Assembly: GCA_947443645.1 (NCBI GenBank)
Contig: CANEXF010000009.1
Location: 1 to 64,000 of the forward strand
Reading direction: 5' to 3'
Source: Comamonadaceae bacterium
GTDB lineage: Bacteria > Pseudomonadota > Gammaproteobacteria > Burkholderiales > Burkholderiaceae_C
Length of the DNA stretch: 64,000 nucleotides
Below the pieces are notes generated by a model, which saw nothing but the letters and a program-made list of their open reading frames with translations, was not told the origin of the DNA and ran no database searches. Positions 1 through 64,000 of this stretch are shown here, one piece after another; position 1 is the stretch's first letter; each line of letters starts with the position of its first letter. The position numbers and the translations under genes are program-made.

Positions 1-67
1 ATGGCGGAGCACTTTTTAAAGATGGACTATGAGCGCAAGTGGACCAGCCCCTTCAAGGTGTACTGAA

Positions 68-1741
68 ATGAACCCAGTGATTCAAACCGACGTACTGATC
101 GCTGGCGGCGGGCCCTGCGGTCTGATGCTGGCCAACGAACTGGGACGGCGCGGTGTGCGCTGCCTGATGGTTGACCCCAAACCCACCACGGCCTTCAACC
201 CGCAGGCCAATGCCACGCAGGCACGCACCATGGAACACTTTCGCCGGCTCGGTTTTGCCGAAGAAATCCGCGCCCAGGGCCTGCCCGCCGACCATCCAAC
301 CGATATTGCCTATTTCACCCGCTACAACGGCCATGAGCTGGCGCGGCTGAAGTTGCCCACTGCAGCGCAAGCCGTGCAGAACATCAAGTCCATGAGTGGG
401 TCCTGGAGCGCAGCCGAGCTGCCGCACAGGGTTTCCCAAAAATACGTTGAGGCCACCCTGCGCAAGCATGCCGCGCTGTTGCCGGGCGTGGATCTGCGCT
501 ACGGCTGGGCGCTGAACAAATTCGAAGACCTGGGCACACATGTAGAGGCCGAGGTGCAGTCCAGCGGCACTGGCGAGACGGTCACGGTCAGGGCCAATTA
601 CCTGGTCGGCGCCGACGGGCCGCGCAGCCCGATACGCAACGCGCTGGGCATCAGCTGGGCTGGCGCGTCTGGCGTCAAACGCGACTTCATGGGCGGCAAG
701 ATGTTTGCGGTTTATCTGCGCGCACCCGATTTTTACAAGACCCTGGCCCATGCGCCCGCATGGATGTATGTATCCGTCAACGCGCAGCGCCGCGCCTTCA
801 TGGCCTCGGTCGATGGCGCGTCAGAATTCGCGTTTCATGCCGCCGTGCACGACGGCGAGGATGCCGACAGCTGGACAGCGCTTGATGCGCAGCGGATTTT
901 CAGCGAAGCCATGGGCACGCCTGTGCCCGTCGAGGTTCTGTCGGTCTGCACCTGGACGGCAGGCCATTCACTGGTGGCGCAGAATTTTCAGCGCGGACGC
1001 ATTTTTCTTGGCGGCGACGCAGCCCATCTTTTCACACCCACAGGTGGTCTGGGCTACAACACGGCAGTCGAAGACGCGGTCAACCTCGGCTGGAAACTCG
1101 CAGCCGTGATCCGCGCCAATGCGCCAGCCACCCTGCTGGACAGCTACGAGCAGGAGCGCAAGCCGCTGGCTGAGCGCAATACCGCCTATGCGCAACGTTT
1201 TGCCGACTCGGTCGGTCATTTCAAGGCTCTGCCTGAGCTGGAACAGAACGATGCAAGTGGCGAAGCCGCGCGTGCGAGCGCATCGAGCTACCTCAACGCC
1301 CATGTCAGGCTGGAATTCAATATCCCCGGCGTGACCTTTGGCGGGCGTTATGACGCGTCTCCACTGATCGTCAAGGATGGCAGCACAGCGCCGCCAGATG
1401 CTGCGGGCACCTATGTGCCAAGCGCCAGTCCCGGGGGACGGGCGCCGCATGCGTGGCTGGCTGATGGCTCATCACTCTATGACCATTTGAATTTTGAATG
1501 GACGCTGCTGGCGCTGGGCCAGGCCACGCCTGATACGCAGGCTTTCAGCGATGCTGCGGCAGAACTGGGGATGGACCTGACGGTCCTGGCGCTGCCACTT
1601 GAAGCGCTGGAACCACTGTACGAAGCGCCCTTGGTCTTGATCCGTCCGGACCAGATTGTGGCCTGGCGCGGGGGCCATGCCCGCGAAGCCATGCAAGTGC
1701 TGGCGCAGGCAAATGGCCATGCTGCGGTACATGCGCAGTGA
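68..1741 (+). CDS. FAD-dependent aromatic-ring monooxygenase (PheA/TfdB/MhpA-like)
   Basis: N-terminal GGGPCGLMLANELGRRG dinucleotide fold; GGDAAHLFTPTGGLGYN FAD motif; start moved from 29 to ATG at 68. Confidence 0.9.
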   Translation: MNPVIQTDVLIAGGGPCGLMLANELGRRGVRCLMVDPKPTTAFNPQANATQARTMEHFRRLGFAEEIRAQGLPADHPTDIAYFTRYNGHELARLKLPTAAQAVQNIKSMSGSWSAAELPHRVSQKYVEATLRKHAALLPGVDLRYGWALNKFEDLGTHVEAEVQSSGTGETVTVRANYLVGADGPRSPIRNALGISWAGASGVKRDFMGGKMFAVYLRAPDFYKTLAHAPAWMYVSVNAQRRAFMASVDGASEFAFHAAVHDGEDADSWTALDAQRIFSEAMGTPVPVEVLSVCTWTAGHSLVAQNFQRGRIFLGGDAAHLFTPTGGLGYNTAVEDAVNLGWKLAAVIRANAPATLLDSYEQERKPLAERNTAYAQRFADSVGHFKALPELEQNDASGEAARASASSYLNAHVRLEFNIPGVTFGGRYDASPLIVKDGSTAPPDAAGTYVPSASPGGRAPHAWLADGSSLYDHLNFEWTLLALGQATPDTQAFSDAAAELGMDLTVLALPLEALEPLYEAPLVLIRPDQIVAWRGGHAREAMQVLAQANGHAAVHAQ

Positions 1742-1888
1742 CCAAATAACTAATCAGTGTGCTGGCCAAGGCCGGGCAACAGCCCGCCGTTTGAGCCCAG
1801 GTCAAGGCGCGGGGTGGATGAATCAAATAATACTGTCCGCAGACAAGTGCGCTTGTTAAGATTCACCCCTTTCTTCACGGGCCTACAA

Positions 1889-2851
1889 ATGAAACACCTC
1901 TTTTCACGTCTTGGTGCAGCCTTGCTGCTAGGCACGCTGGCGCTGTCGGCCGCAGCAGATACCTGGCCATCCAAAACCATACGATTTGTAGTCCCTTTCG
2001 GCCCGGGCGGCGCCAATGACCTGGTTGCGCGCGCAGTCGCTGAAGTAGCCTCCAAACAGCTGGGGCAAGCCATCATTGTCGAAAACAAGCCCGGCGCAGG
2101 CTCGGTGCTGGGTGCAGACATCGTCGCCAAGTCGGCGCCTGATGGCTACACCTTTTTGACGCCCGCCGGCGGTGTGGTCACCAACGCGATGATCAAGACC
2201 CGGATGCCCTACAAGGAAGAAGACCTGGTGCCTGTGGCCATGATGGCGGTCAGCCCGTCCATCATCGTCGTGCCCTTTGACTCGCCGATCAAGGACCTCA
2301 AGGGCCTGATCGCCGCGTCCAAAGCTGGTCCTGGCCTGAACTTCTCGACCGCCGGCACCGGCAGCACGCCGCACTTCGTCGCCGAAATGCTCAAGCTGCG
2401 TTCCGGCGCAAAGATCCAGGTGATTCCCTACAAAAGTGGCTCCGAGGGCATGGTTGCCGTGATTGGCAAGCAGGTCGACGCGACCTCCGAGGCCAGCGTC
2501 GTCGTGCTGCCGCAGATCAAGGGCGGCAAGCTGCGCGCCGTGGCTTCAACCTGGAACCGCCGCATCGCCGCGCTGCCCGACCTGCCTACCGCTCAGGAGC
2601 AAGGCTATCCGAATGTATTCATTGGCCACTGGTCTGGCGTTTTCGCGCCGCGCGGCACACCGGATGACATCCTGGAAAAAATGAACCGTGCAGTGGACAT
2701 GGCACTCAAGTCGACCGAGCTGCGGGCCCGCCTGATTCCTCAGGGCATAGACCCGGTAGGCGGCACACGCGCCGATTTCATCAAGTTCCTGGCCAGCGAA
2801 AAAGCCCGTCTGGGCCCCATCGCCAAGGCTGCGGACATGAAGGAAGACTGA
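1889..2851 (+). CDS. Bug/TTT-family periplasmic substrate-binding receptor
   Basis: Signal peptide MKHLFSRLGAALLLGTLALSAAA; WPSKTIRFVVPFGPGGANDLVAR and VVENKPGAGSVLGADIVAKSAPDGYT motifs. Confidence 0.93.
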   Translation: MKHLFSRLGAALLLGTLALSAAADTWPSKTIRFVVPFGPGGANDLVARAVAEVASKQLGQAIIVENKPGAGSVLGADIVAKSAPDGYTFLTPAGGVVTNAMIKTRMPYKEEDLVPVAMMAVSPSIIVVPFDSPIKDLKGLIAASKAGPGLNFSTAGTGSTPHFVAEMLKLRSGAKIQVIPYKSGSEGMVAVIGKQVDATSEASVVVLPQIKGGKLRAVASTWNRRIAALPDLPTAQEQGYPNVFIGHWSGVFAPRGTPDDILEKMNRAVDMALKSTELRARLIPQGIDPVGGTRADFIKFLASEKARLGPIAKAADMKED

Positions 2852-2893
2852 GCGCTTACAGCGCAACGGACTGACTTAACCCTTTAAGAAATC

Positions 2894-3688
2894 ATGAACT
2901 ACATCCACCGCATTTCCCGCCGCATGGCATTGACCGGTCTGGGCTTGCTGCTCTGCGCCAGCCAGGCAGCAAACGCTGCGGAGATCAAGGTTGTCAGCTC
3001 AGGCGGCTTCACGGCCGCTTACAAGCAGCTCGTGCTGCTGTACGAGCAAGCCAGCCAGAACACCGTTGTCACCTCCTATGGTGCATCCATAGGCAATGCG
3101 CCCGACTCGATTCCGAGCCGGCTGGCGCGCGGCGAAAACTTTGACATCGTGATCCTGGCCGACTCGGCACTGGAAGACCTGATCAAGCAGGGCAAGGTCC
3201 TGCCCGGCAGCCGCGTTGACCTGGCGCGCTCCATCATTGGCATGTCGGTCAAAAAAGGCACGCCCAAGCCCGACATCAGCACCGTAGCGGCCCTCAAGCA
3301 GACACTGCTAAATGCCAAATCGATTGCTTACTCGGCCAGCGCCAGCGGCACCTATTTGTCGACAGAGCTGTTCCAGCGCCTGGGGGTGGCAGAGCAGATC
3401 AAGGACAAGGCCAAAAAGATCTACAGCGAACGCGTAGGCACGGTGGTCGCGCGCGGCGATGCCGAGATCGGTTTCCAGCAGGTCAGCGAACTGCTGCCCT
3501 TCACGGAACTCGACCTGGTCGGACCGCTGCCAGCTGAAGTTCAGCAGACCATCTTCTTTTCCGCTGGCATCGCCGCTGGCGCCACGCAAACCGAGGCGGC
3601 CAAGCACTTCATCCGCTTCCTGGCATCGCCCGCAGCCGCGCCCATCGTTCGCAGCACCGGCATGTACCCGGTCAGCGACAAGCCCTGA
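2894..3688 (+). CDS. ModA-like extracellular substrate-binding protein
   Basis: Signal peptide; AEIKVVSSGGFTAAYKQL and FLASPAAAPIVRSTGMYP typical of molybdate-type SBPs. Confidence 0.8.
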   Translation: MNYIHRISRRMALTGLGLLLCASQAANAAEIKVVSSGGFTAAYKQLVLLYEQASQNTVVTSYGASIGNAPDSIPSRLARGENFDIVILADSALEDLIKQGKVLPGSRVDLARSIIGMSVKKGTPKPDISTVAALKQTLLNAKSIAYSASASGTYLSTELFQRLGVAEQIKDKAKKIYSERVGTVVARGDAEIGFQQVSELLPFTELDLVGPLPAEVQQTIFFSAGIAAGATQTEAAKHFIRFLASPAAAPIVRSTGMYPVSDKP

Positions 3689-3764
3689 ACTCCGGGCCGC
3701 GTGCCCTGTACGGCCCCGGGACGGCTTGGTCCAGCCCGGCAAGCCGACCTGACGGACCCACACC

Positions 3765-4496
3765 ATGAACAGTTCTCTGGCAAGCAGTTTCACACCGACC
3801 GGTCGCTTGCGCGCGTCCATCAATCTCGGCAACCCGATTCTTGCCAACAAGAACCCGGCCGGCGGTGAGCCCGTGGGCGTTTCTGTGGACCTGGCCCGCG
3901 CATTTGCCGAGCGACTCGGCGTTGAGCTGGAACTGGTGGTTTTCGACACCGCCGGCAAGTCTGTCGATGCGGTGAAAACCGAGCAGGCAGACATCGGCTT
4001 TTTCGCGATTGATCCGCTGCGCGGACAGGAGATTTCGTTCACTGCGCCCTATGTACTGATTGAAGGCGCTTACCTGGTCAGGAATGATTCGGCGCTACAG
4101 CGCAACGAAGACGTCGACCAGACCGGACTAAGCGTCACCGTCGGCACGGGCAGCGCCTATGACCTGTATCTGAGCCGCTCGCTCAAGCATGCGCGCATCG
4201 TGCGCGCGGCCAGCTCGCCGGCTGTTGTCGACACCTTCCTGGCGCAAAACCTCGATGTCGCGGCCGGCGTAAAGCAGCAACTGCAGGCCGATGCCAGCCG
4301 CCTGCCGGGACTGCGCCTGCTGCCCGGACGCTTCATGGTCATTGAGCAGGCCATGGGTACGCCCAAAGGACGCGGCGAAATGGCCGCCAATAGCCTGCGC
4401 GATTTTGTAGAGCAGATGAAGGCCTCTGGCTTTGTCGCGCAGTCAATGCAGCGGCACGGCATCCAGGGTGCCGTCGTGGCGCCAGCCCGGGCTTGA
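3765..4496 (+). CDS. SBP_bac_3-like solute-binding-fold protein without signal peptide
   Basis: VGVSVDLARAFAERLGVELELVVFDTAGKSVDAV; N-terminus MNSSLASSFTPTGRLRAS is not a signal peptide. Confidence 0.8.
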   Translation: MNSSLASSFTPTGRLRASINLGNPILANKNPAGGEPVGVSVDLARAFAERLGVELELVVFDTAGKSVDAVKTEQADIGFFAIDPLRGQEISFTAPYVLIEGAYLVRNDSALQRNEDVDQTGLSVTVGTGSAYDLYLSRSLKHARIVRAASSPAVVDTFLAQNLDVAAGVKQQLQADASRLPGLRLLPGRFMVIEQAMGTPKGRGEMAANSLRDFVEQMKASGFVAQSMQRHGIQGAVVAPARA

Positions 4497-4507
4497 GAAG
4501 CCGTCAT

Positions 4508-4538
4508 TTGCTACATTATTAGTAGCTCAAAGCGCCCG
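4508..4538 (+). repeat. 31-nt dispersed repeat, copy A
   Basis: TTGCTAC-N13-N3-AGCGCCCG spacing shared with five other copies. Confidence 0.7.
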
Positions 4539-4565
4539 TCCATAAAGCTCTGCAGACACAAAACG

Positions 4566-5531
4566 TCAATCAGCCTTGATCTTGCCGTCCTTGATGACCT
4601 TGCCCCACTTCGCGACTTCGGACTTGATGTAAGCGGCAAATTCATCTGGGCCATCGCCACCGAGCTCATAGCCCAGACTCAAGGCCTCGGCCCGAAACGC
4701 GGGCGCGGCCATGATGGCGGCGGTCTCGAGCTGCAGTTTCTGGATGACCGCCTTGGGCGTGCCGGCCGGCACGAACAAGCCGTTCCAGCCCGAAGCTTCA
4801 ACATCCGGCAAGCCGGCCTCAGCCAGGGTCAGCACCTCCGGCAGTATCGGAATCCGGCGCGCACCAGCCACACCCAGCGCAATCAGCTTTCCTGAGCGGA
4901 TGTGCTGCGCCACCACCACCGGCGCCAGATAGGCGGTCATCACATGTCCGGCAATCAGGTCGGGCAGCTCGGCGCCAATCGCCTTGTAGGGGATTTCCTG
5001 AACGGCCAGGCCCGCAGTCATGTTGATCTTCACGCCCAGCAGCTGGGTGATGGAGCCCGAGCCGCCGGATGCAAAGTTCAGCTTTTGCGGCTGGGCTTTG
5101 GCCAGCGCCAGGTATTCCTTCCAGCTCTTGACACCGAGCGCCGGGTTGACCACCATGACCAGCGGCGTGCTGGTCAGCAGCGTGACCGGCAGCAAGGCAT
5201 CGTTGAGGCGGCAGCAGGCATCGTTGGTCAGGATGTCGTTCAGCGAATTGTTGATATTGGCGTGAAACAGCGTGTGGCCATCGGGCGCAGAGCGTGCCGC
5301 TTCGCGGGCGCCTATCGAGCTGTTGCCGCCTGGGCGGTTTTCCACCACCACCGACTGGCCCAGCCGCTCGGCCAGTCCCGGCGTGAGTTTGCGCGCAAAC
5401 ACATCGACCGCACTGCCCGGACCCGCCGGCTCGATGATGCGTATGGTCTTGCCGGGAAAGGGCTGCGCATTGGCCTGCAGCGCGAACGCGCTGAAAAGCA
5501 GTCCTAAAAATGCCAGGGTGATCTTGTGCAT
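4566..5531 (-). CDS. Bug/TTT-family periplasmic receptor
   Basis: Signal peptide; FPGKTIRIIEPAGPGSAVDVFARKL; VVVENRPGGNSSIGAREAARSAPDGHT. Confidence 0.93.
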   Translation of the reverse strand: MHKITLAFLGLLFSAFALQANAQPFPGKTIRIIEPAGPGSAVDVFARKLTPGLAERLGQSVVVENRPGGNSSIGAREAARSAPDGHTLFHANINNSLNDILTNDACCRLNDALLPVTLLTSTPLVMVVNPALGVKSWKEYLALAKAQPQKLNFASGGSGSITQLLGVKINMTAGLAVQEIPYKAIGAELPDLIAGHVMTAYLAPVVVAQHIRSGKLIALGVAGARRIPILPEVLTLAEAGLPDVEASGWNGLFVPAGTPKAVIQKLQLETAAIMAAPAFRAEALSLGYELGGDGPDEFAAYIKSEVAKWGKVIKDGKIKAD

Positions 5532-5589
5532 GTTGTCTCCTTGTTTTTAATGTCGTCGTGCGCCCAGACTGCCATGCCCGGGCGACTTT

Positions 5590-6432
5590 TCAGCGCGCTG
5601 CGATCTTGTGCATGAATTCGCCAAACACCCTGGCCAGCGTCGCCTCGTGCGGCGCCCAATCGGAAAAGGGCAGCAGCGCCACGTCCTGGTCTTCCATGGG
5701 CAGGCAATACAGCTCGCTGTCAGGAATCAGCTCGGCCGCAGCCCGTCCGTTGGACGATGCATGCGTCTTGTCATTGCCGGGCACGACCATGGTCGGCACG
5801 GCAATCGAGCGCAGGTCCTGCTCCGTCATGCCCAGCACAGGCTTGCGCGGGCCCTGCAGAAAAATCTCCAGCCAGTGGCTCATCACGCGGATGTAGTCCT
5901 CGGGATCCATGGCCATCAGCCGCGCCTGGTTGGCCGGGTTGGCCTTGATGCGCTCCTGGTATTGCTCCGTGGCGCAAACCGCTTTCATGCCGCCTTCTTT
6001 GGCCGCGCGTATGAACTGCCCGTAATACATTTCAGGAAGACGGCCGGCCGCAAAGTCGCCGCCGGTGATGCGCATCAGCAGCAAGCCACGCACGGCCTCG
6101 GGGTGACGCTGGTAGACCAGCATGGACATGCGGGCACCCGAAGAGGTGCCGCCTATGAAAGCCGGCAGCGCGTCAAGATGCTCAAGCAGCAGCACCAGGT
6201 CGTCGGTACACAGGACTTCCTCGCCCTCGTCACCGGCAATCACGACATCGGACGAGCCGGTGTTGCGCCTGTCATGCAGCACCACACGAAAGCCCTCGGC
6301 GGCAATCTTGCGTGCAAACGAAACGAACTCGGCATAACCGCGTCGCCCGCCAGTGGTCAGGGCCAGCCAGGGGCCGGCGTCGCCAATGACTTCGTAGTTG
6401 ATGTCTACGCCGCGAATATTCAAAATGGGCAT
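5590..6432 (-). CDS. alpha/beta hydrolase
   Basis: LALTTGGRRGYAEF, LHDRRNTGSSDV, GGTSSGARMSM nucleophile elbow. Confidence 0.87.
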   Translation of the reverse strand: MPILNIRGVDINYEVIGDAGPWLALTTGGRRGYAEFVSFARKIAAEGFRVVLHDRRNTGSSDVVIAGDEGEEVLCTDDLVLLLEHLDALPAFIGGTSSGARMSMLVYQRHPEAVRGLLLMRITGGDFAAGRLPEMYYGQFIRAAKEGGMKAVCATEQYQERIKANPANQARLMAMDPEDYIRVMSHWLEIFLQGPRKPVLGMTEQDLRSIAVPTMVVPGNDKTHASSNGRAAAELIPDSELYCLPMEDQDVALLPFSDWAPHEATLARVFGEFMHKIAAR

Positions 6433-6441
6433 ACTTTTTCC

Positions 6442-6927
6442 TTAACCGAAAGGTGTGAGCGTTTTGTCGCCAGCGACGACAGAGTTGGCATGAATCAGGA
6501 TCACGGCCAGCACGCAGCTTTGCGTGCCGCGGTTGATCCAGTTGTGCACGGTGCCGCGCTGCACCATCACATCGCCAGACTTCAGGTGGACTTCCTCGCC
6601 GGTCTCCAGCTCCATGTCGATCTCGCCCGACATCACCACGATGTAGTCAATGGTGTCGGTGCGGTGCACGCGCTGCTGCACGCCAGGCCTGAAGTCGATG
6701 ATGCGAAACACGCTGCCGTTTTCCAGCATCGTGAACTTGCCCTCGCGCTGGCCCTTGTCGTCCTGGCCGGAGTTGTCTGCTGGCATCGTGTCGGTAGTCC
6801 ACACGTTGGAGACGAACGCGCCGGGCCGCCCCTCGCGGTAATTGGCGCAGAGCTCGTCGATCTTGACAATGGCTTTGCCTGATGCGTCGTGACCCGTCAC
6901 GACGCGGCGTACTTTCGGTAGCTCCAT
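6442..6927 (-). CDS. cupin-domain protein
   Basis: IVVMSGEIDMELETGEEVHLKSGDVMVQRGTVHNWINRG cupin fold motif. Confidence 0.85.
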   Translation of the reverse strand: MELPKVRRVVTGHDASGKAIVKIDELCANYREGRPGAFVSNVWTTDTMPADNSGQDDKGQREGKFTMLENGSVFRIIDFRPGVQQRVHRTDTIDYIVVMSGEIDMELETGEEVHLKSGDVMVQRGTVHNWINRGTQSCVLAVILIHANSVVAGDKTLTPFG

Positions 6928-7022
6928 GGCTGTTTCCTGTTGAGTTGATGGTGGTTGGTTGATTGACTGGCAATGCGCTGCCAGGCGCTGTGGTTCAGCA
7001 CCCTGCCATGTTTAAAACAGCG

Positions 7023-8228
7023 CTAGCGCTGACGCGACTGGGCAATCAGGCGCAGTTCCCAGGGGATGATGACTTTCGAGAAAATGACGGGGTCGGTCCA
7101 GCCCCTGGCCTCGCGGCCAAGATGGCCTCCGCTCGGATTGATCCAGGCCTCCTTGGGCACATCGCCCGAGCGCATCAGCAGCTCAATGTCAGAGATCGGC
7201 ACCTGGGTGTCCTTGGCGCCGGTCACGACCAGCATGGGCGTCGTGGGTTTAGTCAGCAGGTTTTGCGCCTTCAAGGACATCGCCGGCATCAGGCGGGCCA
7301 GGTCGTCCACCGTGCGCGCGCCTTCAAAGACGTTGATGAATGCGGGCGCCAGGTCAAACAGGTACTCGCGGTTCCCCATGGTTCCTTCACGCAAAAAACG
7401 TTCGGAAAAGAACTCGTCTACTGGTGGTGACTGCGCCACAGCCCCCAGCAGCCGCGCCTTTTCGGTGATGGCCAGCTTGCTGGCCCAGTAGCCGCCAAAG
7501 CTCACGCCGGAGACGATGATGCGTGCGTGATCGACCCGCGGATGCTGGTGCAGGTAGTCCAGCACGGCAGAAAACATGCGCTCTGCCGTGGCACTGACCT
7601 TGATGGGCGCCTGGCCGGTGCCCGGCCCATCGACGGCCAGAAAGCCGACGCCTTGCGACAGGATTTGCTCATAGCTGTCGGCCACGGTTTCCTTTCGGCT
7701 GTCGAGCCCGCTGATCGCCAGGATCATGGGCACCGGCTCTTTGGCCTGCTTGGGGAAACGCAGATAGCCGGTAATGGTTTGACCTTCAAAGGGAATCTTC
7801 ACGACCTCCAGCGGCGGGTCCATGGTCTCGGCGTACTTGAGGTAGGCCTGAGTCGCACGCTCGTAGGCCAGGCGTTTGCCTGCAGAGTTGGGCACGGGCC
7901 ACTGCGCAAAATAGTACAGACGCCAAGCCTTTTTATAGGCTGCAGCCGCCTCGGCAGGCGTGCCGGCCTGGCGCCCTTGCGCCATGTAGCGCTCGGCCAC
8001 ATGGCTCCAGCCACTGGCCCACTCGTCGCGGTCGCTGGTCTTGATGCGCTCAAGCGCCTGCGCCACATCGGCAGGGTCCAGCCCGCCCAGCGGATAGGCA
8101 CCGCGCTGCGCCCTGGCCAGCGACTCCTGCTTGACCTCGTCTACGTTGCGCTCGGCGACCTGTGACCAAGCGCTGCCAAACTGCAAACCAGCGGCCAGAC
8201 ACACCAGCCAGATTTTGAGTGATTTCAT
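7023..8228 (-). CDS. alpha/beta hydrolase, FrsA/DUF1100-like, secreted
   Basis: Signal peptide; GVSFGGYWASKLA nucleophile elbow; C-terminal GGHLGREARGW. Confidence 0.82.
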   Translation of the reverse strand: MKSLKIWLVCLAAGLQFGSAWSQVAERNVDEVKQESLARAQRGAYPLGGLDPADVAQALERIKTSDRDEWASGWSHVAERYMAQGRQAGTPAEAAAAYKKAWRLYYFAQWPVPNSAGKRLAYERATQAYLKYAETMDPPLEVVKIPFEGQTITGYLRFPKQAKEPVPMILAISGLDSRKETVADSYEQILSQGVGFLAVDGPGTGQAPIKVSATAERMFSAVLDYLHQHPRVDHARIIVSGVSFGGYWASKLAITEKARLLGAVAQSPPVDEFFSERFLREGTMGNREYLFDLAPAFINVFEGARTVDDLARLMPAMSLKAQNLLTKPTTPMLVVTGAKDTQVPISDIELLMRSGDVPKEAWINPSGGHLGREARGWTDPVIFSKVIIPWELRLIAQSRQR

Positions 8229-8287
8229 GAATAAAGCTCCGCGAAAAGGGATGGGGAAACAGCTGCTGGCTCTATGCGCTCAGCCGC

Positions 8288-9406
8288 TCAGACCTTCCAG
8301 CGCGGCAGCAGACGCAGCGCGTTGCCGCGCTCTATCGCGCGCAGCTCGGCCGCTGAAAAGCCGTATTCGCGCAGCCCTTTGACATGGTCGGCGCCGGTGC
8401 GGTAGGGATAGTCGGAGCCAAACAGGATTTGCGAGACGTCCACCAGACGCGTGAGCGACGCCAGCGCCATCGGGTGCGCAGACCAGGCGGTGTCGTAATA
8501 AAAGCGCTTGAGCTCGTGCAGCACGCCATTGGGAACGCGGGACGCCAGCTTGGGGTCCAGCACCGGCATCTTGATCAGGCGCTCGGTCAGAAAAGGCAGT
8601 GTGCCGCCGGCGTGCGAGAAGATGAAGCGCAGATCAGGGCAACGCGCGGCTGTGCCGGAAAACACAATGTCAGTGATGGTGCGCGTGGTGTCGGTGCCGT
8701 ACTCGATCACTGTAGGCGGAATGTCCGACTGCAAGTTGCGGCAGCAGTTGGCCGCCGTCGGGTGGGTATAGAGAATCGCCTTGCGCCGGTTCAGCTCGTC
8801 CATCACCGGTGCAAACGACGGATGGCCCAGCCACTTGTCTCCGTAGCTGGTGAGCAGGCCAATGCCGTCGGCCTTGAGCACATCCAGCGCGTATTCGATC
8901 TCGCGCAGGGCACCATCTGTATCCTGCATGGGCAGCATCGCGAACTGGCCAAAGCGTCCAGGGTTGTCCTGTGCAAGTCTGGCCGTCCATTCATTGCTCT
9001 CGCGAGCGATGCGGCGCGCGTTGGCGCCATCGGTAAAGCTCACCTGGGGCGTCGTCACGGACAGTATGGAGGTGGCCACGCCGGCCTTTTCCATGTCGTC
9101 CAGCGTGCGTGCCACCGACCAGCCACGCACGATGGGCGGCGCCTGATTGACTTTGGCCAGCTCAGCCACATAAGCCGGCGAGAACAGATGGTGGTGGGTA
9201 TCGATACGGTCACGCACCGTGTCTGCGGCGCTGGCGCCCAGCGGGGCGCTGCAGCCCGGCAGGACGGCCGTTGCGCCCAGGGCCAGCAAGCCGCCCAGAA
9301 AGCCGCGACGCGGTGCTGCACAGCCGCAAACCGCGCTCATTCGGGCCGAAGATGCAGCGCCGGGCAGTGCCGTTTCTTGCGCCAGAGATGTTTTCAATGC
9401 GTTCAT
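8288..9406 (-). CDS. amidohydrolase-2 family (ACMSD/gamma-resorcylate decarboxylase-like) with Tat-like lipoprotein leader
   Basis: RIDTHHHLF metal motif, FIFSHAGGTLPF, LFGSDYPYRTG; RRGFLGGLLALGATAVLPGCS leader. Confidence 0.85.
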   Translation of the reverse strand: MNALKTSLAQETALPGAASSARMSAVCGCAAPRRGFLGGLLALGATAVLPGCSAPLGASAADTVRDRIDTHHHLFSPAYVAELAKVNQAPPIVRGWSVARTLDDMEKAGVATSILSVTTPQVSFTDGANARRIARESNEWTARLAQDNPGRFGQFAMLPMQDTDGALREIEYALDVLKADGIGLLTSYGDKWLGHPSFAPVMDELNRRKAILYTHPTAANCCRNLQSDIPPTVIEYGTDTTRTITDIVFSGTAARCPDLRFIFSHAGGTLPFLTERLIKMPVLDPKLASRVPNGVLHELKRFYYDTAWSAHPMALASLTRLVDVSQILFGSDYPYRTGADHVKGLREYGFSAAELRAIERGNALRLLPRWKV

Positions 9407-9462
9407 CGTTGTCTCCTTTTATCTTTTAATAAAGTACGCTCACCCAAGCGCAGACTCCCATG

Positions 9463-10518
9463 TCAGGGACGCCGCCCATCAAACGCGTCCTGCAGCAGCT
9501 GGCGTATGGCCAGCCGCTCCAGGGCCCGTGGATTCGGATACTGGTTTTGCATCGCGATGTCGCACGCGACATCCAGATCGGCCTCCTTCATGCCAATATC
9601 GCGCAGCGCCACCGGGGCGCCGTTGTTGCGGGCCAGATCAAACACCGCCTGCGCCGCGTTGGTGCCTTGCAGTGCGGCAGCAATCGACTGCATGGCCTCA
9701 GGCGCGGCAGCGGCGTTATAGGCCAGCGCGTGCGGCAAGACGATGGTGTGGGTCTCGGCATGCGGCAAATTGAAGCTGCCGCCCAGCGTGTGACACAGCT
9801 TGTGATGCAAGGCCATGCCGACATTGCCAAGCACCGTGCCGCACAACCAGGCACCATAAAGCGCATCGCTTCTGGCAGCCATGTCATTTGCTACTTTTTT
9901 AATAGCTGGTAGCGCCCGCCCCATGGCCGCTATACCTTCTTTTGCCATCAAGTCCATGATGGGATTGCGGTCCACGGCATACAGGCCTTCAGCCGCATGC
10001 GCAATCGCATTGATGCCGCTGGTCACGCTCATGCCCAGGGGCAGGCTCAGCGTCAGCTCGGGGTCGTAAATCACGCTGCGCGGCAGCACCCTCAGATCGC
10101 GCCCGGTTTTCTTCATCCCGCCTTCGGTGATGCCATAGATGGGCGTCATCTCCGAGCCGGCATAGGTGGTCGGAATCGCCAGTATCGGCAAGCCGGAGTC
10201 CAGCGCAATCGCCTTGCCCAGGCCGGTGGTGGAGCCGCCGCCAATCGCCACAGCGCAGTCCGCGCCGAGCTTGCGCGCGATCTCGCGGGCCTCGCGCGCG
10301 GTCTCTATCGGCACATGCATCACGGCGCGGTCAAAAACGCCCACCGCACGCGCGCCCAGCAGGTCGGCGATCATTTCTGCCGAAGCGCGCTGCTCGGGGG
10401 TGGAGAGCACCAGCGCCTTGTGCGCACCGAGCGCATCGATCTCGCGGCCCAGGTGCTGGAGACTGCCCGCGCCAAACACCACGCGTGCGGGCTGAGCGTT
10501 GTAGACAAAACTTTTCAT
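9463..10518 (-). CDS. maleylacetate reductase (iron-containing alcohol dehydrogenase family)
   Basis: AIGGGSTTGLGKAIAL, IPTTYAGSEMTPIYGITE, GMALHHKLCHTLGGSFNLPHAETHT. Confidence 0.92.
   Translation of the reverse strand: MKSFVYNAQPARVVFGAGSLQHLGREIDALGAHKALVLSTPEQRASAEMIADLLGARAVGVFDRAVMHVPIETAREAREIARKLGADCAVAIGGGSTTGLGKAIALDSGLPILAIPTTYAGSEMTPIYGITEGGMKKTGRDLRVLPRSVIYDPELTLSLPLGMSVTSGINAIAHAAEGLYAVDRNPIMDLMAKEGIAAMGRALPAIKKVANDMAARSDALYGAWLCGTVLGNVGMALHHKLCHTLGGSFNLPHAETHTIVLPHALAYNAAAAPEAMQSIAAALQGTNAAQAVFDLARNNGAPVALRDIGMKEADLDVACDIAMQNQYPNPRALERLAIRQLLQDAFDGRRP
9888..9918 (+). repeat. 31-nt dispersed repeat, copy B (inside maleylacetate reductase)
   Basis: TCATTTGCTAC and AGCGCCCG identical to copy A, same spacing. 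Confidence 0.7.
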
Positions 10519-10522
10519 GACG

Positions 10523-11419
10523 TCACTTTCTGTGCGTGGCTACATCAGTCGTCAAACCAGCGCTTTTTTCAACGGTCTTGATGATGCTGGCGTAATCGTC
10601 CCGCGCGTCGCCCTGCGCCATGGCCGCGTGCATGAGCTGCAGCGTCATGGCGGTCTGGGCCAGCGGCACATGGCTCGCCTGGCCGGCATCGAGAATCAGG
10701 TTCAGGTCTTTGCTCATCTGCTCGACGGTGAAGGTTGGCGTGAAGTCGCGCTGGCTCAGTTGCACCGCCTTGGCCTTGAGAATCGGCGAGGCGACTGCGC
10801 TGGCGCTGAGCACCTGCCACATGTCCTGCCAGTCGAGCCCGCCCTTGCGGCCCAGCGCCAGCCCCTCGGCCAGCATGGCGCTGGTCTGGGCAATCAACAG
10901 GTTCACGACCAGCTTCATGAGCCGTGCCTGCTCGGCATCACCAAGGTAAAACTGGCTCGGACCCAACAACTTTAGCAGCGGCAGCATCGCGTCGTAAGCC
11001 GCGCGCGGGCCGGAGGCCATGACGGTCAGTTGCGCCGCCTCTGCCATCTTGTTGTTACCCGACACCGTGGTGCGCAGGTACCGCAGGCTAGCGGCTGCGC
11101 ATTGCTGCGCAGCCGCACCGGATGCTGCTTGCGACACCGTGCTGGTGTCTACAAAGATCGCGCCCTTGCGTGCATTCTGGGCCACCTGTTCGGCCACCGC
11201 GCACAAGGCGGCGTCATGCGGCAGCGATGACCAAACCACGTCGGCCATAGCGATCGCAACTGCTGCGTCTGGCGCTACCAGCAGGCCTTGAGCGCTGGCC
11301 AGTTGCAAACGCTCGGGGCTAGGGTCGCTGACGCTGAGCGAATGCCCGGCCGCGAGAAAATGCAGCGCCATAGGCAGACCCATTTTGCCGACGCCCATCG
11401 CATGTATGCGCAGTGTCAT
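10523..11419 (-). CDS. NAD(P)-dependent oxidoreductase, 3-hydroxyisobutyrate dehydrogenase family
   Basis: GVGKMGLPMALHFLAAGHSLSV; FVDTSTVS; TVSGNNKMAEAAQLTVMASG. Confidence 0.88.
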   Translation of the reverse strand: MTLRIHAMGVGKMGLPMALHFLAAGHSLSVSDPSPERLQLASAQGLLVAPDAAVAIAMADVVWSSLPHDAALCAVAEQVAQNARKGAIFVDTSTVSQAASGAAAQQCAAASLRYLRTTVSGNNKMAEAAQLTVMASGPRAAYDAMLPLLKLLGPSQFYLGDAEQARLMKLVVNLLIAQTSAMLAEGLALGRKGGLDWQDMWQVLSASAVASPILKAKAVQLSQRDFTPTFTVEQMSKDLNLILDAGQASHVPLAQTAMTLQLMHAAMAQGDARDDYASIIKTVEKSAGLTTDVATHRK

Positions 11420-12012
11420 GGCGCGGCTTCTTGCACGCTTGCTGCTGGTGCCAGCCCGCCCTGGGTGCCGGGCATGAACTGGCTGTGCTGCATGTTGATG
11501 AGCCGATTCCAGCGCTGCTGGCCCATGGTCAGGCCTATGAAAAAACCAAGCTCAACGATCGGGCCTGTTTCAAAATTGTCGTAAAGCCCCTGCCACAGCT
11601 CGTCGCTTGAGTCCAGCCCCCAGGTGATGGCTTCTGCCAGGCGAAGCGCGGCCTTCTGGCGCGGCGTGAAGCGCTGCGACTTGTCAAATTCGAGCAGGTC
11701 TTTGACGTCATCTTCAAGCAGACCCTGCGCCTGTGCTTTGACCGAGCGCTGATTACCGCAGTAGTTGCAGTTGACAGCCTGTGACACATACAGGCGGCAA
11801 AGCTCCTTGATGGCATGGTCGCAAACGCCGTTGACAAAAGTGGTATTCCAGGCATTTGTAAACGCCCAGAACACGTCCGGCACGTTGGCGCGCATGGCGT
11901 GGCTCTCGGGTCGCGGCGCGCCGTCTCGTGCGGCACGCTCAAACTCGGCCATCATGGCCGGATCGGTGATTAACGCGGGGTCTATGTAGGGAAGGCGTTG
12001 CGGCTGGTTCAT
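11416..12012 (-). CDS. carboxymuconolactone decarboxylase/AhpD-like protein
   Basis: ELCRLYVSQAVNCNYCGNQRS CxxC motif context; ATGA overlap with neighbour. Confidence 0.82.
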   Translation of the reverse strand: MNQPQRLPYIDPALITDPAMMAEFERAARDGAPRPESHAMRANVPDVFWAFTNAWNTTFVNGVCDHAIKELCRLYVSQAVNCNYCGNQRSVKAQAQGLLEDDVKDLLEFDKSQRFTPRQKAALRLAEAITWGLDSSDELWQGLYDNFETGPIVELGFFIGLTMGQQRWNRLINMQHSQFMPGTQGGLAPAASVQEAAP

Positions 12013-12935
12013 GGCTTGCTCCGTGGTGCTTGCAGTAGCGCAATAGCGCGCTCAAAACAGGAAAGGTCGATGTACTGGTCAGTCGCTGGCGGCGTGCCGC
12101 CCCACATGCCTTCCATCTCGGCGCGAATAGCCAGCACGGCCCGAAAGCCATCGTTGTCAAAACGCGCATCCGGTGCCAGGCCTGAGCCCGGCTTGACCAG
12201 GGCCTCGTATGTGCCGGCCGCAACAGTCGCCGTGAGCTTGAAGCGGTCCACCAGCAGGGCCAGCATCTGCTCGTGATGCGCGGGCTTCATCACATGGCGC
12301 TGCCCTTCGATGTAAGCGGCCAGGTAGTGCGTCAACACCTCGGCATGCTCAGCCGCCCACTGGCGCATCACAAATGCACCCGTGGCCTGGTAAGGGCCCA
12401 GCAACTCAAACTGGCTGCCCAGACTTTTCAGGCCTTTTTCACGCACCATAAATGAAAAAGGCGGGTTGATCATGCCGGCGGCAAGCTGGCTGTCGGCGAC
12501 CATGGCAGCGGCGCGCGGACCGGTGCCCCCGGCCAGACGCACACCATAGTCACGGTCTTCCAGCAAGCCGTGGAGCTGGAGGATTTTTTTGGCGGCCAAG
12601 GCATAGGCGGTATTCGGGGCGTCGACTGCCAGCAGCTTGCCGCGCAGGTCGGAGATGCTGTCGATCTCGGCGCGCACCATGAAATCGTTCATGCCAGCGT
12701 CACCACCACAGACAATCACCGCGTCTTTGCCAGCCTCTATCATGGCCACCGCGTTGTCGACTGCCGCATGCGCAATTTCAAACGCGCCTTCAGCCAGGCC
12801 CGCACGCTGCTCGTCAGAGTTGGGCGTGTTTTGAATTTCTATGCGCAGACCACGCTTCTCAAAGTAGCCATTGGCCACGGCCGCCAGCAAGGGCAGATTG
12901 CTGGAGGTGTTGAAGATGTTGACGCGCAAAAGCAT
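12009..12935 (-). CDS. NMT1/THI5-like SBP-fold protein without signal peptide
   Basis: LPLLAAVANGYFEKRGLRIEI and AEGAFEIAHAAVDNAVAM; begins MLLRVNIFNTSSNL without leader. Confidence 0.8.
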   Translation of the reverse strand: MLLRVNIFNTSSNLPLLAAVANGYFEKRGLRIEIQNTPNSDEQRAGLAEGAFEIAHAAVDNAVAMIEAGKDAVIVCGGDAGMNDFMVRAEIDSISDLRGKLLAVDAPNTAYALAAKKILQLHGLLEDRDYGVRLAGGTGPRAAAMVADSQLAAGMINPPFSFMVREKGLKSLGSQFELLGPYQATGAFVMRQWAAEHAEVLTHYLAAYIEGQRHVMKPAHHEQMLALLVDRFKLTATVAAGTYEALVKPGSGLAPDARFDNDGFRAVLAIRAEMEGMWGGTPPATDQYIDLSCFERAIALLQAPRSKP

Positions 12936-13015
12936 GAATAAGCCTCAGACAGTGGTTCGCTTGAAGTGGGCGGCTAAAAGGTTAAAGGGCTGGGAAATCC
13001 TGCTTTTGAACCGCT

Positions 13016-15187
13016 TCAGGCCTCGTCAGCCATCGCGGCGCGCGTGATGCTTTCGGTTGTCAGCGGCATGTCGCGCACGCGTACACCCAGCGCATCGGCC
13101 ACCGCATTGGCAATCGCTGCGGCAACCGGGCCATGGGTGGCCTCGCCGGCTCCCACTGACTTCACTTCAGGTCGGTCAATGATGTTGACTTCGACTTCGG
13201 GCACCTCTGAAAACCGCAAGATGGGGTAGCTTTCCCAGCTGTTGCTGAGAATTCGGTTGCGGTCAAACTGCACCGCCTCCTTGAGCACCCAGCTGACGGT
13301 CTGGATCGCGCCGCCCTCGATCTGGTTGACCACGCCGTCCGGGCTCACCACCCGGCCCAGGTCAACCGCAATCCAGAGCTTGTTGACGCGCACCTCATGG
13401 CCCGCGTCAATCGAGGCCACCACGGCGCAATAAGCACCGGTATTTTTGTACTTGGCGAAAGCCAGGCCCATGCCCCGGCCCTCGACCTTGGCGCAATAGT
13501 CCTTGCGATGGGTCCAGTCAGCCATGCTTGCGGCCGATTCAAGCACGGCACGTGCACGTGGATCGCTCAGGTGACGCAAGCGGAACGCCAGCGGGTCAAC
13601 ATCCAGATCAAGCGCGATTTCGTCGAGAAAGGACTCGATGGCGAACACATTGCAATGCGCACCCAGCGAACGCAGCGACGAGGTGCGTATCGGCATGGTG
13701 AGCGTTCGATGGCAGACCGCCCGCCACTGTTCGAAGTCATAAAGCGGCACGGCATTGCGCTCGGCGCCGCCGCCATTGGCCAGCGGCATGTTGATGGCCA
13801 CTTGTTGCGGGAATGGATTTTCCAGCATGGTGGCAGCGAGCAGCACAGGAATTTTGCTGCGACCGGGCCGCATGCTGTGGCCGCTAGACCAGACCTCGTG
13901 CTGCCAGTTGGCAATCAGGCCGTCGGCGTCGACTTCAGCCGTGAGCTCCACCGCCATGGCCGCTCCAAAGGGCGGGCAAGCCAGTTCGTCTTCACGCGTC
14001 CACTGCAGTTGCACTGGCCGGCCCGGTACGGCACGCGCCAGCAGCGCGGCATCGCAGGCGACGTCATCTGCGCCATTGTGGCCGTAGCAGCCAGCGCCTT
14101 CGACGTGCTGCAAGGTGATGCTGTCGGCCGGCATGCCGAGCACCAGGGCCAGGTCGGCGCGCAGGTTGTACACGCCCTGGCTGTGCGTCCAGACGTCCAG
14201 ACCGTGCGGTGCAAAGCAGGCCACCGCGCAAGACGGCGCGATCGACGCATGCGCCAGAAACGGCCGTGAATAGGCAGACTTGAAACTGCGCGCGGCTAGG
14301 CGCGGCACAGCAAGCGGCGGCGCTGTTTTTTCAGCCACCAAGCTGGTGTCGGCGGGCTGCGCGCGCAGGAAGGCGGGCATGGCGTGCATGTCAGGCAGTG
14401 CCGATGTTTCATGCCAATGCGCGAGGGCCGAGAGTTTGGCCAAAGCCCGCACGGCCGAATATTCGTCGCTGGCAATCACGCCCAAAAAACTTCCGTCGCG
14501 CACGATCGCGACCACGCCGGGCAGTGCCTGCACCGCCGCCAGATCAACGTCGGTCAGCACGGCGCCTGCGGAAGGTGGATGCGCCACCCGCCCGTACAAC
14601 ATGCCTGGCAAAGACATGTCGTGGATAAACCGTGGCCTTCCGCTGACTTTGTCAGGAATATCCAGGCGCTGCAGCCCACGCTGCGTAGGGGTGACCGCTT
14701 GCTTGCCCGCGGCCAGACCACTGGCCTGAACATCAAGCCGCGCGTCGTCGGCCAGCGCCCAGTAGCTGGTAACAGGGCCAGCGGCACCATCACCGAAAAA
14801 GATAGTGCCGTCGCGCACTTGCAGCGCGAGCTGCTGGTCTGGCGTTAGCTGCAACTGCCTGGCTGCAGCCTCAAGATAAATGCTGCGCGCCTGGGCGCAG
14901 ACCTGACGCAATGCACCGCCAGAGTCATGCACCGACATGCTGCCCGCCGTCATGCCCTCGTTGGGGCCGGCGCTCGTGCTGGCCGCGACCATGCGGATGC
15001 GCGACGCAGAAACATCGAGTTCTTCTGAAACGATTTGCGCCAGCGCGGTGGCAATGCCCTGCCCAAGCTCGACCTTGCCGGTACGCACGGTGATGCTGCC
15101 GTCGCTGTGAATGGCCAGCCATTGCGACAGATGCCGGTTGAGGTTCAGGCTGCCGGGCAAGACCGGAAAATCAGCTTGCGGGTTCAT
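13016..15187 (-). CDS. molybdopterin-binding large subunit of xanthine dehydrogenase family (isoquinoline 1-oxidoreductase-like)
   Basis: GKVELGQGIATALAQIVSEEL; YGHNGADDVACDAALLARAVPGRPVQLQWTREDE; SVGAGEATHGPVAAAIANAVADALG; start moved to ATG at 15187, overlapping upstream gene stop. Confidence 0.9.
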   Translation of the reverse strand: MNPQADFPVLPGSLNLNRHLSQWLAIHSDGSITVRTGKVELGQGIATALAQIVSEELDVSASRIRMVAASTSAGPNEGMTAGSMSVHDSGGALRQVCAQARSIYLEAAARQLQLTPDQQLALQVRDGTIFFGDGAAGPVTSYWALADDARLDVQASGLAAGKQAVTPTQRGLQRLDIPDKVSGRPRFIHDMSLPGMLYGRVAHPPSAGAVLTDVDLAAVQALPGVVAIVRDGSFLGVIASDEYSAVRALAKLSALAHWHETSALPDMHAMPAFLRAQPADTSLVAEKTAPPLAVPRLAARSFKSAYSRPFLAHASIAPSCAVACFAPHGLDVWTHSQGVYNLRADLALVLGMPADSITLQHVEGAGCYGHNGADDVACDAALLARAVPGRPVQLQWTREDELACPPFGAAMAVELTAEVDADGLIANWQHEVWSSGHSMRPGRSKIPVLLAATMLENPFPQQVAINMPLANGGGAERNAVPLYDFEQWRAVCHRTLTMPIRTSSLRSLGAHCNVFAIESFLDEIALDLDVDPLAFRLRHLSDPRARAVLESAASMADWTHRKDYCAKVEGRGMGLAFAKYKNTGAYCAVVASIDAGHEVRVNKLWIAVDLGRVVSPDGVVNQIEGGAIQTVSWVLKEAVQFDRNRILSNSWESYPILRFSEVPEVEVNIIDRPEVKSVGAGEATHGPVAAAIANAVADALGVRVRDMPLTTESITRAAMADEA

Positions 15188-15672
15188 GCGGCAGCTCCCT
15201 GACGGTGCATCACATCGGCTGCGCGCAACACGGCGCGCACGATGCGGTTGTGGCTGCCGCAGCGGCATAGGTGTTTGTCCAGCGCCTGCCTGACCTGGGC
15301 CTCGGTAGGTTGGGCTTGCTCGGCAAGCAGCGCGGCCGCGCTGATCAAGATGCCCGACAGGCAGTAGCCGCACTGCGCGGCCTGCTCATCAATAAAGGCC
15401 TGCTGCAGCGGGTGCAGCTTGCCGCCTTGCGCGAGCCCCTCCACCGTGACGATGGCCTTGCCTTCAGCCGCCCAAACCGGCGTGTCGCAAGACGGCAGCG
15501 ATACGCCATCGATCAACACGTGGCAGGAGCCGCACTGGCTGGCACCGCAACCAAAGCGCGTACCCTTGAGCGCATCGTCCTGACGCAAGACATATATCAG
15601 CGGCGTGTTTTCGTCGGCTTGCACCGTGCATGCACGATCATTGACATTCAGATTTATCACACGAGTAGCCAT
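15184..15672 (-). CDS. 2Fe-2S small subunit of molybdenum hydroxylase
   Basis: GCGASQCGSCHVLIDG and CGYCLSGILI...CRCGSHNRIVRAV double [2Fe-2S] signatures. Confidence 0.95.
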   Translation of the reverse strand: MATRVINLNVNDRACTVQADENTPLIYVLRQDDALKGTRFGCGASQCGSCHVLIDGVSLPSCDTPVWAAEGKAIVTVEGLAQGGKLHPLQQAFIDEQAAQCGYCLSGILISAAALLAEQAQPTEAQVRQALDKHLCRCGSHNRIVRAVLRAADVMHRQGAAA

Positions 15673-15697
15673 CAATTCACCAGTATCCTTTTCAAAC

Positions 15698-16014
15698 GGG
15701 GGCCACGGAACTGGCTTAGCCAGGCGTCAGGCGCAGCGGCCCCCTCGGGGGGCAGGGTACTACACGAAGTGAACAAACATGGATGCGATCTTCCCTTCAA
15801 GCAAGGGCCACGGAACTGGCGTAGCCAGACCGCAGGCGCATCCTTCAATACCTCAGGACGAACGGAAGCCCGCTCGGGGAGCCGCACAGTACGCGAAGCG
15901 ACAAACGTAGGCACCTTCTTCGCCAGCCGGGGCCGCGGGTCCGGCTTTGCCGGCCCGCAGGCGCAGCGCCCCCTCGGGGGGCAGCGCAGTACGCGAAGCG
16001 ACAAGCGTGGGGGC
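15698..16014. repeat. three degenerate tandem copies of a structured GC-rich intergenic element
   Basis: Repeated core GGCCACGGAACTGGCNTAGCCAG...CCCCCTCGGGGGGC...GTACGCGAAGCGACAA at 15698-15786, 15803-15914, 15927-16014. Confidence 0.88.
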
Positions 16015-16018
16015 AACA

Positions 16019-16978
16019 TTACTTCGGCGCCGCTTTCATGACAGCACCCAGGGTCGCAAATTCTTCCTTGATGTAGGCATCAAAGCGTTCTGGTGTCATG
16101 GGCATGGGCTCTGCGCCCAGTTTGGCCAGGCGCTCCACCACCTCGGGCTGAAGCATAATTTTGCGCACTTCCTGATTGAGCTTGTTGACAATGTTGCGCG
16201 GCGTCTTGGCAGGCGCCAGCAAGCCAACCCAGAAATCGAACACAAAGCCAGGCACACCCGCTTCGGCCACTGTAGGCACGTCGGGCAAGGCGCTTGAGCG
16301 CTTGGTCGTGCTGACCGCAAGAGCACGCATGCGGTTGTCGCGAATCGAGGGAATAGACGCCAGAACCGGGGTGAACATGAAGTCAACCCGGCCAGAGCTG
16401 ACCTCGACAATTGTCTCCGGTGTTCCCTTGAAAGGAATGTGGGTGACCTGAATGGCCGAGACCGCGCGAAACTTCTCTGCGTTCACGTGCGTCGCGCTGC
16501 CCACGCCTGCAGAGGCGTAGTTCAACTGGCCAGGCTTGGCTTTTGCGGCAGCGATCAAATCGCGCACCGACTTGATCGGACTGTCAGCCGCGACCACCAG
16601 CACGTTGGGCAATGCAGCCAGCGGCGAAATGCCTGCAAAGTCGCCCACCGTGTCATAGGACAAATTTCCATACAGCGCAGGGTTGACCACGTGCCCGGTA
16701 GACACCACCAGCAGCGTGTAGCCGTCTGGATCGCTCTTGGCTACCTGGGCCGCGCCCAGCGTGCCACCAGCGCCGGACCGGTTTTCAACCACCACCGCCT
16801 GGCCCAGGCTGGCACTGAGCCGCTCGCCCACGATGCGGGCCATGATGTCGGTCGCGCTACCCGCCGTGAAGGGAACAATGATCTTGATGATCTTGTTCGG
16901 ATAGTCGACTGCCGGCGCCTGGGCCCAGGACGTGGCGACCGTCAAAGCGGTCGCGGCGAGTATCAAAAAGCGTTTCAT
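16019..16978 (-). CDS. Bug/TTT-family periplasmic receptor
   Basis: Signal peptide; YPNKIIKIIVPFTAGSATDIMARI; VVENRSGAGGTLGAAQVAKSDPDGYT. Confidence 0.93.
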   Translation of the reverse strand: MKRFLILAATALTVATSWAQAPAVDYPNKIIKIIVPFTAGSATDIMARIVGERLSASLGQAVVVENRSGAGGTLGAAQVAKSDPDGYTLLVVSTGHVVNPALYGNLSYDTVGDFAGISPLAALPNVLVVAADSPIKSVRDLIAAAKAKPGQLNYASAGVGSATHVNAEKFRAVSAIQVTHIPFKGTPETIVEVSSGRVDFMFTPVLASIPSIRDNRMRALAVSTTKRSSALPDVPTVAEAGVPGFVFDFWVGLLAPAKTPRNIVNKLNQEVRKIMLQPEVVERLAKLGAEPMPMTPERFDAYIKEEFATLGAVMKAAPK

Positions 16979-17026
16979 GATTTGTCTCCTGAATTTAGTA
17001 TTGAACCGGTCTTCGCCGTTTAAATA

Positions 17027-17057
17027 CGAGCGCTGGCAGCTATTACTTCTATAGCAT
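17027..17057 (-). repeat. 31-nt dispersed repeat, copy C (overlaps amidohydrolase stop codon)
   Basis: Reverse complement ATGCTATAGAAGTAATAGCTGCCAGCGCTCG. Confidence 0.65.
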
Positions 17058-18386
17058 CAAGGCCTTCGTAATCTTTTCGCCGGAAGCCCTTAGCGCTTCC
17101 AGATGGGGCTTCAAGTCCACCCCCAGGAGCTGACCATGGCGCTTCTTCCAGCGTCCGGCCACCATCACACTGTCGATGTTGGCCAGCGAGGTCTGCGTCA
17201 CCACGCTGCTGACCGGGTCATGCACAGGCTGCATGTTCAAGTCCGTCGCGCGAATCATCACCAGATCGGCCTGCTTGCCGGCGGCCAGCGAGCCTATGCG
17301 GTGCGACTGCTTGAGCATGCGAGCGCCCTCCACCGTCACCCAGGACAGCGCTTCGCGCGTCGTGACGGTTGACGTCGGCGGAATGCCGCCGTGCGCTTCC
17401 CGAAAAGCCGCGTTGTCCAGCGCGCGCTGCATGCCCAGCGCCACGCGCGCCTGGGTCAGCATGTCGCCGCTGACGGCGCTTTCCAGATCAACCCCCAGCG
17501 ACGGGGCGCGACCGACCGCCCGCAAGCGTCCGGTGATAGGGTAGCCGTGGCCCTGGGTCATTTCGCTCTCTGCAGCGGCAGAAAAACTCATGCCCAGCGC
17601 GCAAAAACGCTGGAGCTGCGCATCGCTGAGCGCGTGGCCATGAACAATATTGATATGGTCGCCGAGCAGACCAGCCGCCTCCAGCTGCTCCCAGCCGTCC
17701 GGCGTGCGTGCCGGGCCACCACCTTGATGCAGCGAAGCAATCAGGCCCAGCTCCCTGGCCATGGCGAAGTCGTGCAGCGCGACCTCAAGTGTTGAATAGT
17801 GCGGCCCCAGCACGGCAGCGTGTACATTCAGCAGCGGCTGGCCCTGCTGTGCCTTGAGCAGGCGCTCTATCTCGGCACGCGGATGCGCGACTTCCCAGAA
17901 CGGCTTTTGCCCCGGCTTGGGGTCGGGCTTGGCGGTGCCATGAAAGAAAGCCGCGCGTATGCCAGACTCAAGCAAGGCCGCGATCGCCGCATCGTTGTGC
18001 TCGGGCGTCGGGTTGTTGTGGCACCAGTCGGCCAGTGTGGTGGTGCCGCAATTGAGCTGGTTCAGAGCGCCCACCAGCGTGGCAACGTGCAGGTCCTGCG
18101 GCTCAAACACTGTTGCCAGTCCGGCATGCATGTTCTTGAAGTACTCGAGCAAGGTCCAGTTGGAGGCTAGGCCGCGCAAGGCGGTCTGCCAGGTGTGCAT
18201 GTGGGCATTGACCAGGCCCGGAATAATGATGAAGCCGGTCGCATCCACGACCTGGGCGTCGCCTGCATGAATCACAGGCGCGATTTCGGTCAGGCTGTCG
18301 CCAGTCACCAGAATATCCCCCTGGGGCAGGTCACCCTGCGCATCCATCGTGATGATGGTCGCGCCCTTGATAAGCGTACGCGTCAT
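17049..18386 (-). CDS. amidohydrolase/deaminase (AtzA/TrzN/cytosine deaminase-like)
   Basis: PGLVNAHMHTWQTALRG; LIASLHQGGG; HGHALSDAQL; GSLAAGKQADLVMIRA. Confidence 0.88.
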   Translation of the reverse strand: MTRTLIKGATIITMDAQGDLPQGDILVTGDSLTEIAPVIHAGDAQVVDATGFIIIPGLVNAHMHTWQTALRGLASNWTLLEYFKNMHAGLATVFEPQDLHVATLVGALNQLNCGTTTLADWCHNNPTPEHNDAAIAALLESGIRAAFFHGTAKPDPKPGQKPFWEVAHPRAEIERLLKAQQGQPLLNVHAAVLGPHYSTLEVALHDFAMARELGLIASLHQGGGPARTPDGWEQLEAAGLLGDHINIVHGHALSDAQLQRFCALGMSFSAAAESEMTQGHGYPITGRLRAVGRAPSLGVDLESAVSGDMLTQARVALGMQRALDNAAFREAHGGIPPTSTVTTREALSWVTVEGARMLKQSHRIGSLAAGKQADLVMIRATDLNMQPVHDPVSSVVTQTSLANIDSVMVAGRWKKRHGQLLGVDLKPHLEALRASGEKITKALML

Positions 18387-18389
18387 GTT

Positions 18390-19313
18390 CTAGCTTTCCA
18401 GGCCGTCACTTATCTTCACGTTTTCGGACTTCAGCTCCAGCCCAGCGTCCTTGGCGGTTTCAGACAGCAAGACGGCAAAGTCAATGTTGTCATGGCCACG
18501 GCCCACCATGCGCGAGACTGATTCACGCGTCGCCGCTGCGGCCGGCATGGCCACGCCATAAGTCTTGGCCGCCGCCATGCCCAGGTCCATGTCCTTGAGC
18601 AGCAGCTTGGGCGTGAACGTGACCTGGTCAAACGTCAGATTGCTCAGCATGGGCGTCTTGTAACGGGTGTACATGGAGCCCAGCACCGAGTCGTTGATGC
18701 TTTCAAGAAACACATGGCGCGGGATGCCGGCTTTTTCGGCCAGCACCGTGATCTCGCACAGGTTCTGGATGACCACGCCAAACATGGTGTTGTGGGCGAT
18801 CTTCCAGACCCGGGCCAGCTCGCCCTCTCCGACCCACATCACCTTGCGTGCCATGGCTTGCAGGTAGGGCTCGGCCTTGTCGTACAATGCGCGCGGGCCT
18901 GAAGACACCATCAACAGTTTGCCGGCCTTGGCGACTTTGGCATTGCCTGAGACCGGCGTGCAAAGGTAAGCCACACCCAGCGCTTCAAGGCCTTCGCGAA
19001 TCTCGGCCGAACCTTCCTGCGAAATCGATGAGCTGTCCACCACCACCTTGGGCAGCAGCTTGCCCGCCACCAGACCGCCCTCGCCAAACAGTACCTGCTT
19101 GAGGTCGTCGGTGGTGGAGACCATGGTGAAGACTACGTCGCAGCCGGCCAAGTCCTGCTTGCTGGCTGCAATCGTGGCGCCATATTCCACCAGCGGCTCG
19201 GCCTTGGCCGCCGTGCGGTTCCAGACGCTTACAGGGTGGCCGGCCTTGAGCAGGCGTTTAACCATGGCCTCGCCCATGCGACCCAGACCAATCCATCCAA
19301 TCTTGTTTGTCAT
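18390..19313 (-). CDS. NAD(P)-dependent oxidoreductase, 3-hydroxyisobutyrate dehydrogenase family
   Basis: MTNKIGWIGLGRMGEAMVKRLLKAGHPVSVWNRT; start moved to ATG at 19313. Confidence 0.9.
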   Translation of the reverse strand: MTNKIGWIGLGRMGEAMVKRLLKAGHPVSVWNRTAAKAEPLVEYGATIAASKQDLAGCDVVFTMVSTTDDLKQVLFGEGGLVAGKLLPKVVVDSSSISQEGSAEIREGLEALGVAYLCTPVSGNAKVAKAGKLLMVSSGPRALYDKAEPYLQAMARKVMWVGEGELARVWKIAHNTMFGVVIQNLCEITVLAEKAGIPRHVFLESINDSVLGSMYTRYKTPMLSNLTFDQVTFTPKLLLKDMDLGMAAAKTYGVAMPAAAATRESVSRMVGRGHDNIDFAVLLSETAKDAGLELKSENVKISDGLES

Positions 19314-19544
19314 GCTTTTCTTTCGCTGCTGCCGAGGCGTACTCAGCAGGGGTTTTGTTGTAACTGCGCAGTTTGTCCGTCCCAACCGGGCTTGGCAAGC
19401 AGCGTGGCGCAATTCAGTTTTCCGTTGACTGAAACAACCAGTGCCCAGCTTCTGCTCACGGTCGTGGCGTTCACAGCGCGCGAGGCAACAGGCGTGAAGA
19501 CGCTGGCTTTAAAATTGCTCCCTCGACAACCCTTCAAGCGACTG

Positions 19545-20255
19545 ATGTCCCGCAAACCTGCCCTCGCCAGTCAATCGGCCCATGCCACCGGCACCACCCG
19601 CGCCAGCGCGGTTTATGACGCCTTGCGAACAGACATTCTTCATGGCGGCTTCAAGCCCGGTGAAAAACTCAAGGTCGAAGCTGTTGGCACACGCTATGGT
19701 GTGGGCGCCAGCCCTGTGCGCGAGGCACTGAACCGCCTGTCGGCGGAAGGCTTGGTGACACGCAACGACCAGCGCGGCTTCAGCGCCGCGGCGCTGCTCT
19801 GGGAAGACCTTGCAGTACTCACCGATACGCGCTGCAAGGTTGAAACCATCGCCCTGCGCGAATCCATCCATGCGCGCCATCAGGCCTGGGAAGACGCCCT
19901 GGTGCTGCTGGTGCACAAGCTGTCGCGCACACCCAGATCGCTGGCCAGCAGCCACTACGTGCCCAACCCTGAATGGGAGGCGCTGCACAGCGAATTTCAT
20001 ACGCGCCTGCTGGCAAACTGCCCGTCGCGCTGGCTCAGGGATTTTTGCGCCACGCTTTCCAGCGAGGCCTACCGTTACCGCCAACTCGCGGCGAGCCGCA
20101 ACTTCAGCAAACGCAATGAATTCTCCGAGCATGAGGCACTGTTCCATGCAGCGATAGAGGGTCGCGCAGATGATGCCGTGCAGTTGCTGGCCGAGCACTA
20201 CATGCGCACCACCACCTCGGTCTCAGAGAACGCCAGGCAACTGCAGATCGACTGA
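19545..20255 (+). CDS. GntR/FadR-type transcriptional regulator
   Basis: VYDALRTDILHGGFKPGEKLKVEAVGTRYGVGASPVREALNRLSAEGLV winged helix; FCD-like C-terminus; start chosen at ATG 19545. Confidence 0.9.
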   Translation: MSRKPALASQSAHATGTTRASAVYDALRTDILHGGFKPGEKLKVEAVGTRYGVGASPVREALNRLSAEGLVTRNDQRGFSAAALLWEDLAVLTDTRCKVETIALRESIHARHQAWEDALVLLVHKLSRTPRSLASSHYVPNPEWEALHSEFHTRLLANCPSRWLRDFCATLSSEAYRYRQLAASRNFSKRNEFSEHEALFHAAIEGRADDAVQLLAEHYMRTTTSVSENARQLQID

Positions 20256-20265
20256 GCGCCGCCCT

Positions 20266-21135
20266 TCAGGCCGGCAGCTTTCCAACCTTGTTGCTGAGCA
20301 CGCCAATGCCTTCAATCTCGATTTCTATGGTGTCGCCGTCAACCATCCAGACCGGCGGCTTGCGCGCGTAGCCAACGCCGGCGGGCGTGCCCATCACGAT
20401 CACGTCACCGGGCTCCAGCGTCATGCAGGCCGACATCATGGCAATCGTTGGAGCGATATGAAACACCATGTCTGTGGTGGATGCGCTTTGCATCACCCGG
20501 CCGTTCAGACGCGACTCGATGTGCAGGCCCATGCAGCCACGCGGAAGCTCGTCGGCCGTGACCAGATATGGGCCAAAGCCGCCGGTCTGGTCAAAGTTCT
20601 TGCCCACCGTCCACTGCGTGGTCTTGCGCTGGTAGTCGCGAAAGGTGGCGTCGTTAAAGCAGGCGTAACCAAACACCGCGTCCAGCGCGTCGGCTTCAGA
20701 AACGTTGCGCGTGGTCTTGCCAATCACCAGAGCCAGCTCGGCCTCATAGTCCAGCGCTGACGAGATAGGCGGGATGGGAATCGTCGCCCCGTGCGCGGCC
20801 AGCGAGGACGGGCCACGGAAAAAGATAGTCGGGTAATCGGCCACCGTGTTGCCGCCCTCGGCCGCGTGGTCGTGGTAGTTAACGCCCAGGCAGATGATCT
20901 TGCTGGGGCGCGGAATGCAGGGCAAGAGCTCGACCTTGGCTAGCGGTATCGCTTGCGCGCTAGCTGCGCGCTTGGCGATGGCGGCCATCAGGCCGGGCTG
21001 GCTGCTGGCCACAGCTACAAAATCGTTGATGCTCTCGGGCGCACTATCCATGCACGCACGCATATCGACCACGCCAGCGTCCAGCAAGACGCCGTAGCGG
21101 GTGTGCTGGTCGATTCTGTAACTGATTAATTTCAC
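20266..21135 (-). CDS. fumarylacetoacetate hydrolase family protein
   Basis: IICLGVNYHDHAAE; DYEAELALVIGK; GDVIVMGTPAGVGYARKP. Confidence 0.92.
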   Translation of the reverse strand: MKLISYRIDQHTRYGVLLDAGVVDMRACMDSAPESINDFVAVASSQPGLMAAIAKRAASAQAIPLAKVELLPCIPRPSKIICLGVNYHDHAAEGGNTVADYPTIFFRGPSSLAAHGATIPIPPISSALDYEAELALVIGKTTRNVSEADALDAVFGYACFNDATFRDYQRKTTQWTVGKNFDQTGGFGPYLVTADELPRGCMGLHIESRLNGRVMQSASTTDMVFHIAPTIAMMSACMTLEPGDVIVMGTPAGVGYARKPPVWMVDGDTIEIEIEGIGVLSNKVGKLPA

Positions 21136-21196
21136 GTTGACTACTTTCGGGTTGCGTTAAAAAATTCAAAGCCATGCGCTTGAGCGCGCGTGCGGC

Positions 21197-22150
21197 TCAA
21201 TCAACCTTGGCGCCGGTCTGCTGCACCACGGCGCTCCATTTTTTGGCCTCCAGCGCGATGTAGCTATCCAGCGTCGGACGGTCCATGCGAACAGCCTCCA
21301 GCGACTGGGCAGCAAAGCCTTCATTGATGCTGCGGTTTTGCAATATCTTGTTGATCTCGGTGTTGAGCCGGTCCAGCAGTTCGCGCGGCGTGCCGGCAGG
21401 CGCCAGCATCGCAAACCAGGTGTTGGCCTCGAAACCCGGGTAACCGAGCTCGGCAACCGTCGGCACATCGGGCAGCGCGCCGCTGCGCCTGGCGCTGGTC
21501 ACGGCCAGCGGCCTGACCTTGCCTGCTTTGGCGAGTTGCACCACGGGCGGGATGGAGGTCGAGCCCACAGGCACCTGGCCGCTGACAACCGCATTGGCTG
21601 CAGCGGCTGGCGAATAAGGCGCATGCAGGATGTCCACCTTGGCCAGGTTCTTGAACAGCAACTCGGCGCCAAGATGCGTGGTGGTGCCGTTGCCCGACGA
21701 GGCGTAACTGAGCTTTTCAGTCCTGGCCAGCTCCAGCAGTTCCTTGAGGTCGTTGGCCTTGACCGAGGGGTGTACATAAATGATGTTGGGTGACACGGCG
21801 GCCATGGCAACGCCTGTCAGGTCTTTGCCGACCTCGTAGCCGGCCTTGCTGTAGAGCGACGGGTTGACCGAGTAAGCCACGCTGTGCATCAAGAAGGTGT
21901 AGCCGTCAGGCGCAGCGCGCGCGACTGCCAGCGTGCCGATATTGCCGCCCGCACCAGGACGGTTTTCAATCACGACCGGCTGCCCCAGCGCTTCGGCCAA
22001 GGGCAGCGACAGGGTTCGCGCCACGATGTCGGTCGAGCTGCCCGGTGGAAACGCCACGATGATCTTGATCGGCTTGTCCGGATAGGCGGCGTGGGCCAGG
22101 CCCATGGTCAGAGCCAGACCAGCAGCCCCCAAAAGCAAACGACGTTTCAT
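21197..22150 (-). CDS. Bug/TTT-family periplasmic receptor
   Basis: Signal peptide; YPDKPIKIIVAFPPGSSTDIVART; VIENRPGAGGNIGTLAVARAAPDGYT; start moved to ATG at 22150. Confidence 0.93.
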   Translation of the reverse strand: MKRRLLLGAAGLALTMGLAHAAYPDKPIKIIVAFPPGSSTDIVARTLSLPLAEALGQPVVIENRPGAGGNIGTLAVARAAPDGYTFLMHSVAYSVNPSLYSKAGYEVGKDLTGVAMAAVSPNIIYVHPSVKANDLKELLELARTEKLSYASSGNGTTTHLGAELLFKNLAKVDILHAPYSPAAAANAVVSGQVPVGSTSIPPVVQLAKAGKVRPLAVTSARRSGALPDVPTVAELGYPGFEANTWFAMLAPAGTPRELLDRLNTEINKILQNRSINEGFAAQSLEAVRMDRPTLDSYIALEAKKWSAVVQQTGAKVD

Positions 22151-22471
22151 GGCTAAACCCTCCGATTGAAGATCTTGTATCAATAAAGTTTAATCGATAA
22201 AAATAAACAATCAGCCAAAAATCGATTAGCGTAATCCCTCAAGCATGGCGCCAGAGCCGACCCAAAATGCCCCCGCCTGAAGCTCGCAAAATGGCTCTTT
22301 AAATGCCTGATCGGACGCCTTGGCCTCCAGCCGCGCTGCCGGGGGGCGCGCTGGGTGTATAAGCTAGTCCTTCTTGCGTCATGCGCCTGGTCTTTTCGGC
22401 CCGCGCATGCCAGCATCACATAGCACACGGTCAAGCGCACGCAAGCGCTTTAACAACAAGGAAAACCAGAC

Positions 22472-23191
22472 ATGGGCGCGCAGTGGAAAGCAAAAGGCAA
22501 GGAACTGGCTGCAAATGCCAGAGGCAAACTGTTTGGCCGACTGGCCAAGGACATCATGATTGCAGCGCGCAGCGGCGCCGATCCGGCTTCAAACGCGCGC
22601 CTGCGCCTGGTCGTCGAGCAGGCCCGCAAGGTCTCCATGCCCAAGGAAACCCTGGAGCGCGCCATCAAGAAAGGCGCCGGGCTCACTGGCGAGTCGGTCA
22701 ATTTCGAGCACGTGATTTATGAAGGTTATGCGCCGCACCGCGTGCCCTTGATGGTCGAATGCCTGACCGACAACGTCAACCGCACCGCGCCTGAAATGCG
22801 CGTGCTGTTCCGCAAGGGGCAACTCGGCACCTCCGGATCGGTCGCCTGGGATTTTGACCATGTGGGCATGATTGAAGCCGAGCCGACGGTCAAAGGCGCT
22901 GATGCCGATGCCGAGCTGGCAGCGATCGAAGCCGGCGCCCAGGACTTTGAGCCGGGCGAGGAAGAAGGCACGACCACCTTTTTGACCGACCCCGCCGATC
23001 TCGATCTGGTGAGCCGCGCGCTGCCCGCCCAGGGTTTCACCGTGCTGTCCGCCAAGCTCGGCTACAAGGCGAAAAACCCCATAGATCCGGCTTCATTGAG
23101 TGCCGCTGATCTGGAAGAAGTCGAAGCTTTTCTGGCCGCGATCGACGCGAATGACGACGTGCAAAACGTGTTCGCGGGTCTGGCCGGCTAG
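22472..23191 (+). CDS. yebC: YebC/PmpR family DNA-binding regulatory protein
   Basis: [72 protein letters not shown]. Confidence 0.93.
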
Positions 23192-23238
23192 ATGGGGCGG
23201 CGCAGCCCGTCAAGTCGGGCTGCACGACGCTCTGAAGA

Positions 23239-23487
23239 TTATTTATAAAACGCTTCAACCTTGCCCTTGAGCTTGATCAGCAAGGGATGGCCCTTGCGAT
23301 CCAGCGTCTTGCCTGCGGGCACCTTGATCCAGCCTTCGCTGATGCAGTACTCGGCGACATCCAGGCGCTCCTTGTCATTGAGTCGAATGCCAATATCGCG
23401 CTCAAACACGGCAGCGACGTGATGGGGGCTGCGCGGATCAATAGACAGATGGTCAGGCAGGGCTGGGCTGGTCGTGGTTTCGTTCAT
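23239..23487 (-). CDS. DUF3297 family protein
   Basis: LPDHLSIDPRSPHHVAAVFERDIGIRLNDKERLDVAEYCISEGWIKVPAGKTLDRKG. Confidence 0.85.
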   Translation of the reverse strand: MNETTTSPALPDHLSIDPRSPHHVAAVFERDIGIRLNDKERLDVAEYCISEGWIKVPAGKTLDRKGHPLLIKLKGKVEAFYK

Positions 23488-23619
23488 GGGTGTGATTTTT
23501 TCAATTAAGGCTAAACGGCCGATTTTCCCGGATTTGGCGCGTGGCCAGTCCGAATAGCCTGCCCGGGGCCCTAGTGTGACCGCAATCTCTGCCGCAATGC
23601 GCTGGCCGCGGTCATTGAG

Positions 23620-23650
23620 TTGCTACTGAATAAATAGCGCGCTGCGCTCG
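23620..23650 (+). repeat. 31-nt dispersed repeat, copy D
   Basis: TTGCTACTGAATAAATAGCGCGCTGCGCTCG. Confidence 0.65.
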
Positions 23651-23777
23651 CCCTTATTGCGCAAAAGACTGATTTGACACTTAAAAAACGCTTGATGCTG
23701 CGGCCCTTGAAGGCCGACTCGGGGCCGCCAGCCTGGCGCTGCAAACAGCGCCGGCTGACGTTCAGACGCCCAGGCGA

Positions 23778-24761
23778 TCAGTCAAGCTTGACTCCGGCCT
23801 GGCGAACGACCTGGCCCCACTTGGCGGAATCGGTCTTGATGAAAGCGGCAAATTCAGCCGGTGTGGTGGCCTTGAGCTCACCACCATAGGAGCGCCATTT
23901 TTCCGCCAGTTGCTGGTTTTGCGTGGCCTTTTGCATGGCCGCGCTGATTTTGTCCACCATCGCCTTGGGTGTGCCGGCCGGCGCCAAAATACCTTGCCAG
24001 GCGACTGGCGTGTAGTCGGCTATGCCGGCTTCTGCAAATGTGGGAACGTCAGGAAAGGCCGGGTGACGCGTCTTGCCGGTAAGCGCCAGCAGCTTGAGTT
24101 TGCCTGCCCGGATGTTGCCCGCCGCTGCCGGCAGGGCGTCAAACATTACCTGCACCTGGCCGGCCAGCAAGTCGCTGTAGGGACTGGTGCTGCTGTAAGG
24201 GATGAACTGCAGCTTCACGCCGGCATTGAAGCCAAACCACTCACCCGCCAGATGGTAGTAGCTACCCGCGCCCAGCGTGGCCGAGGTGATGCTGGCGGGC
24301 TTGGCTTTGGCCTGCGCCACCAGCTCGCCTACGTTGTTGAACGGAGCCGAAGGCGTGGCGATCAGCCCGGTATTGAGCACGCCCAAAAGGCTGACTGGCA
24401 CGAAGTCTTTTTCAGCATTGAAAGGCAGCTTGTTGTAGAGGTGCGGCAGGACCGACAAGGTGCTGGTCGTGCCGACCAGCAAGGTGTAGCCGTCAGGCGC
24501 GGCCTTGGCCGCAGCGTCAGTACCAATGATGCCGGAGGCGCCAGGCCGGTTTTCAACAAACACGGTCTGACCCAGGATTTTCGTCAGCTCGCCAGCAATT
24601 TCCCGCGCATTGGCATCGGGACCGGAGCCGGCCGGGAAAGGCGCGATCAGGCGAATCGGCTTGTTCGGGTAGTCCTGGGCATGCACGCCGAAGGCGGCCG
24701 TCAAGGCCAGCGTGAGGGTGCTCAAGGTCGTCAGGACGGTGCGGCGGGTCAGGGTTTGCAT
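23778..24761 (-). CDS. Bug/TTT-family periplasmic receptor
   Basis: Signal peptide MQTLTRRTVLTTLSTLTLALTAAFGVHA; YPNKPIRLIAPFPAGSGPDANAREI; start moved to ATG at 24761. Confidence 0.92.
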   Translation of the reverse strand: MQTLTRRTVLTTLSTLTLALTAAFGVHAQDYPNKPIRLIAPFPAGSGPDANAREIAGELTKILGQTVFVENRPGASGIIGTDAAAKAAPDGYTLLVGTTSTLSVLPHLYNKLPFNAEKDFVPVSLLGVLNTGLIATPSAPFNNVGELVAQAKAKPASITSATLGAGSYYHLAGEWFGFNAGVKLQFIPYSSTSPYSDLLAGQVQVMFDALPAAAGNIRAGKLKLLALTGKTRHPAFPDVPTFAEAGIADYTPVAWQGILAPAGTPKAMVDKISAAMQKATQNQQLAEKWRSYGGELKATTPAEFAAFIKTDSAKWGQVVRQAGVKLD

Positions 24762-24936
24762 CTTGTCTCCAGTGCGAAGGCTTATAAAAATTGAATCTGA
24801 GAACAACCAGTCTGGCTGTGGCGTGGATTCTTTATTAAATTAAACTAATTGTCAAATTATAAGAATTCAATGCTTTTATTTGTTTTTTGATGCAGAATCG
24901 GCAGCTGGTTTTTAAGCCTGAAACAACGGGGACAAC

Positions 24937-25533
24937 ATGACTCAATCGACTTCAGCTTCGGTCTCAGCCTTGCAGGGCTTGGGCTCGCTGGTATTTAGCC
25001 ACATGGGCTTTTACGTGCGCGACCTGGAGCGCATGGCACGCTTTTACAAGGAAGTGATGTGCTTTACTGAAACCGACCGGGGTGACCTGGGCACGGTGCA
25101 ACTGGTGTTTTTAAGCCGGGACCCGACGGAACACCACCAGGTGGTGCTGGCGACCGGCAGGCCCGAGGCGCTGGGCTTTAGCGTGATCAACCAGATCTCT
25201 TTTCGCGTGCCAGACCTGGCCACGCTTCGGCTGGTGCGCGACCGCGTCGCCGCCGATCCCGACGTGACCGATCTGCTGTGCGCCACACATGGCAATGCTG
25301 TGTCGATTTACTTCCGCGACCCCGAAGGCAATCGCCTGGAAGTGTTTCTGGACACGCCCTGGTACTGCGAGCAACCGCTGCGCGAACCGATCAGCCTGGA
25401 CCAGCCGGACGAAGCCATCATGGCCAGAGCCGAGGCGATCGCGCGCAGTCGGCCGCGCTTTCAGTCGCGTGCCGAATGGCAGGCCAGGATGGCGCGCCTG
25501 ATGGGCGTGACAAACCCGGGGACCAAGGCATGA
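24937..25533 (+). CDS. short VOC-family (glyoxalase/type I extradiol-fold) protein
   Basis: SHMGFYVRDLERMARFYKEVM; HHQVVLATGRP; GNRLEVFLDTPWY. Confidence 0.9.
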   Translation: MTQSTSASVSALQGLGSLVFSHMGFYVRDLERMARFYKEVMCFTETDRGDLGTVQLVFLSRDPTEHHQVVLATGRPEALGFSVINQISFRVPDLATLRLVRDRVAADPDVTDLLCATHGNAVSIYFRDPEGNRLEVFLDTPWYCEQPLREPISLDQPDEAIMARAEAIARSRPRFQSRAEWQARMARLMGVTNPGTKA

Positions 25534-27038
25534 GCACCACGGCTGACATGAGCGCCCAGCTGTTTGACGTTGCCATCATCGGCTACGGCCCGGCCGGCGT
25601 CACCTTGGCCAACCTGCTGGGTCAGGCGGGCCTGTCGGTCTGCGTGCTTGAAAAAGAAGCGGCCATCTACCCGCTGCCGCGCGCGATTCACTTTGACGGT
25701 GAGGTGATGCGGATTTTCCAGTCGGCCGGACTGCGACCGCAGATCGAAGCCATCTCGCGGCCAGGCCTCAAGGGCATGCACTTTCTCAATGCCAGCGGCG
25801 AAACCCTCTTGATTCGCGGCGGAACCAACGCCCATGGCCCACACGGCTGCGCCAACAATTACTACTTTCACCAGCCTGAGCTGGAGCAGGTGCTGCGTGA
25901 TGGCGTGAAGCGGTTTGCACAGGTCCGGGTTTGTCTGGAGCACGAGGTCACCCAGATCACGCAAACACCCGAGCAGGTGCAACTGGAAGTGCGCGATCTG
26001 CAGGCCGGCAGCAGCGGTCAGGTACGCGCACGCTATGTGGTCGGCTGCGACGGCGCACGTTCACTGGTACGCAAGGAAATTGGCAGCCCCATGAAAGACC
26101 TGGGTCTGCATCAACCCTGGCTGGTGTTTGACGTGATCCTCAAAAAGGGCGCGCCGGCCCTGCCCGACCACACCGTGCAGCACTGCGACCCGGCCCGACC
26201 GATGACGTATTGCAACGTGACCGGAAACCGGCGCCGCTGGGAAATCATGCTGATGCCCGGCGATGACCCGGCCACACTGGTGCAGCCCGAGACCCTGTGG
26301 AAAATGGTCAGCCGCTGGCTCACGCCAGCACAGGCCGACATTGAACGCGCGGTGATCTACACCTTTCATTCGGTGATCGCCGAAGGCTGGCGTCAGGGCC
26401 GCCTGCTGCTGGCCGGTGATGCGGCGCACCAGACGCCGCCATTTCTCGGCCAGGGCATGTGCGCCGCGCTACGCGATGCCGCCAACCTGAGCTGGAAGCT
26501 TCAGGCGGTCCTGGCCGGCCGTGCGCCCGACAGCTTGCTGGACAGCTATGAGTCAGAGCGTTCGCCCCATGTCAATGAATTTATCGAACTGGCAGTGCGG
26601 CTGGGCGACATCATCCAGACCACAGACCCGGAGTTGGCGCGCGAACGTGACCAGCGCTTCAAGGCCGGGCAGCCCGAGATTTTCGAGTTCCCCTCGCCGC
26701 GGCTGGGCCCTGGCCTGCTCCTTGGCGATACCGCACCAGTAGGCCAGCCCTTTCCCCAGCCCATACTGGCAGACGGCCAGCTGCTGGACACCTTGCTGGG
26801 CGAACGCTTTGCGGTCATTGGGCGCCAAGCGCTGCTGTCTAGCGTGACAGCGGCCACGCGACAGCTCTGGCAGCAGGCTGATGTGGTGCAGCTGCCAGCC
26901 GCCGACCCCAGCTTGTCGGCCTGGCTCGACGAGCAGCATGTCGACGCGGTGGTGCTCAGGCCGGACCGCTACATTATGGGCATGGCTACTTCGCCGAAAG
27001 AGCTGGAAACAATCACAGCCCGCATGCCTTGCCTCTAA
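25530..27038 (+). CDS. FAD-dependent monooxygenase, MhpA-like
   Basis: GYGPAGVTLANLLGQAGLSVCVLEKE; GCDGARSLVR; LLAGDAAHQTPPFLGQGMCAALRDAANLSWKL; ATGA overlap with VOC gene. Confidence 0.9.
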   Translation: MSTTADMSAQLFDVAIIGYGPAGVTLANLLGQAGLSVCVLEKEAAIYPLPRAIHFDGEVMRIFQSAGLRPQIEAISRPGLKGMHFLNASGETLLIRGGTNAHGPHGCANNYYFHQPELEQVLRDGVKRFAQVRVCLEHEVTQITQTPEQVQLEVRDLQAGSSGQVRARYVVGCDGARSLVRKEIGSPMKDLGLHQPWLVFDVILKKGAPALPDHTVQHCDPARPMTYCNVTGNRRRWEIMLMPGDDPATLVQPETLWKMVSRWLTPAQADIERAVIYTFHSVIAEGWRQGRLLLAGDAAHQTPPFLGQGMCAALRDAANLSWKLQAVLAGRAPDSLLDSYESERSPHVNEFIELAVRLGDIIQTTDPELARERDQRFKAGQPEIFEFPSPRLGPGLLLGDTAPVGQPFPQPILADGQLLDTLLGERFAVIGRQALLSSVTAATRQLWQQADVVQLPAADPSLSAWLDEQHVDAVVLRPDRYIMGMATSPKELETITARMPCL

Positions 27039-27041
27039 CCA

Positions 27042-27794
27042 ATGACCGAAAAATCCCTGTCCAGTCTGGGCCGCATGCTCAGTGTGCTGGACCTGTTTTC
27101 AGACAAGCAGCTCACCTGGACGGCGGAAGCTATCACTGAAGCACTGCAGGTCTCGCTACCCACGGGCTACCGCTATGTGAAGATGCTGGTCGACGCCGGA
27201 CTGCTGCAACGCGCCGCCGATTCGCACTACACGCTAGGCGCGCGCATCGTTGTGCTGGACCACTACATCCGCATGGCCGACCCGGTGCTGCAGCATGCCA
27301 CGCCATTCATGGCCGAGCTGGTTGAAAAAACCGGCTTTGACTGCGTGATCTCCGCGCTCTACGGACAGCAGGTGCTGGACACCCATCGTGAATTTGGCAA
27401 GTCCCCGACCACCCTGAGCTACGGCCGAGGCCGACCGCGACCGCTGTTTCAGGGCGCAGCGCCCAAAGTCATACTGTCGTGCTTTTCTCCGGCGCAATTG
27501 CACAAGGTGTTTGACCAGCACGGCGAAGACATCGCCCGCGCCGGCTTGCCCAGCGACTGGCCCAGCTTTCGCAAGTACTACAGCGGCATACGCAAAGCCG
27601 GCCACTATTTCTCCAACGGCGAACTTGAAGCCGACCTGGCCGCCGTGGCTGCGCCCATGCAAAAATCCGATGGCACGATACTGGGCGCCATCTCGCTGGT
27701 CACCACCGTGCAGCGCATGGCGGTCATAGACATGCCCAAGCTGACACAACTCCTGATGCGCACAGCGCAAGAGATCACCAGCCGCATTCCCTGA
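27042..27794 (+). CDS. IclR-family transcriptional regulator
   Basis: SSLGRMLSVLDLFSDKQLTWTAEAITEALQVSLPTGYRYVKMLVDAGLL HTH plus IclR effector domain. Confidence 0.87.
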   Translation: MTEKSLSSLGRMLSVLDLFSDKQLTWTAEAITEALQVSLPTGYRYVKMLVDAGLLQRAADSHYTLGARIVVLDHYIRMADPVLQHATPFMAELVEKTGFDCVISALYGQQVLDTHREFGKSPTTLSYGRGRPRPLFQGAAPKVILSCFSPAQLHKVFDQHGEDIARAGLPSDWPSFRKYYSGIRKAGHYFSNGELEADLAAVAAPMQKSDGTILGAISLVTTVQRMAVIDMPKLTQLLMRTAQEITSRIP

Positions 27795-27829
27795 ATTTTT
27801 GATTTTTTTAATTTTTTAATTTTTTATTA
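27794..27829. repeat. AT octamer tandem tract (AATTTTTG ATTTTTTT AATTTTTT AATTTTTT)
   Basis: Direct reading of spacer between IclR gene and FAH-family gene. Confidence 0.85.
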
Positions 27830-27847
27830 ACCACAAAGGAGACATCC

Positions 27848-28696
27848 ATGAAACTCATCAGCTTTCTGAACAACAACACGCCCAGCTACGGCGTCGTGCT
27901 TGGCGACGACGTGCTGGACCTGCTGCCCATCCTGGGCGCGCAAGCACCAGACCTCAAGACACTGATTGCCAAGAACCTGGTTGGCGCTGCGGCCGATGCG
28001 GCCAAGTCGCACAAGCCAACGCTCAAGTTTGCCGCGCTGACCTTGCTGCCGGTCATTCCCAACCCGAACAAAATCGTCTGCGTAGGCCTGAACTATGGCG
28101 AACATGTGCGCGAGACCGGCCGTGAAATCACCGAAAGCCCGGCGCTGTTTTTGCGCGTGTCCGAATCCCAGGTCGCGCACGGCCAGGACATCGTTCGTCC
28201 ACCCGAGTCCTTCAAGCTCGACTACGAAGGCGAGATCGCCGTCATCATCGGCAAGGGCGGCAGGCGCATCAGCGAAGCCGATTCGTGGAGCCACATCGCT
28301 GGCTACAGCTGCTACAACGACGGCAGCGTGCGCGACTGGCAGGTCAACACCTCGCAGTGGACGGCCGGCAAGAACTTCTACCGCACCGGCGGCTTTGGCC
28401 CTTGGATGGTGACGGCCGACGAGATCGCACCCAACCAGAAAATGACGCTGGTCACGCGCCTGAACGGCGTCGAGCTGCAACGCGCCACCACCGAGATGAT
28501 GATCCACAGCATCCCGCGCCAGATCGCCTACATCTCGACCTTCATCCCGCTGGAAGCCGGCGACGTGATCGTCACGGGCACGCCAGGCGGCGTGGGCAAC
28601 AAGCGCACCCCGCAAGTTTTCATGAAACCAGGTGACATCGCGGAAATCGAGATCGACGCCATCGGTATCCTGCGCAACGGCATACGCGACGAATAA
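27848..28696 (+). CDS. fumarylacetoacetate hydrolase family protein
   Basis: IVCVGLNYGEHVRETG; LDYEGEIAVIIGKGGR; GDVIVTGTPGGVGNKRTP. Confidence 0.92.
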   Translation: MKLISFLNNNTPSYGVVLGDDVLDLLPILGAQAPDLKTLIAKNLVGAAADAAKSHKPTLKFAALTLLPVIPNPNKIVCVGLNYGEHVRETGREITESPALFLRVSESQVAHGQDIVRPPESFKLDYEGEIAVIIGKGGRRISEADSWSHIAGYSCYNDGSVRDWQVNTSQWTAGKNFYRTGGFGPWMVTADEIAPNQKMTLVTRLNGVELQRATTEMMIHSIPRQIAYISTFIPLEAGDVIVTGTPGGVGNKRTPQVFMKPGDIAEIEIDAIGILRNGIRDE

Positions 28697-28711
28697 TCAG
28701 CTGCGTCAAAG

Positions 28712-28740
28712 AAAAAAAGGCAGCTCAGGCTGCCTTTTTT
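28712..28740. terminator. bidirectional rho-independent terminator
   Basis: AAAAAAAGGCAGC-TCAG-GCTGCCTTTTTT between convergent genes. Confidence 0.9.
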
Positions 28741-28778
28741 ATTGGGGGAACTGTCCCCAGCAAGGAAAAGGTAAGCGC

Positions 28779-29984
28779 TTAGACCCGCTCAAGAATCAGC
28801 GCAATGCCCTGCCCCACGCCAATGCACATGGTGCACAGCGCGTAGCGTCCGCCGGTCCGGTGCAGCTGGTTGACCGCCGTCATGGCTAGGCGGCCGCCTG
28901 AGGCGCCCAGGGGATGTCCAAGCGCAATGGCGCCACCGTTGGGGTTGACGCGTGGGTCGTTGTCTTGCAGTCCGAGTAAGCGCAGCACGGCCAAGCCCTG
29001 CGCGGCGAAGGCTTCGTTGAGCTCGATCACGTCCATTTGCGCCAGGCTCAGTCCGGTCAGGGCCAGCACTTTTTGCGTGGCCGGTGCCGGGCCTATGCCC
29101 ATGATGCGCGGTGGCACGCCAGCCGTGGCCATGCCGACAATGCGGGCCCGCGGTGTGAGTCCGTTCTTTTTTGCCGCGTCTTCGGTGGCGATCAGCATGG
29201 CGCAAGCGCCGTCGTTCACGCCAGAAGCGTTGCCTGCGGTCACGCTGCCATCAGGCCGGACCGCGCCCTTGAGCTTGGCCAGCGCCTCCATCGAAGTTTC
29301 ACGTGGGTGTTCGTCCTTGCTGACCACCACGGCGTCGCCCTTTTTCTGCGCGATGGTGACGGGCGTGATTTCTGAATCGAAGTAACCGGCTTTTTGCGCG
29401 GCCACTGCCTTGAGCTGGCTGGCCAGGGCCATTTTGTCCTGGTCTTCGCGGCTGATCTTGTACTCAAGCGCGACGTTTTCTGCCGTCTCGGGCATGGCGT
29501 CAACGCCGTACTTTTCTTTCATGAGCCTGTTCACGAAACGCCAGCCAATCGTGGTGTCATAGATCTGCGCGGCGCGGCTGAAGGCGCTTTCTGCCTTGGC
29601 CATCACAAACGGCGCGCGGCTCATGCTCTCGACGCCGCCGGCAATCATGAAGCTGGCCTCGCCTGACTTGATGGCTCTGGCAGCCGTGCCAATCGCGTCA
29701 AGCCCTGATCCGCACAGGCGGTTGATGGTGGCGCCAGGGGTTTCGAGCGGCAAGCCGGCGAGCAAGCTGGCCATGTGCGCCACGTTGCGGTTGTCTTCGC
29801 CGGCCTGGTTCACGCAGCCGTAGATCACGTCGGTCAAAGCAAGCCAGTCAACGTTGGGGTTGCGCGCCATCAGCGCCTTGAGGGGAATCGCACCCAGGTC
29901 GTCGGTGCGCACGCTGCTCAGCGCGCCGCCGTAGCGACCGAAGGGGGTACGGATGGCGTCGCAGATAAAGGCTTGGTTTGTCAT
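28779..29984 (-). CDS. pcaF: 3-oxoadipyl-CoA/acetyl-CoA thiolase
   Basis: TINRLCGSGLDAIGTAARAI; GGVESMSRAPFVM; NPNGGAIALGHPLGASGGR; CIGVGQGIALILERV. Confidence 0.93.
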   Translation of the reverse strand: MTNQAFICDAIRTPFGRYGGALSSVRTDDLGAIPLKALMARNPNVDWLALTDVIYGCVNQAGEDNRNVAHMASLLAGLPLETPGATINRLCGSGLDAIGTAARAIKSGEASFMIAGGVESMSRAPFVMAKAESAFSRAAQIYDTTIGWRFVNRLMKEKYGVDAMPETAENVALEYKISREDQDKMALASQLKAVAAQKAGYFDSEITPVTIAQKKGDAVVVSKDEHPRETSMEALAKLKGAVRPDGSVTAGNASGVNDGACAMLIATEDAAKKNGLTPRARIVGMATAGVPPRIMGIGPAPATQKVLALTGLSLAQMDVIELNEAFAAQGLAVLRLLGLQDNDPRVNPNGGAIALGHPLGASGGRLAMTAVNQLHRTGGRYALCTMCIGVGQGIALILERV

Positions 29985-30062
29985 GTGAATCTCCAGAGTT
30001 ACCGTTTTTGGCGCGGCTTGGACAAGCTCTGCATCAACGGTGTTTTTTTGTTGAACAGACGG

Positions 30063-30704
30063 TTAGATGGCTATGGTCAAGCCAATGAGTTTTTCAAGCT
30101 CGGCGTGCTCCAGCCCATCGACCTTGTCTATGAGTTGCAGGCCTTGCGGCGTGCAGGCCAGTGTGGCGAGCTCGGAATAGATACGTTTGACGCAGCCAAT
30201 GCCGGTGAGCGGGTAGCTGCATTTTTCAACCAGCTTGCTCTCGCCTTTTTTGGTCAGCAAATCCATCATCACCCAGGTTTGCTTGGCACCTATGGCCAGG
30301 TCCATCGCGCCGCCCACGGCCGGGATGGAGCCGGGCTCGCCGGTGCTCCAGTTGGCCAGGTCGCCGGTGCTTGAGACCTGAAAGGCGCCCAGCACGCAAA
30401 TATCCAGATGGCCGCCGCGCATCATGGCAAAGCTGTCGGCATGGTGGAAAAACGCACCGCCCTTGAGCAGGCTCACGGGTTGTTTGCCGGCGTTGATGAG
30501 GTCGTAGTCCTCCTCGCCTGCGGCCGGTGCCGGGCCCATGCCCAGAATGCCGTTTTCGCTGTGGAGCAAGACTTCGCGGCTGGCCGGAATGTGGTTGGCG
30601 ACCAGTGTCGGCATGCCAATGCCGAGGTTGACGGTTGCGCCCTCGGGAATGTCTTGTGCCACCCGGGCTGCGAGTTGGTCTTTGCTGCGTTTTTGGTAGG
30701 TCAT
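30063..30704 (-). CDS. pcaJ: 3-oxoadipate (3-oxoacid) CoA-transferase subunit B
   Basis: GATVNLGIGMPTLVANHIP; HSENGILGMGP; start moved to ATG at 30704. Confidence 0.92.
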   Translation of the reverse strand: MTYQKRSKDQLAARVAQDIPEGATVNLGIGMPTLVANHIPASREVLLHSENGILGMGPAPAAGEEDYDLINAGKQPVSLLKGGAFFHHADSFAMMRGGHLDICVLGAFQVSSTGDLANWSTGEPGSIPAVGGAMDLAIGAKQTWVMMDLLTKKGESKLVEKCSYPLTGIGCVKRIYSELATLACTPQGLQLIDKVDGLEHAELEKLIGLTIAI

Positions 30705-30775
30705 TTCATGACTCCTGCATATCAATATCAACGAAATAGGTCGGACCGCGCCGCAAGCAGCGTGGGCGCAAGGGC

Positions 30776-30853
30776 CGCAGCGCCGGGCCGCTCCCAAGCA
30801 AGGCCAGCCCCCTCGGGGGGCAGCGCGTTACACGAAGTGAACAGCGTGGGGGC
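30776..30853. repeat. fourth copy of the structured intergenic element seen at 15698-16014
   Basis: GCCCCCTCGGGGGGCAGCGCGTTACACGAAGTGAACAGCGTGGGGGC; abuts stop codon of the next gene. Confidence 0.85.
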
Positions 30854-30854
30854 C

Positions 30855-31562
30855 TCACTTCGCTCCACCAGCTTGCGTGGCCACGCGCTCAACCAGAACG
30901 ATCTGGCTTACAAAGATGCCTGGCGTGACGATGTGCTCGGGGTTGAGCTCGCCGAGTTCGACAATTTCGTGCACCGTGGCGACGGTTTTTTTGGCGGCGG
31001 TCGCCATCACCGGGCCAAAGTTGCGCGCCGCCCTGCGGTAGGTCAGATTGCCCCAGCGGTCGCCCTGCTCGGCCTTGATGATGGCCACATCGCCATAAAT
31101 CGGCATTTCAAGTACATAGTGCTTGCCATTGATTTCACGCGTTTCCTTGGCGCTGCCATCGGCGTTCCTGGCCAGTTCAGTGCCATAGCCTGTGGGTGAA
31201 AAGAAGGCGCCTATGCCAGCGCCAGCGGCACGGATGCGCTCCGCGAGGTTGCCCTGCGGCACGAGTTCGAGCTCCAGCTTGCCGCTGCGGTACAAGCCGT
31301 CAAAAATCTGGCTGTCGGCCTGGCGCGGATAGCTGCAGATGATCTTGCGAACACGGCCAGCCTTGAGCAATGCGGCCAGACCGGTTTCGCCATTGCCGGC
31401 ATTGTTGTTGACGACAGTCAGGTCTTTGGCGCCTTGCGCAATCAGCCCATCTATCAATTCATTGGGTATGCCGGCCGTGCCAAATCCGCCAATCAAAACG
31501 GTCGCGCCGTCCTTGACATCCGCCAGTGCATCGGCCACCGAGCGGGCTATTTTGTTGATCAT
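30855..31562 (-). CDS. pcaI: 3-oxoadipate (3-oxoacid) CoA-transferase subunit A
   Basis: GATVLIGGFGTAGIPNELIDGL; VVNNNAGNGETGLAALLKAGRVRKIICSYPRQ. Confidence 0.93.
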   Translation of the reverse strand: MINKIARSVADALADVKDGATVLIGGFGTAGIPNELIDGLIAQGAKDLTVVNNNAGNGETGLAALLKAGRVRKIICSYPRQADSQIFDGLYRSGKLELELVPQGNLAERIRAAGAGIGAFFSPTGYGTELARNADGSAKETREINGKHYVLEMPIYGDVAIIKAEQGDRWGNLTYRRAARNFGPVMATAAKKTVATVHEIVELGELNPEHIVTPGIFVSQIVLVERVATQAGGAK

Positions 31563-31643
31563 TCCATGGTCTCCATTGACGAAAGGCCAGCCCGTTCAAG
31601 GACACCGGCCCGACGCTTTCGCGCGATAGTTATGCGCATTGAC

Positions 31644-31686
31644 GTTCACGAATGTTGTTCGACATAAGAACAATAGTTCGTATAAT
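31644..31686. promoter_or_regulatory. candidate IclR (Pca-type) operator/promoter in the pcaI-regulator divergent spacer
   Basis: TTGTTC-N7-GAACAA inverted repeat (31655-31673), three GTTC-repeats (31644, 31657, 31676), TATAAT at 31681. Confidence 0.6.
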
Positions 31687-31710
31687 GAATTCTAGGAGAT
31701 TTCATTTCAT

Positions 31711-32514
31711 ATGGCAAATGCTGCGTCCTCGCTCATTGCAGGCCTCAAGCCCGGAGACGGCTATGTGCAGTCGTTCGCCCGCGGACTCGAAGTGATACGC
31801 TCCTTCAGCGCTTTGACGCCCAGGCAGACACTGAGCGAAGTTGCCGAAGGCAGTGGTTTGAGCCGGGCTGGCGCGCGCCGCATTCTGCTCACACTGGAAG
31901 CCCTCGGTTATGTGCATAGCGACGGCAAGCTGTTCAGCTTGACGCCGCGCATACTTGATCTGGGCTTTGCCTACCTGTCATCCATGCCGATCTGGAACCT
32001 GGCCGAGCCCGTCATGGAGGCGCTGGTGGCCGAGGTCAAGGAATCGTGCTCGGCAGCGGTGCTAGACGGTACGGACATCGTCTATGTGCTGCGCGTGCCC
32101 ACCCACAAGATCATGAGCATAGGCCTGGGCGTTGGTTCACGGCTGCCCGCCTATTGCACCTCTATGGGGCGGGTGCTGCTGTCAGCCCTGCCGGAAGCAG
32201 AACTCCGGCAAAGCCTGGAAAAGTCAGACCGGACCGCGCGCACAAGGCATACCGTGACAGACATCAAGGACCTGCTGGCAAAGATTGCGCAGGTCAGAAA
32301 ACAGGGCTGGTCCATGGTCAACCAGGAACTTGAGGAAGGCCTGGTGTCCATGGCGGCCCCCATCACCAATCGGGCCGGACAAACCGTTGCCGCGCTGAAC
32401 ATCAGCGGCCAGGCCAACCGGACCAGCCCCAAAGTGATGCAGGAAGCCATGCTGCCGCAACTGCTTGCAGCGGCGCAAACCATCTCACGCACGCTCAGCG
32501 TTCAGCGCGCCTGA
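31711..32514 (+). CDS. IclR-family regulator of PcaR/PcaU/PobR type
   Basis: VQSFARGLEVIRSFSALTPRQTLSEVAEGSGLSRAGARRILLTLEALGYV; divergent from pcaIJ-like genes. Confidence 0.9.
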   Translation: MANAASSLIAGLKPGDGYVQSFARGLEVIRSFSALTPRQTLSEVAEGSGLSRAGARRILLTLEALGYVHSDGKLFSLTPRILDLGFAYLSSMPIWNLAEPVMEALVAEVKESCSAAVLDGTDIVYVLRVPTHKIMSIGLGVGSRLPAYCTSMGRVLLSALPEAELRQSLEKSDRTARTRHTVTDIKDLLAKIAQVRKQGWSMVNQELEEGLVSMAAPITNRAGQTVAALNISGQANRTSPKVMQEAMLPQLLAAAQTISRTLSVQRA

Positions 32515-32538
32515 AGTCAGCGTCCGCCGAGCGCGCCG

Positions 32539-32973
32539 CTAGTCGCGCGTGGCATGCCTTTGCACGCAATCGATGTAGGCCGCACCGTCAGGCGGCCGCC
32601 CTGCCCGCTGGCTTTCCCACACCATCTGGCCCAGACAGTCCATGGTCTGGTGGTGGGCCTGATGCAGCGAATCATGCTTGGCGGTAAGAAGCTCTACCGC
32701 CTGCCGAATGCCACGTGGCTGATCGATGGAGCACTGTTCGCTGATGGACAGGTGCATGGAAAGGTGCAAAAAGGGATTGGTCTTGCCGCCTTCAACCTCA
32801 TACATTTTTTCAAGCGCAGCTTCTGCATCGGCGAACTCGGCATGGTATTCAGGGTGTTCGGCGATCCACTGGCTTGCTATGGTTTCAATAGCCTCTAGCG
32901 GTTGACCCGCCTTGGCTTTGGCATAAACAGAGCAAAAAAAACGGCGAACATCGGCTTGCGAGGGGGTAAACAT
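32539..32973 (-). CDS. DUF1841 family protein
   Basis: NPFLHLSMHLSISEQCSIDQPRGIRQA. Confidence 0.87.
   Translation of the reverse strand: MFTPSQADVRRFFCSVYAKAKAGQPLEAIETIASQWIAEHPEYHAEFADAEAALEKMYEVEGGKTNPFLHLSMHLSISEQCSIDQPRGIRQAVELLTAKHDSLHQAHHQTMDCLGQMVWESQRAGRPPDGAAYIDCVQRHATRD
32874..32904 (+). repeat. possible copy F of the 31-nt repeat (inside DUF1841 gene)
   Basis: TTGCTATGGTTTCAATAGCCTCTAGCGGTTG; first 27 nt fit, last 4 diverge. Confidence 0.4.
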
Positions 32974-33158
32974 TTTGCAAGCGTATCACGGCCTCTGTTG
33001 GCCCCTGGAGCTGGCGCGCCCCGCCTGCCTGCGGCTCGATTGACAGGCTACTGGCAGTGTCCTACAGACAGTTGCTGGCGGCCGAGCTAGATTACGCCAG
33101 AAGGTGGACTGTTCCGGGCGGTGCTGCCTGCCCTGATAAGCCCGGCGAGGAGAGTTCA

Positions 33159-33380
33159 ATGAGCAGCATAAAAATCGTCGGAATTATCTTGATTGTCATA
33201 GGTCTGGCCGGCTTCTTTACTGGCGGCTTCAGTTTCAACAAGGAAAGAACAGCAGCCAAGATAGGTACCCTGGAGTTGACCGTGACAGACAAGGAGTCGG
33301 TCAATATTCCGCAGTGGCTGAGTCTGGGCGCCGTGGCACTCGGTGCAGTTTTGCTGGTCGCCGGATTTCGAAAATCCTGA
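33159..33380 (+). CDS. small two-helix membrane protein (DUF3185-like)
   Basis: IVGIILIVIGLAGFFTGGFSF ... WLSLGAVALGAVLLVAGFRKS; RBS GAGGAG upstream. Confidence 0.75.
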   Translation: MSSIKIVGIILIVIGLAGFFTGGFSFNKERTAAKIGTLELTVTDKESVNIPQWLSLGAVALGAVLLVAGFRKS

Positions 33381-33450
33381 AACAGCTCGACGGCCAGGGA
33401 TGGCCGCCGGCCCGAAACTACAACTGATTTCTGGACAGGTGTCAGACATG

Positions 33451-33478
33451 AAAAAAGCCGCTGGATCAGCGGCTTTTT
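33451..33478. terminator. bidirectional rho-independent terminator
   Basis: AAAAAAGCCGCTGGATCAGCGGCTTTTT between convergent genes. Confidence 0.9.
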
Positions 33479-33496
33479 CATTGGGTAGTCCAGACT

Positions 33497-34162
33497 TCAG
33501 CGGAACCTTGACTGGGGAACCGTTTTCAACTCGCCCTCGACCGAAGATATGTAGCCCGCCAGCATCTTGAGCTCTGCATTGGTGTACTGCTTGGCCATGC
33601 CGCCCATGATGGCGTTGCCGCGACCCACCTTGGGGTTGTTCTCGGTCTTGTAGGCCTTGAGGGCGACAAACAGGTAGTCCGAATGTTGACCGGCCAGCTT
33701 GGGGTAGGAAGGATCAATTGGCTTGCTGAAATTAGCGCCGTGGCATGAGGCGCAATTGGCTTTTCCAAGCAGTGCCTGCACTTCAGCGCTAGGCTCATTG
33801 ACAGGCTTGGCAGGCAACTCGGCACCCGACACGACGCCGCTGGCGCTGTAGTAGGCGGCCAGATCAGCAATGTCCTGGTCGGACAGGCTTTCGGCAACGC
33901 CGCGCATCGTGGGGTGCTTGCGCTCACCTTTACGGTAGGCGTTGAGCGCCGAGCTGATGTACTTGGCACCCTGACCGGAGATCATGGGAACCTTGTAAAC
34001 CTCGGGGAAAGCTGCTTGGTAGCCTTTGATGCCATGGCAGCCAATGCACATGGCATTTTTTGTCTCGCCAGCCTTGGCATCACCCTTGAGCTCCTGGGCT
34101 TGGCTTGAAACCGTCGCAAAAGAGACAGCGACGGCGAATATCGTGGTGAAAAGCTTATTCAT
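33497..34162 (-). CDS. cytochrome c4-type diheme cytochrome
   Basis: CIGCH and CASCH heme motifs; signal peptide; start moved to ATG at 34162. Confidence 0.93.
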   Translation of the reverse strand: MNKLFTTIFAVAVSFATVSSQAQELKGDAKAGETKNAMCIGCHGIKGYQAAFPEVYKVPMISGQGAKYISSALNAYRKGERKHPTMRGVAESLSDQDIADLAAYYSASGVVSGAELPAKPVNEPSAEVQALLGKANCASCHGANFSKPIDPSYPKLAGQHSDYLFVALKAYKTENNPKVGRGNAIMGGMAKQYTNAELKMLAGYISSVEGELKTVPQSRFR

Positions 34163-34332
34163 TTTGCGCGCACAATCGAGTGAGAATTCGGAAGGGGAGT
34201 GTTTATACAAACAGCGTTGGATTATATCTGCGACTGTTAGCTCCAAACCGCGAGCCGCTTTTGTGAACTTGCGCCTGCCCTTCATTTCATTTGCGCCGAC
34301 CCGACAATTGACTCCAGAACAGGCTTCAAAAC

Positions 34333-35187
34333 ATGAAATTTCAAGGCTCTAAAAACTACGTCGCCACGCAGGATCTGATGCTGGCCGTGAATGCGTCCGC
34401 CACATTGAAGAAGCCCCTGCTGGTCAAGGGTGAGCCGGGAACCGGCAAAACCATGCTGGCCGAAGAAGTAGCCGAAGCGCTGGGCCTGCCGCTGCTGCAG
34501 TGGCACATCAAGTCCACCACCAAGGCGCAGCAAGGTCTGTATGAATACGATGCGGTGTCCCGCCTGCGCGACTCACAGCTCAGCAGCGTGGACGGCGGCG
34601 AAAAAGTCAAGGACATCCACAACTACATCCTCAAGGGCGTGCTGTGGCAAGCCTTCACATCGGAAACGCCGGTGGCGCTCCTGATTGATGAAATCGACAA
34701 GGCCGACATCGAGTTCCCAAACGACTTGCTGCGCGAGATCGACCGCATGGAGTTTTACGTTTACGAAACCCGCGAGCTCATCAAAGCCAAACACCGTCCG
34801 CTGGTCTTCATCACCTCGAACAATGAAAAGGAACTGCCAGACGCTTTTTTGCGCCGCTGCTTTTTCCACTACATCAAGTTTCCCGACGCAGACACCATGC
34901 GGCAAATCGTCGACGTGCATTTCCCCAGCCTGAAAAAAGAACTGCTGGCCGCTGCGCTCAAGACTTTTTATGATGTGCGCAACCTGCCCGGCTTGAAAAA
35001 GAAACCCTCAACCAGCGAACTGCTGGACTGGCTCAAGCTGCTGGTGGCCGAAGACATTCCCCTTGAAGCACTGCAAAGCAAGGATGACAAGGTCGCCGTG
35101 CCGCCGCTGGTGGGTGCCTTGCTGAAAAACGAGCAGGACGTCACGCTGTTTGAGAAGCTGGTCTTCATGCAGCGCAACAACCGTTAA
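34333..35187 (+). CDS. MoxR-type AAA+ ATPase
   Basis: GEPGTGKTMLAEEVAEALG Walker A; LLIDEIDKAD Walker B. Confidence 0.92.
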   Translation: MKFQGSKNYVATQDLMLAVNASATLKKPLLVKGEPGTGKTMLAEEVAEALGLPLLQWHIKSTTKAQQGLYEYDAVSRLRDSQLSSVDGGEKVKDIHNYILKGVLWQAFTSETPVALLIDEIDKADIEFPNDLLREIDRMEFYVYETRELIKAKHRPLVFITSNNEKELPDAFLRRCFFHYIKFPDADTMRQIVDVHFPSLKKELLAAALKTFYDVRNLPGLKKKPSTSELLDWLKLLVAEDIPLEALQSKDDKVAVPPLVGALLKNEQDVTLFEKLVFMQRNNR

Positions 35188-35196
35188 CAGGCCACC

Positions 35197-35433
35197 ATGA
35201 ACCAAAAATCACTGTTGCTTGAAGGTCTGTCGGATGCCATAGGCTTTGTTGCCGGGGCGCTGCTGGGCTTCTGGATAGGCCGGCTTTTTGACCTGAACAT
35301 TTTTGACGCCGGTTATAACAACAGCAGCATCTTCGGGATTGTGCTGGTCGGGCTGGGTGGCGGCCTGGGCCTTCAGGCGGCCAGGCGCTGGAGAAACCGC
35401 GCCAGGCCCGGTCCGGAAAAAACGGAAGACTGA
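35197..35433 (+). CDS. small glycine-rich membrane protein
   Basis: IGFVAGALLGFWIGRLF and GIVLVGLGGGLGLQAARRW helices; between MoxR and VWA genes. Confidence 0.65.
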   Translation: MNQKSLLLEGLSDAIGFVAGALLGFWIGRLFDLNIFDAGYNNSSIFGIVLVGLGGGLGLQAARRWRNRARPGPEKTED

Positions 35434-35488
35434 ACATGGCATTTGTCGTGCCCGCAATGCTTGCAAGCCGGCTGGCCAAGGACGCACC

Positions 35489-36703
35489 ATGCTGATCGAT
35501 TTTTTCTACACCCTGCGTTCGGCCAAGCTGCCGGTTTCCGTCAAGGAATTCTTGATGCTGCTGGAAGCGCTCGAAGCCGGCGTGGTTGGGCCAAACAGCG
35601 GCAAGGCAGATGGCCAGGCCAGCGAAGGCACCTACAAGATCGACGACTTTTACTATTTGAGCCGTACGATTTTGGTCAAGGACGAAAAGCATTACGACAA
35701 GTTTGACCGTGCCTTTGCCAGTTACTTCAAGGGCGTGGAGATGCTGGCTGACTTCACCAAAGAAGTCCCGCTCGAGTGGCTGCGTAAAAACCTGGAGCTT
35801 GAACTCAGCCCCGAAGAAAAAGTAAAAATCGAAAAAATGGGCTGGGACGAGCTCATGGAAACGCTTAAAAAACGTTTTGAAGAACAAAAAGAGCGCCATG
35901 AAGGCGGCAGCAAGTGGATAGGCACTGGCGGCACCTCGCCGTTTGGCGCCAACGGTTTTAACCCGCAGGGGATTCGCATAGGCCAGGAAAAAAGCCGCAA
36001 CAAGAGCGCGGTCAAGGTTTGGGACCAGCGCGCCTACAAGGACTACGACGATACACAGGAGCTGGGCACGCGCAACATCAAGGTCGCGCTGCGCCGGCTG
36101 CGCAAGTTTGCCCGCCTGGGCAATGTGGAAGAGCTGGATCTGGCTGACACCATACACTCCACCGCCGCCAACGCTGGCTGGCTGGACATCAAGATGGTGC
36201 CTGAGCGTCACAACAACGTGAAAGTCTTGCTGCTGATGGACGTGGGCGGCACCATGGACGAGCACATTCACCGCGTTGAAGAAATGTTCTCTGCGGTCAA
36301 GGCCGAGTTCAAGCACCTGGAGTTCTATTACTTCCACAATTGCGTTTATGACTTCATGTGGAAGCACAACCGCAGACGCTTCAGCGAGAAATTTTCAACC
36401 TGGGACATCATCCGCAAGTACAACAAGGATTACAAACTGATCTTTGTCGGTGACGCGACCATGAGTCCTTATGAAATATTGCAACCCGGCGGCAGCGTGG
36501 AATACAACAACGAAGAGGCCGGTGTTGAATGGATGCAGCGGCTGACCAATGCCTTCCCGAAGTTTGCCTGGATCAATCCCGAGCCTCAGGGCATCTGGCA
36601 ATACCGCCAGAGCATCAGCATCATCCAGCAACTGGTCAACCAGCGCATGTACCCGCTCACCCTCAAGGGACTGGAAGAGGCCATGCGCCTTTTGTCAAAG
36701 TAA
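35489..36703 (+). CDS. VWA domain (CoxE-like) protein, MoxR partner
   Basis: NVKVLLLMDVGGTMDEHI MIDAS-like motif; downstream of MoxR; start moved to ATG at 35489. Confidence 0.9.
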   Translation: MLIDFFYTLRSAKLPVSVKEFLMLLEALEAGVVGPNSGKADGQASEGTYKIDDFYYLSRTILVKDEKHYDKFDRAFASYFKGVEMLADFTKEVPLEWLRKNLELELSPEEKVKIEKMGWDELMETLKKRFEEQKERHEGGSKWIGTGGTSPFGANGFNPQGIRIGQEKSRNKSAVKVWDQRAYKDYDDTQELGTRNIKVALRRLRKFARLGNVEELDLADTIHSTAANAGWLDIKMVPERHNNVKVLLLMDVGGTMDEHIHRVEEMFSAVKAEFKHLEFYYFHNCVYDFMWKHNRRRFSEKFSTWDIIRKYNKDYKLIFVGDATMSPYEILQPGGSVEYNNEEAGVEWMQRLTNAFPKFAWINPEPQGIWQYRQSISIIQQLVNQRMYPLTLKGLEEAMRLLSK

Positions 36704-36737
36704 ATTGGGACCAGTGATCCACCCGAGTACGCGCGGC

Positions 36738-38648
36738 ATGAAGACAGGCCACCGTCCTGGCTCCATTGATTCGGCCACCGTACTGGCCCTTGTTATTTTT
36801 CTTGCCAGCTTGTTTGTGACCAAGGCAAACGCACAGGTCAGCGCACCGGCAAGCGGTGCGACATCCAGCAGCAGTGAGCAGCCTGAAGCCGCCGCCTTCG
36901 ACATTGAAGTTCGTATGCCGCCGGCGTTTTCTGCCTTGCGCGAGCTGATTGAAAAACACATCGAGCTGCAACGCTACCGCGCGGTGACCGATCTTGACGA
37001 CACCGAGCTGGCGCGCTTGATCGTTCTGGCCGAACGCGACGTGCGCAATCTTGCGGGCACACTGGGCTACTTCAGCCCCGACATCCGCGTCACGCGGAAT
37101 CTGCGGCCCGGGTTGGCAACTGAGGCGGCAGCTCGGGCACGCAGCGTGATCGTGATTACGGTGGAGCCAGGGCAAGCCACACTGATAGGGGCTGTCAGCA
37201 TCAGCTTCACGGGTGATATTGCCGAGTCAGAGGACACGGACGCCCAAACACAGCGCACCGGCATACAGCGCGGCTGGCGTCTGCCAAGCGGTCTGCGCTT
37301 TACACAAAACGCCTGGGATGAAGCCAAGGCACAAGCGCTGAAGGCGCTGGTAATCAGGCGCTATCCGTCGGCCAGACTGGCAGAAAGCCTGGCCGACATT
37401 GATGCGACAAACTACAGCGCGCAGCTCTCGGTCACGCTCGATTCGGGCCCGCTGTACCGGCTGGGCGAGATGCAGGTCAAGGGGATGGAGCGCTACAACC
37501 CGGTGCTGGTGCCGCGTCTGGCCCAACTCAAGGTGGGGGCTATCTACGATCAGCAGCAGCTCACTCAAGCCCAACAGCGGCTCACCTCCAGTGCCTACTT
37601 TGACTCAGCCTACGTTTTCATAGATCCACAAGACGATCCCCTGGCAGCGCCAGTACAGGTTCAGGTGCGGGAAGCGAAGTTGCAAAAAATGGTGTTTGGT
37701 ATCGGCGCCAGCACAGACAGCGGCCCGCGCATCTCGATGGAGCACAGCCATAACCGCGTGCCTGGAAGCGACTGGCGCGCCGTGACCAAGCTGCAGCTCG
37801 AGAAAAAATCACCGTTTGCGCAAACCGAATGGACTTCGCTGCCTGACGAGGCAAACTGGCGCTGGGTCGCGCTGGCCCGAACTGAGCGGGTTGACGACAA
37901 GCTGCTGATGACCAGGGCCGAACGCCTGCGCTTTGGCCGCAGCCAGTCCAGCAACAACCTGGACCGCAACATTTATCTGCAGTACGACAGAGCCCGCGTT
38001 TATGGCGACGGCCTGCGGGGTAACTCCGCAGCCCAAACCGGCGACGGCGCATCACTCAGTGGCAACTACGTCTGGACTGGCCGCTATTTCGACAGCCTTC
38101 CCTTCCCCGGCAAGGGCTATGGGCTGGGCTTTGAGCTCGGTGGCGGCGTGACCTTGCGTACCGATCTCAACGAAAAGCGCGAGCCCTATGCGCGTGCAGT
38201 CGGGCGCTGGCTGGGCATTCACGCGTTGGCGCTGGGCCGGATAGCGATGCGCGCAGAAGCCGGCGCAGTGCTGGCAAGCGACACTGCGCGTGTCCCGGCA
38301 ACCGCGCTGTTTCGCACCGGTGGCGACAGCACGGTGCGCGGCTATGGCTTGCGCGATATCGGCATCAAATTGCCCAGCGGCATCATCGCCCCCGGGCGCT
38401 ATATGTCGGCGGGCAGCGTCGAATGGCAGCGTCCCCTGCTGAGCAACGGTTTGCCCACCGACTGGGAAAGCACCTTGTTCATGGATGCTGGGGCGGTGGC
38501 AGACAAGGCACGGGAGCTGCGGGCGTCTGTTGGTGTCGGAACGGGCGTGCGCTGGAAAAGCCCGATTGGTCCGCTCCAGATTGACCTGGCCTATGGCGTA
38601 CAGGTCAAGCAGTTCAGGCTGCACATGAGCGTGGGCTTTGTTTTCTGA
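36738..38648 (+). CDS. tamA: outer membrane assembly factor TamA (BamA/Omp85 family)
   Basis: POTRA-like region, C-terminal Omp85 barrel (FRTGGDSTVRGYGLRDIG; IGPLQIDLAYGVQ), coupled to tamB by TGATG overlap. Confidence 0.92.
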   Translation: MKTGHRPGSIDSATVLALVIFLASLFVTKANAQVSAPASGATSSSSEQPEAAAFDIEVRMPPAFSALRELIEKHIELQRYRAVTDLDDTELARLIVLAERDVRNLAGTLGYFSPDIRVTRNLRPGLATEAAARARSVIVITVEPGQATLIGAVSISFTGDIAESEDTDAQTQRTGIQRGWRLPSGLRFTQNAWDEAKAQALKALVIRRYPSARLAESLADIDATNYSAQLSVTLDSGPLYRLGEMQVKGMERYNPVLVPRLAQLKVGAIYDQQQLTQAQQRLTSSAYFDSAYVFIDPQDDPLAAPVQVQVREAKLQKMVFGIGASTDSGPRISMEHSHNRVPGSDWRAVTKLQLEKKSPFAQTEWTSLPDEANWRWVALARTERVDDKLLMTRAERLRFGRSQSSNNLDRNIYLQYDRARVYGDGLRGNSAAQTGDGASLSGNYVWTGRYFDSLPFPGKGYGLGFELGGGVTLRTDLNEKREPYARAVGRWLGIHALALGRIAMRAEAGAVLASDTARVPATALFRTGGDSTVRGYGLRDIGIKLPSGIIAPGRYMSAGSVEWQRPLLSNGLPTDWESTLFMDAGAVADKARELRASVGVGTGVRWKSPIGPLQIDLAYGVQVKQFRLHMSVGFVF

Positions 38649-41600
38649 TGGCAGTATCAAAGACAACTGAGCACGCGCAGCGCCCGCCGAAAGAGCCGGC
38701 GGCTGCAAAGCTGGTGCGGCGCAGCTTGCGCTGGCTGGCGCTGGTTTGCATCAGCCTGGCCGCCATGCTCACGGTGGCACTGAGCGCTCTATGGTGGTGG
38801 GCGGGCACGGACGGCTCGCTGGCAAGCTCGATTAGCTGGGCGCAACGCTATGCAAGCGTGCTGTTTGCGCCCCTGAGCGTGAACCATGCGTCAGGCTCGC
38901 TGCGCTCCGGCGGCCATATTGACAACTTGGTCTGGCAGCAGGGTGGCCTGCGCATCGAAGCCCAAGAGATTGATCTGGCATGGCGAGCCTGGTCGCTGCT
39001 GGGCGGCACAGGTGGCACGCTCAAGGTCGAACGTCTTGCTGCGGCGCGCGTGCTGGTCGATGACCAGCGCCCGCCCGACGCCACGGCTGCTGCGCCACCG
39101 GACAAGCTGAAACTGCCGCTGCGCATCGCGCTGGATGCGTTTTCAGTAGCCCAGTTGAACTGGACCGGAAGGGCCGCGTTTTCTGCTTCGGGCATTTCCG
39201 GACGCTATGCGTTCAACGGCCAGGAACATGTGCTCGACCTGGCAGACCTGCAGGTCGCCAGTGGCAGCTACCGCGGACATGCGGTCTTGTCGGCTAGCCA
39301 ACCGCTGATGCTTGATGCCCACCTGTCTGGCGATGTCAGCGCACGCATGCCCAAAAGCGATACACCGCTGGCGCTGGCCTTTGAAGCCACAGCCCGTGGC
39401 CCCCTGCCTGATCTGGCGCTTGAGGCTCAACTACAAACAGCAAGCAAGACTCAAAACCAGCAGGCCGCGCCACAGGCACACCTCACCGCGCGTCTTCTCG
39501 CCTGGGCTGCCCAACCTGTCGCGCAAGCCGATGCAAGGCTGCAGGACATAGACCTTGCGGCGCTCTGGCCCACCGCTCCGCAAACCCGGCTCACGGGCAA
39601 GGCCAGCGTGCAAGCGCAAAAAATGGCCGCGGGCCAGGACAGCCAAAGAAAACAAGCCTGGCTCGTGCAACTGGATATGGCCAATCGATTACCCGGTGCA
39701 TGGGACCAAAACATGCTGCCCATAGCCCGTCTTGAAGCGCTGCTGCAATGGCAAGGCGGCAGCAGCATGCTCAAGTCCTTGAAAGCCAAACTAGGCGGTG
39801 GGGAGTTGCTCGCCAGCGGTGAATGGTCAACACCGCCAGGCGACGCTGCCGCTAGCGCAGCACGACCGTGGAAGTTGCAAGCGAGCTTGCAGAATGTCAA
39901 CCTCGCCGCCCTGGACACGCGCCTAGCGGCCTTGCCGCTGTATGGTCAGGCCAGTGTGCGCGGCCGGGGCGCGACTCTGGAATTTGAAGCCAGCGCGCAG
40001 ACCAAGGGCAGCTCAAGCTTGGCCAAGCCCACTGGCCAGCGGTCTGCCGTCCATCCACTTCACTTGCGTGATGCAAGCGCCGCAGGCAGCTGGAACGCAA
40101 CGCAGGCAGGCGGCACCTTGCTGCTGTCAGCATTGCGGGTGCGCAGCGATGATGCAGAGCTCAGCGGCCAGCTCCAGGCGCAGCCAGCGGCACGCAGCGG
40201 CACAGCCAATCTGCGACTGGCTGCACCCGGACTCAATGCCAGTCTGCAAGGCGAGCTGGCAGAAAAGCACGGCAAGGGCAGTTTGAACACGCGCGTCAGC
40301 GACGCAGCGCAGGCCATGGGCTGGCTGCAAAAGATACCCGGTCTGCGAGGCATCCCGCTCGGGATGGCCAGCGGTCGCGCTGACTTCGCTGTCAACTGGC
40401 AAGGGGGCTGGCTGGACCCGGCGCTGCAGGCGCAACTGGACATTCCCCTGCTGGATTGGAGTCCAAGCCCGGGACCAGTCGATGCAGCCAGGCCTGGTGT
40501 ACTGAAATTCCGCGCCGTTCAGGCAAGCCTCGCCGGTCGCCTGAAGCAGGCGACATTCAGCACCCAGGGCAGCCTTGAAGCTGGCGAGCGGCGCTACACC
40601 CTGCAACTCGGCGCCGACGCGGGCCTTGTTGCCGGCATATGGCAAGGCCTTCTCAAGCAGTTCAGCGTGAACATGCAAGACCCGGCCTTGGGCCCTGGAA
40701 ACTGGCGACTGACAACGCGCGCTCCAATGGCGCTCAAGTGGACGCCTGCCGGCGCCAGCAAGCGCAATTCCAGCGCAGGCGGCCAGTTTGAGAGCGCAGC
40801 CGGTCAGGCCTGGCTCACCGCTCCCACAAGCGACTCGACCGCCACCATCAGTTTGCAAGCGCTGCGCTGGCGCGGCGGCGAACTCACGAGTGCCGGAAAT
40901 ATCACCGGCCTGCCCATGGCCTGGCTGGAACTGCTGGCTGGTCCGCAATTCGCAGCGCTGGGCGTCTCGGGCAACCTGCTGTTTGACGGGGCTTGGGATG
41001 CCAGACTGGCTGACAGCCTGTCCCTCAAGGCCAGCCTGACGCGCAGCAGCGGCGACATCATGGTGCAACCTGAAAGCGGCAGCTCGACACGCGTTGCAGC
41101 GGGCGTGCGACAGGCAAGCGTGGCGCTGTCCGCCACGGGCGAAGCCGTGACGCTGGCGCTGCTGTGGGACAGCGAGCGTGCAGGCCATGTCGAAGGACAA
41201 CTCAAGACCCGGCTGTCGCGCATGGCCGGCGAGACCGGTTCAGGCGGCTGGCAATGGGCGGCACAGGCACCGCTGAGCGGCCAATTGCATGCCCAACTGC
41301 CGCGCCTTGGCGTCTGGTTCGCGCTGGCGCCGCCAGGCTGGCGTCTGCGTGGCTCGCTGGCTGCCGATCTGGCCATCAGCGGCACACGCTCGACGCCCCA
41401 GGTGACTGGAGAGCTGCAGGCCAATGACCTGGCGCTGCGCTCGGTGGTCGACGGCATCGAGCTGGGTCAAGGTCGCTTGCGCGCCAGTCTGGACGGCACG
41501 CGCATGCTGATCAAGGAATTCAGCTTGCATGGCGCTGACGGCACCATCACCGCATCCGGCGAGGCCGCCTGGCAAAACGGTAGGGCGCGGGTCGCGCTCA

Positions 41601-42565
41601 ACGCCAAACTGGACCATCTGCGGGCCAGCGTGCGCAGCGACCGGCAGATCACCTTGTCGGGTGAGCTGCAGGCGCGGCTCGAGGGGAAAACCACCCAGTT
41701 CAGCGGCGCCCTGAGCGTTGATAGCGCCCGTATTGTGCTGCCCGAAGCGGATGCGCCGCAGCTGGGCAGTGACGTATTGCTGCGCCAGGCTGGCAGTGCA
41801 GCCATGGGAAAACAGGCCCCGGCACTAACCAGCACGCAGCGAAATACACCGAGCGTCAAGCTAGGCGTGCAGCTTGACCTCGGTCAGGATTTCCGGATTC
41901 AGGGCAAAGGCCTGAACACGCTGGTGCGCGGCACCTTGTCGCTCAGCGGTGACGCGCTCACCGAGCCACGCCTGCTGGGGACTGTCACCACCTTTGGTGG
42001 TCAATACCGTGCCTATGGCCAGCGGCTGGACGTGGAGCAAGGCGTTCTGCGCTTTACGGGTGCCATCGACAACCCGGCACTGGACATTCTGGCGATTCGA
42101 CCCAACCTCACCCAGCGTGTTGGCGTGCAGATCACAGGCACCGCGCAGCTGCCCACCGTCAGGCTGTATGCGATGCCTGATTTGCCGGATGCGGAAAAGC
42201 TGTCCTGGCTGGTGCTGGGTCGATCTTCGGCCAGCGGCGGCGCAGAAGCCGCCCTGCTGCAACAGGCCGCGATCGCGCTGCTTGGCAGCCAACGCGGCTT
42301 TTCGGGCGGACTGGCCACATCGCTAGGGCTTGATGAGCTGTCGTTTCGCAGCGCATCGAGCAAAGCCGACGGAACCACCACCGAAGGCGCTGTCACGCTG
42401 GGCAAGCGCTTTTCCCGTAATTTTTATGCAGCCTACGAGCGCAGCATCTCGGGCGCATTGGGCACGCTTTATGTGTTCTACGACTTGTCTCAACGCTTCA
42501 CGGTGCGTGCACAGGCAGGCCAGCAAAGCGCCGTGGATCTGATCTTCACCTTGCCCTACGACTGA
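38648..42565 (+). CDS. tamB: translocation and assembly module protein TamB
   Basis: N-terminal membrane anchor; C-terminal DUF490/TamB domain (LSWLVLGRSS; YVFYDLSQRFTVRAQAGQQSAVDLIFTLPYD). Confidence 0.93.
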   Translation: MAVSKTTEHAQRPPKEPAAAKLVRRSLRWLALVCISLAAMLTVALSALWWWAGTDGSLASSISWAQRYASVLFAPLSVNHASGSLRSGGHIDNLVWQQGGLRIEAQEIDLAWRAWSLLGGTGGTLKVERLAAARVLVDDQRPPDATAAAPPDKLKLPLRIALDAFSVAQLNWTGRAAFSASGISGRYAFNGQEHVLDLADLQVASGSYRGHAVLSASQPLMLDAHLSGDVSARMPKSDTPLALAFEATARGPLPDLALEAQLQTASKTQNQQAAPQAHLTARLLAWAAQPVAQADARLQDIDLAALWPTAPQTRLTGKASVQAQKMAAGQDSQRKQAWLVQLDMANRLPGAWDQNMLPIARLEALLQWQGGSSMLKSLKAKLGGGELLASGEWSTPPGDAAASAARPWKLQASLQNVNLAALDTRLAALPLYGQASVRGRGATLEFEASAQTKGSSSLAKPTGQRSAVHPLHLRDASAAGSWNATQAGGTLLLSALRVRSDDAELSGQLQAQPAARSGTANLRLAAPGLNASLQGELAEKHGKGSLNTRVSDAAQAMGWLQKIPGLRGIPLGMASGRADFAVNWQGGWLDPALQAQLDIPLLDWSPSPGPVDAARPGVLKFRAVQASLAGRLKQATFSTQGSLEAGERRYTLQLGADAGLVAGIWQGLLKQFSVNMQDPALGPGNWRLTTRAPMALKWTPAGASKRNSSAGGQFESAAGQAWLTAPTSDSTATISLQALRWRGGELTSAGNITGLPMAWLELLAGPQFAALGVSGNLLFDGAWDARLADSLSLKASLTRSSGDIMVQPESGSSTRVAAGVRQASVALSATGEAVTLALLWDSERAGHVEGQLKTRLSRMAGETGSGGWQWAAQAPLSGQLHAQLPRLGVWFALAPPGWRLRGSLAADLAISGTRSTPQVTGELQANDLALRSVVDGIELGQGRLRASLDGTRMLIKEFSLHGADGTITASGEAAWQNGRARVALNAKLDHLRASVRSDRQITLSGELQARLEGKTTQFSGALSVDSARIVLPEADAPQLGSDVLLRQAGSAAMGKQAPALTSTQRNTPSVKLGVQLDLGQDFRIQGKGLNTLVRGTLSLSGDALTEPRLLGTVTTFGGQYRAYGQRLDVEQGVLRFTGAIDNPALDILAIRPNLTQRVGVQITGTAQLPTVRLYAMPDLPDAEKLSWLVLGRSSASGGAEAALLQQAAIALLGSQRGFSGGLATSLGLDELSFRSASSKADGTTTEGAVTLGKRFSRNFYAAYERSISGALGTLYVFYDLSQRFTVRAQAGQQSAVDLIFTLPYD

Positions 42566-42650
42566 GCGGGCAGCGGGCTGGCTTTCAGCAACAGCGCATA
42601 CAATCGCCCATCCCTCATGCTTGAGCGCGAATGCATGAAATTCAGGATAT

Positions 42651-42725
42651 GCCGCCATAGTTCAATGGATAGAACGAGTGCCTCCTAAGCGCTAGATACA
42701 GGTTCGATTCCTGTTGGTGGTACCA
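42651..42725 (+). tRNA. tRNA-Arg (anticodon CCT), CCA encoded
   Basis: Cloverleaf: GCCGCCA/TGGTGGT acceptor, GTTC/GAAC D-stem, AGTGC-CTCCTAA-GCGCT anticodon arm, ACAGG-TTCGATT-CCTGT T arm. Confidence 0.96.
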
Positions 42726-42762
42726 ATTGATCAGCTCTGGTCAGTTCGCGTCAGAAACCCTC

Positions 42763-42780
42763 AAAGCCGGCTTGGCTTTT
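42763..42780 (+). terminator. candidate terminator after tRNA-Arg
   Basis: AAAGCC-GGCTT-GGCTTTT hairpin with short T run. Confidence 0.55.
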
Positions 42781-43130
42781 GGCTCCGGTGAGCTTTTTAA
42801 TACTGAAGCATTGAATTCGCCTGCGCAGCCGAACTTTTTCCTCAGTTGCGCTCCTTTTCGGTTTCGCCCTCATCAGGTTCCCGTGAACCGGATGAAGTCC
42901 AAAACGAGAATTTTCTCTTCACAAAATGCAGTCGCTAAAGCACCTACCGATGCAACTGTAGGCATTTGAAGTGAAGCAGTGGCGCTATTGCGGCGCGTCA
43001 GAAATTTTCCAATCTAAACGAGCGGCACATGCACAGCGAGCACTATGCACAGTGATTGCGACATCGCGCCAAATCCAATGATGGCAATTTTCAAGTCGTA
43101 ACATTCATAACTTCTTACTCGAGCGGCTTA

Positions 43131-44114
43131 TCAACGGCAAAGGGGATGAAACAACTCACTCACCTCGTACTGCCGCGGTATCAGGCCTTGCTGATACGAC
43201 CATCGAATTTGTGTCTTGAGAATCTCCCTATTTTCATCAAAACCGTAAGGCCAGAAATCAGTACCCATCAACGCCTGGGTTTCTTCGTGTTCTGCAGTAA
43301 GCCAAGGCAACATCACAGGATGCGCTTGATGCGTTGACAAGCGCGACTGAGCAATATCCTTCGCTTTTTTGAATCCGTCCATGAGCGATGCAACCACGCC
43401 CTGATGGCTTGCAAGCACGTCCTTTCGGACAGCCATCAGGTGCATGATTGGAAACCGTTTAGTCCGCTGGAAGTAATCTTTTTCAGCCACACGCCAGTCC
43501 GGGAAAAGACGCGCAATTTTTTTATCTTGAATAAATTCGATAGGCGGCTTGTAGGCTATGAGTGCATCAATCTCGCCGTCCAACAGCAAGGACGTCAATG
43601 TTCGCCCGACCACACCCTTGATCTTCACGCGGTCTTTAGGCCAGTTTCGGTCATCAATGGATTCCCGTTCAACATGATCAACATCGCCGACCACCCATTC
43701 GCTCGCTTCTGGCTCAAGCCCGTACTCGTCAAGCAAGAACCCTCGCACAACCAGAGACGCAGTGTTTGAGTATTCTCGACATCCGATTCGTTTCCGGCGA
43801 AGGTCCCCAGGGCATTGAATGCTGCGATCCGATCGAACATAAATAGCCGAGTGACGAAAGGATCTGGAGGGGAATATGGGCAATGCCACGTAAGGACATT
43901 CGTCGCGGGACGTCGCTATCAAATAGTTGCTAAATGAGAGCTCCGTCACATCGAATGTTGCTTCGTGAAAAGCTCGGGCGAAGATTTCTTCCAAATCGCC
44001 GGTGATTACATTGGCATCAAATCCGGGAAAAACAACGGAGCCATCAATGAGCGGGCGGGTTCTGTCATAGTCACCGACGGCAACTTGCAAACTAGGATTA
44101 TTCAATTTTGGCAC
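43131..44114 (-). CDS. 4,5-dihydroxyphthalate decarboxylase-like SBP-fold protein, no signal peptide
   Basis: LQVAVGDYDRTRPLIDGSV; DVTELSFSNYLIATSR; YPWL-like VMLPWLTAEHEETQALMGTDFWPYG. Confidence 0.83.
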   Translation of the reverse strand: MPKLNNPSLQVAVGDYDRTRPLIDGSVVFPGFDANVITGDLEEIFARAFHEATFDVTELSFSNYLIATSRDECPYVALPIFPSRSFRHSAIYVRSDRSIQCPGDLRRKRIGCREYSNTASLVVRGFLLDEYGLEPEASEWVVGDVDHVERESIDDRNWPKDRVKIKGVVGRTLTSLLLDGEIDALIAYKPPIEFIQDKKIARLFPDWRVAEKDYFQRTKRFPIMHLMAVRKDVLASHQGVVASLMDGFKKAKDIAQSRLSTHQAHPVMLPWLTAEHEETQALMGTDFWPYGFDENREILKTQIRWSYQQGLIPRQYEVSELFHPLCR

Positions 44115-45063
44115 CGGAAACTTTAATTATCTTTGCCCATTTAGCAATTTCAGTACGCGTAAAACGTCCGAATTCTTCAGGGGTATCTCCAACGGGCTCA
44201 GCGCCCTGACCGGCCAACTGTTCGCGTACGCTAGGCATTTTGAGTATTTTGACAACCTCAGCATACAGCCGCTCAATGACTTCGGGCGAAGTCCCAGTTG
44301 GTGCATAAAGTCCTGACCAGGCGCTGGTTTCGTAGCCCTTCAATCCGGCTTGATCAACAGTAGGAACATCCGGTAGTTGAGGCACACGACGAATGCTGCT
44401 GACTGCAAGAATTCGAGCCTTACCACTCTTCACATGTGCAAGACCTGTAGGCATATTGATGAACATCATGTCGACTTGTCCCCCTATCAGATCAGCAACC
44501 GCAGGTGGACCGCCCTTGTAAGGGACATGCAGGAGATCCACATTCGCCATCAGCTTGAAAAGTTCAGAAGAAAGATGGCTTGAGGTGCCCTGCCCCGTGG
44601 ACGCAAAAGATAGTTTCCCCGGTGTTTTACCCGCCAGAGCAATTAACTCCTTGACAGAGTTGGCCTGTATCGACGGATTGACGATCAAGATGTTTGGAAC
44701 AGTCCCAACCAAAGTGATGGGGGCCAAGTCTTTGATCGGGTCGTAGCCGAGCTTGCTGTAAAGCGAAGTGTTGATGGCGATAATTTCTGAACCCATCAAA
44801 AGGGTGTACCCATCAGGCGCTGCCTTCGCAACAACTTCTGCTGCGATGTTCCCACCGGCTCCTGCACGGTTTTCAACCAGCACGGGTTGCCCCATGGATT
44901 CTGCTAATTTGGAGCTGAGCACTCTTGCAAAAAAATCAACAGTTCCCCCTGCTGGAAACGGCACGATTATCTTGATTGGTTTAGAAGGATACGACTGTGC
45001 GCTCGCGGCTAAGGAGACAGACAAGAGCAAAAGCCCGAATGCCTGGCGACTAAAAATATTCAT
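44098..45063 (-). CDS. Bug/TTT-family periplasmic receptor
   Basis: Signal peptide; YPSKPIKIIVPFPAGGTVDFFARVL; LVENRAGAGGNIAAEVVAKAAPDGYT; overlaps downstream gene by 17 nt. Confidence 0.93.
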   Translation of the reverse strand: MNIFSRQAFGLLLLSVSLAASAQSYPSKPIKIIVPFPAGGTVDFFARVLSSKLAESMGQPVLVENRAGAGGNIAAEVVAKAAPDGYTLLMGSEIIAINTSLYSKLGYDPIKDLAPITLVGTVPNILIVNPSIQANSVKELIALAGKTPGKLSFASTGQGTSSHLSSELFKLMANVDLLHVPYKGGPPAVADLIGGQVDMMFINMPTGLAHVKSGKARILAVSSIRRVPQLPDVPTVDQAGLKGYETSAWSGLYAPTGTSPEVIERLYAEVVKILKMPSVREQLAGQGAEPVGDTPEEFGRFTRTEIAKWAKIIKVSGAKIE

Positions 45064-45469
45064 TTATTTCTTTCTTGGTCAACTAAGACAAGTTGCAAAC
45101 ATGAATTGATGAAAGCAATAACTAAGCCAAGAGGTTCGTGCTGCGCTTGATTTCGAAGAAAGATCTCGCAAAACTAGACACAGAATTGAAAAAACGAGTG
45201 TCTGAGCTTGCCATCTTGGAACGCATCTCTCGACCGGTTCGACGTAGTTGATCAAGAAGGGGCCGCTTGTGGTTTGGAACCCTTAGCTAATCAGTTGCAG
45301 CATCAAAACTGCAACGATGCAGAGAAATTTATTTTTCTCAGCATTGTTTGATGCTGGCGCTTCTTTGATGGAAGTCAGATCAATCAATAGTCCACAAGGT
45401 TTAATAGGAACAATTTCATCCCTGTTGGTCAAGCAGTTAAGCCAAAAAACCGTCTACTGGCAGGGTGCC

Positions 45470-46480
45470 TCACTCCATTTCAATACGCCTGTCGCTGACC
45501 ACTTTGCGCAGATTACTGATGTCTCGCTCGACACGGGCACGGAACTCACCAGGTGAAGACGCGGCGGGGCTGCCGCCAAAGTCAATGAGTTTCTGGCGCA
45601 CCTCAGGCTGCTCCAGCACTGCCCTCAACTCCCTGTTCAGACGCTCAACAATCACTGCCGGCGTTCCTACAGGTGCGGCGATTCCAAGCCAGGACTCGAA
45701 CACCACCGATGGGAAAAAGTCCGCCACAGCGGGCACCCCGGGCAAAGTACTTGCGCCGCGCGGTGAGGTCACGGCGATTGCACGCACGCGCTGGTCCTTC
45801 AGCAAGGACGCTGTGAGGGTCATGGTGTCCACCATGACATCCACGCGGCCAGCCAGCAACTCCGTCAATGGGCCAGTGCCGCCCTTGAACGGTACATGGA
45901 TAACATCTATGCCGGCCTCGGAAACAATCCATTCCGCCACCAGGTGCATGGCCGTGCCAACACCCACAGACGAATAACTGTACTTTCCAGGCTCGGACTT
46001 GGCGCGCTGCAGAAAATCGGGAAACGATTTGATGGGCGAGCCCGGTGCAACCGTCAGCGCCAGTGGGTAAGTGGTGATGGTGCTCACCCAGAGAAAATCA
46101 TTGACGGGATGAAACGGCAACTTCTTTTTGATGGCTGCGCTGCTGGCGTGACCACTAGGCAGCAAGATCAGGGTGTAGCCATCTGGGGCAGAACGGGTCA
46201 GCATTTCTGCGGCGATATTGCCACCCGCACCAGCCTTGTTGTCGACCACCACGCTTTGTCCCAGTCTATCTCCCAGGGACTTCGCGATAAGCCTGGCCAC
46301 CAGATCGGAGCCGCCGCCAGCGGGAAAGCCCAGCAGCAATCGAACCGGCTTGTTGGGCCACACGTCATCGCCAGACGCGGCGATTGCAGAAACGCTCAGG
46401 CCGGCTAGCCCCAGGGCCAAGAACATGCGTAAAAAGCTCAGTCGCAGGCGTGAAGAGTTGAGGGTTGGCAAAGCGGGCAT
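45470..46480 (-). CDS. Bug/TTT-family periplasmic receptor
   Basis: Signal peptide; WPNKPVRLLLGFPAGGGSDLVARLI; VVDNKAGAGGNIAAEMLTRSAPDGYT; start placed at ATG 46480. Confidence 0.92.
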   Translation of the reverse strand: MPALPTLNSSRLRLSFLRMFLALGLAGLSVSAIAASGDDVWPNKPVRLLLGFPAGGGSDLVARLIAKSLGDRLGQSVVVDNKAGAGGNIAAEMLTRSAPDGYTLILLPSGHASSAAIKKKLPFHPVNDFLWVSTITTYPLALTVAPGSPIKSFPDFLQRAKSEPGKYSYSSVGVGTAMHLVAEWIVSEAGIDVIHVPFKGGTGPLTELLAGRVDVMVDTMTLTASLLKDQRVRAIAVTSPRGASTLPGVPAVADFFPSVVFESWLGIAAPVGTPAVIVERLNRELRAVLEQPEVRQKLIDFGGSPAASSPGEFRARVERDISNLRKVVSDRRIEME

Positions 46481-46526
46481 GGATTCACTCCAAAAAGAAA
46501 ATTGAGCAACTAGGAAATGAGGGCCG

Positions 46527-47102
46527 TCAGGGCGGGCTGGCATAAGCCATGCGAACGGCCATTTGAGCGCGCCATTGTTCACGGCTCTGAAAGTTTGGCC
46601 TGCTGCGCGCGATTGCTTCAGCACGCGCCATGACAGTGCTGTCTGGCTGGTCAAGGTCAATTGACTCGCGCAAAGGCTGCTCGCAATACCACGGGGTGTC
46701 CATGAAGACCTCGATGCGGTTGCCCTCGGGGTCCCGAAAATAAATGGATACGGCGTTGCCGTGGGTCGCACACAGCAACTCGGACACATCGGGTTCTGCT
46801 GCAACCTTGTCTCGCATGGCGCGCAAGCTTGCAAGATCAGGCACACGAAAGGATATCTGGTTGATCACGCTAAAGCTCAGGTCTGCGGGCCTGCCGCTGG
46901 CCAGCACCACCTGATGATGTTCTGTCGGGTCACGGCTTAGAAAAACCAGTTGTACCGCACCCAGGTCACCTCTGTCGGTTTCGGTAAAGCACATCACCTC
47001 GGTATAAAAACGCGCCATACGCTCCAGGTCACAAACGTAAAAGCCCATGTGGCTGAACACCAAAGACGTTTGTTGATTGAGTAACTGAGACGCTTGGGTC
47101 AT
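46527..47102 (-). CDS. short VOC-family protein, close paralog of 24937-25533
   Basis: SHMGFYVCDLERMARFYTEVMCFTETDRGDLGAVQLVFLSRDPTEHHQVVLASGRP nearly identical to paralog. Confidence 0.92.
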   Translation of the reverse strand: MTQASQLLNQQTSLVFSHMGFYVCDLERMARFYTEVMCFTETDRGDLGAVQLVFLSRDPTEHHQVVLASGRPADLSFSVINQISFRVPDLASLRAMRDKVAAEPDVSELLCATHGNAVSIYFRDPEGNRIEVFMDTPWYCEQPLRESIDLDQPDSTVMARAEAIARSRPNFQSREQWRAQMAVRMAYASPP

Positions 47103-47143
47103 GACAGATGGTCGCTTGTTTCAATCTGGCTATTGTTACGCGT

Positions 47144-48469
47144 CTAGACGGGCCAATCCCTGGCGGGAAAAATTCGACCACGGCATTCGCCAAACCCGAT
47201 GGATACGGCGCCCGCATGCGCTGCTCGGGCCATGAGGATGATTTCGTCGCCGTCTTCGAGCGCAAGGCGAAACTCGCCGCCACCCAATGGCAATGGGTCA
47301 GCGCCGGCATTGGTCAACTCGGTGATGCAAGCGCGCGTCAGGTTGCTCTCGCCAGAAATAGTACCGCTACCGATCAGATCACCGGCGCGCAGATTGCAGC
47401 CATTGCTGGCGTGGTGGGTCAGCATCTGGCCGAAGGTCCAGTAAAGATTTTTCAAATGCGTCTGGGTGATGCGCACCGCAGGCCGCTGCTCACTGCGTTG
47501 AGCCGAGGTTGAAATCCAGGCTTCAAGACCAATATCGATTCCGCCTTCGGCCTGATCTTCATCGCCGCTGAGATACGGCAGCAAAGCCGGATCGGCAGCC
47601 GCGCGCGGCGGTGCAGGCAAACGAAATGGCAACAAGGCTTCCGTGGTGACGATCCAGGGTGAAATCGAAGAGACAAAGTTCTTGCCCAGAAAGGGGCCAA
47701 GCACCTGCTCCCACCACTGTATGCTTTTGGCAGACCAGTCATTGAGCAAGCAGTATCCGAAAATATAGTCCTGCACCTCTCGGATCGCCACGGGCTCGCT
47801 CAAAGGATTGCCGCGAGCCACGAATGCGGCAAGCTCGAGTTCAAAATCAAGCATGGGCGCAGGACCAAAGCAAACCTCACCCTGACTATTTTTGTACTGC
47901 CCGTTTGGACGAATCACCTTTGCGCCACTGGCACGTATCGACGACGCTCGCCCATGGTAAGCCACTGGCAAGGACTTGAAAGCCGGCGGAAGCGGGTCTT
48001 TCAGCCCTTTGAATCGGCCATGCCGCTCCGTGTGGTGCAGCGAAGTCAGAAAGTCGGTGTAGTCGCCAATATCGCAGGGCAGCTCCATGACAACATCATC
48101 CATCGCACGCAAAATCAAGTGCTCAGATTCGCGGGCGAGCAAAAGCCGTGGGCTGTCACTGCGCAACAGGTCTGACAATTGCGCGCGCAATGCAGACGCG
48201 TAGTGATTACCCAAGGCCATCAGCCCGTTAAGCTTGCCCCCTTCGCTTGCGCGCACTGCGACAGCGGCATCGCCATCAAGGAGCCCGGCATGCAGTGCTT
48301 GCTGCAGATCGACGACCTTGTCGCCTATGGCTACCCCGGCGCGTTTTTCTCCATCAATACTGAAGACGCCCAGCGGCAGATTCTGAATCGGGAAATCACA
48401 GCACGGCTGGTTTGCAGATACGACCCACGAACGTCGCAAGGGATCATGTGTGGCATTTAATTTTTTCAT
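47144..48469 (-). CDS. fumarylacetoacetase
   Basis: DYTDFLTSLHHTERHGRFKG; PVAYHGRASSIRASG; MLDFELELAAFV; LNDWSAKSIQWWEQVLGPFLGKNF; start moved to ATG at 48469. Confidence 0.93.
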   Translation of the reverse strand: MKKLNATHDPLRRSWVVSANQPCCDFPIQNLPLGVFSIDGEKRAGVAIGDKVVDLQQALHAGLLDGDAAVAVRASEGGKLNGLMALGNHYASALRAQLSDLLRSDSPRLLLARESEHLILRAMDDVVMELPCDIGDYTDFLTSLHHTERHGRFKGLKDPLPPAFKSLPVAYHGRASSIRASGAKVIRPNGQYKNSQGEVCFGPAPMLDFELELAAFVARGNPLSEPVAIREVQDYIFGYCLLNDWSAKSIQWWEQVLGPFLGKNFVSSISPWIVTTEALLPFRLPAPPRAAADPALLPYLSGDEDQAEGGIDIGLEAWISTSAQRSEQRPAVRITQTHLKNLYWTFGQMLTHHASNGCNLRAGDLIGSGTISGESNLTRACITELTNAGADPLPLGGGEFRLALEDGDEIILMARAAHAGAVSIGFGECRGRIFPARDWPV

Positions 48470-49038
48470 TTTGAAGACTTGAACCCGCTGATCGGTACTG
48501 ACTTTTCGCGGCTCCATTGATCAAGTGCCTGACGAGCGCGCGCCTTGAAGCCTTGATGCTGCTCGCTTGTTCCCGTAGGCACTGTGAACTCAAGACGAAA
48601 TCCGTTGGGGTCAAAAAAATAAATTGATTTCACAAAATGGTGGTCAGTGATGCCCACGACGTCTATGCCCGCGGCCTCCAGGCGCAACTTCATGGCCGCA
48701 AGCGCCTCGAGCGATTCAAGGCGTAGCGCGATATGGTTTACCCAGGCCGGCGTATTCGCAGAAGGTTGGGCAATAGCGCCGTCGCCCAAATCAAAAAAGG
48801 CGATGCATGAACCATCGGCCATCTCAAAAAACAGATGTACATAAGGGCAATATTCACCGGTGCTGGGCACATGGTCAAGCCGTATCAGGTGAACCAGGGG
48901 GAGCCCCAAAAGGTCTTCGTAGAAAGCGCGCGTTTCTTCAGCATCGCGGCAACGCCACGCAAAATGGTGCAAACCCAATACTGTCGGTGCCGGTGACTTA
49001 CCAGCTTCATTTTTAGCGGTAGCAACCTGGGTAGTCAA
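48466..49038 (-). CDS. VOC-family protein (second type)
   Basis: GLHHFAWRCRDAEETRAFYEDLLGLPL; VNHIALRL; YFFDPNGFRLEFTVPT. Confidence 0.88.
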   Translation of the reverse strand: MTTQVATAKNEAGKSPAPTVLGLHHFAWRCRDAEETRAFYEDLLGLPLVHLIRLDHVPSTGEYCPYVHLFFEMADGSCIAFFDLGDGAIAQPSANTPAWVNHIALRLESLEALAAMKLRLEAAGIDVVGITDHHFVKSIYFFDPNGFRLEFTVPTGTSEQHQGFKARARQALDQWSREKSVPISGFKSSK

Positions 49039-49040
49039 AG

Positions 49041-50228
49041 TCAGAGCTCAACCGCATCGATGTCATATTTGAACAGCCATTCATAGCGCTCCTTGACACG
49101 CGCTTCATTCCACTCGCGGCTCACGTAATCGGCCGCGCCTTCCGCATTCGCCAACGCCGGGTTGTGAAATCTCTTGGTGTTGGCAGCAGAGCCCAGCACA
49201 ACGCGCGCGGTCCGCTCCTTGCGCGCCTCTTCATAACGTTCAAAGGCCAGCGTCGGCGTATCTGAATACTTCTCCAGGGCACGCGCCAGCATGTAGCCGT
49301 CCTCAATCGCCATCGCGGCACCTTGTGCAAGAAAGGGCAAGGTCGGATGGCAGGCGTCACCAAGCAGCGTCACGCGGTCACGACTCCACTTGGGCATGGG
49401 GTCTCGCACCTTCAGCACCCATTTGAAAGGCGTCTTGATGGCCTTGATCAGCGTGTGCACATCGTCGTGCCAACCTTTGAAATCGTTCAGGCACTCTTCA
49501 TGAGAGCCTTTCTCCGACCACGACTCGACATCCCAGCGATTGCCTTCCACAGCACCGACAAAATTAACGAGCTCACCATTGCGCAAAGGGTACTGAACGA
49601 CGTGAGCGCCAGGGCCTACCCAATTCGAGCCATAGGGCTCGCGCATGTGTTCTGGCAACGAAGACGCCTCAACGACACCGCGCCAGGCCATCACGCCGGA
49701 ATAACGCGGCGCATCCGGTCCGAACAGCGCCTCCCTGATTCTCGAGTGAACGCCGTCGGCGCCTATGACCAGATCCGATTCAATGCTTTCCCCGCTCCCG
49801 GTCTGGACGCTGACGCCGCCCGCGTGTTGCGTCAGGCCACCGACCTTGACGCTCAAGCGGATCGCATCGCCCTTCAAACGGCGAACGCCATCGGCAAGAA
49901 CCTGGAGAAGATCTGCGCGATGCACCGTTAAATACGGGTAGCCATAGGCCTCTCGTGAGACGGTTCCCAGATCAAACAAAGGCCATATCTGCCCGGTATT
50001 CCATAGCCGGACACGCTTGCCCGCCGGCTCCGAGGCAATACTTTCAAGCGCATCACCAAGCCCGAGCCGAAACAGAACACCTGTTGCATTCGGACCCAGT
50101 TGTACGCCGGCACCAATCTCCTTGAGCTCAGCCGCCTGCTCCAAAATAGTGACGTCGAAGCCTTTTTTGAGAAGTGCCAGGCCAGCCGTCAAACCACCCA
50201 GACCGGCGCCAATAATTGTTATTTTCAT
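49041..50228 (-). CDS. FAD-dependent monooxygenase (salicylate/3-hydroxybenzoate hydroxylase-like)
   Basis: IIGAGLGGLTAGLALLKKGFDVTILEQ; VIGADGVHSRIREALF; VTLLGDACHPTLPFLAQGAAMAIEDGYMLARAL. Confidence 0.92.
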   Translation of the reverse strand: MKITIIGAGLGGLTAGLALLKKGFDVTILEQAAELKEIGAGVQLGPNATGVLFRLGLGDALESIASEPAGKRVRLWNTGQIWPLFDLGTVSREAYGYPYLTVHRADLLQVLADGVRRLKGDAIRLSVKVGGLTQHAGGVSVQTGSGESIESDLVIGADGVHSRIREALFGPDAPRYSGVMAWRGVVEASSLPEHMREPYGSNWVGPGAHVVQYPLRNGELVNFVGAVEGNRWDVESWSEKGSHEECLNDFKGWHDDVHTLIKAIKTPFKWVLKVRDPMPKWSRDRVTLLGDACHPTLPFLAQGAAMAIEDGYMLARALEKYSDTPTLAFERYEEARKERTARVVLGSAANTKRFHNPALANAEGAADYVSREWNEARVKERYEWLFKYDIDAVEL

Positions 50229-50276
50229 TTGTTACTGCTGTTCATCAGAGTTGTTCTTTTTTTGGGGCTCAGGGCT

Positions 50277-51251
50277 TCAATCGACCGTAGGTTTGACTTT
50301 GTTAACCAGCCGCGTCCATTTGGCAAGCTCGGACTCAATGTCCTGTCTGAATTTTTCAGGCGAGCTTTTCACCGGCTCAAGACCGGTCGCTGCAATTTCA
50401 GCCTGCAAGGTCACATCGTTTTCAGCGGTCCGCATCGCATCGGACAGTATCTTCAAGGTCTCTGGCGGCGTGTTGGCCGGTGCCACCAGGCCGACCCAGG
50501 AATAGGCCTCAAAGTCACCGCCTATGACCTCCCTGACAGTAGGCACGTTGGGCAGCTGCGGGGAGCGCGCTCGACCTGCGGTGGCAAGCACCTTGAGTCG
50601 TTCAGTTTTGAGGAAGGGACTGACCGTCGGTATGGTTTCGAACACCATGTCGATCTGGCCGCCCAGCAGATCATTGAGCGCAGGCATGCCGCCCTTGTAG
50701 GGCACGTGCAGCATGTCTATGTTCGCTTCGTTCTTGAACCACTCGCCCACCAGATGGTTGATGGAGCCGCTACCGGCGGAACCGTAAGAAAGTTTTTTCT
50801 CACGTCCGGAAGCGATGAATTCCTTGAGCGTGTTGGCTTTCATGTCACCACGGCCGGCCAGGATGATGGGGCTTCGCGCAACCATGCCCAGTGGGGCAAA
50901 CGAGGTCAGGGGCGCATAAGCGAGTTTCGGATACAAGGTCGGCGCGACACCTAGGCTGCTGGTACTGCCCCACAAAAGCGTGTAGCCGTCGGCTACAGAG
51001 CGCGCAACATAAGTAGACCCCGTGGTGCCACCAGCGCCCGGTCTGTTTTCAATGACCACCGCCTGTTTGAGTATGCCGCCCAAGGACTTTCCAACCAGAC
51101 GCGCGCTGCTGTCGGTGGGCCCACCCGGAGGAAAGGGCACAACGATGGTGATGGCATGCGTGGGAAAAGTCTGGGCGCCCGCTGTGGACAGAAAGCAAAA
51201 TGCCGCAACCACGAATCCGATGCGGTAAGAAAAATTGGAGCTATGTTTCAT
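50277..51251 (-). CDS. Bug/TTT-family periplasmic receptor
   Basis: Signal peptide; FPTHAITIVVPFPPGGPTDSSARLV; VIENRPGAGGTTGSTYVARSVADGYT. Confidence 0.93.
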   Translation of the reverse strand: MKHSSNFSYRIGFVVAAFCFLSTAGAQTFPTHAITIVVPFPPGGPTDSSARLVGKSLGGILKQAVVIENRPGAGGTTGSTYVARSVADGYTLLWGSTSSLGVAPTLYPKLAYAPLTSFAPLGMVARSPIILAGRGDMKANTLKEFIASGREKKLSYGSAGSGSINHLVGEWFKNEANIDMLHVPYKGGMPALNDLLGGQIDMVFETIPTVSPFLKTERLKVLATAGRARSPQLPNVPTVREVIGGDFEAYSWVGLVAPANTPPETLKILSDAMRTAENDVTLQAEIAATGLEPVKSSPEKFRQDIESELAKWTRLVNKVKPTVD

Positions 51252-51331
51252 GAGGGTTCAATGCCTGCTTGTGACCAAATGGAGTGCAGGTAAATGTAAT
51301 GAATAGGCCGCAGAAATAGAAGCTCTAATAA

Positions 51332-51347
51332 TCTATCGATTGATAGA
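51332..51347. promoter_or_regulatory. candidate operator inverted repeat TCTATC-GATT-GATAGA
   Basis: Located in divergent spacer between Bug receptor and LysR gene. Confidence 0.5.
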
Positions 51348-51570
51348 AAAAACTACTCAATCGCCTTGTTTGACGATCTGCTCAAACATCATTTCAGGCG
51401 CTGCACCGCCTCCTCTTGCATGGCGCTTTTGTCCACCAGGAGTGCCGGCGACCACTGATTTAAAATTCAGGCCTCGGCAACACCGCATGCAAGCCAGCAA
51501 AGGGCCGTTTTTTGAAAGCCACATCCATGACTGAATTTCAGCCCTGCCGGTTCTGGCGAGTTGATTCGAA

Positions 51571-52539
51571 ATGAATATTTCACTCAGACAGCTCACTGCT
51601 TTTCTTGGCGTGGCCAGTTCTTGCAGTTTCACCAAAACAGCAGAGCGTCTGCACCTGAGCCAAGCAGCGCTATCAGCCATCATTCGCGAGCTCGAATCCC
51701 AGTTGCAGTGCCGATTGCTCAATCGGACCACGCGTACGGTCAGCCTGACTGAAGCGGGCAAGTCATTCCTACCAGTTGCCACGCAAGTCATCAATGCCAT
51801 TGAATGCTCGGCATTGGAGTTGGGCAAGATAGGTCGCGAAGAGCAGCGCGTCTTGCGCGTAGGCGTGACGCCACATATTGCGGTGAGTCTGATGCCGGCG
51901 GTGTTGAGGCAATACGCCTTGCTGGCTCCGTCGGTCAACGTGCAAGTCACAGACAGCGCCCCCGGCGATCTGTTGCACATGGTTGAGGCGGGCGATCTCG
52001 ACGTTGCTTATGGTGCGTTTTTCGTAAAGGCTTCAGGCATAGACAGGGTGCCCATTTTCCCGACCTGTCTGGTGGTCGTGTCACCTCTGGATGAGGTGGC
52101 CGCGTGGTCAGACTTTGAAAAATCTGGCGTCACCTGGCATTGTCTGCAGGATGTCCCGCTGATCGCGCTGCCCAAGGACAACCCGATTCAGCGCCTGATT
52201 GAAGAGAACCTGGCACGGGAGATGGTCCAGACAGGCAAGCGCACTGAAGTCGGACATCTGGAAACCGCAATCGCGATGGCCGAGGCCGGATTTGGTGTTG
52301 CCATCGTGCCTTCTTTATCCGAGGCCATTTGCCAGAGATTTCGCGTTCGTCTAAGCGTGATCAGGCCAATTGTAGAGCTCTCGTTCTATTGCATCACCAA
52401 GTCAGGACGAGGCAATATTGAAAGCGTAGGCGTGTTCTCCGAGGCCTTCACAAAAATCGTCAGCAACGCTCAAGGAAGTTCTTTGCGAAAGACCAAGGGC
52501 GTCAAGCGAAGCACAAGGGCGCAGGCCATCGCTGAATAG
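51571..52539 (+). CDS. LysR-family transcriptional regulator
   Basis: MNISLRQLTAFLGVASSCSFTKTAERLHLSQAALSAIIRELESQLQCRLLNRTTRTVSLTEAG. Confidence 0.95.
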   Translation: MNISLRQLTAFLGVASSCSFTKTAERLHLSQAALSAIIRELESQLQCRLLNRTTRTVSLTEAGKSFLPVATQVINAIECSALELGKIGREEQRVLRVGVTPHIAVSLMPAVLRQYALLAPSVNVQVTDSAPGDLLHMVEAGDLDVAYGAFFVKASGIDRVPIFPTCLVVVSPLDEVAAWSDFEKSGVTWHCLQDVPLIALPKDNPIQRLIEENLAREMVQTGKRTEVGHLETAIAMAEAGFGVAIVPSLSEAICQRFRVRLSVIRPIVELSFYCITKSGRGNIESVGVFSEAFTKIVSNAQGSSLRKTKGVKRSTRAQAIAE

Positions 52540-52617
52540 TCCCTCGCCACAGACAGGCTGTTGTCACGCGCAAGCGTACTGCCTGATCCCGGCCTTTTAT
52601 TGCCGAGGAGACGCGCC

Positions 52618-52986
52618 TCAAGGCAGAGGCAGCGCATCCGTCATTTGCAGAAAAGACACCGGCTTGACCAGGACTTCGTTGAAACCGGCCTTGCGTATCT
52701 CGATGAGCTCATCGGTCTGGCAATGCGCGGTGTAGGCAACCAGCGTGATCGGATTGTCCGGATAGGTGGACCGGATATGCCGGGCCAGCTCGTCCCCGGA
52801 CATCCCAGGCATGCGAATGTCCAGAAGCATGGCTTGTGGCAAGCCTTTGCTCAACAGCCTTAGAGCACCGTCGGCGCTATCGCACTCCTCAACGTCCCAG
52901 CCCAGTCGTTCAAGATAGGCACGCGCCAGGATGCAGTTGATTTTTTCGTCATCGACAACGAGGACAGTAGGCTTGGTAGTGATCAT
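52618..52986 (-). CDS. stand-alone receiver-domain response regulator
   Basis: VLVVDDEKINC; MLLDIRMPGMSGDELAR; VLVKPVS. Confidence 0.92.
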   Translation of the reverse strand: MITTKPTVLVVDDEKINCILARAYLERLGWDVEECDSADGALRLLSKGLPQAMLLDIRMPGMSGDELARHIRSTYPDNPITLVAYTAHCQTDELIEIRKAGFNEVLVKPVSFLQMTDALPLP

Positions 52987-52994
52987 CGGTCGGT

Positions 52995-54761
52995 CTATCT
53001 AGAAGTAATTTTTACGGGCAAAAAGATGTCGACTTTGGTTCCAGAGCCAAATTCCGAACTGATTTCTATCCTCCCACCTATCAGGGTGAGCAGCTCCTTG
53101 CAAAGCGCCAGGCCCAGACCTGTCCCTTTTTCAGCCGGCTGAAAACCCGAATCCTGCACCGTGTTGAAGCGCTCAAACACCCGGCCTATCTTGTTGGCGG
53201 GGATGCCTATGCCGGTGTCTATGACAGAGACCAGAATGCTGCCGTCACTTTCAGTTCCGGCGACCACAAAGATGGCGCCCGAGTTGGTGAACTTGATCGC
53301 GTTATGCAACACGTTGTTGAATACCTGGACCAGCTTGGTTCGATCGGACTCCATCAGTCCCTTGAAATCGGTGGCCATGGACAGCGACAACACGATTTTC
53401 TTCTTGTCCGCGCTGACTCTGTGAATATCGGTCAGCGCACCCAGCAGGTCCCTGAGGTTGATCTGCTCGGCATTGGTATCCATCTTCCCGGCCTCTATTT
53501 TGGCGAGATCCAAAATGGTGTTGACGAGTGCATGCAGGTGCGTGCCGCTGGTATGTATCAGATTGGCGTATTTATAGATCTCCACATCCGCGCTGGCAAA
53601 GCGTATGAGTTCTGAAAATCCGAGAATGCTGTTGAGCGGTGTTCTCAACTCGTGCGAAACGGAAGCTAGAAAATTCGACTTGAGCTTGTTGGCCTCCATA
53701 GCTGCGGCCTGGCTTTCACCGAGCTGGCTGATCAGGTTCTGCTGCTCTTTGCCGAGGCGCGCAACCAGCCAGGCCACGCCAAGCAATACTGTGCTCAGCA
53801 CCAGCAGCAGTCCGAAAAGCACGGTCCAGCGCTTGGCAAAAGCGGAAAAATACGCCTCTGTGCCCACGCCGACACGAACCGTCAGCGGATAGTCGCTGAC
53901 CCGGTAATAGGCAATGCGACGGTTCACGTCATCAATGCTGCTGCGATGGGTGTAGATGCCGCTCAGGCTGTCATGAACGTCGACATTTCGAGTTGTTGAG
54001 GCCCGATCGCCGGCGCTGAAGCCACTTGCACTCAAACGAAAACGCATGATGCCGTCGCTGCCCTCAATCGCAACGACGCCATCATCTTGCAAAGCGTCCA
54101 GCCCGGTGAAGTAATGTCTCAACTGCTCGGGATCAATGCTTGCGACGATCACCCCCTTGAACGCGCCGTCTGGACTAGCGATAGGCCGCACCAATTGAAT
54201 CGATGGCCTTTTGGACACGCGTCCTATGACCGGCTCACTGATGTAAATATAGTCCTGCGCCGCGCCCTTGAACTCCTGGAAATGCTTTCTGTCGGCAATA
54301 TTGGCCGGAGGTGTTTGCACGCCAAGTGTGCTGTCAACGATCACGCCGTTCTCGTTTGCGATGGAAACCTGGAAAACCAGTCCTTTGAGACCCGCCAAAT
54401 TCGAGTCAAGCGCGGACTGCGGCAGCAAACGCTGACCATGCAAATAGGACTCGCGGGAACTAATCAACAGTCGGTCAACACCCGCGACGCTGAGCCTGAC
54501 GTATTCCGAGTAGCCCTTGCTCTTGAGCAAGACCTTTTCATCGAGCGCTCTCTCAACCTGCGCATGATCCGCCACACAGGCCAGTAGGGCGACAGCCCAA
54601 AATACCAGCTGAGACAGTCCGTATATCCACCAAGAAATACGAACAACCCCGGCACGCTTGAGCTGACGCAGCAACGCTGAAAGCGCAGGCCCAAAGATGT
54701 TCAGCATTCTCGGCAACTGAACCGCAGAGCCAGTCGCGTAATTTTGTATCGACGAATTCAT
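52995..54761 (-). CDS. membrane sensor histidine kinase with Cache-like periplasmic domain
   Basis: Two TM helices; DRKHFQEFKGAAQDYIYISEPVIGRVSKRPSIQLVRPI Cache region; SVSHELRTPLNSILGFSEL H-box; GTGLGLALCKEL. Confidence 0.93.
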   Translation of the reverse strand: MNSSIQNYATGSAVQLPRMLNIFGPALSALLRQLKRAGVVRISWWIYGLSQLVFWAVALLACVADHAQVERALDEKVLLKSKGYSEYVRLSVAGVDRLLISSRESYLHGQRLLPQSALDSNLAGLKGLVFQVSIANENGVIVDSTLGVQTPPANIADRKHFQEFKGAAQDYIYISEPVIGRVSKRPSIQLVRPIASPDGAFKGVIVASIDPEQLRHYFTGLDALQDDGVVAIEGSDGIMRFRLSASGFSAGDRASTTRNVDVHDSLSGIYTHRSSIDDVNRRIAYYRVSDYPLTVRVGVGTEAYFSAFAKRWTVLFGLLLVLSTVLLGVAWLVARLGKEQQNLISQLGESQAAAMEANKLKSNFLASVSHELRTPLNSILGFSELIRFASADVEIYKYANLIHTSGTHLHALVNTILDLAKIEAGKMDTNAEQINLRDLLGALTDIHRVSADKKKIVLSLSMATDFKGLMESDRTKLVQVFNNVLHNAIKFTNSGAIFVVAGTESDGSILVSVIDTGIGIPANKIGRVFERFNTVQDSGFQPAEKGTGLGLALCKELLTLIGGRIEISSEFGSGTKVDIFLPVKITSR

Positions 54762-54888
54762 GGGTGCGGAAACTTTCAGGAAACAGAGCGCGTGTTGTTC
54801 GAGCTACAAGACTTACGCATGCGAATAGACATGCCGACTACGCCGGCCTTTTCACACTCAGGGGACATCAGGCGAATGCGTGACGATT

Positions 54889-55248
54889 TCAGATGTAGCT
54901 GATGGTTGCGGGGGACGCGGCTGAATCAAAGCCGTCGCTGGCACCATCGGCCACTGGCGGCGCATAAAGCAAACCAGGATCGCGCAACTCAATTGACCCA
55001 AAATCTGGCTCAGCCAACTCTTGCTCAAGCGCATCAAGGTAATTCGTGATCTTTCCGAGCACCACCAGCGAGCCGGCGGCGACAGAACCCTCGACCACGC
55101 CGGTGCTCTGAATCAGTACAGTCTTTGCCGAAAGATGTCCTTTCAAGCGGCCTTCGATCACGGCCAAGCCATCGACCGTGACACTTCCGTGCAAGGTCGC
55201 ACCTTGTCCGATGAAAAACTTCACTTCAGATGAGGGAAAAGAATTCAT
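54889..55248 (-). CDS. bactofilin/polymer-forming cytoskeletal family protein
   Basis: FIGQGATLHGSVTVDGLAVIEGRLKGHLSAKTVLIQSTGVVEGSVAAGSLVVLGKI beta-helix repeats. Confidence 0.87.
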   Translation of the reverse strand: MNSFPSSEVKFFIGQGATLHGSVTVDGLAVIEGRLKGHLSAKTVLIQSTGVVEGSVAAGSLVVLGKITNYLDALEQELAEPDFGSIELRDPGLLYAPPVADGASDGFDSAASPATISYI

Positions 55249-55591
55249 ATCGCAGCTTTCGTGAAAAGTAAAACTCAGTTTAGCGTTAAAAACGAAATAA
55301 CCGAATTAAATGTTTCAAGATGCGATTCAAATCGTCAGCTATTGACCACAAATTGGCAATCAAATGTTTTTTTGTGTGTTATTTGTATCTGAATTGTTTC
55401 CGACTGCAGTGTATCCACTGGTCGCAACAGCGCTTGCGTAGCGCAACAAAGCACCCAGTTGACTTATTGTCTGACCGGGGGGCGCAGCTTATGCAAGAGC
55501 ACAGGCAGCCGCCGGCTACACAGTCCGAAATCGCCCCAACAAAGCCTTGGCTGCTGGGGGTGGCCAAGCCTGAGGGGAAACTGGTTGCAGC

Positions 55592-55939
55592 CTAAACAGC
55601 TGGACCTGCGACGATGAGCTGCAGCTCTTTTTCAATCTGATCGAGCAAGTCAAGCAGCCCGGAAGTTTCAAGTTGCCAGCCGTCCCGCTCGCTGCGCTGC
55701 AGCGTGTGCTCGGCCTGCTCGAATGCGTCAGCTGCGCCATAGGCCGCAACGGCATAGCAGGAGCCCTTCATTTTATGCAGCAGCGACGCCACGGTCCCGG
55801 AGTTATGCGCCTCGGCCTGAACGCAAAAGTCTGCGCGCCACTGGGGCAACTGGCGGATAAAAGCCGCGCCTACAAGGGCCAGCAAGCTGAGTTCGCCAGT
55901 CGACTGCTTGAATCTTGGAATATCAATTTTGCCGCTCAT
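55592..55939 (-). CDS. stand-alone Hpt phosphotransfer protein
   Basis: SLLHKMKGSCYAVAAYGAADAFEQAEH Hpt motif; start moved to ATG at 55939. Confidence 0.85.
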   Translation of the reverse strand: MSGKIDIPRFKQSTGELSLLALVGAAFIRQLPQWRADFCVQAEAHNSGTVASLLHKMKGSCYAVAAYGAADAFEQAEHTLQRSERDGWQLETSGLLDLLDQIEKELQLIVAGPAV

Positions 55940-55994
55940 GAGAATTACACCGGGAAATGAATAATTGGATGGTTGACAGGCCGCGGCGCCGTCG

Positions 55995-56624
55995 TCACGC
56001 GGTGGTTTTCTGCTTGAGCAGCTGGACATGCGCATCGATAAATCCGCGCAGCCGGTCAATGCTGATCGGCTTGCGCAGAAACACCGCGCTTGAAGGCAAG
56101 CCGCCACGCTCGGCGATCTGGCTGTCGCTCATGCCGGAAATCACGACCAGGGCAACGCCCTGGTATTCGGGCCGCCCCGAAACCATCTGCAGCAGCCTGA
56201 AGCCGTCAAACGGCTGCATGCTCAGATCGGTGATCAGGATTTTGGGACGGGTGCGTTCCAGCTGCAGCACGGCATCCAAGCCATCGGTGGCGACAAGACA
56301 CTTCACCTCAGGATAAAACCGCTCAAAAACCCCGGTGATGACGGCGGCGGTGGGGCCATCGTCTTCGACCAGTAAAACCTGAATTTCAGTCTGGCTGGCA
56401 CTACTGTTGTGCGCGTCAAGAGCCGCCGACGCCGCCAGGCGCAGCATGGCCTTGGGGCCCATTCTCTGGTTGATTTCTTCCACCGCGCTCAGAAGAATCC
56501 GGCGATGGCCGCCAGTGGTCTTGACGGCTGCAAGCTGCCCCGAGTCAACCAGTTTTTGGATGGAGGTTCTGGAAAGGCCGAGAATTTCGGAAGCCTCTCC
56601 GATACCAACAAAGTCGACGCTCAT
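55995..56624 (-). CDS. HTH(excisionase/MerR-like)-receiver fusion response regulator
   Basis: GIGEASEILGLSRTSIQKLVDSGQLAAVKTTGGHRRI then VLLVEDDGPTAAV, ILITDLSMQPFDGF, VFLRKPIS. Confidence 0.9.
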   Translation of the reverse strand: MSVDFVGIGEASEILGLSRTSIQKLVDSGQLAAVKTTGGHRRILLSAVEEINQRMGPKAMLRLAASAALDAHNSSASQTEIQVLLVEDDGPTAAVITGVFERFYPEVKCLVATDGLDAVLQLERTRPKILITDLSMQPFDGFRLLQMVSGRPEYQGVALVVISGMSDSQIAERGGLPSSAVFLRKPISIDRLRGFIDAHVQLLKQKTTA

Positions 56625-56720
56625 TGTCTTAAAACCTTCTTCAGATCAGGGTCTGGGGCTTGGTGGCCGGACTTCAAGTCCAGGCCCGTAAGTGCGCGCA
56701 ACCAACACATGCCGCTCGCT

Positions 56721-56823
56721 GCAGCAGTAATTTACCCTGATTGGCGGCATTCATAAGTAAATTTTGTGGAAAATCCACAAAATCGCCAATTGCTGCACAC
56801 CTCGGGTTTAGTAAGTAATTAAA
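56721..56823. promoter_or_regulatory. nested inverted repeat region upstream of HTH-REC and hybrid kinase genes
   Basis: ATTTTGTGGA-AAA-TCCACAAAAT (56761-56783), flanked by ATTGGCG (56740)/CGCCAAT (56784) and GCAGCA (56721)/TGCTGC (56791). Confidence 0.7.
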
Positions 56824-56979
56824 GGCTTGCTGCAACGATTTTTGAGAATAGCATCGAAGTTTGCGAAGCTGGAGAATTACCCTGCTCACCCGCTTAAAAA
56901 GCGCTGAACATGCAATTGATGCCGCGTTAGTTTGACCTGGCCTAGATGTACCTGGCGCTGACAGAAGCAATACATTTTT

Positions 56980-58614
56980 ATGAAGCAATTATTCAATTCC
57001 TTGTTTTCAAAACCACCAGAATCGGGCCGGGCTGCGGCGGTTCACGCGGCTGAGCTGGGCTTGCGCGTACTGGACCAATTGCCAATGTTGACCCTGGTCA
57101 CCAACTCTGGCGGTCAGATTATTTATGCCAATCTGGCGGTCAGCAGGCTGCTGGGCTGGGCCGCCAGCGATCTGGCGGGCAAAGACATAGGCTGCGTGAT
57201 CCCCGAGGCCGAATACAAAAAGGTGCAGGAGCTGATCGCCAGCCACGATATCTTGCCCGAGCGGGATCAGTCAGCCCAGGAAATTGACGTTTGGCTGCTG
57301 CGCAAAGACCAGAAATCCAAACAGACCAAACTGTCGTGGCGGCAACTGGTGCTGGACGGCGAATACTGCTCTTGTCTGAGTATGCGGGTGGCCTCGATCT
57401 CGGACATAGAGCTGCGCATTGCGAGAGAGCAGATTGTCGAGTTCAAGGAAGCCAGCGAAAACAAGAGCCGCTTCCTGTCCAATATGAGCCACGAGATTAG
57501 AACCACCTTGAACGGCGTGCTGGGCATGGTGGATCTGCTTGCGTCGTCAACACTGGACGAGCAGCAGAGCAATTACCTTGCCAGCCTTAAAAAGAGCTCA
57601 AGAAATCTGCGCGCACTGCTCAACGACGTACTGGACTTCTCCAAGATAGAAGCCGGTCTGATTGAAATCGAGACGGTGCCGTTTGACATACAGGACACGC
57701 TGCAGGCTGTGGTTGACGCCTTTTTGCCGGCTGCCGCTGCAAAAGGTATTCAACTGCAGTTTCGGCACAATTTGAACCACAGGCTTTACGAGGGCGATCC
57801 GCACCGCCTGTCACAGGTAGTGACCAATCTGGTCAGCAACGCCCTGAAGTTCACGCGCGAGGGCACAGTGACCATAAGTGTCACCGAAGAAATGCTGATG
57901 GTCGCGCAAGACATCTGCAAGCTCACGCTTTCAGTGACTGATACCGGCATAGGCATGCAGCCGGAGCAGCAAGGGCGGCTTTTTGCCTCGTTCCAACAGG
58001 GCAGCACATCGGTCAGCCGCAAATATGGCGGCTCTGGCCTGGGACTGTTCATCTGCAAGCAACTGGTCGAGCTGATGGGCGGAAAAATCTCTGTCGCCAG
58101 CCAGGCCGGCCAGGGGTCAAGCTTCGAATTCTGGGTCGAGCTGCAACCGAGCTACTCAAGCTCGGTGTTCATGGACACCGCCCCGCCGGAGAAACTCGAA
58201 AGCCTGGTCGGCGCCCGCGTGCTCGTGGTGGACGACGACCTGACCAGCCAGATCCTGCTGGAGGTCTGGCTCAAACAATGCGCCGTGGTGGTGGTCTGCC
58301 GCTCCAACGGCCAGGAAGCGATTGACTATCTGACAAGCGGTGAATATGTTGATGCCGTGCTGATGGATGTCTCCATGCCGGTGCTGGACGGCCTGTCGGC
58401 CACGCGTCAAATCAGGCAGCAGGAGGCCTTGGGCCTGGGCAGCAACCGCCATGTGACGAATATCCCCATCATTGGCATCAGCGCACACGCCATGGAAGCG
58501 GAAGTGCAGCGCTGCCTGGAAGCGGGCATGACGGCCTGCCTGAACAAGCCACTGTCGCGGGTGGGCATGCTGGAGCAGCTCGCTTCGGTGCTGGCAATGG
58601 CGCCATCGGAGTAA
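56980..58614 (+). CDS. cytoplasmic PAS-hybrid sensor histidine kinase with C-terminal receiver
   Basis: PAS-like N-terminus; SNMSHEIRTTLNGVLGMVDLL H-box; YGGSGLGLFICKQL; VLVVDDDLTSQI, VLMDVSMPVLDGL receiver. Confidence 0.94.
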   Translation: MKQLFNSLFSKPPESGRAAAVHAAELGLRVLDQLPMLTLVTNSGGQIIYANLAVSRLLGWAASDLAGKDIGCVIPEAEYKKVQELIASHDILPERDQSAQEIDVWLLRKDQKSKQTKLSWRQLVLDGEYCSCLSMRVASISDIELRIAREQIVEFKEASENKSRFLSNMSHEIRTTLNGVLGMVDLLASSTLDEQQSNYLASLKKSSRNLRALLNDVLDFSKIEAGLIEIETVPFDIQDTLQAVVDAFLPAAAAKGIQLQFRHNLNHRLYEGDPHRLSQVVTNLVSNALKFTREGTVTISVTEEMLMVAQDICKLTLSVTDTGIGMQPEQQGRLFASFQQGSTSVSRKYGGSGLGLFICKQLVELMGGKISVASQAGQGSSFEFWVELQPSYSSSVFMDTAPPEKLESLVGARVLVVDDDLTSQILLEVWLKQCAVVVVCRSNGQEAIDYLTSGEYVDAVLMDVSMPVLDGLSATRQIRQQEALGLGSNRHVTNIPIIGISAHAMEAEVQRCLEAGMTACLNKPLSRVGMLEQLASVLAMAPSE

Positions 58615-58665
58615 GCCGCATAGCCAAGCCCTTGAGCAGCGGTAGCCTGGTGCGGCACTGACGGT

Positions 58666-59589
58666 TCAGGCCGAAGACGCCAGCCGCAATACCGTCAGGT
58701 AGCCGGGCTGGTTTTCCATGCGTTGCGTCACGCCCTTGCGCGCAAGCATGCGGTGCGCCAGTGGCAGGTTCCAGCACGGTATCTGCGTGAACATGTGGTG
58801 CTCGCAGTGGTAGTTGACCCAGTAGGGCGCGATCAGCAGCCGCTCCAGCGCACTGGCATGCGTGGTGCGGGCGTGGCGCAATGGGTCGGTGCTGTTTTGC
58901 ACTATCAGGGCGTGCTCGGCAATATTGCGCAAGCGGCTGACCAGCGGCAACCAGGTGACCATGGGCAGCAGCCAAAGCAAAACCCAGGCCCACCAGAGAC
59001 CGGCCAGACTGAACGCCGCCAGCCCCAGGCCGTTGCAGATGAAAAACACCTGTTGCCTTTTCAGCTCGGCGGCAAGCAGCGTCCAAACGGACTGACCGGG
59101 CTGCCGCGCCCTGAGCCGTGCTGCCAGCGCGCCGAAACGCTGCTTGACAAAGGTCTGACCAGTCAAGTCACGAAAAATCTTGCGTCCCAAGGCGTCGCGT
59201 GTAACCGGAAAAGGCGCAGACAGCATCAGGTCAGGGTCTTCGGATTGCTGCACAAAACGGTGGTGTTGCAAGTGATAAGGCCGATAGCTGTGAAGCTCAG
59301 CGCCACAAAACCACAGCGCCAGCCTGTCATTGACCTCGCGCCTGGCGTGCAGCAGACCGTGGGCCGCGTCGTGCATCAGGATGAACAAGCCCAACTGGCG
59401 GTTGCCTATCACCATGACCATCAGCGGGATGCACAACGGCCAGACCACACCCAGGGTCATGGCCGCGCCTATCACCAGCCAGCAATGCAGCACCAGCGCG
59501 ATGCCCTTGAGGGAAGAGCGCGCGCTAAGCAATTGCCACTCCTGGGGGCTGAAAAAATCTTCGGGTTTCACGCGCGCGGCGGCACTCAT
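58666..59589 (-). CDS. membrane fatty acid desaturase
   Basis: His boxes HDAAHG, HHRFVQ, HCEHHM; ATG at 59589 preferred over TTG at 59604. Confidence 0.9.
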   Translation of the reverse strand: MSAAARVKPEDFFSPQEWQLLSARSSLKGIALVLHCWLVIGAAMTLGVVWPLCIPLMVMVIGNRQLGLFILMHDAAHGLLHARREVNDRLALWFCGAELHSYRPYHLQHHRFVQQSEDPDLMLSAPFPVTRDALGRKIFRDLTGQTFVKQRFGALAARLRARQPGQSVWTLLAAELKRQQVFFICNGLGLAAFSLAGLWWAWVLLWLLPMVTWLPLVSRLRNIAEHALIVQNSTDPLRHARTTHASALERLLIAPYWVNYHCEHHMFTQIPCWNLPLAHRMLARKGVTQRMENQPGYLTVLRLASSA

Positions 59590-59706
59590 GGGAATCCTTG
59601 CCAAGTCGAATCAACGCATGCAACTGCTGGCCCACTCTAAGCTCGCGGCCTGGGCCTGACCATCCTCGTTTGCCCGAAGAGCTTTGAGGCAGGCGAAAAG
59701 CACAAA

Positions 59707-59737
59707 TTGCTATGAATTATGTAGCTGCTCGCGCCCG
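59707..59737 (+). repeat. 31-nt dispersed repeat, copy E
   Basis: TTGCTATGAATTATGTAGCTGCTCGCGCCCG. Confidence 0.65.
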
Positions 59738-59787
59738 TTCAGCGGGCTTTAAAGGCTTAAAAAGGCCTGGGAACCGCCGGCAAACGT

Positions 59788-59821
59788 CAAAAATCCCGAC
59801 CTGCAGACGCAGCGTCGGGAT
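59788..59821 (-). terminator. rho-independent terminator for 59848-60420
   Basis: ATCCCGAC...GTCGGGAT inverted repeat followed by T-run on minus strand. Confidence 0.85.
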
Positions 59822-59847
59822 GTGGGGTCAGCGCGAACGCCGGTCGC

Positions 59848-60420
59848 TTACTTCATGCCGTATTTGGCCTTGGCATCATTCAGGCAGCTGTCCTTGACCG
59901 CGCCTGCCAGGCTGTCGCAACGTTCCTTGGCGGCCTTGTATTCCGCTTCACGCTTGTCGTCGCTGGCGCTTTTCTTCACCTCGCCCATTTTTTCGGACTT
60001 GACTTGGGTGGTTTCGGCAGCGGCCCGGGCGACTTTGGCATCGGCCCGCGCTTTGACCAGTAGTACCTTGGCGTCCTTCACGCAAACGTCCTTGGCGTTG
60101 CCTGCCAGGTCGTCGCATTTTTCCTTGGCGGTGTCGTAGGCGGCTTCAGCCTTTGCAAGACTGACTTTCTCGTCATGTTTTGCGCTGGGCTCGTACTGGG
60201 CTTCCAGCTCGGCCTTGGCGACTTTCTCGATTCCTTTGGCTTCGGAAACGCAGATGTCTTTGGCGTTGGCTTTCAAGCTCGCGCATTTTTCACGGCTGAC
60301 TTTGTAGTCAGCAGAAATACGCTCCTTGGCGGCCTTGTATTCGACTTTGGTCATGGCCATCGCGTTGCCCGCAAAAGCACAGGACAAGGCGAAGCTGAGC
60401 ATAAGTAATTTGTTTTTCAT
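59848..60420 (-). CDS. secreted Lys/Ala-rich protein with three Cys-pair repeats
   Basis: Signal peptide MKNKLLMLSFALSCAFAGNAMA; CASLKANAKDIC, CDDLAGNAKDVC, CDSLAGAVKDSC. Confidence 0.88.
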   Translation of the reverse strand: MKNKLLMLSFALSCAFAGNAMAMTKVEYKAAKERISADYKVSREKCASLKANAKDICVSEAKGIEKVAKAELEAQYEPSAKHDEKVSLAKAEAAYDTAKEKCDDLAGNAKDVCVKDAKVLLVKARADAKVARAAAETTQVKSEKMGEVKKSASDDKREAEYKAAKERCDSLAGAVKDSCLNDAKAKYGMK

Positions 60421-60488
60421 GATGACTCCTGGATGTTTTTGCTAGGTTTATTGGCGTCTGGTCGCCGTGCGAAAAAGGGCGAAAGGCC

Positions 60489-60710
60489 TCAGTAACGCTC
60501 GAAAAAATTGGTCGGGTTTTTCTCATGCCAGGAAGTGAACTGCTTTTCAGCCTCCTCCAGCGTGATGCCATGACGCGCCTGGATCTTGCCCAGCAATTGG
60601 TCGCGCTTGCCGGCAATCACATCGAGGTCGTCATCGGTGAGCTTGCCCCATTGCTCTTTGACTTTGCCCTTGAACTGAAGCCAGTTCCCCTCAACACGGT
60701 CTTGATTCAC
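60489..60710 (-). CDS. CsbD family stress-response protein
   Basis: MNQDRVEGNWLQFKGKVKEQWGKLTDDDLDVIAGKRDQLLGKIQ. Confidence 0.93.
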   Translation of the reverse strand: MNQDRVEGNWLQFKGKVKEQWGKLTDDDLDVIAGKRDQLLGKIQARHGITLEEAEKQFTSWHEKNPTNFFERY

Positions 60711-60877
60711 GATTAACTCCTGCAGTGATGGATGGTCTCGCTCAATTTGCCACGCCCCGACAGGGGCATATCGACAAGTTGTGAGCTAACGAGACCTTAC
60801 GTTTAAGGCCATCAGCAGGTGGTAGTCCGCAGCAGTCGGGCACCGTAGGCTGGTGCCTACAGCCTGCCAAAAGGGTC

Positions 60878-62500
60878 TTACTTGGAGCGCAGGGTACGGC
60901 TCAAAAGCGCCACCGGCACAAGCCCAACGAGCACCAGCGCAAGCGCCGGCAAGGCGGCTTCACCCAGACGCTCGTCGCGTGCCAGCTGGTAGGCAACCAC
61001 GGCCAGGGTGTCGCTGTTGAAAGGCCGCAGCACCAGCGTGGCGGGCAGCTCTTTCATCACATCGACAAACACCAGCAGCCCGGCGGTGGCGACCGACCGC
61101 TTAAGCAGCGGCCAATGCACGCGTGCCAGCAGTCCGCCACCGGTGCTGCCCAGCATGCGCGCACTGTCGTCCAGGCTGACCGGTATGCGCGTGTAGCCGC
61201 TTTGTATGGACTGCAAGGCCACCGCGCTAAAGCGCACCAGGTAGGCCCAGACAATGCCCAGCACCGTGGCGGTGACCCAGTAGCCCACGCCCAGGCCAGG
61301 TGCGGCGGCTTGCAGCCAGCCAACGGGCAGCAGCAAACCGACCACGATCACCGCGCCCGGCACGGCATAACCCAGGCTGACCAGCTGCACCGACCAGCGC
61401 GTCAGGCGCGAAGGCCGACTGCGGCTGGCAAATGCCAGGCCCAGGGCCAGCGCCGTGGCCAGCGCCGCGCTCAAGCCCGCCAGCCAGATGCTGCTGATGG
61501 CCCAGCCGGCAAACTGAGACCACAGCAACTGGTCCCAGCCGCGCAGCAGGGGACGCAGCATGAAAAGTACGGGCAGTACAAAGCCCAGCGCAATTGGCAG
61601 CGCGCACACCAGCCAGGCGAGCAGGGCCAGACCACCGCGCAAAGGCACAGGCGCGGCATCGGCGCTTGACGCCCGCCCGCCCCGGCTGCTTACAAAACGC
61701 AGGCGCTTTTGCGCCAGGTGCTCCATGCGCAGCAGTAGCGCCACTACCAGCAGCAGCACGGTGGCCAATTGCGCCGCCGCGATGCGGTTATCCATGGACA
61801 GCCAGGCTTTGTAGATGCCCGCTGTGAAGGTCTGAATGCCGAAGTAGCTGGACACGCCAAAGTCGGCCAGTGTTTCCATCAGTGCCAGCGCCACGCCGGC
61901 AGCCACTGCCGGACGCGCCAGCGGCAATGCGACTTCGCGGATACGCCGGGACAGCGGCGCGCCCAACAAACGCGCGGCCTCCATCAAGTGCGTGGCACGC
62001 TCGGACAAGGCCGTGCGCGCCAGCAAATAGACATAGGGGTAAAGCGCGACGGTGAATACCAGCACCGCACCGCTCAGACTGCGCACCTCCGGCAGCAGCC
62101 GACCCTGCAGGCCAAAGCTGGCCCGCAACCAGACTTGCAATGGCCCGGCGTATTGCAGAAAGTCGGTGTAGGCGTAGGCCACCACGTAGGCAGGCATCGC
62201 CAGCGGCAGCAGCAAGGCCCACTCAAATACCCGCCGTCCGGGAAATTCAAACAATGTCACCGCACAGGCTGTACCCATGCCAAGCGCAGACACACCCACG
62301 GCCACGCTCAGGCACAGCAGCAAGGACGTCAGCGCATAGTCGGGCAGGACCGTCTGCAGCATCTGGCTCAGGATCGCAAAGGCTTGCTGATTGAAATCCA
62401 GCCAGGACAGCGTCACAGCCAGCACCGGCAAGGTCAACAGCAAGACGAGCAGCAGCAAGAAAGCTGAGCCAAAAAGGCGACGAAGGGGGTGGCTAGGCAT
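60878..62500 (-). CDS. Fe3+-type ABC transporter permease (FbpB/AfuB-like)
   Basis: Multiple TM helices in two permease halves; EAARLLGAPLSRRIREVALPLARPAVAAG and DDSARMLGSTGGGLLARVHWPLLKRSVA EAA loops; ATG at 62500 or 62512. Confidence 0.9.
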   Translation of the reverse strand: MPSHPLRRLFGSAFLLLLVLLLTLPVLAVTLSWLDFNQQAFAILSQMLQTVLPDYALTSLLLCLSVAVGVSALGMGTACAVTLFEFPGRRVFEWALLLPLAMPAYVVAYAYTDFLQYAGPLQVWLRASFGLQGRLLPEVRSLSGAVLVFTVALYPYVYLLARTALSERATHLMEAARLLGAPLSRRIREVALPLARPAVAAGVALALMETLADFGVSSYFGIQTFTAGIYKAWLSMDNRIAAAQLATVLLLVVALLLRMEHLAQKRLRFVSSRGGRASSADAAPVPLRGGLALLAWLVCALPIALGFVLPVLFMLRPLLRGWDQLLWSQFAGWAISSIWLAGLSAALATALALGLAFASRSRPSRLTRWSVQLVSLGYAVPGAVIVVGLLLPVGWLQAAAPGLGVGYWVTATVLGIVWAYLVRFSAVALQSIQSGYTRIPVSLDDSARMLGSTGGGLLARVHWPLLKRSVATAGLLVFVDVMKELPATLVLRPFNSDTLAVVAYQLARDERLGEAALPALALVLVGLVPVALLSRTLRSK

Positions 62501-62593
62501 GTCTTGCAGCAAGGCGGAGTTTGGAGGCCACGAAGGAGTGTTTAGAAAGCGAAACTGGAGCTGTTGGCGAACGACCGTGCATCCAGATCAATC

Positions 62594-62612
62594 GCAAATG
62601 AGAATTGTAAGC
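62594..62612. promoter_or_regulatory. candidate Fur box
   Basis: GCAAATGAGAATTGTAAGC, 12 of 19 positions match GATAATGATAATCATTATC, in divergent spacer of the ABC genes. Confidence 0.6.
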
Positions 62613-62628
62613 ATCTACAATCGTCCCC

Positions 62629-63723
62629 ATGTTTCTTGAAGTCTCACAGCTCGGTGTGCACTACCCAGGGCGCTCAAAACCGGCCGTCAATGGCGTTTGC
62701 CTGAGCCTGCAAACGGGAGAAATCGGCGTCTTGATTGGGCCCTCCGGCTGCGGAAAAACCACATTGCTGCGCGCAGTTGCAGGGCTGGAGCAGGCGCATG
62801 CAGGCAGCATACGGCTGGCTGGGGACATCGTCAGCAGCGCCGACGTGCACGTTCCCGCCGAGTCGCGCCGCATCGGCATGGTGTTTCAGGACTACGCGCT
62901 TTTCCCGCACCTTGATGTCGCACGCAATGTCGGCTTTGGCCTTCAACACCTGACGGCCAGGCAGCGCGCGCTGCGCGTGGCTGAGGTGCTTGCGCTGGTC
63001 GGCATGCCGGACGCAGACCGGCGTTTTCCCCACGAGCTGTCGGGCGGACAACAGCAACGCGTGGCCCTGGCCCGTGCGCTGGCGCCGTCGCCGCGCCTGC
63101 TGCTGCTGGACGAGCCGTTTTCAAACCTGGATGTGGATTTGCGCGAGCGTCTGGCCCACGAAGTGCGCGCCATCCTGAAGGCTGCCGGCGCAACCGCCCT
63201 GTTTGTGACGCACGACCAACTGGAGGCATTTGCCATTGGCGACCGGATTGGCGTGATGCATCAGGGCCAGCTGCAGCAGTGGGATGACGCCTACGCGCTC
63301 TACCACCGCCCGGCCACCCGCTTTGTGGCCGACTTCATTGGTCACGGCGTGTTCATCCCGGCCCGGCTGGAGCTGGGCAGTGGCAACGTGGTGGTGCATA
63401 CCGCGCTGGGTGAGCTGACGGATCTGCAGGAATGCCCGCTGCCCAATGCCTATCCAGGCGGCCTGTGCGACCTGCTGCTACGCGCAGACGACATCGTGCA
63501 TGACGACCAAGCAACGGTCAAAGCGCAAATCACGCGCAAGGCGTTTCGTGGCTCGGAATTTCTCTACACCCTGAAGCTTGCCAGTGGTGAAACCTTGATG
63601 GCGCACGTGCCCTCGCACCACGACCATGCGATCGGTGAGTGGATAGGCCTGCGCGCCGAAGTTGACCATGTGGTGACCTTTCCTCGGGAAGCCGCACCAT
63701 CCGCGGAACTGGTGCCCGCCTGA
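62629..63723 (+). CDS. Fe3+-type ABC transporter ATP-binding protein (FbpC-like)
   Basis: GPSGCGKTTLLRAVAGLE Walker A; LSGGQQQRVALARALAPSPRLLLLDEPFSNLD; TOBE-like C-terminus. Confidence 0.93.
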   Translation: MFLEVSQLGVHYPGRSKPAVNGVCLSLQTGEIGVLIGPSGCGKTTLLRAVAGLEQAHAGSIRLAGDIVSSADVHVPAESRRIGMVFQDYALFPHLDVARNVGFGLQHLTARQRALRVAEVLALVGMPDADRRFPHELSGGQQQRVALARALAPSPRLLLLDEPFSNLDVDLRERLAHEVRAILKAAGATALFVTHDQLEAFAIGDRIGVMHQGQLQQWDDAYALYHRPATRFVADFIGHGVFIPARLELGSGNVVVHTALGELTDLQECPLPNAYPGGLCDLLLRADDIVHDDQATVKAQITRKAFRGSEFLYTLKLASGETLMAHVPSHHDHAIGEWIGLRAEVDHVVTFPREAAPSAELVPA

Positions 63724-63740
63724 AGCAAGACAGCTGGGTT

Positions 63741-64000
63741 TCAGCTTGAATGCGCCTGGCGTTTGCCGGCCTGTTCTTGACGCAAGTCTTCAATTTCCTG
63801 CCGGAAGACCAGCGCCAGCTCGCGCCGGGACCGGCCATCGGTCCATTGCGCTTGCCCAAAAGTGATGTGAACCGCTATCCCCGGCGTGCACAAGGTTCGC
63901 CAAACCGAGCCTGCGAGCGAATCGTCGCCGACGTAAATCGGCGCTGGGCTGGCCAAGCCGCTAGCGCGGTCAACAAACTGCAGCGCCACAGGCTGCACCA
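63741..64000 (-). CDS. C-terminal fragment of PlsC-like 1-acylglycerol-3-phosphate acyltransferase, truncated by window edge
   Basis: VQPVALQFVDRASGLASPAPIYVGDDSLAGSVWRTL. Confidence 0.7.
   Translation of the reverse strand, partial: VQPVALQFVDRASGLASPAPIYVGDDSLAGSVWRTLCTPGIAVHITFGQAQWTDGRSRRELALVFRQEIEDLRQEQAGKRQAHSS

Follow-up and report, generated by a model that had tools for sequence, protein, structure and literature searches.

A LysR-linked aromatic catabolic operon in a Comamonadaceae bacterium with a VOC-fold protein as its probable ring-opening enzyme

The window analyzed here, a 64,000-nucleotide stretch of contig CANEXF010000009.1 from a Comamonadaceae bacterium (assembly GCA_947443645.1), contains an operon TctC-SALH-VOC2-FAH-VOC1b which, as we read its sequence, is rather likely to be LysR-controlled and to serve the catabolism of a substituted aromatic acid, with VOC2 as the ring opener, in a pathway other than that of homogentisate. 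The family of the FAD monooxygenase SALH suggests that it would add a hydroxyl group to the ring and yield a diol of the hydroquinone or catechol type. VOC2, for which the family, metal site and genomic linkage are described below, would then act as a metal-dependent dioxygenase, paralogous to the VOC-type homogentisate enzyme, that opens the ring adjacent to a hydroxyl, a 1,3-diketo acid being the product. This diketone could in turn be cleaved by the FAH-fold hydrolase, whose catalytic residues are in place, while VOC1b might carry out an additional reaction, not necessarily a ring cleavage. The whole route would mirror the hydroxylase-dioxygenase-FAH sequence of the homogentisate pathway, yet be distinct from it. 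In annotation, a fumarylacetoacetase without hmgA reads as a broken pathway; here it appears to signal a family of VOC-fold dioxygenases.

Gene organization and the monooxygenase

All four open reading frames of positions 46527-50228 were confirmed, and they lie on the minus strand in the reading order FAD monooxygenase (SALH), VOC2, fumarylacetoacetase (FAH) and VOC1b (Table 1). The true start of FAH is probably the ATG at 48469, which forms an ATGA overlap with the stop codon of VOC2, and the remaining intergenic gaps span 2-48 bp; given this overlap and spacing, the genes read as a single operon. A second TctC gene begins 46 bp past VOC1b; its reading frame as listed opens at 46846, and its start is likely the ATG at 46480. 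At the other end, the order TctC-SALH recurs in three further loci (L178, L179 and L182), in two of which (L179 and L182) relatives of the divergent LysR-type protein with 39-42% identity adjoin the pair. The LysR-type gene is the probable regulator of the operon.

Table 1. Features of the operon, its flanks and the related module 1 in the window
Feature	Length	Position	Strand	Basis	Proposed role
LysR-type regulator, divergent		51571..52539	+	PF00126 + PF03466	Probable operon regulator
TctC/Bug-type periplasmic substrate-binding protein		50277..51251	-	TctC-SALH order elsewhere	First gene of operon
SALH-like group A FAD monooxygenase	395 aa	49041..50228	-	PF01494	Putative ring hydroxylase
VOC2, single-domain VOC protein	190 aa	48466..49038	-	PDB 9u42 homology, metal triad, tree	Putative ring-cleaving dioxygenase
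FAH, full-length fumarylacetoacetase-family hydrolase	457 aa	47144..48517	-	TIGR01266, residues	C-C hydrolase
VOC1b, VOC-fold protein	191 aa	46527..47102	-	80% identity to VOC1a; AlphaFold2 model	
Second TctC/Bug-type substrate-binding protein		45470..46480	-	PF03401	
VOC1a, module 1 paralogue of VOC1b		24937..25533	+	80% identity to VOC1b	
MhpA-like FAD monooxygenase, module 1		25527..27038	+	NF004829, above cut-off	

The label "salicylate hydroxylase-like", given to SALH in the initial annotation, is not supported: against the salicylate 1-monooxygenase model (TIGR03219) it scores 180.4 bits, far below the curated cut-off of 446. It is nearer to 3-hydroxybenzoate 6-monooxygenase (NF006021, the best NCBIfam match, at 304.6 bits and also below the cut-off of 459) and to 6-hydroxynicotinate 3-monooxygenase, its best solved relative (PDB 8uiq, E=2e-69). 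The MhpA-like hydroxylase of module 1, the gene of which overlaps that of VOC1a, passes its model (NF004829, 591 bits, cut-off 390). These two monooxygenases had been described as unrelated but represent different subfamilies of one family (PF01494), and the hydrolases of the two modules, earlier ascribed to different families, are both members of the FAH superfamily (PF01557).

VOC2 and its partner hydrolase

VOC2 displays 40-42% identity to the Acinetobacter homogentisate 1,2-dioxygenase of VOC type (PDB 9u42; phmmer E=2.5e-38, or E=6e-77 with the VOC2 family profile), a zinc structure whose homogentisate activity is taken from its deposited title, "Homogentisate 1,2-Dioxygenase from Acinetobacter". 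The same entry is the top structural match in Foldseek (rank 1, E=1.5e-14). Across the VOC2 family a metal triad, H25/H102/E150, together with H68 and H133, is invariant (45/45 sequences), and this His-His-Glu site is that of the ring-cleaving dioxygenases. The window and Acinetobacter systems are alike in the single-domain VOC fold, in this site and in a downstream full-length FAH-family hydrolase. VOC2 is probably the ring-opening enzyme of the operon, and FAH, which had been viewed as having no dioxygenase partner, would find that partner in its neighbor. However, in the phylogenetic tree VOC2 falls in a sister clade of the Acinetobacter enzyme and not in the same clade (both clades 100/100); moreover, it would be fed by an FAD monooxygenase and not by HPPD, and the pocket of its FAH is changed.

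FAH scores 430.9 bits against TIGR01266, above the curated cut-off of 375.3, contains both domains typed as PF09298 and PF01557, and retains the catalytic and metal-binding residues D126, H133, E199, E201, D233, K253, T350 and E364. Four substrate residues are altered (Y128L, R142K, R237K and deletion of Y244), with the roles of the FAH residues presumably being those in the mouse FAH structures. These four changes are common to all five SALH-linked FAHs, whereas Acinetobacter FahA has the canonical Y128, R142, R237 and Y244. Given the altered pocket, the substrate of FAH would be a compound other than fumarylacetoacetate; likewise, the placement of VOC2 in the sister clade, combined with a changed FAH pocket around an intact catalytic site, suggests that the substrate of the operon is probably not homogentisate.

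The homology to 9u42, the TIGR01266 score and the presence of HPPD and MaiA in the genome would also be compatible with a second homogentisate pathway, in which VOC2 is a homogentisate dioxygenase and FAH an ordinary fumarylacetoacetase. We regard this as improbable in light of the sister-clade position, the pocket changes shared by the SALH-linked members and a closer homogentisate-type VOC-FAH pair already present in the genome, in a MarR-FAD monooxygenase-VOC-FAH cluster (C8). This cluster resembles the window operon in uniting a hydroxylase, a VOC dioxygenase and an FAH; its VOC protein, however, is 65% identical to that of Acinetobacter and 46% to the window VOC2, its FAH retains the canonical pocket residues, and its monooxygenase, of about 600 aa, belongs to a different subfamily from SALH.

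The SALH-VOC2-FAH order is kept in Paraburkholderia and in one other genus (G355). The Paraburkholderia versions are plasmid operons of the form SALH-VOC2-FAH-alpha/beta hydrolase (AP028202, NZ_CP012748 and NZ_AP028998), with about 70, 73-76 and 63-64% identity to the window SALH, VOC2 and FAH, respectively, and the same FAH pocket signature. They differ in having no VOC1 and in the alpha/beta hydrolase gene, which is followed by xanthine-dehydrogenase-family genes (AP028202 and NZ_CP012748), with UbiD downstream and UbiX, annotated in AP028202, upstream.

Members of the sister clade to which VOC2 belongs are widespread across many catabolic operons under the bare label "VOC family protein" and are candidates for undescribed ring-cleavage routes. 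Several accompany an alpha/beta hydrolase instead of FAH, and members from legume-nodule Bosea and from Neorhizobium occur with both an FAD monooxygenase and an alpha/beta hydrolase. These latter contexts would fit a role of the window operon in flavonoid A-ring meta-cleavage of the type encoded by the naringenin cluster fde of Herbaspirillum and the isoflavone cluster ifc of Variovorax, in which a hydroxylase (FdeE/IfcA) is followed by a glyoxalase-like ring-cleaving dioxygenase (FdeC/IfcB); this combination of an FAD monooxygenase with a single-domain VOC dioxygenase is described in Comamonadaceae (PMC11069340), a likeness in gene logic. Those clusters are, however, described with cupin or Rieske partners and with no mention of a full-length FAH, and neither a Rieske partner (FdeD) nor a cupin (IfcD) is found among the open reading frames of the window operon; we consider a flavonoid role to be quite improbable. 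The riboflavin, acetosyringone and 4-hydroxypyridine pathways also combine an oxygenase with ring opening, but none has the SALH-VOC-FAH set.

Cupin homogentisate dioxygenases and their VOC counterparts

The initial annotation had observed that homogentisate dioxygenase is absent from the window. Indeed, the cupin hmgA is missing both there and from the entire genome, which is 99.97% complete, and hence no copy exists elsewhere that could be co-expressed with the operon; HPPD and MaiA, by contrast, are encoded in this genome. The idea of a hidden cupin encoded near FAH was rejected on the basis of the window reading frames and the genome search. The canonical HmgA-MaiA-FAH pathway has in common with the operon the logic of a dioxygenase followed by FAH; here a VOC protein would stand in the place of the dioxygenase.

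A sample of 300 Burkholderiales genomes includes 82 with HPPD: the cupin hmgA is present in 41 of them, a distant cupin in 12 and neither in 29. A VOC2-family gene is present in every one of these 29 genomes without a cupin homogentisate dioxygenase (Fisher p=3e-15, a value that overstates independence given that the surveyed genomes are related). Four of the 29 (G049, G093, G133 and G204) have a sister-clade VOC alone, such that this profile does not cleanly separate the two VOC clades. Judging from coordinates, the VOC and HPPD genes are at most about 230 bp apart in nine genomes. In Acinetobacter the relative of VOC2 is set in a fahA-maiA-VOC-IclR-hppD neighborhood, and the cupin hmgA was not found in a 3.66 Mb A. 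baumannii record; a 2020 study termed the gene at this position a distant homologue without dioxygenase activity (PMC7646211). The VOC family appears to substitute for the cupin HmgA in Acinetobacter and in about a third of the sampled HPPD-positive Burkholderiales (29/82).

The VOC1 family

VOC1b and VOC1a are 80% identical over 183 aa, in agreement with the earlier description of a near-identical VOC protein in both modules, and represent a second conserved VOC family linked to FAD monooxygenases and FAA hydrolases. Among relatives with at least 5 kb of sequence on both sides (n=57), an FAD monooxygenase is encoded within 5 kb in 49 loci and an FAA hydrolase in 51, an association that reaches far past the two loci of the window. 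The expectation that VOC1 genes sit beside FAD monooxygenase and FAH genes was thus upheld for the monooxygenases and for FAA hydrolases in general, but in other genomes the hydrolases are always of the short form and never a full-length FAH. With a wider set of relatives (40-61% identity), only the closer ones retain the link to monooxygenases. Descent of VOC1b together with SALH was rejected, as the tree groups VOC1b with MhpA-linked VOC1 proteins and VOC1 proteins paired with SALH turn up in three separate parts of it.

In the initial annotation VOC1 was taken to perform a core step; on this model it would cleave the ring in both modules, leaving accessory parts to VOC2 and FAH. VOC1 is the sole candidate dioxygenase in the MhpA-VOC1-IclR-FAAH and VOC1-SALH-TctC loci, and its profile matches catechol dioxygenase domains (1mpy, 4.6e-10). 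However, in all 82 of 82 VOC1 proteins the second metal-binding histidine, aligned with XylE H214 and VOC2 H102, is replaced by a glutamine, leaving the family without the 2-His-1-carboxylate triad of extradiol dioxygenases. Furthermore, the Paraburkholderia operons dispense with VOC1, and in two cases, the window and G137, VOC1 and a VOC2-type enzyme are encoded in one operon. A core role for VOC1 appears unlikely to us, and the core step of the block is better assigned to VOC2; given the invariant glutamine and the two shared operons, the step of VOC1 probably differs from the ring cleavage predicted for VOC2.

As regards this step, and compatible with VOC2 as the ring opener, we tentatively raise the possibility that VOC1 is an isomerase or tautomerase of the glyoxalase fold that works after ring cleavage and before the FAH-type hydrolase, where MaiA acts in the homogentisate pathway. 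The MhpA-VOC1-FAAH loci speak against it in that they show no other dioxygenase, and the ring would need to be opened elsewhere. On the other hand, the metal-site set of VOC1b (H18/Q82/E131), accompanied by the invariant H62-H63-Q64 and by an invariant H114, is not that of a dioxygenase, and its structural matches (AlphaFold2 model, pLDDT 95) are of the VOC fold, with glyoxalase I and FosX among the best. A more far-reaching and frankly speculative version holds that VOC1, with H-Q-E instead of H-H-E, would process the products of VOC ring cleavage ahead of the hydrolase, two divergent VOC proteins having replaced HmgA and MaiA in a route parallel to that of homogentisate. Consistent with an isomerase are the co-occurrence with VOC2 and the pairing of VOC1 with an FAA hydrolase even where any monooxygenase is lacking, as seen in L076, L078, L084 and L102 and at C23 of the window genome.

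Organization of the operon

The block at 46527-50228 consists of four minus-strand genes (window ORFs). The SALH stop lies 2 bp from the VOC2 start, the likely FAH start overlaps the VOC2 stop as ATGA (48469-48466), and 41 bp separate FAH from VOC1b, which is followed by a second TctC/Bug substrate-binding protein. The TctC-SALH order is also found in L178, L179 and L182 (stretches around relatives), and in the latter two a LysR relative (39-42%) lies close by. At least eight TctC/Bug-type binding proteins (at 1757, 4566, 16019, 21197, 23778, 44098, 45470 and 50277) are scattered among the catabolic genes of the window (1-64000), a dense catabolic region. A substrate-binding-protein-like gene at 43131-44114 scores under every cut-off (SsuA family, 30 bits); by eye, its product looks like proteins of the 4,5-dihydroxyphthalate decarboxylase type, and the gene might be part of this catabolic block as well.

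Features of the operon, its surroundings and a related cluster
Feature	Position	Strand	Remark
SALH, FAD monooxygenase	49041-50228	minus	first of four in transcription order
VOC2	48466-49038	minus	second
FAH, full-length fumarylacetoacetase homologue	47144-48517	minus	third
VOC1b	46527-47102	minus	last
TctC/Bug substrate-binding protein	50277-51251		48 bp ahead of SALH
LysR regulator	51571-52539		divergent from operon
MarR-FAD monooxygenase-VOC-FAH cluster	G000:C8 about 75600-80170 (L087 5664-10169)		contig C8 of the window genome, G000

VOC2 and homogentisate-type dioxygenases

PF00903 is the sole Pfam match over cut-off for both VOC2 and VOC1b. The closest solved relative of VOC2 is 9u42 (E=2.5e-38; family profile 6e-77), titled 'Homogentisate 1,2-Dioxygenase from Acinetobacter in Complex with Zn ion' in the structure library, and it also ranks top among structural matches to the predicted VOC2 model. 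H25, H102 and E150 are the counterparts of the extradiol dioxygenase metal ligands and, like H68 and H133, are unchanged in 45 relatives. Judging from these features, VOC2 is likely the ring-cleavage enzyme of the block.

The VOC2-family tree comprises two clades (100/100 support each). Acinetobacter groups with HPPD-linked genes and the C8 gene of the window genome in the first, and window VOC2 falls in the second together with that genome's C5 gene; on this placement window VOC2 is a paralogue of the homogentisate-type VOC. The C8 VOC shares 65% identity with the Acinetobacter protein and 46% with window VOC2. Given that the window genome encodes HPPD (C15) and MaiA (C22) and no cupin hmgA was found in it, C8 is the probable homogentisate cluster, with the window operon probably serving another pathway.

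HPPD is present in 82 genomes of one 300-genome Burkholderiales sample. Of these, 41 encode cupin hmgA, and in 12 the sole cupin match is a distant one. All 29 remaining HPPD+ genomes carry a VOC2-family gene, against 8/53 of the others at equal strength (p=3e-15, relatedness ignored), and in nine genomes the VOC lies within about 230 bp of HPPD by gene coordinates. The profile gives no clean separation of the two clades, since in four of the 29 (G049, G093, G133 and G204) the sole VOC2-family gene falls in window VOC2's own clade, sister to the homogentisate-type one. HPPD also occurs near a gene weakly matching cupin HmgA (positions about 125-425; e.g. G032:C23, G077:C1, G120:C2 and G253:C1), suggesting that the 12 genomes have a homogentisate dioxygenase of a third kind, a distant cupin.

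The Acinetobacter relative lies in the order fahA-maiA-VOC-IclR-hppD or fahA-maiA-VOC, and cupin hmgA was not found in one 3.66 Mb A. baumannii record. A 2020 paper reported hmgA missing in A. baumannii and considered a domain-bearing gene that lies between hmgC and hmgR to be inactive (PMC7646211). A 2022 paper found that transposon loss of a gene it labels 'hmgA' causes pyomelanin, cured by complementation (PMC9431530). The reference coordinates for 'hmgA' in PMC11945678 (633 bp, overlapping hmgB; compared with L187) fit maiA of the fahA-maiA-VOC layout, not a homogentisate dioxygenase. Gene naming across Acinetobacter papers may be mixed up.

The FAH pocket and the hydroxylase

Window FAH exceeds the TIGR01266 cut-off (430.9 vs 375.3 bits), contains both FAH domains (Pfam) and retains the aligned catalytic and metal residues. 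Its pocket differs at four positions (Y128->L, R142->K, R237->K and Y244 deleted; mouse numbering), residue roles here, as at the catalytic and metal sites, following mouse FAH structures. This signature occurs in 5/5 SALH-linked FAHs (window, three Paraburkholderia and G355), genomes that also keep the SALH-VOC2-FAH order, and is not present in aligned C8-type FAHs or Acinetobacter FahA. The altered FAH agrees, at the sequence level, with the window operon differing from the homogentisate cluster. The window genome has four full-length FAH homologues, on C9 (the window contig), C8, C12 and C49; in those of C12 and C49 the pocket is altered in other ways, and no VOC gene is seen nearby.

SALH is a PF01494 monooxygenase under the cut-offs for salicylate 1-monooxygenase (180 vs 446 bits) and 3-hydroxybenzoate 6-monooxygenase (305 vs 459 bits); its closest solved structures are 6-hydroxynicotinate 3-monooxygenase and decarboxylating hydroxylases. 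In Paraburkholderia F2 (L093 7711-8951) SALH falls in two ORFs, a broken gene or a sequencing error; relatives in L176 and L177 are unbroken. What is shown for the operon is its genes, their homology and linkage, the conserved residues and the phylogenetic profile; its reactions, substrate and regulation, and the step taken by VOC1, are inferred. The block would follow the hydroxylase-dioxygenase-FAH logic at the core of the homogentisate pathway, but its dioxygenase is a VOC protein, its FAH is altered and its hydroxylase is another one.

Neighborhoods and possible role of VOC1

VOC1, the family of VOC1b and its paralogue VOC1a, was surveyed in 74 genome-collection loci plus plasmid and whole-genome loci, with counts on the 57 having 5 kb on each side. 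The initial annotation had proposed counting how often VOC1 sits beside FAD monooxygenase and fumarylacetoacetase genes. An FAD monooxygenase was present in 49/57 and a short FAA hydrolase in 51/57, but full-length FAH, like VOC2, was near VOC1 in 0/57 surveyed loci. IclR (50/57) and TctC (53/57) are further neighbors. SALH-linked VOC1s fall at three separate tree positions. When VOC1 is sampled more broadly across the order, an adjoining monooxygenase is confined to the closer relatives (54% or more), FAA hydrolase or TctC neighbors still being present in several of the rest.

An alignment of 82 VOC1 proteins shows H62-H63-Q64, Q82, H114 and E131 in all and H18 in 81, with Q82 aligned to the position where XylE and VOC2 have their second metal His. 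Structural matches to the predicted model (pLDDT 95) are a mix of glyoxalase I, FosX and BphC. In G137 a VOC2-type gene (His-His-Glu site) is directly followed by VOC1 and a MhpA-like hydroxylase, so that the two VOC types are paired outside the window too. Together, Q82, the structural matches and this pairing make a distinct, possibly isomerase, step at least as likely for VOC1 as ring cleavage.

A conserved VOC1-FAA hydrolase-DUF1185 set, often joined by an alcohol dehydrogenase, is common to Burkholderiales and Rhodococcus, and occurs with no monooxygenase in L089 (G000:C23), L102 (Rhodococcus opacus), L233 and L234. The L080 contig, assigned to a Thermoflexus (Chloroflexota) MAG, encodes a VOC1 that hardly differs from those of betaproteobacteria and is likely MAG contamination.
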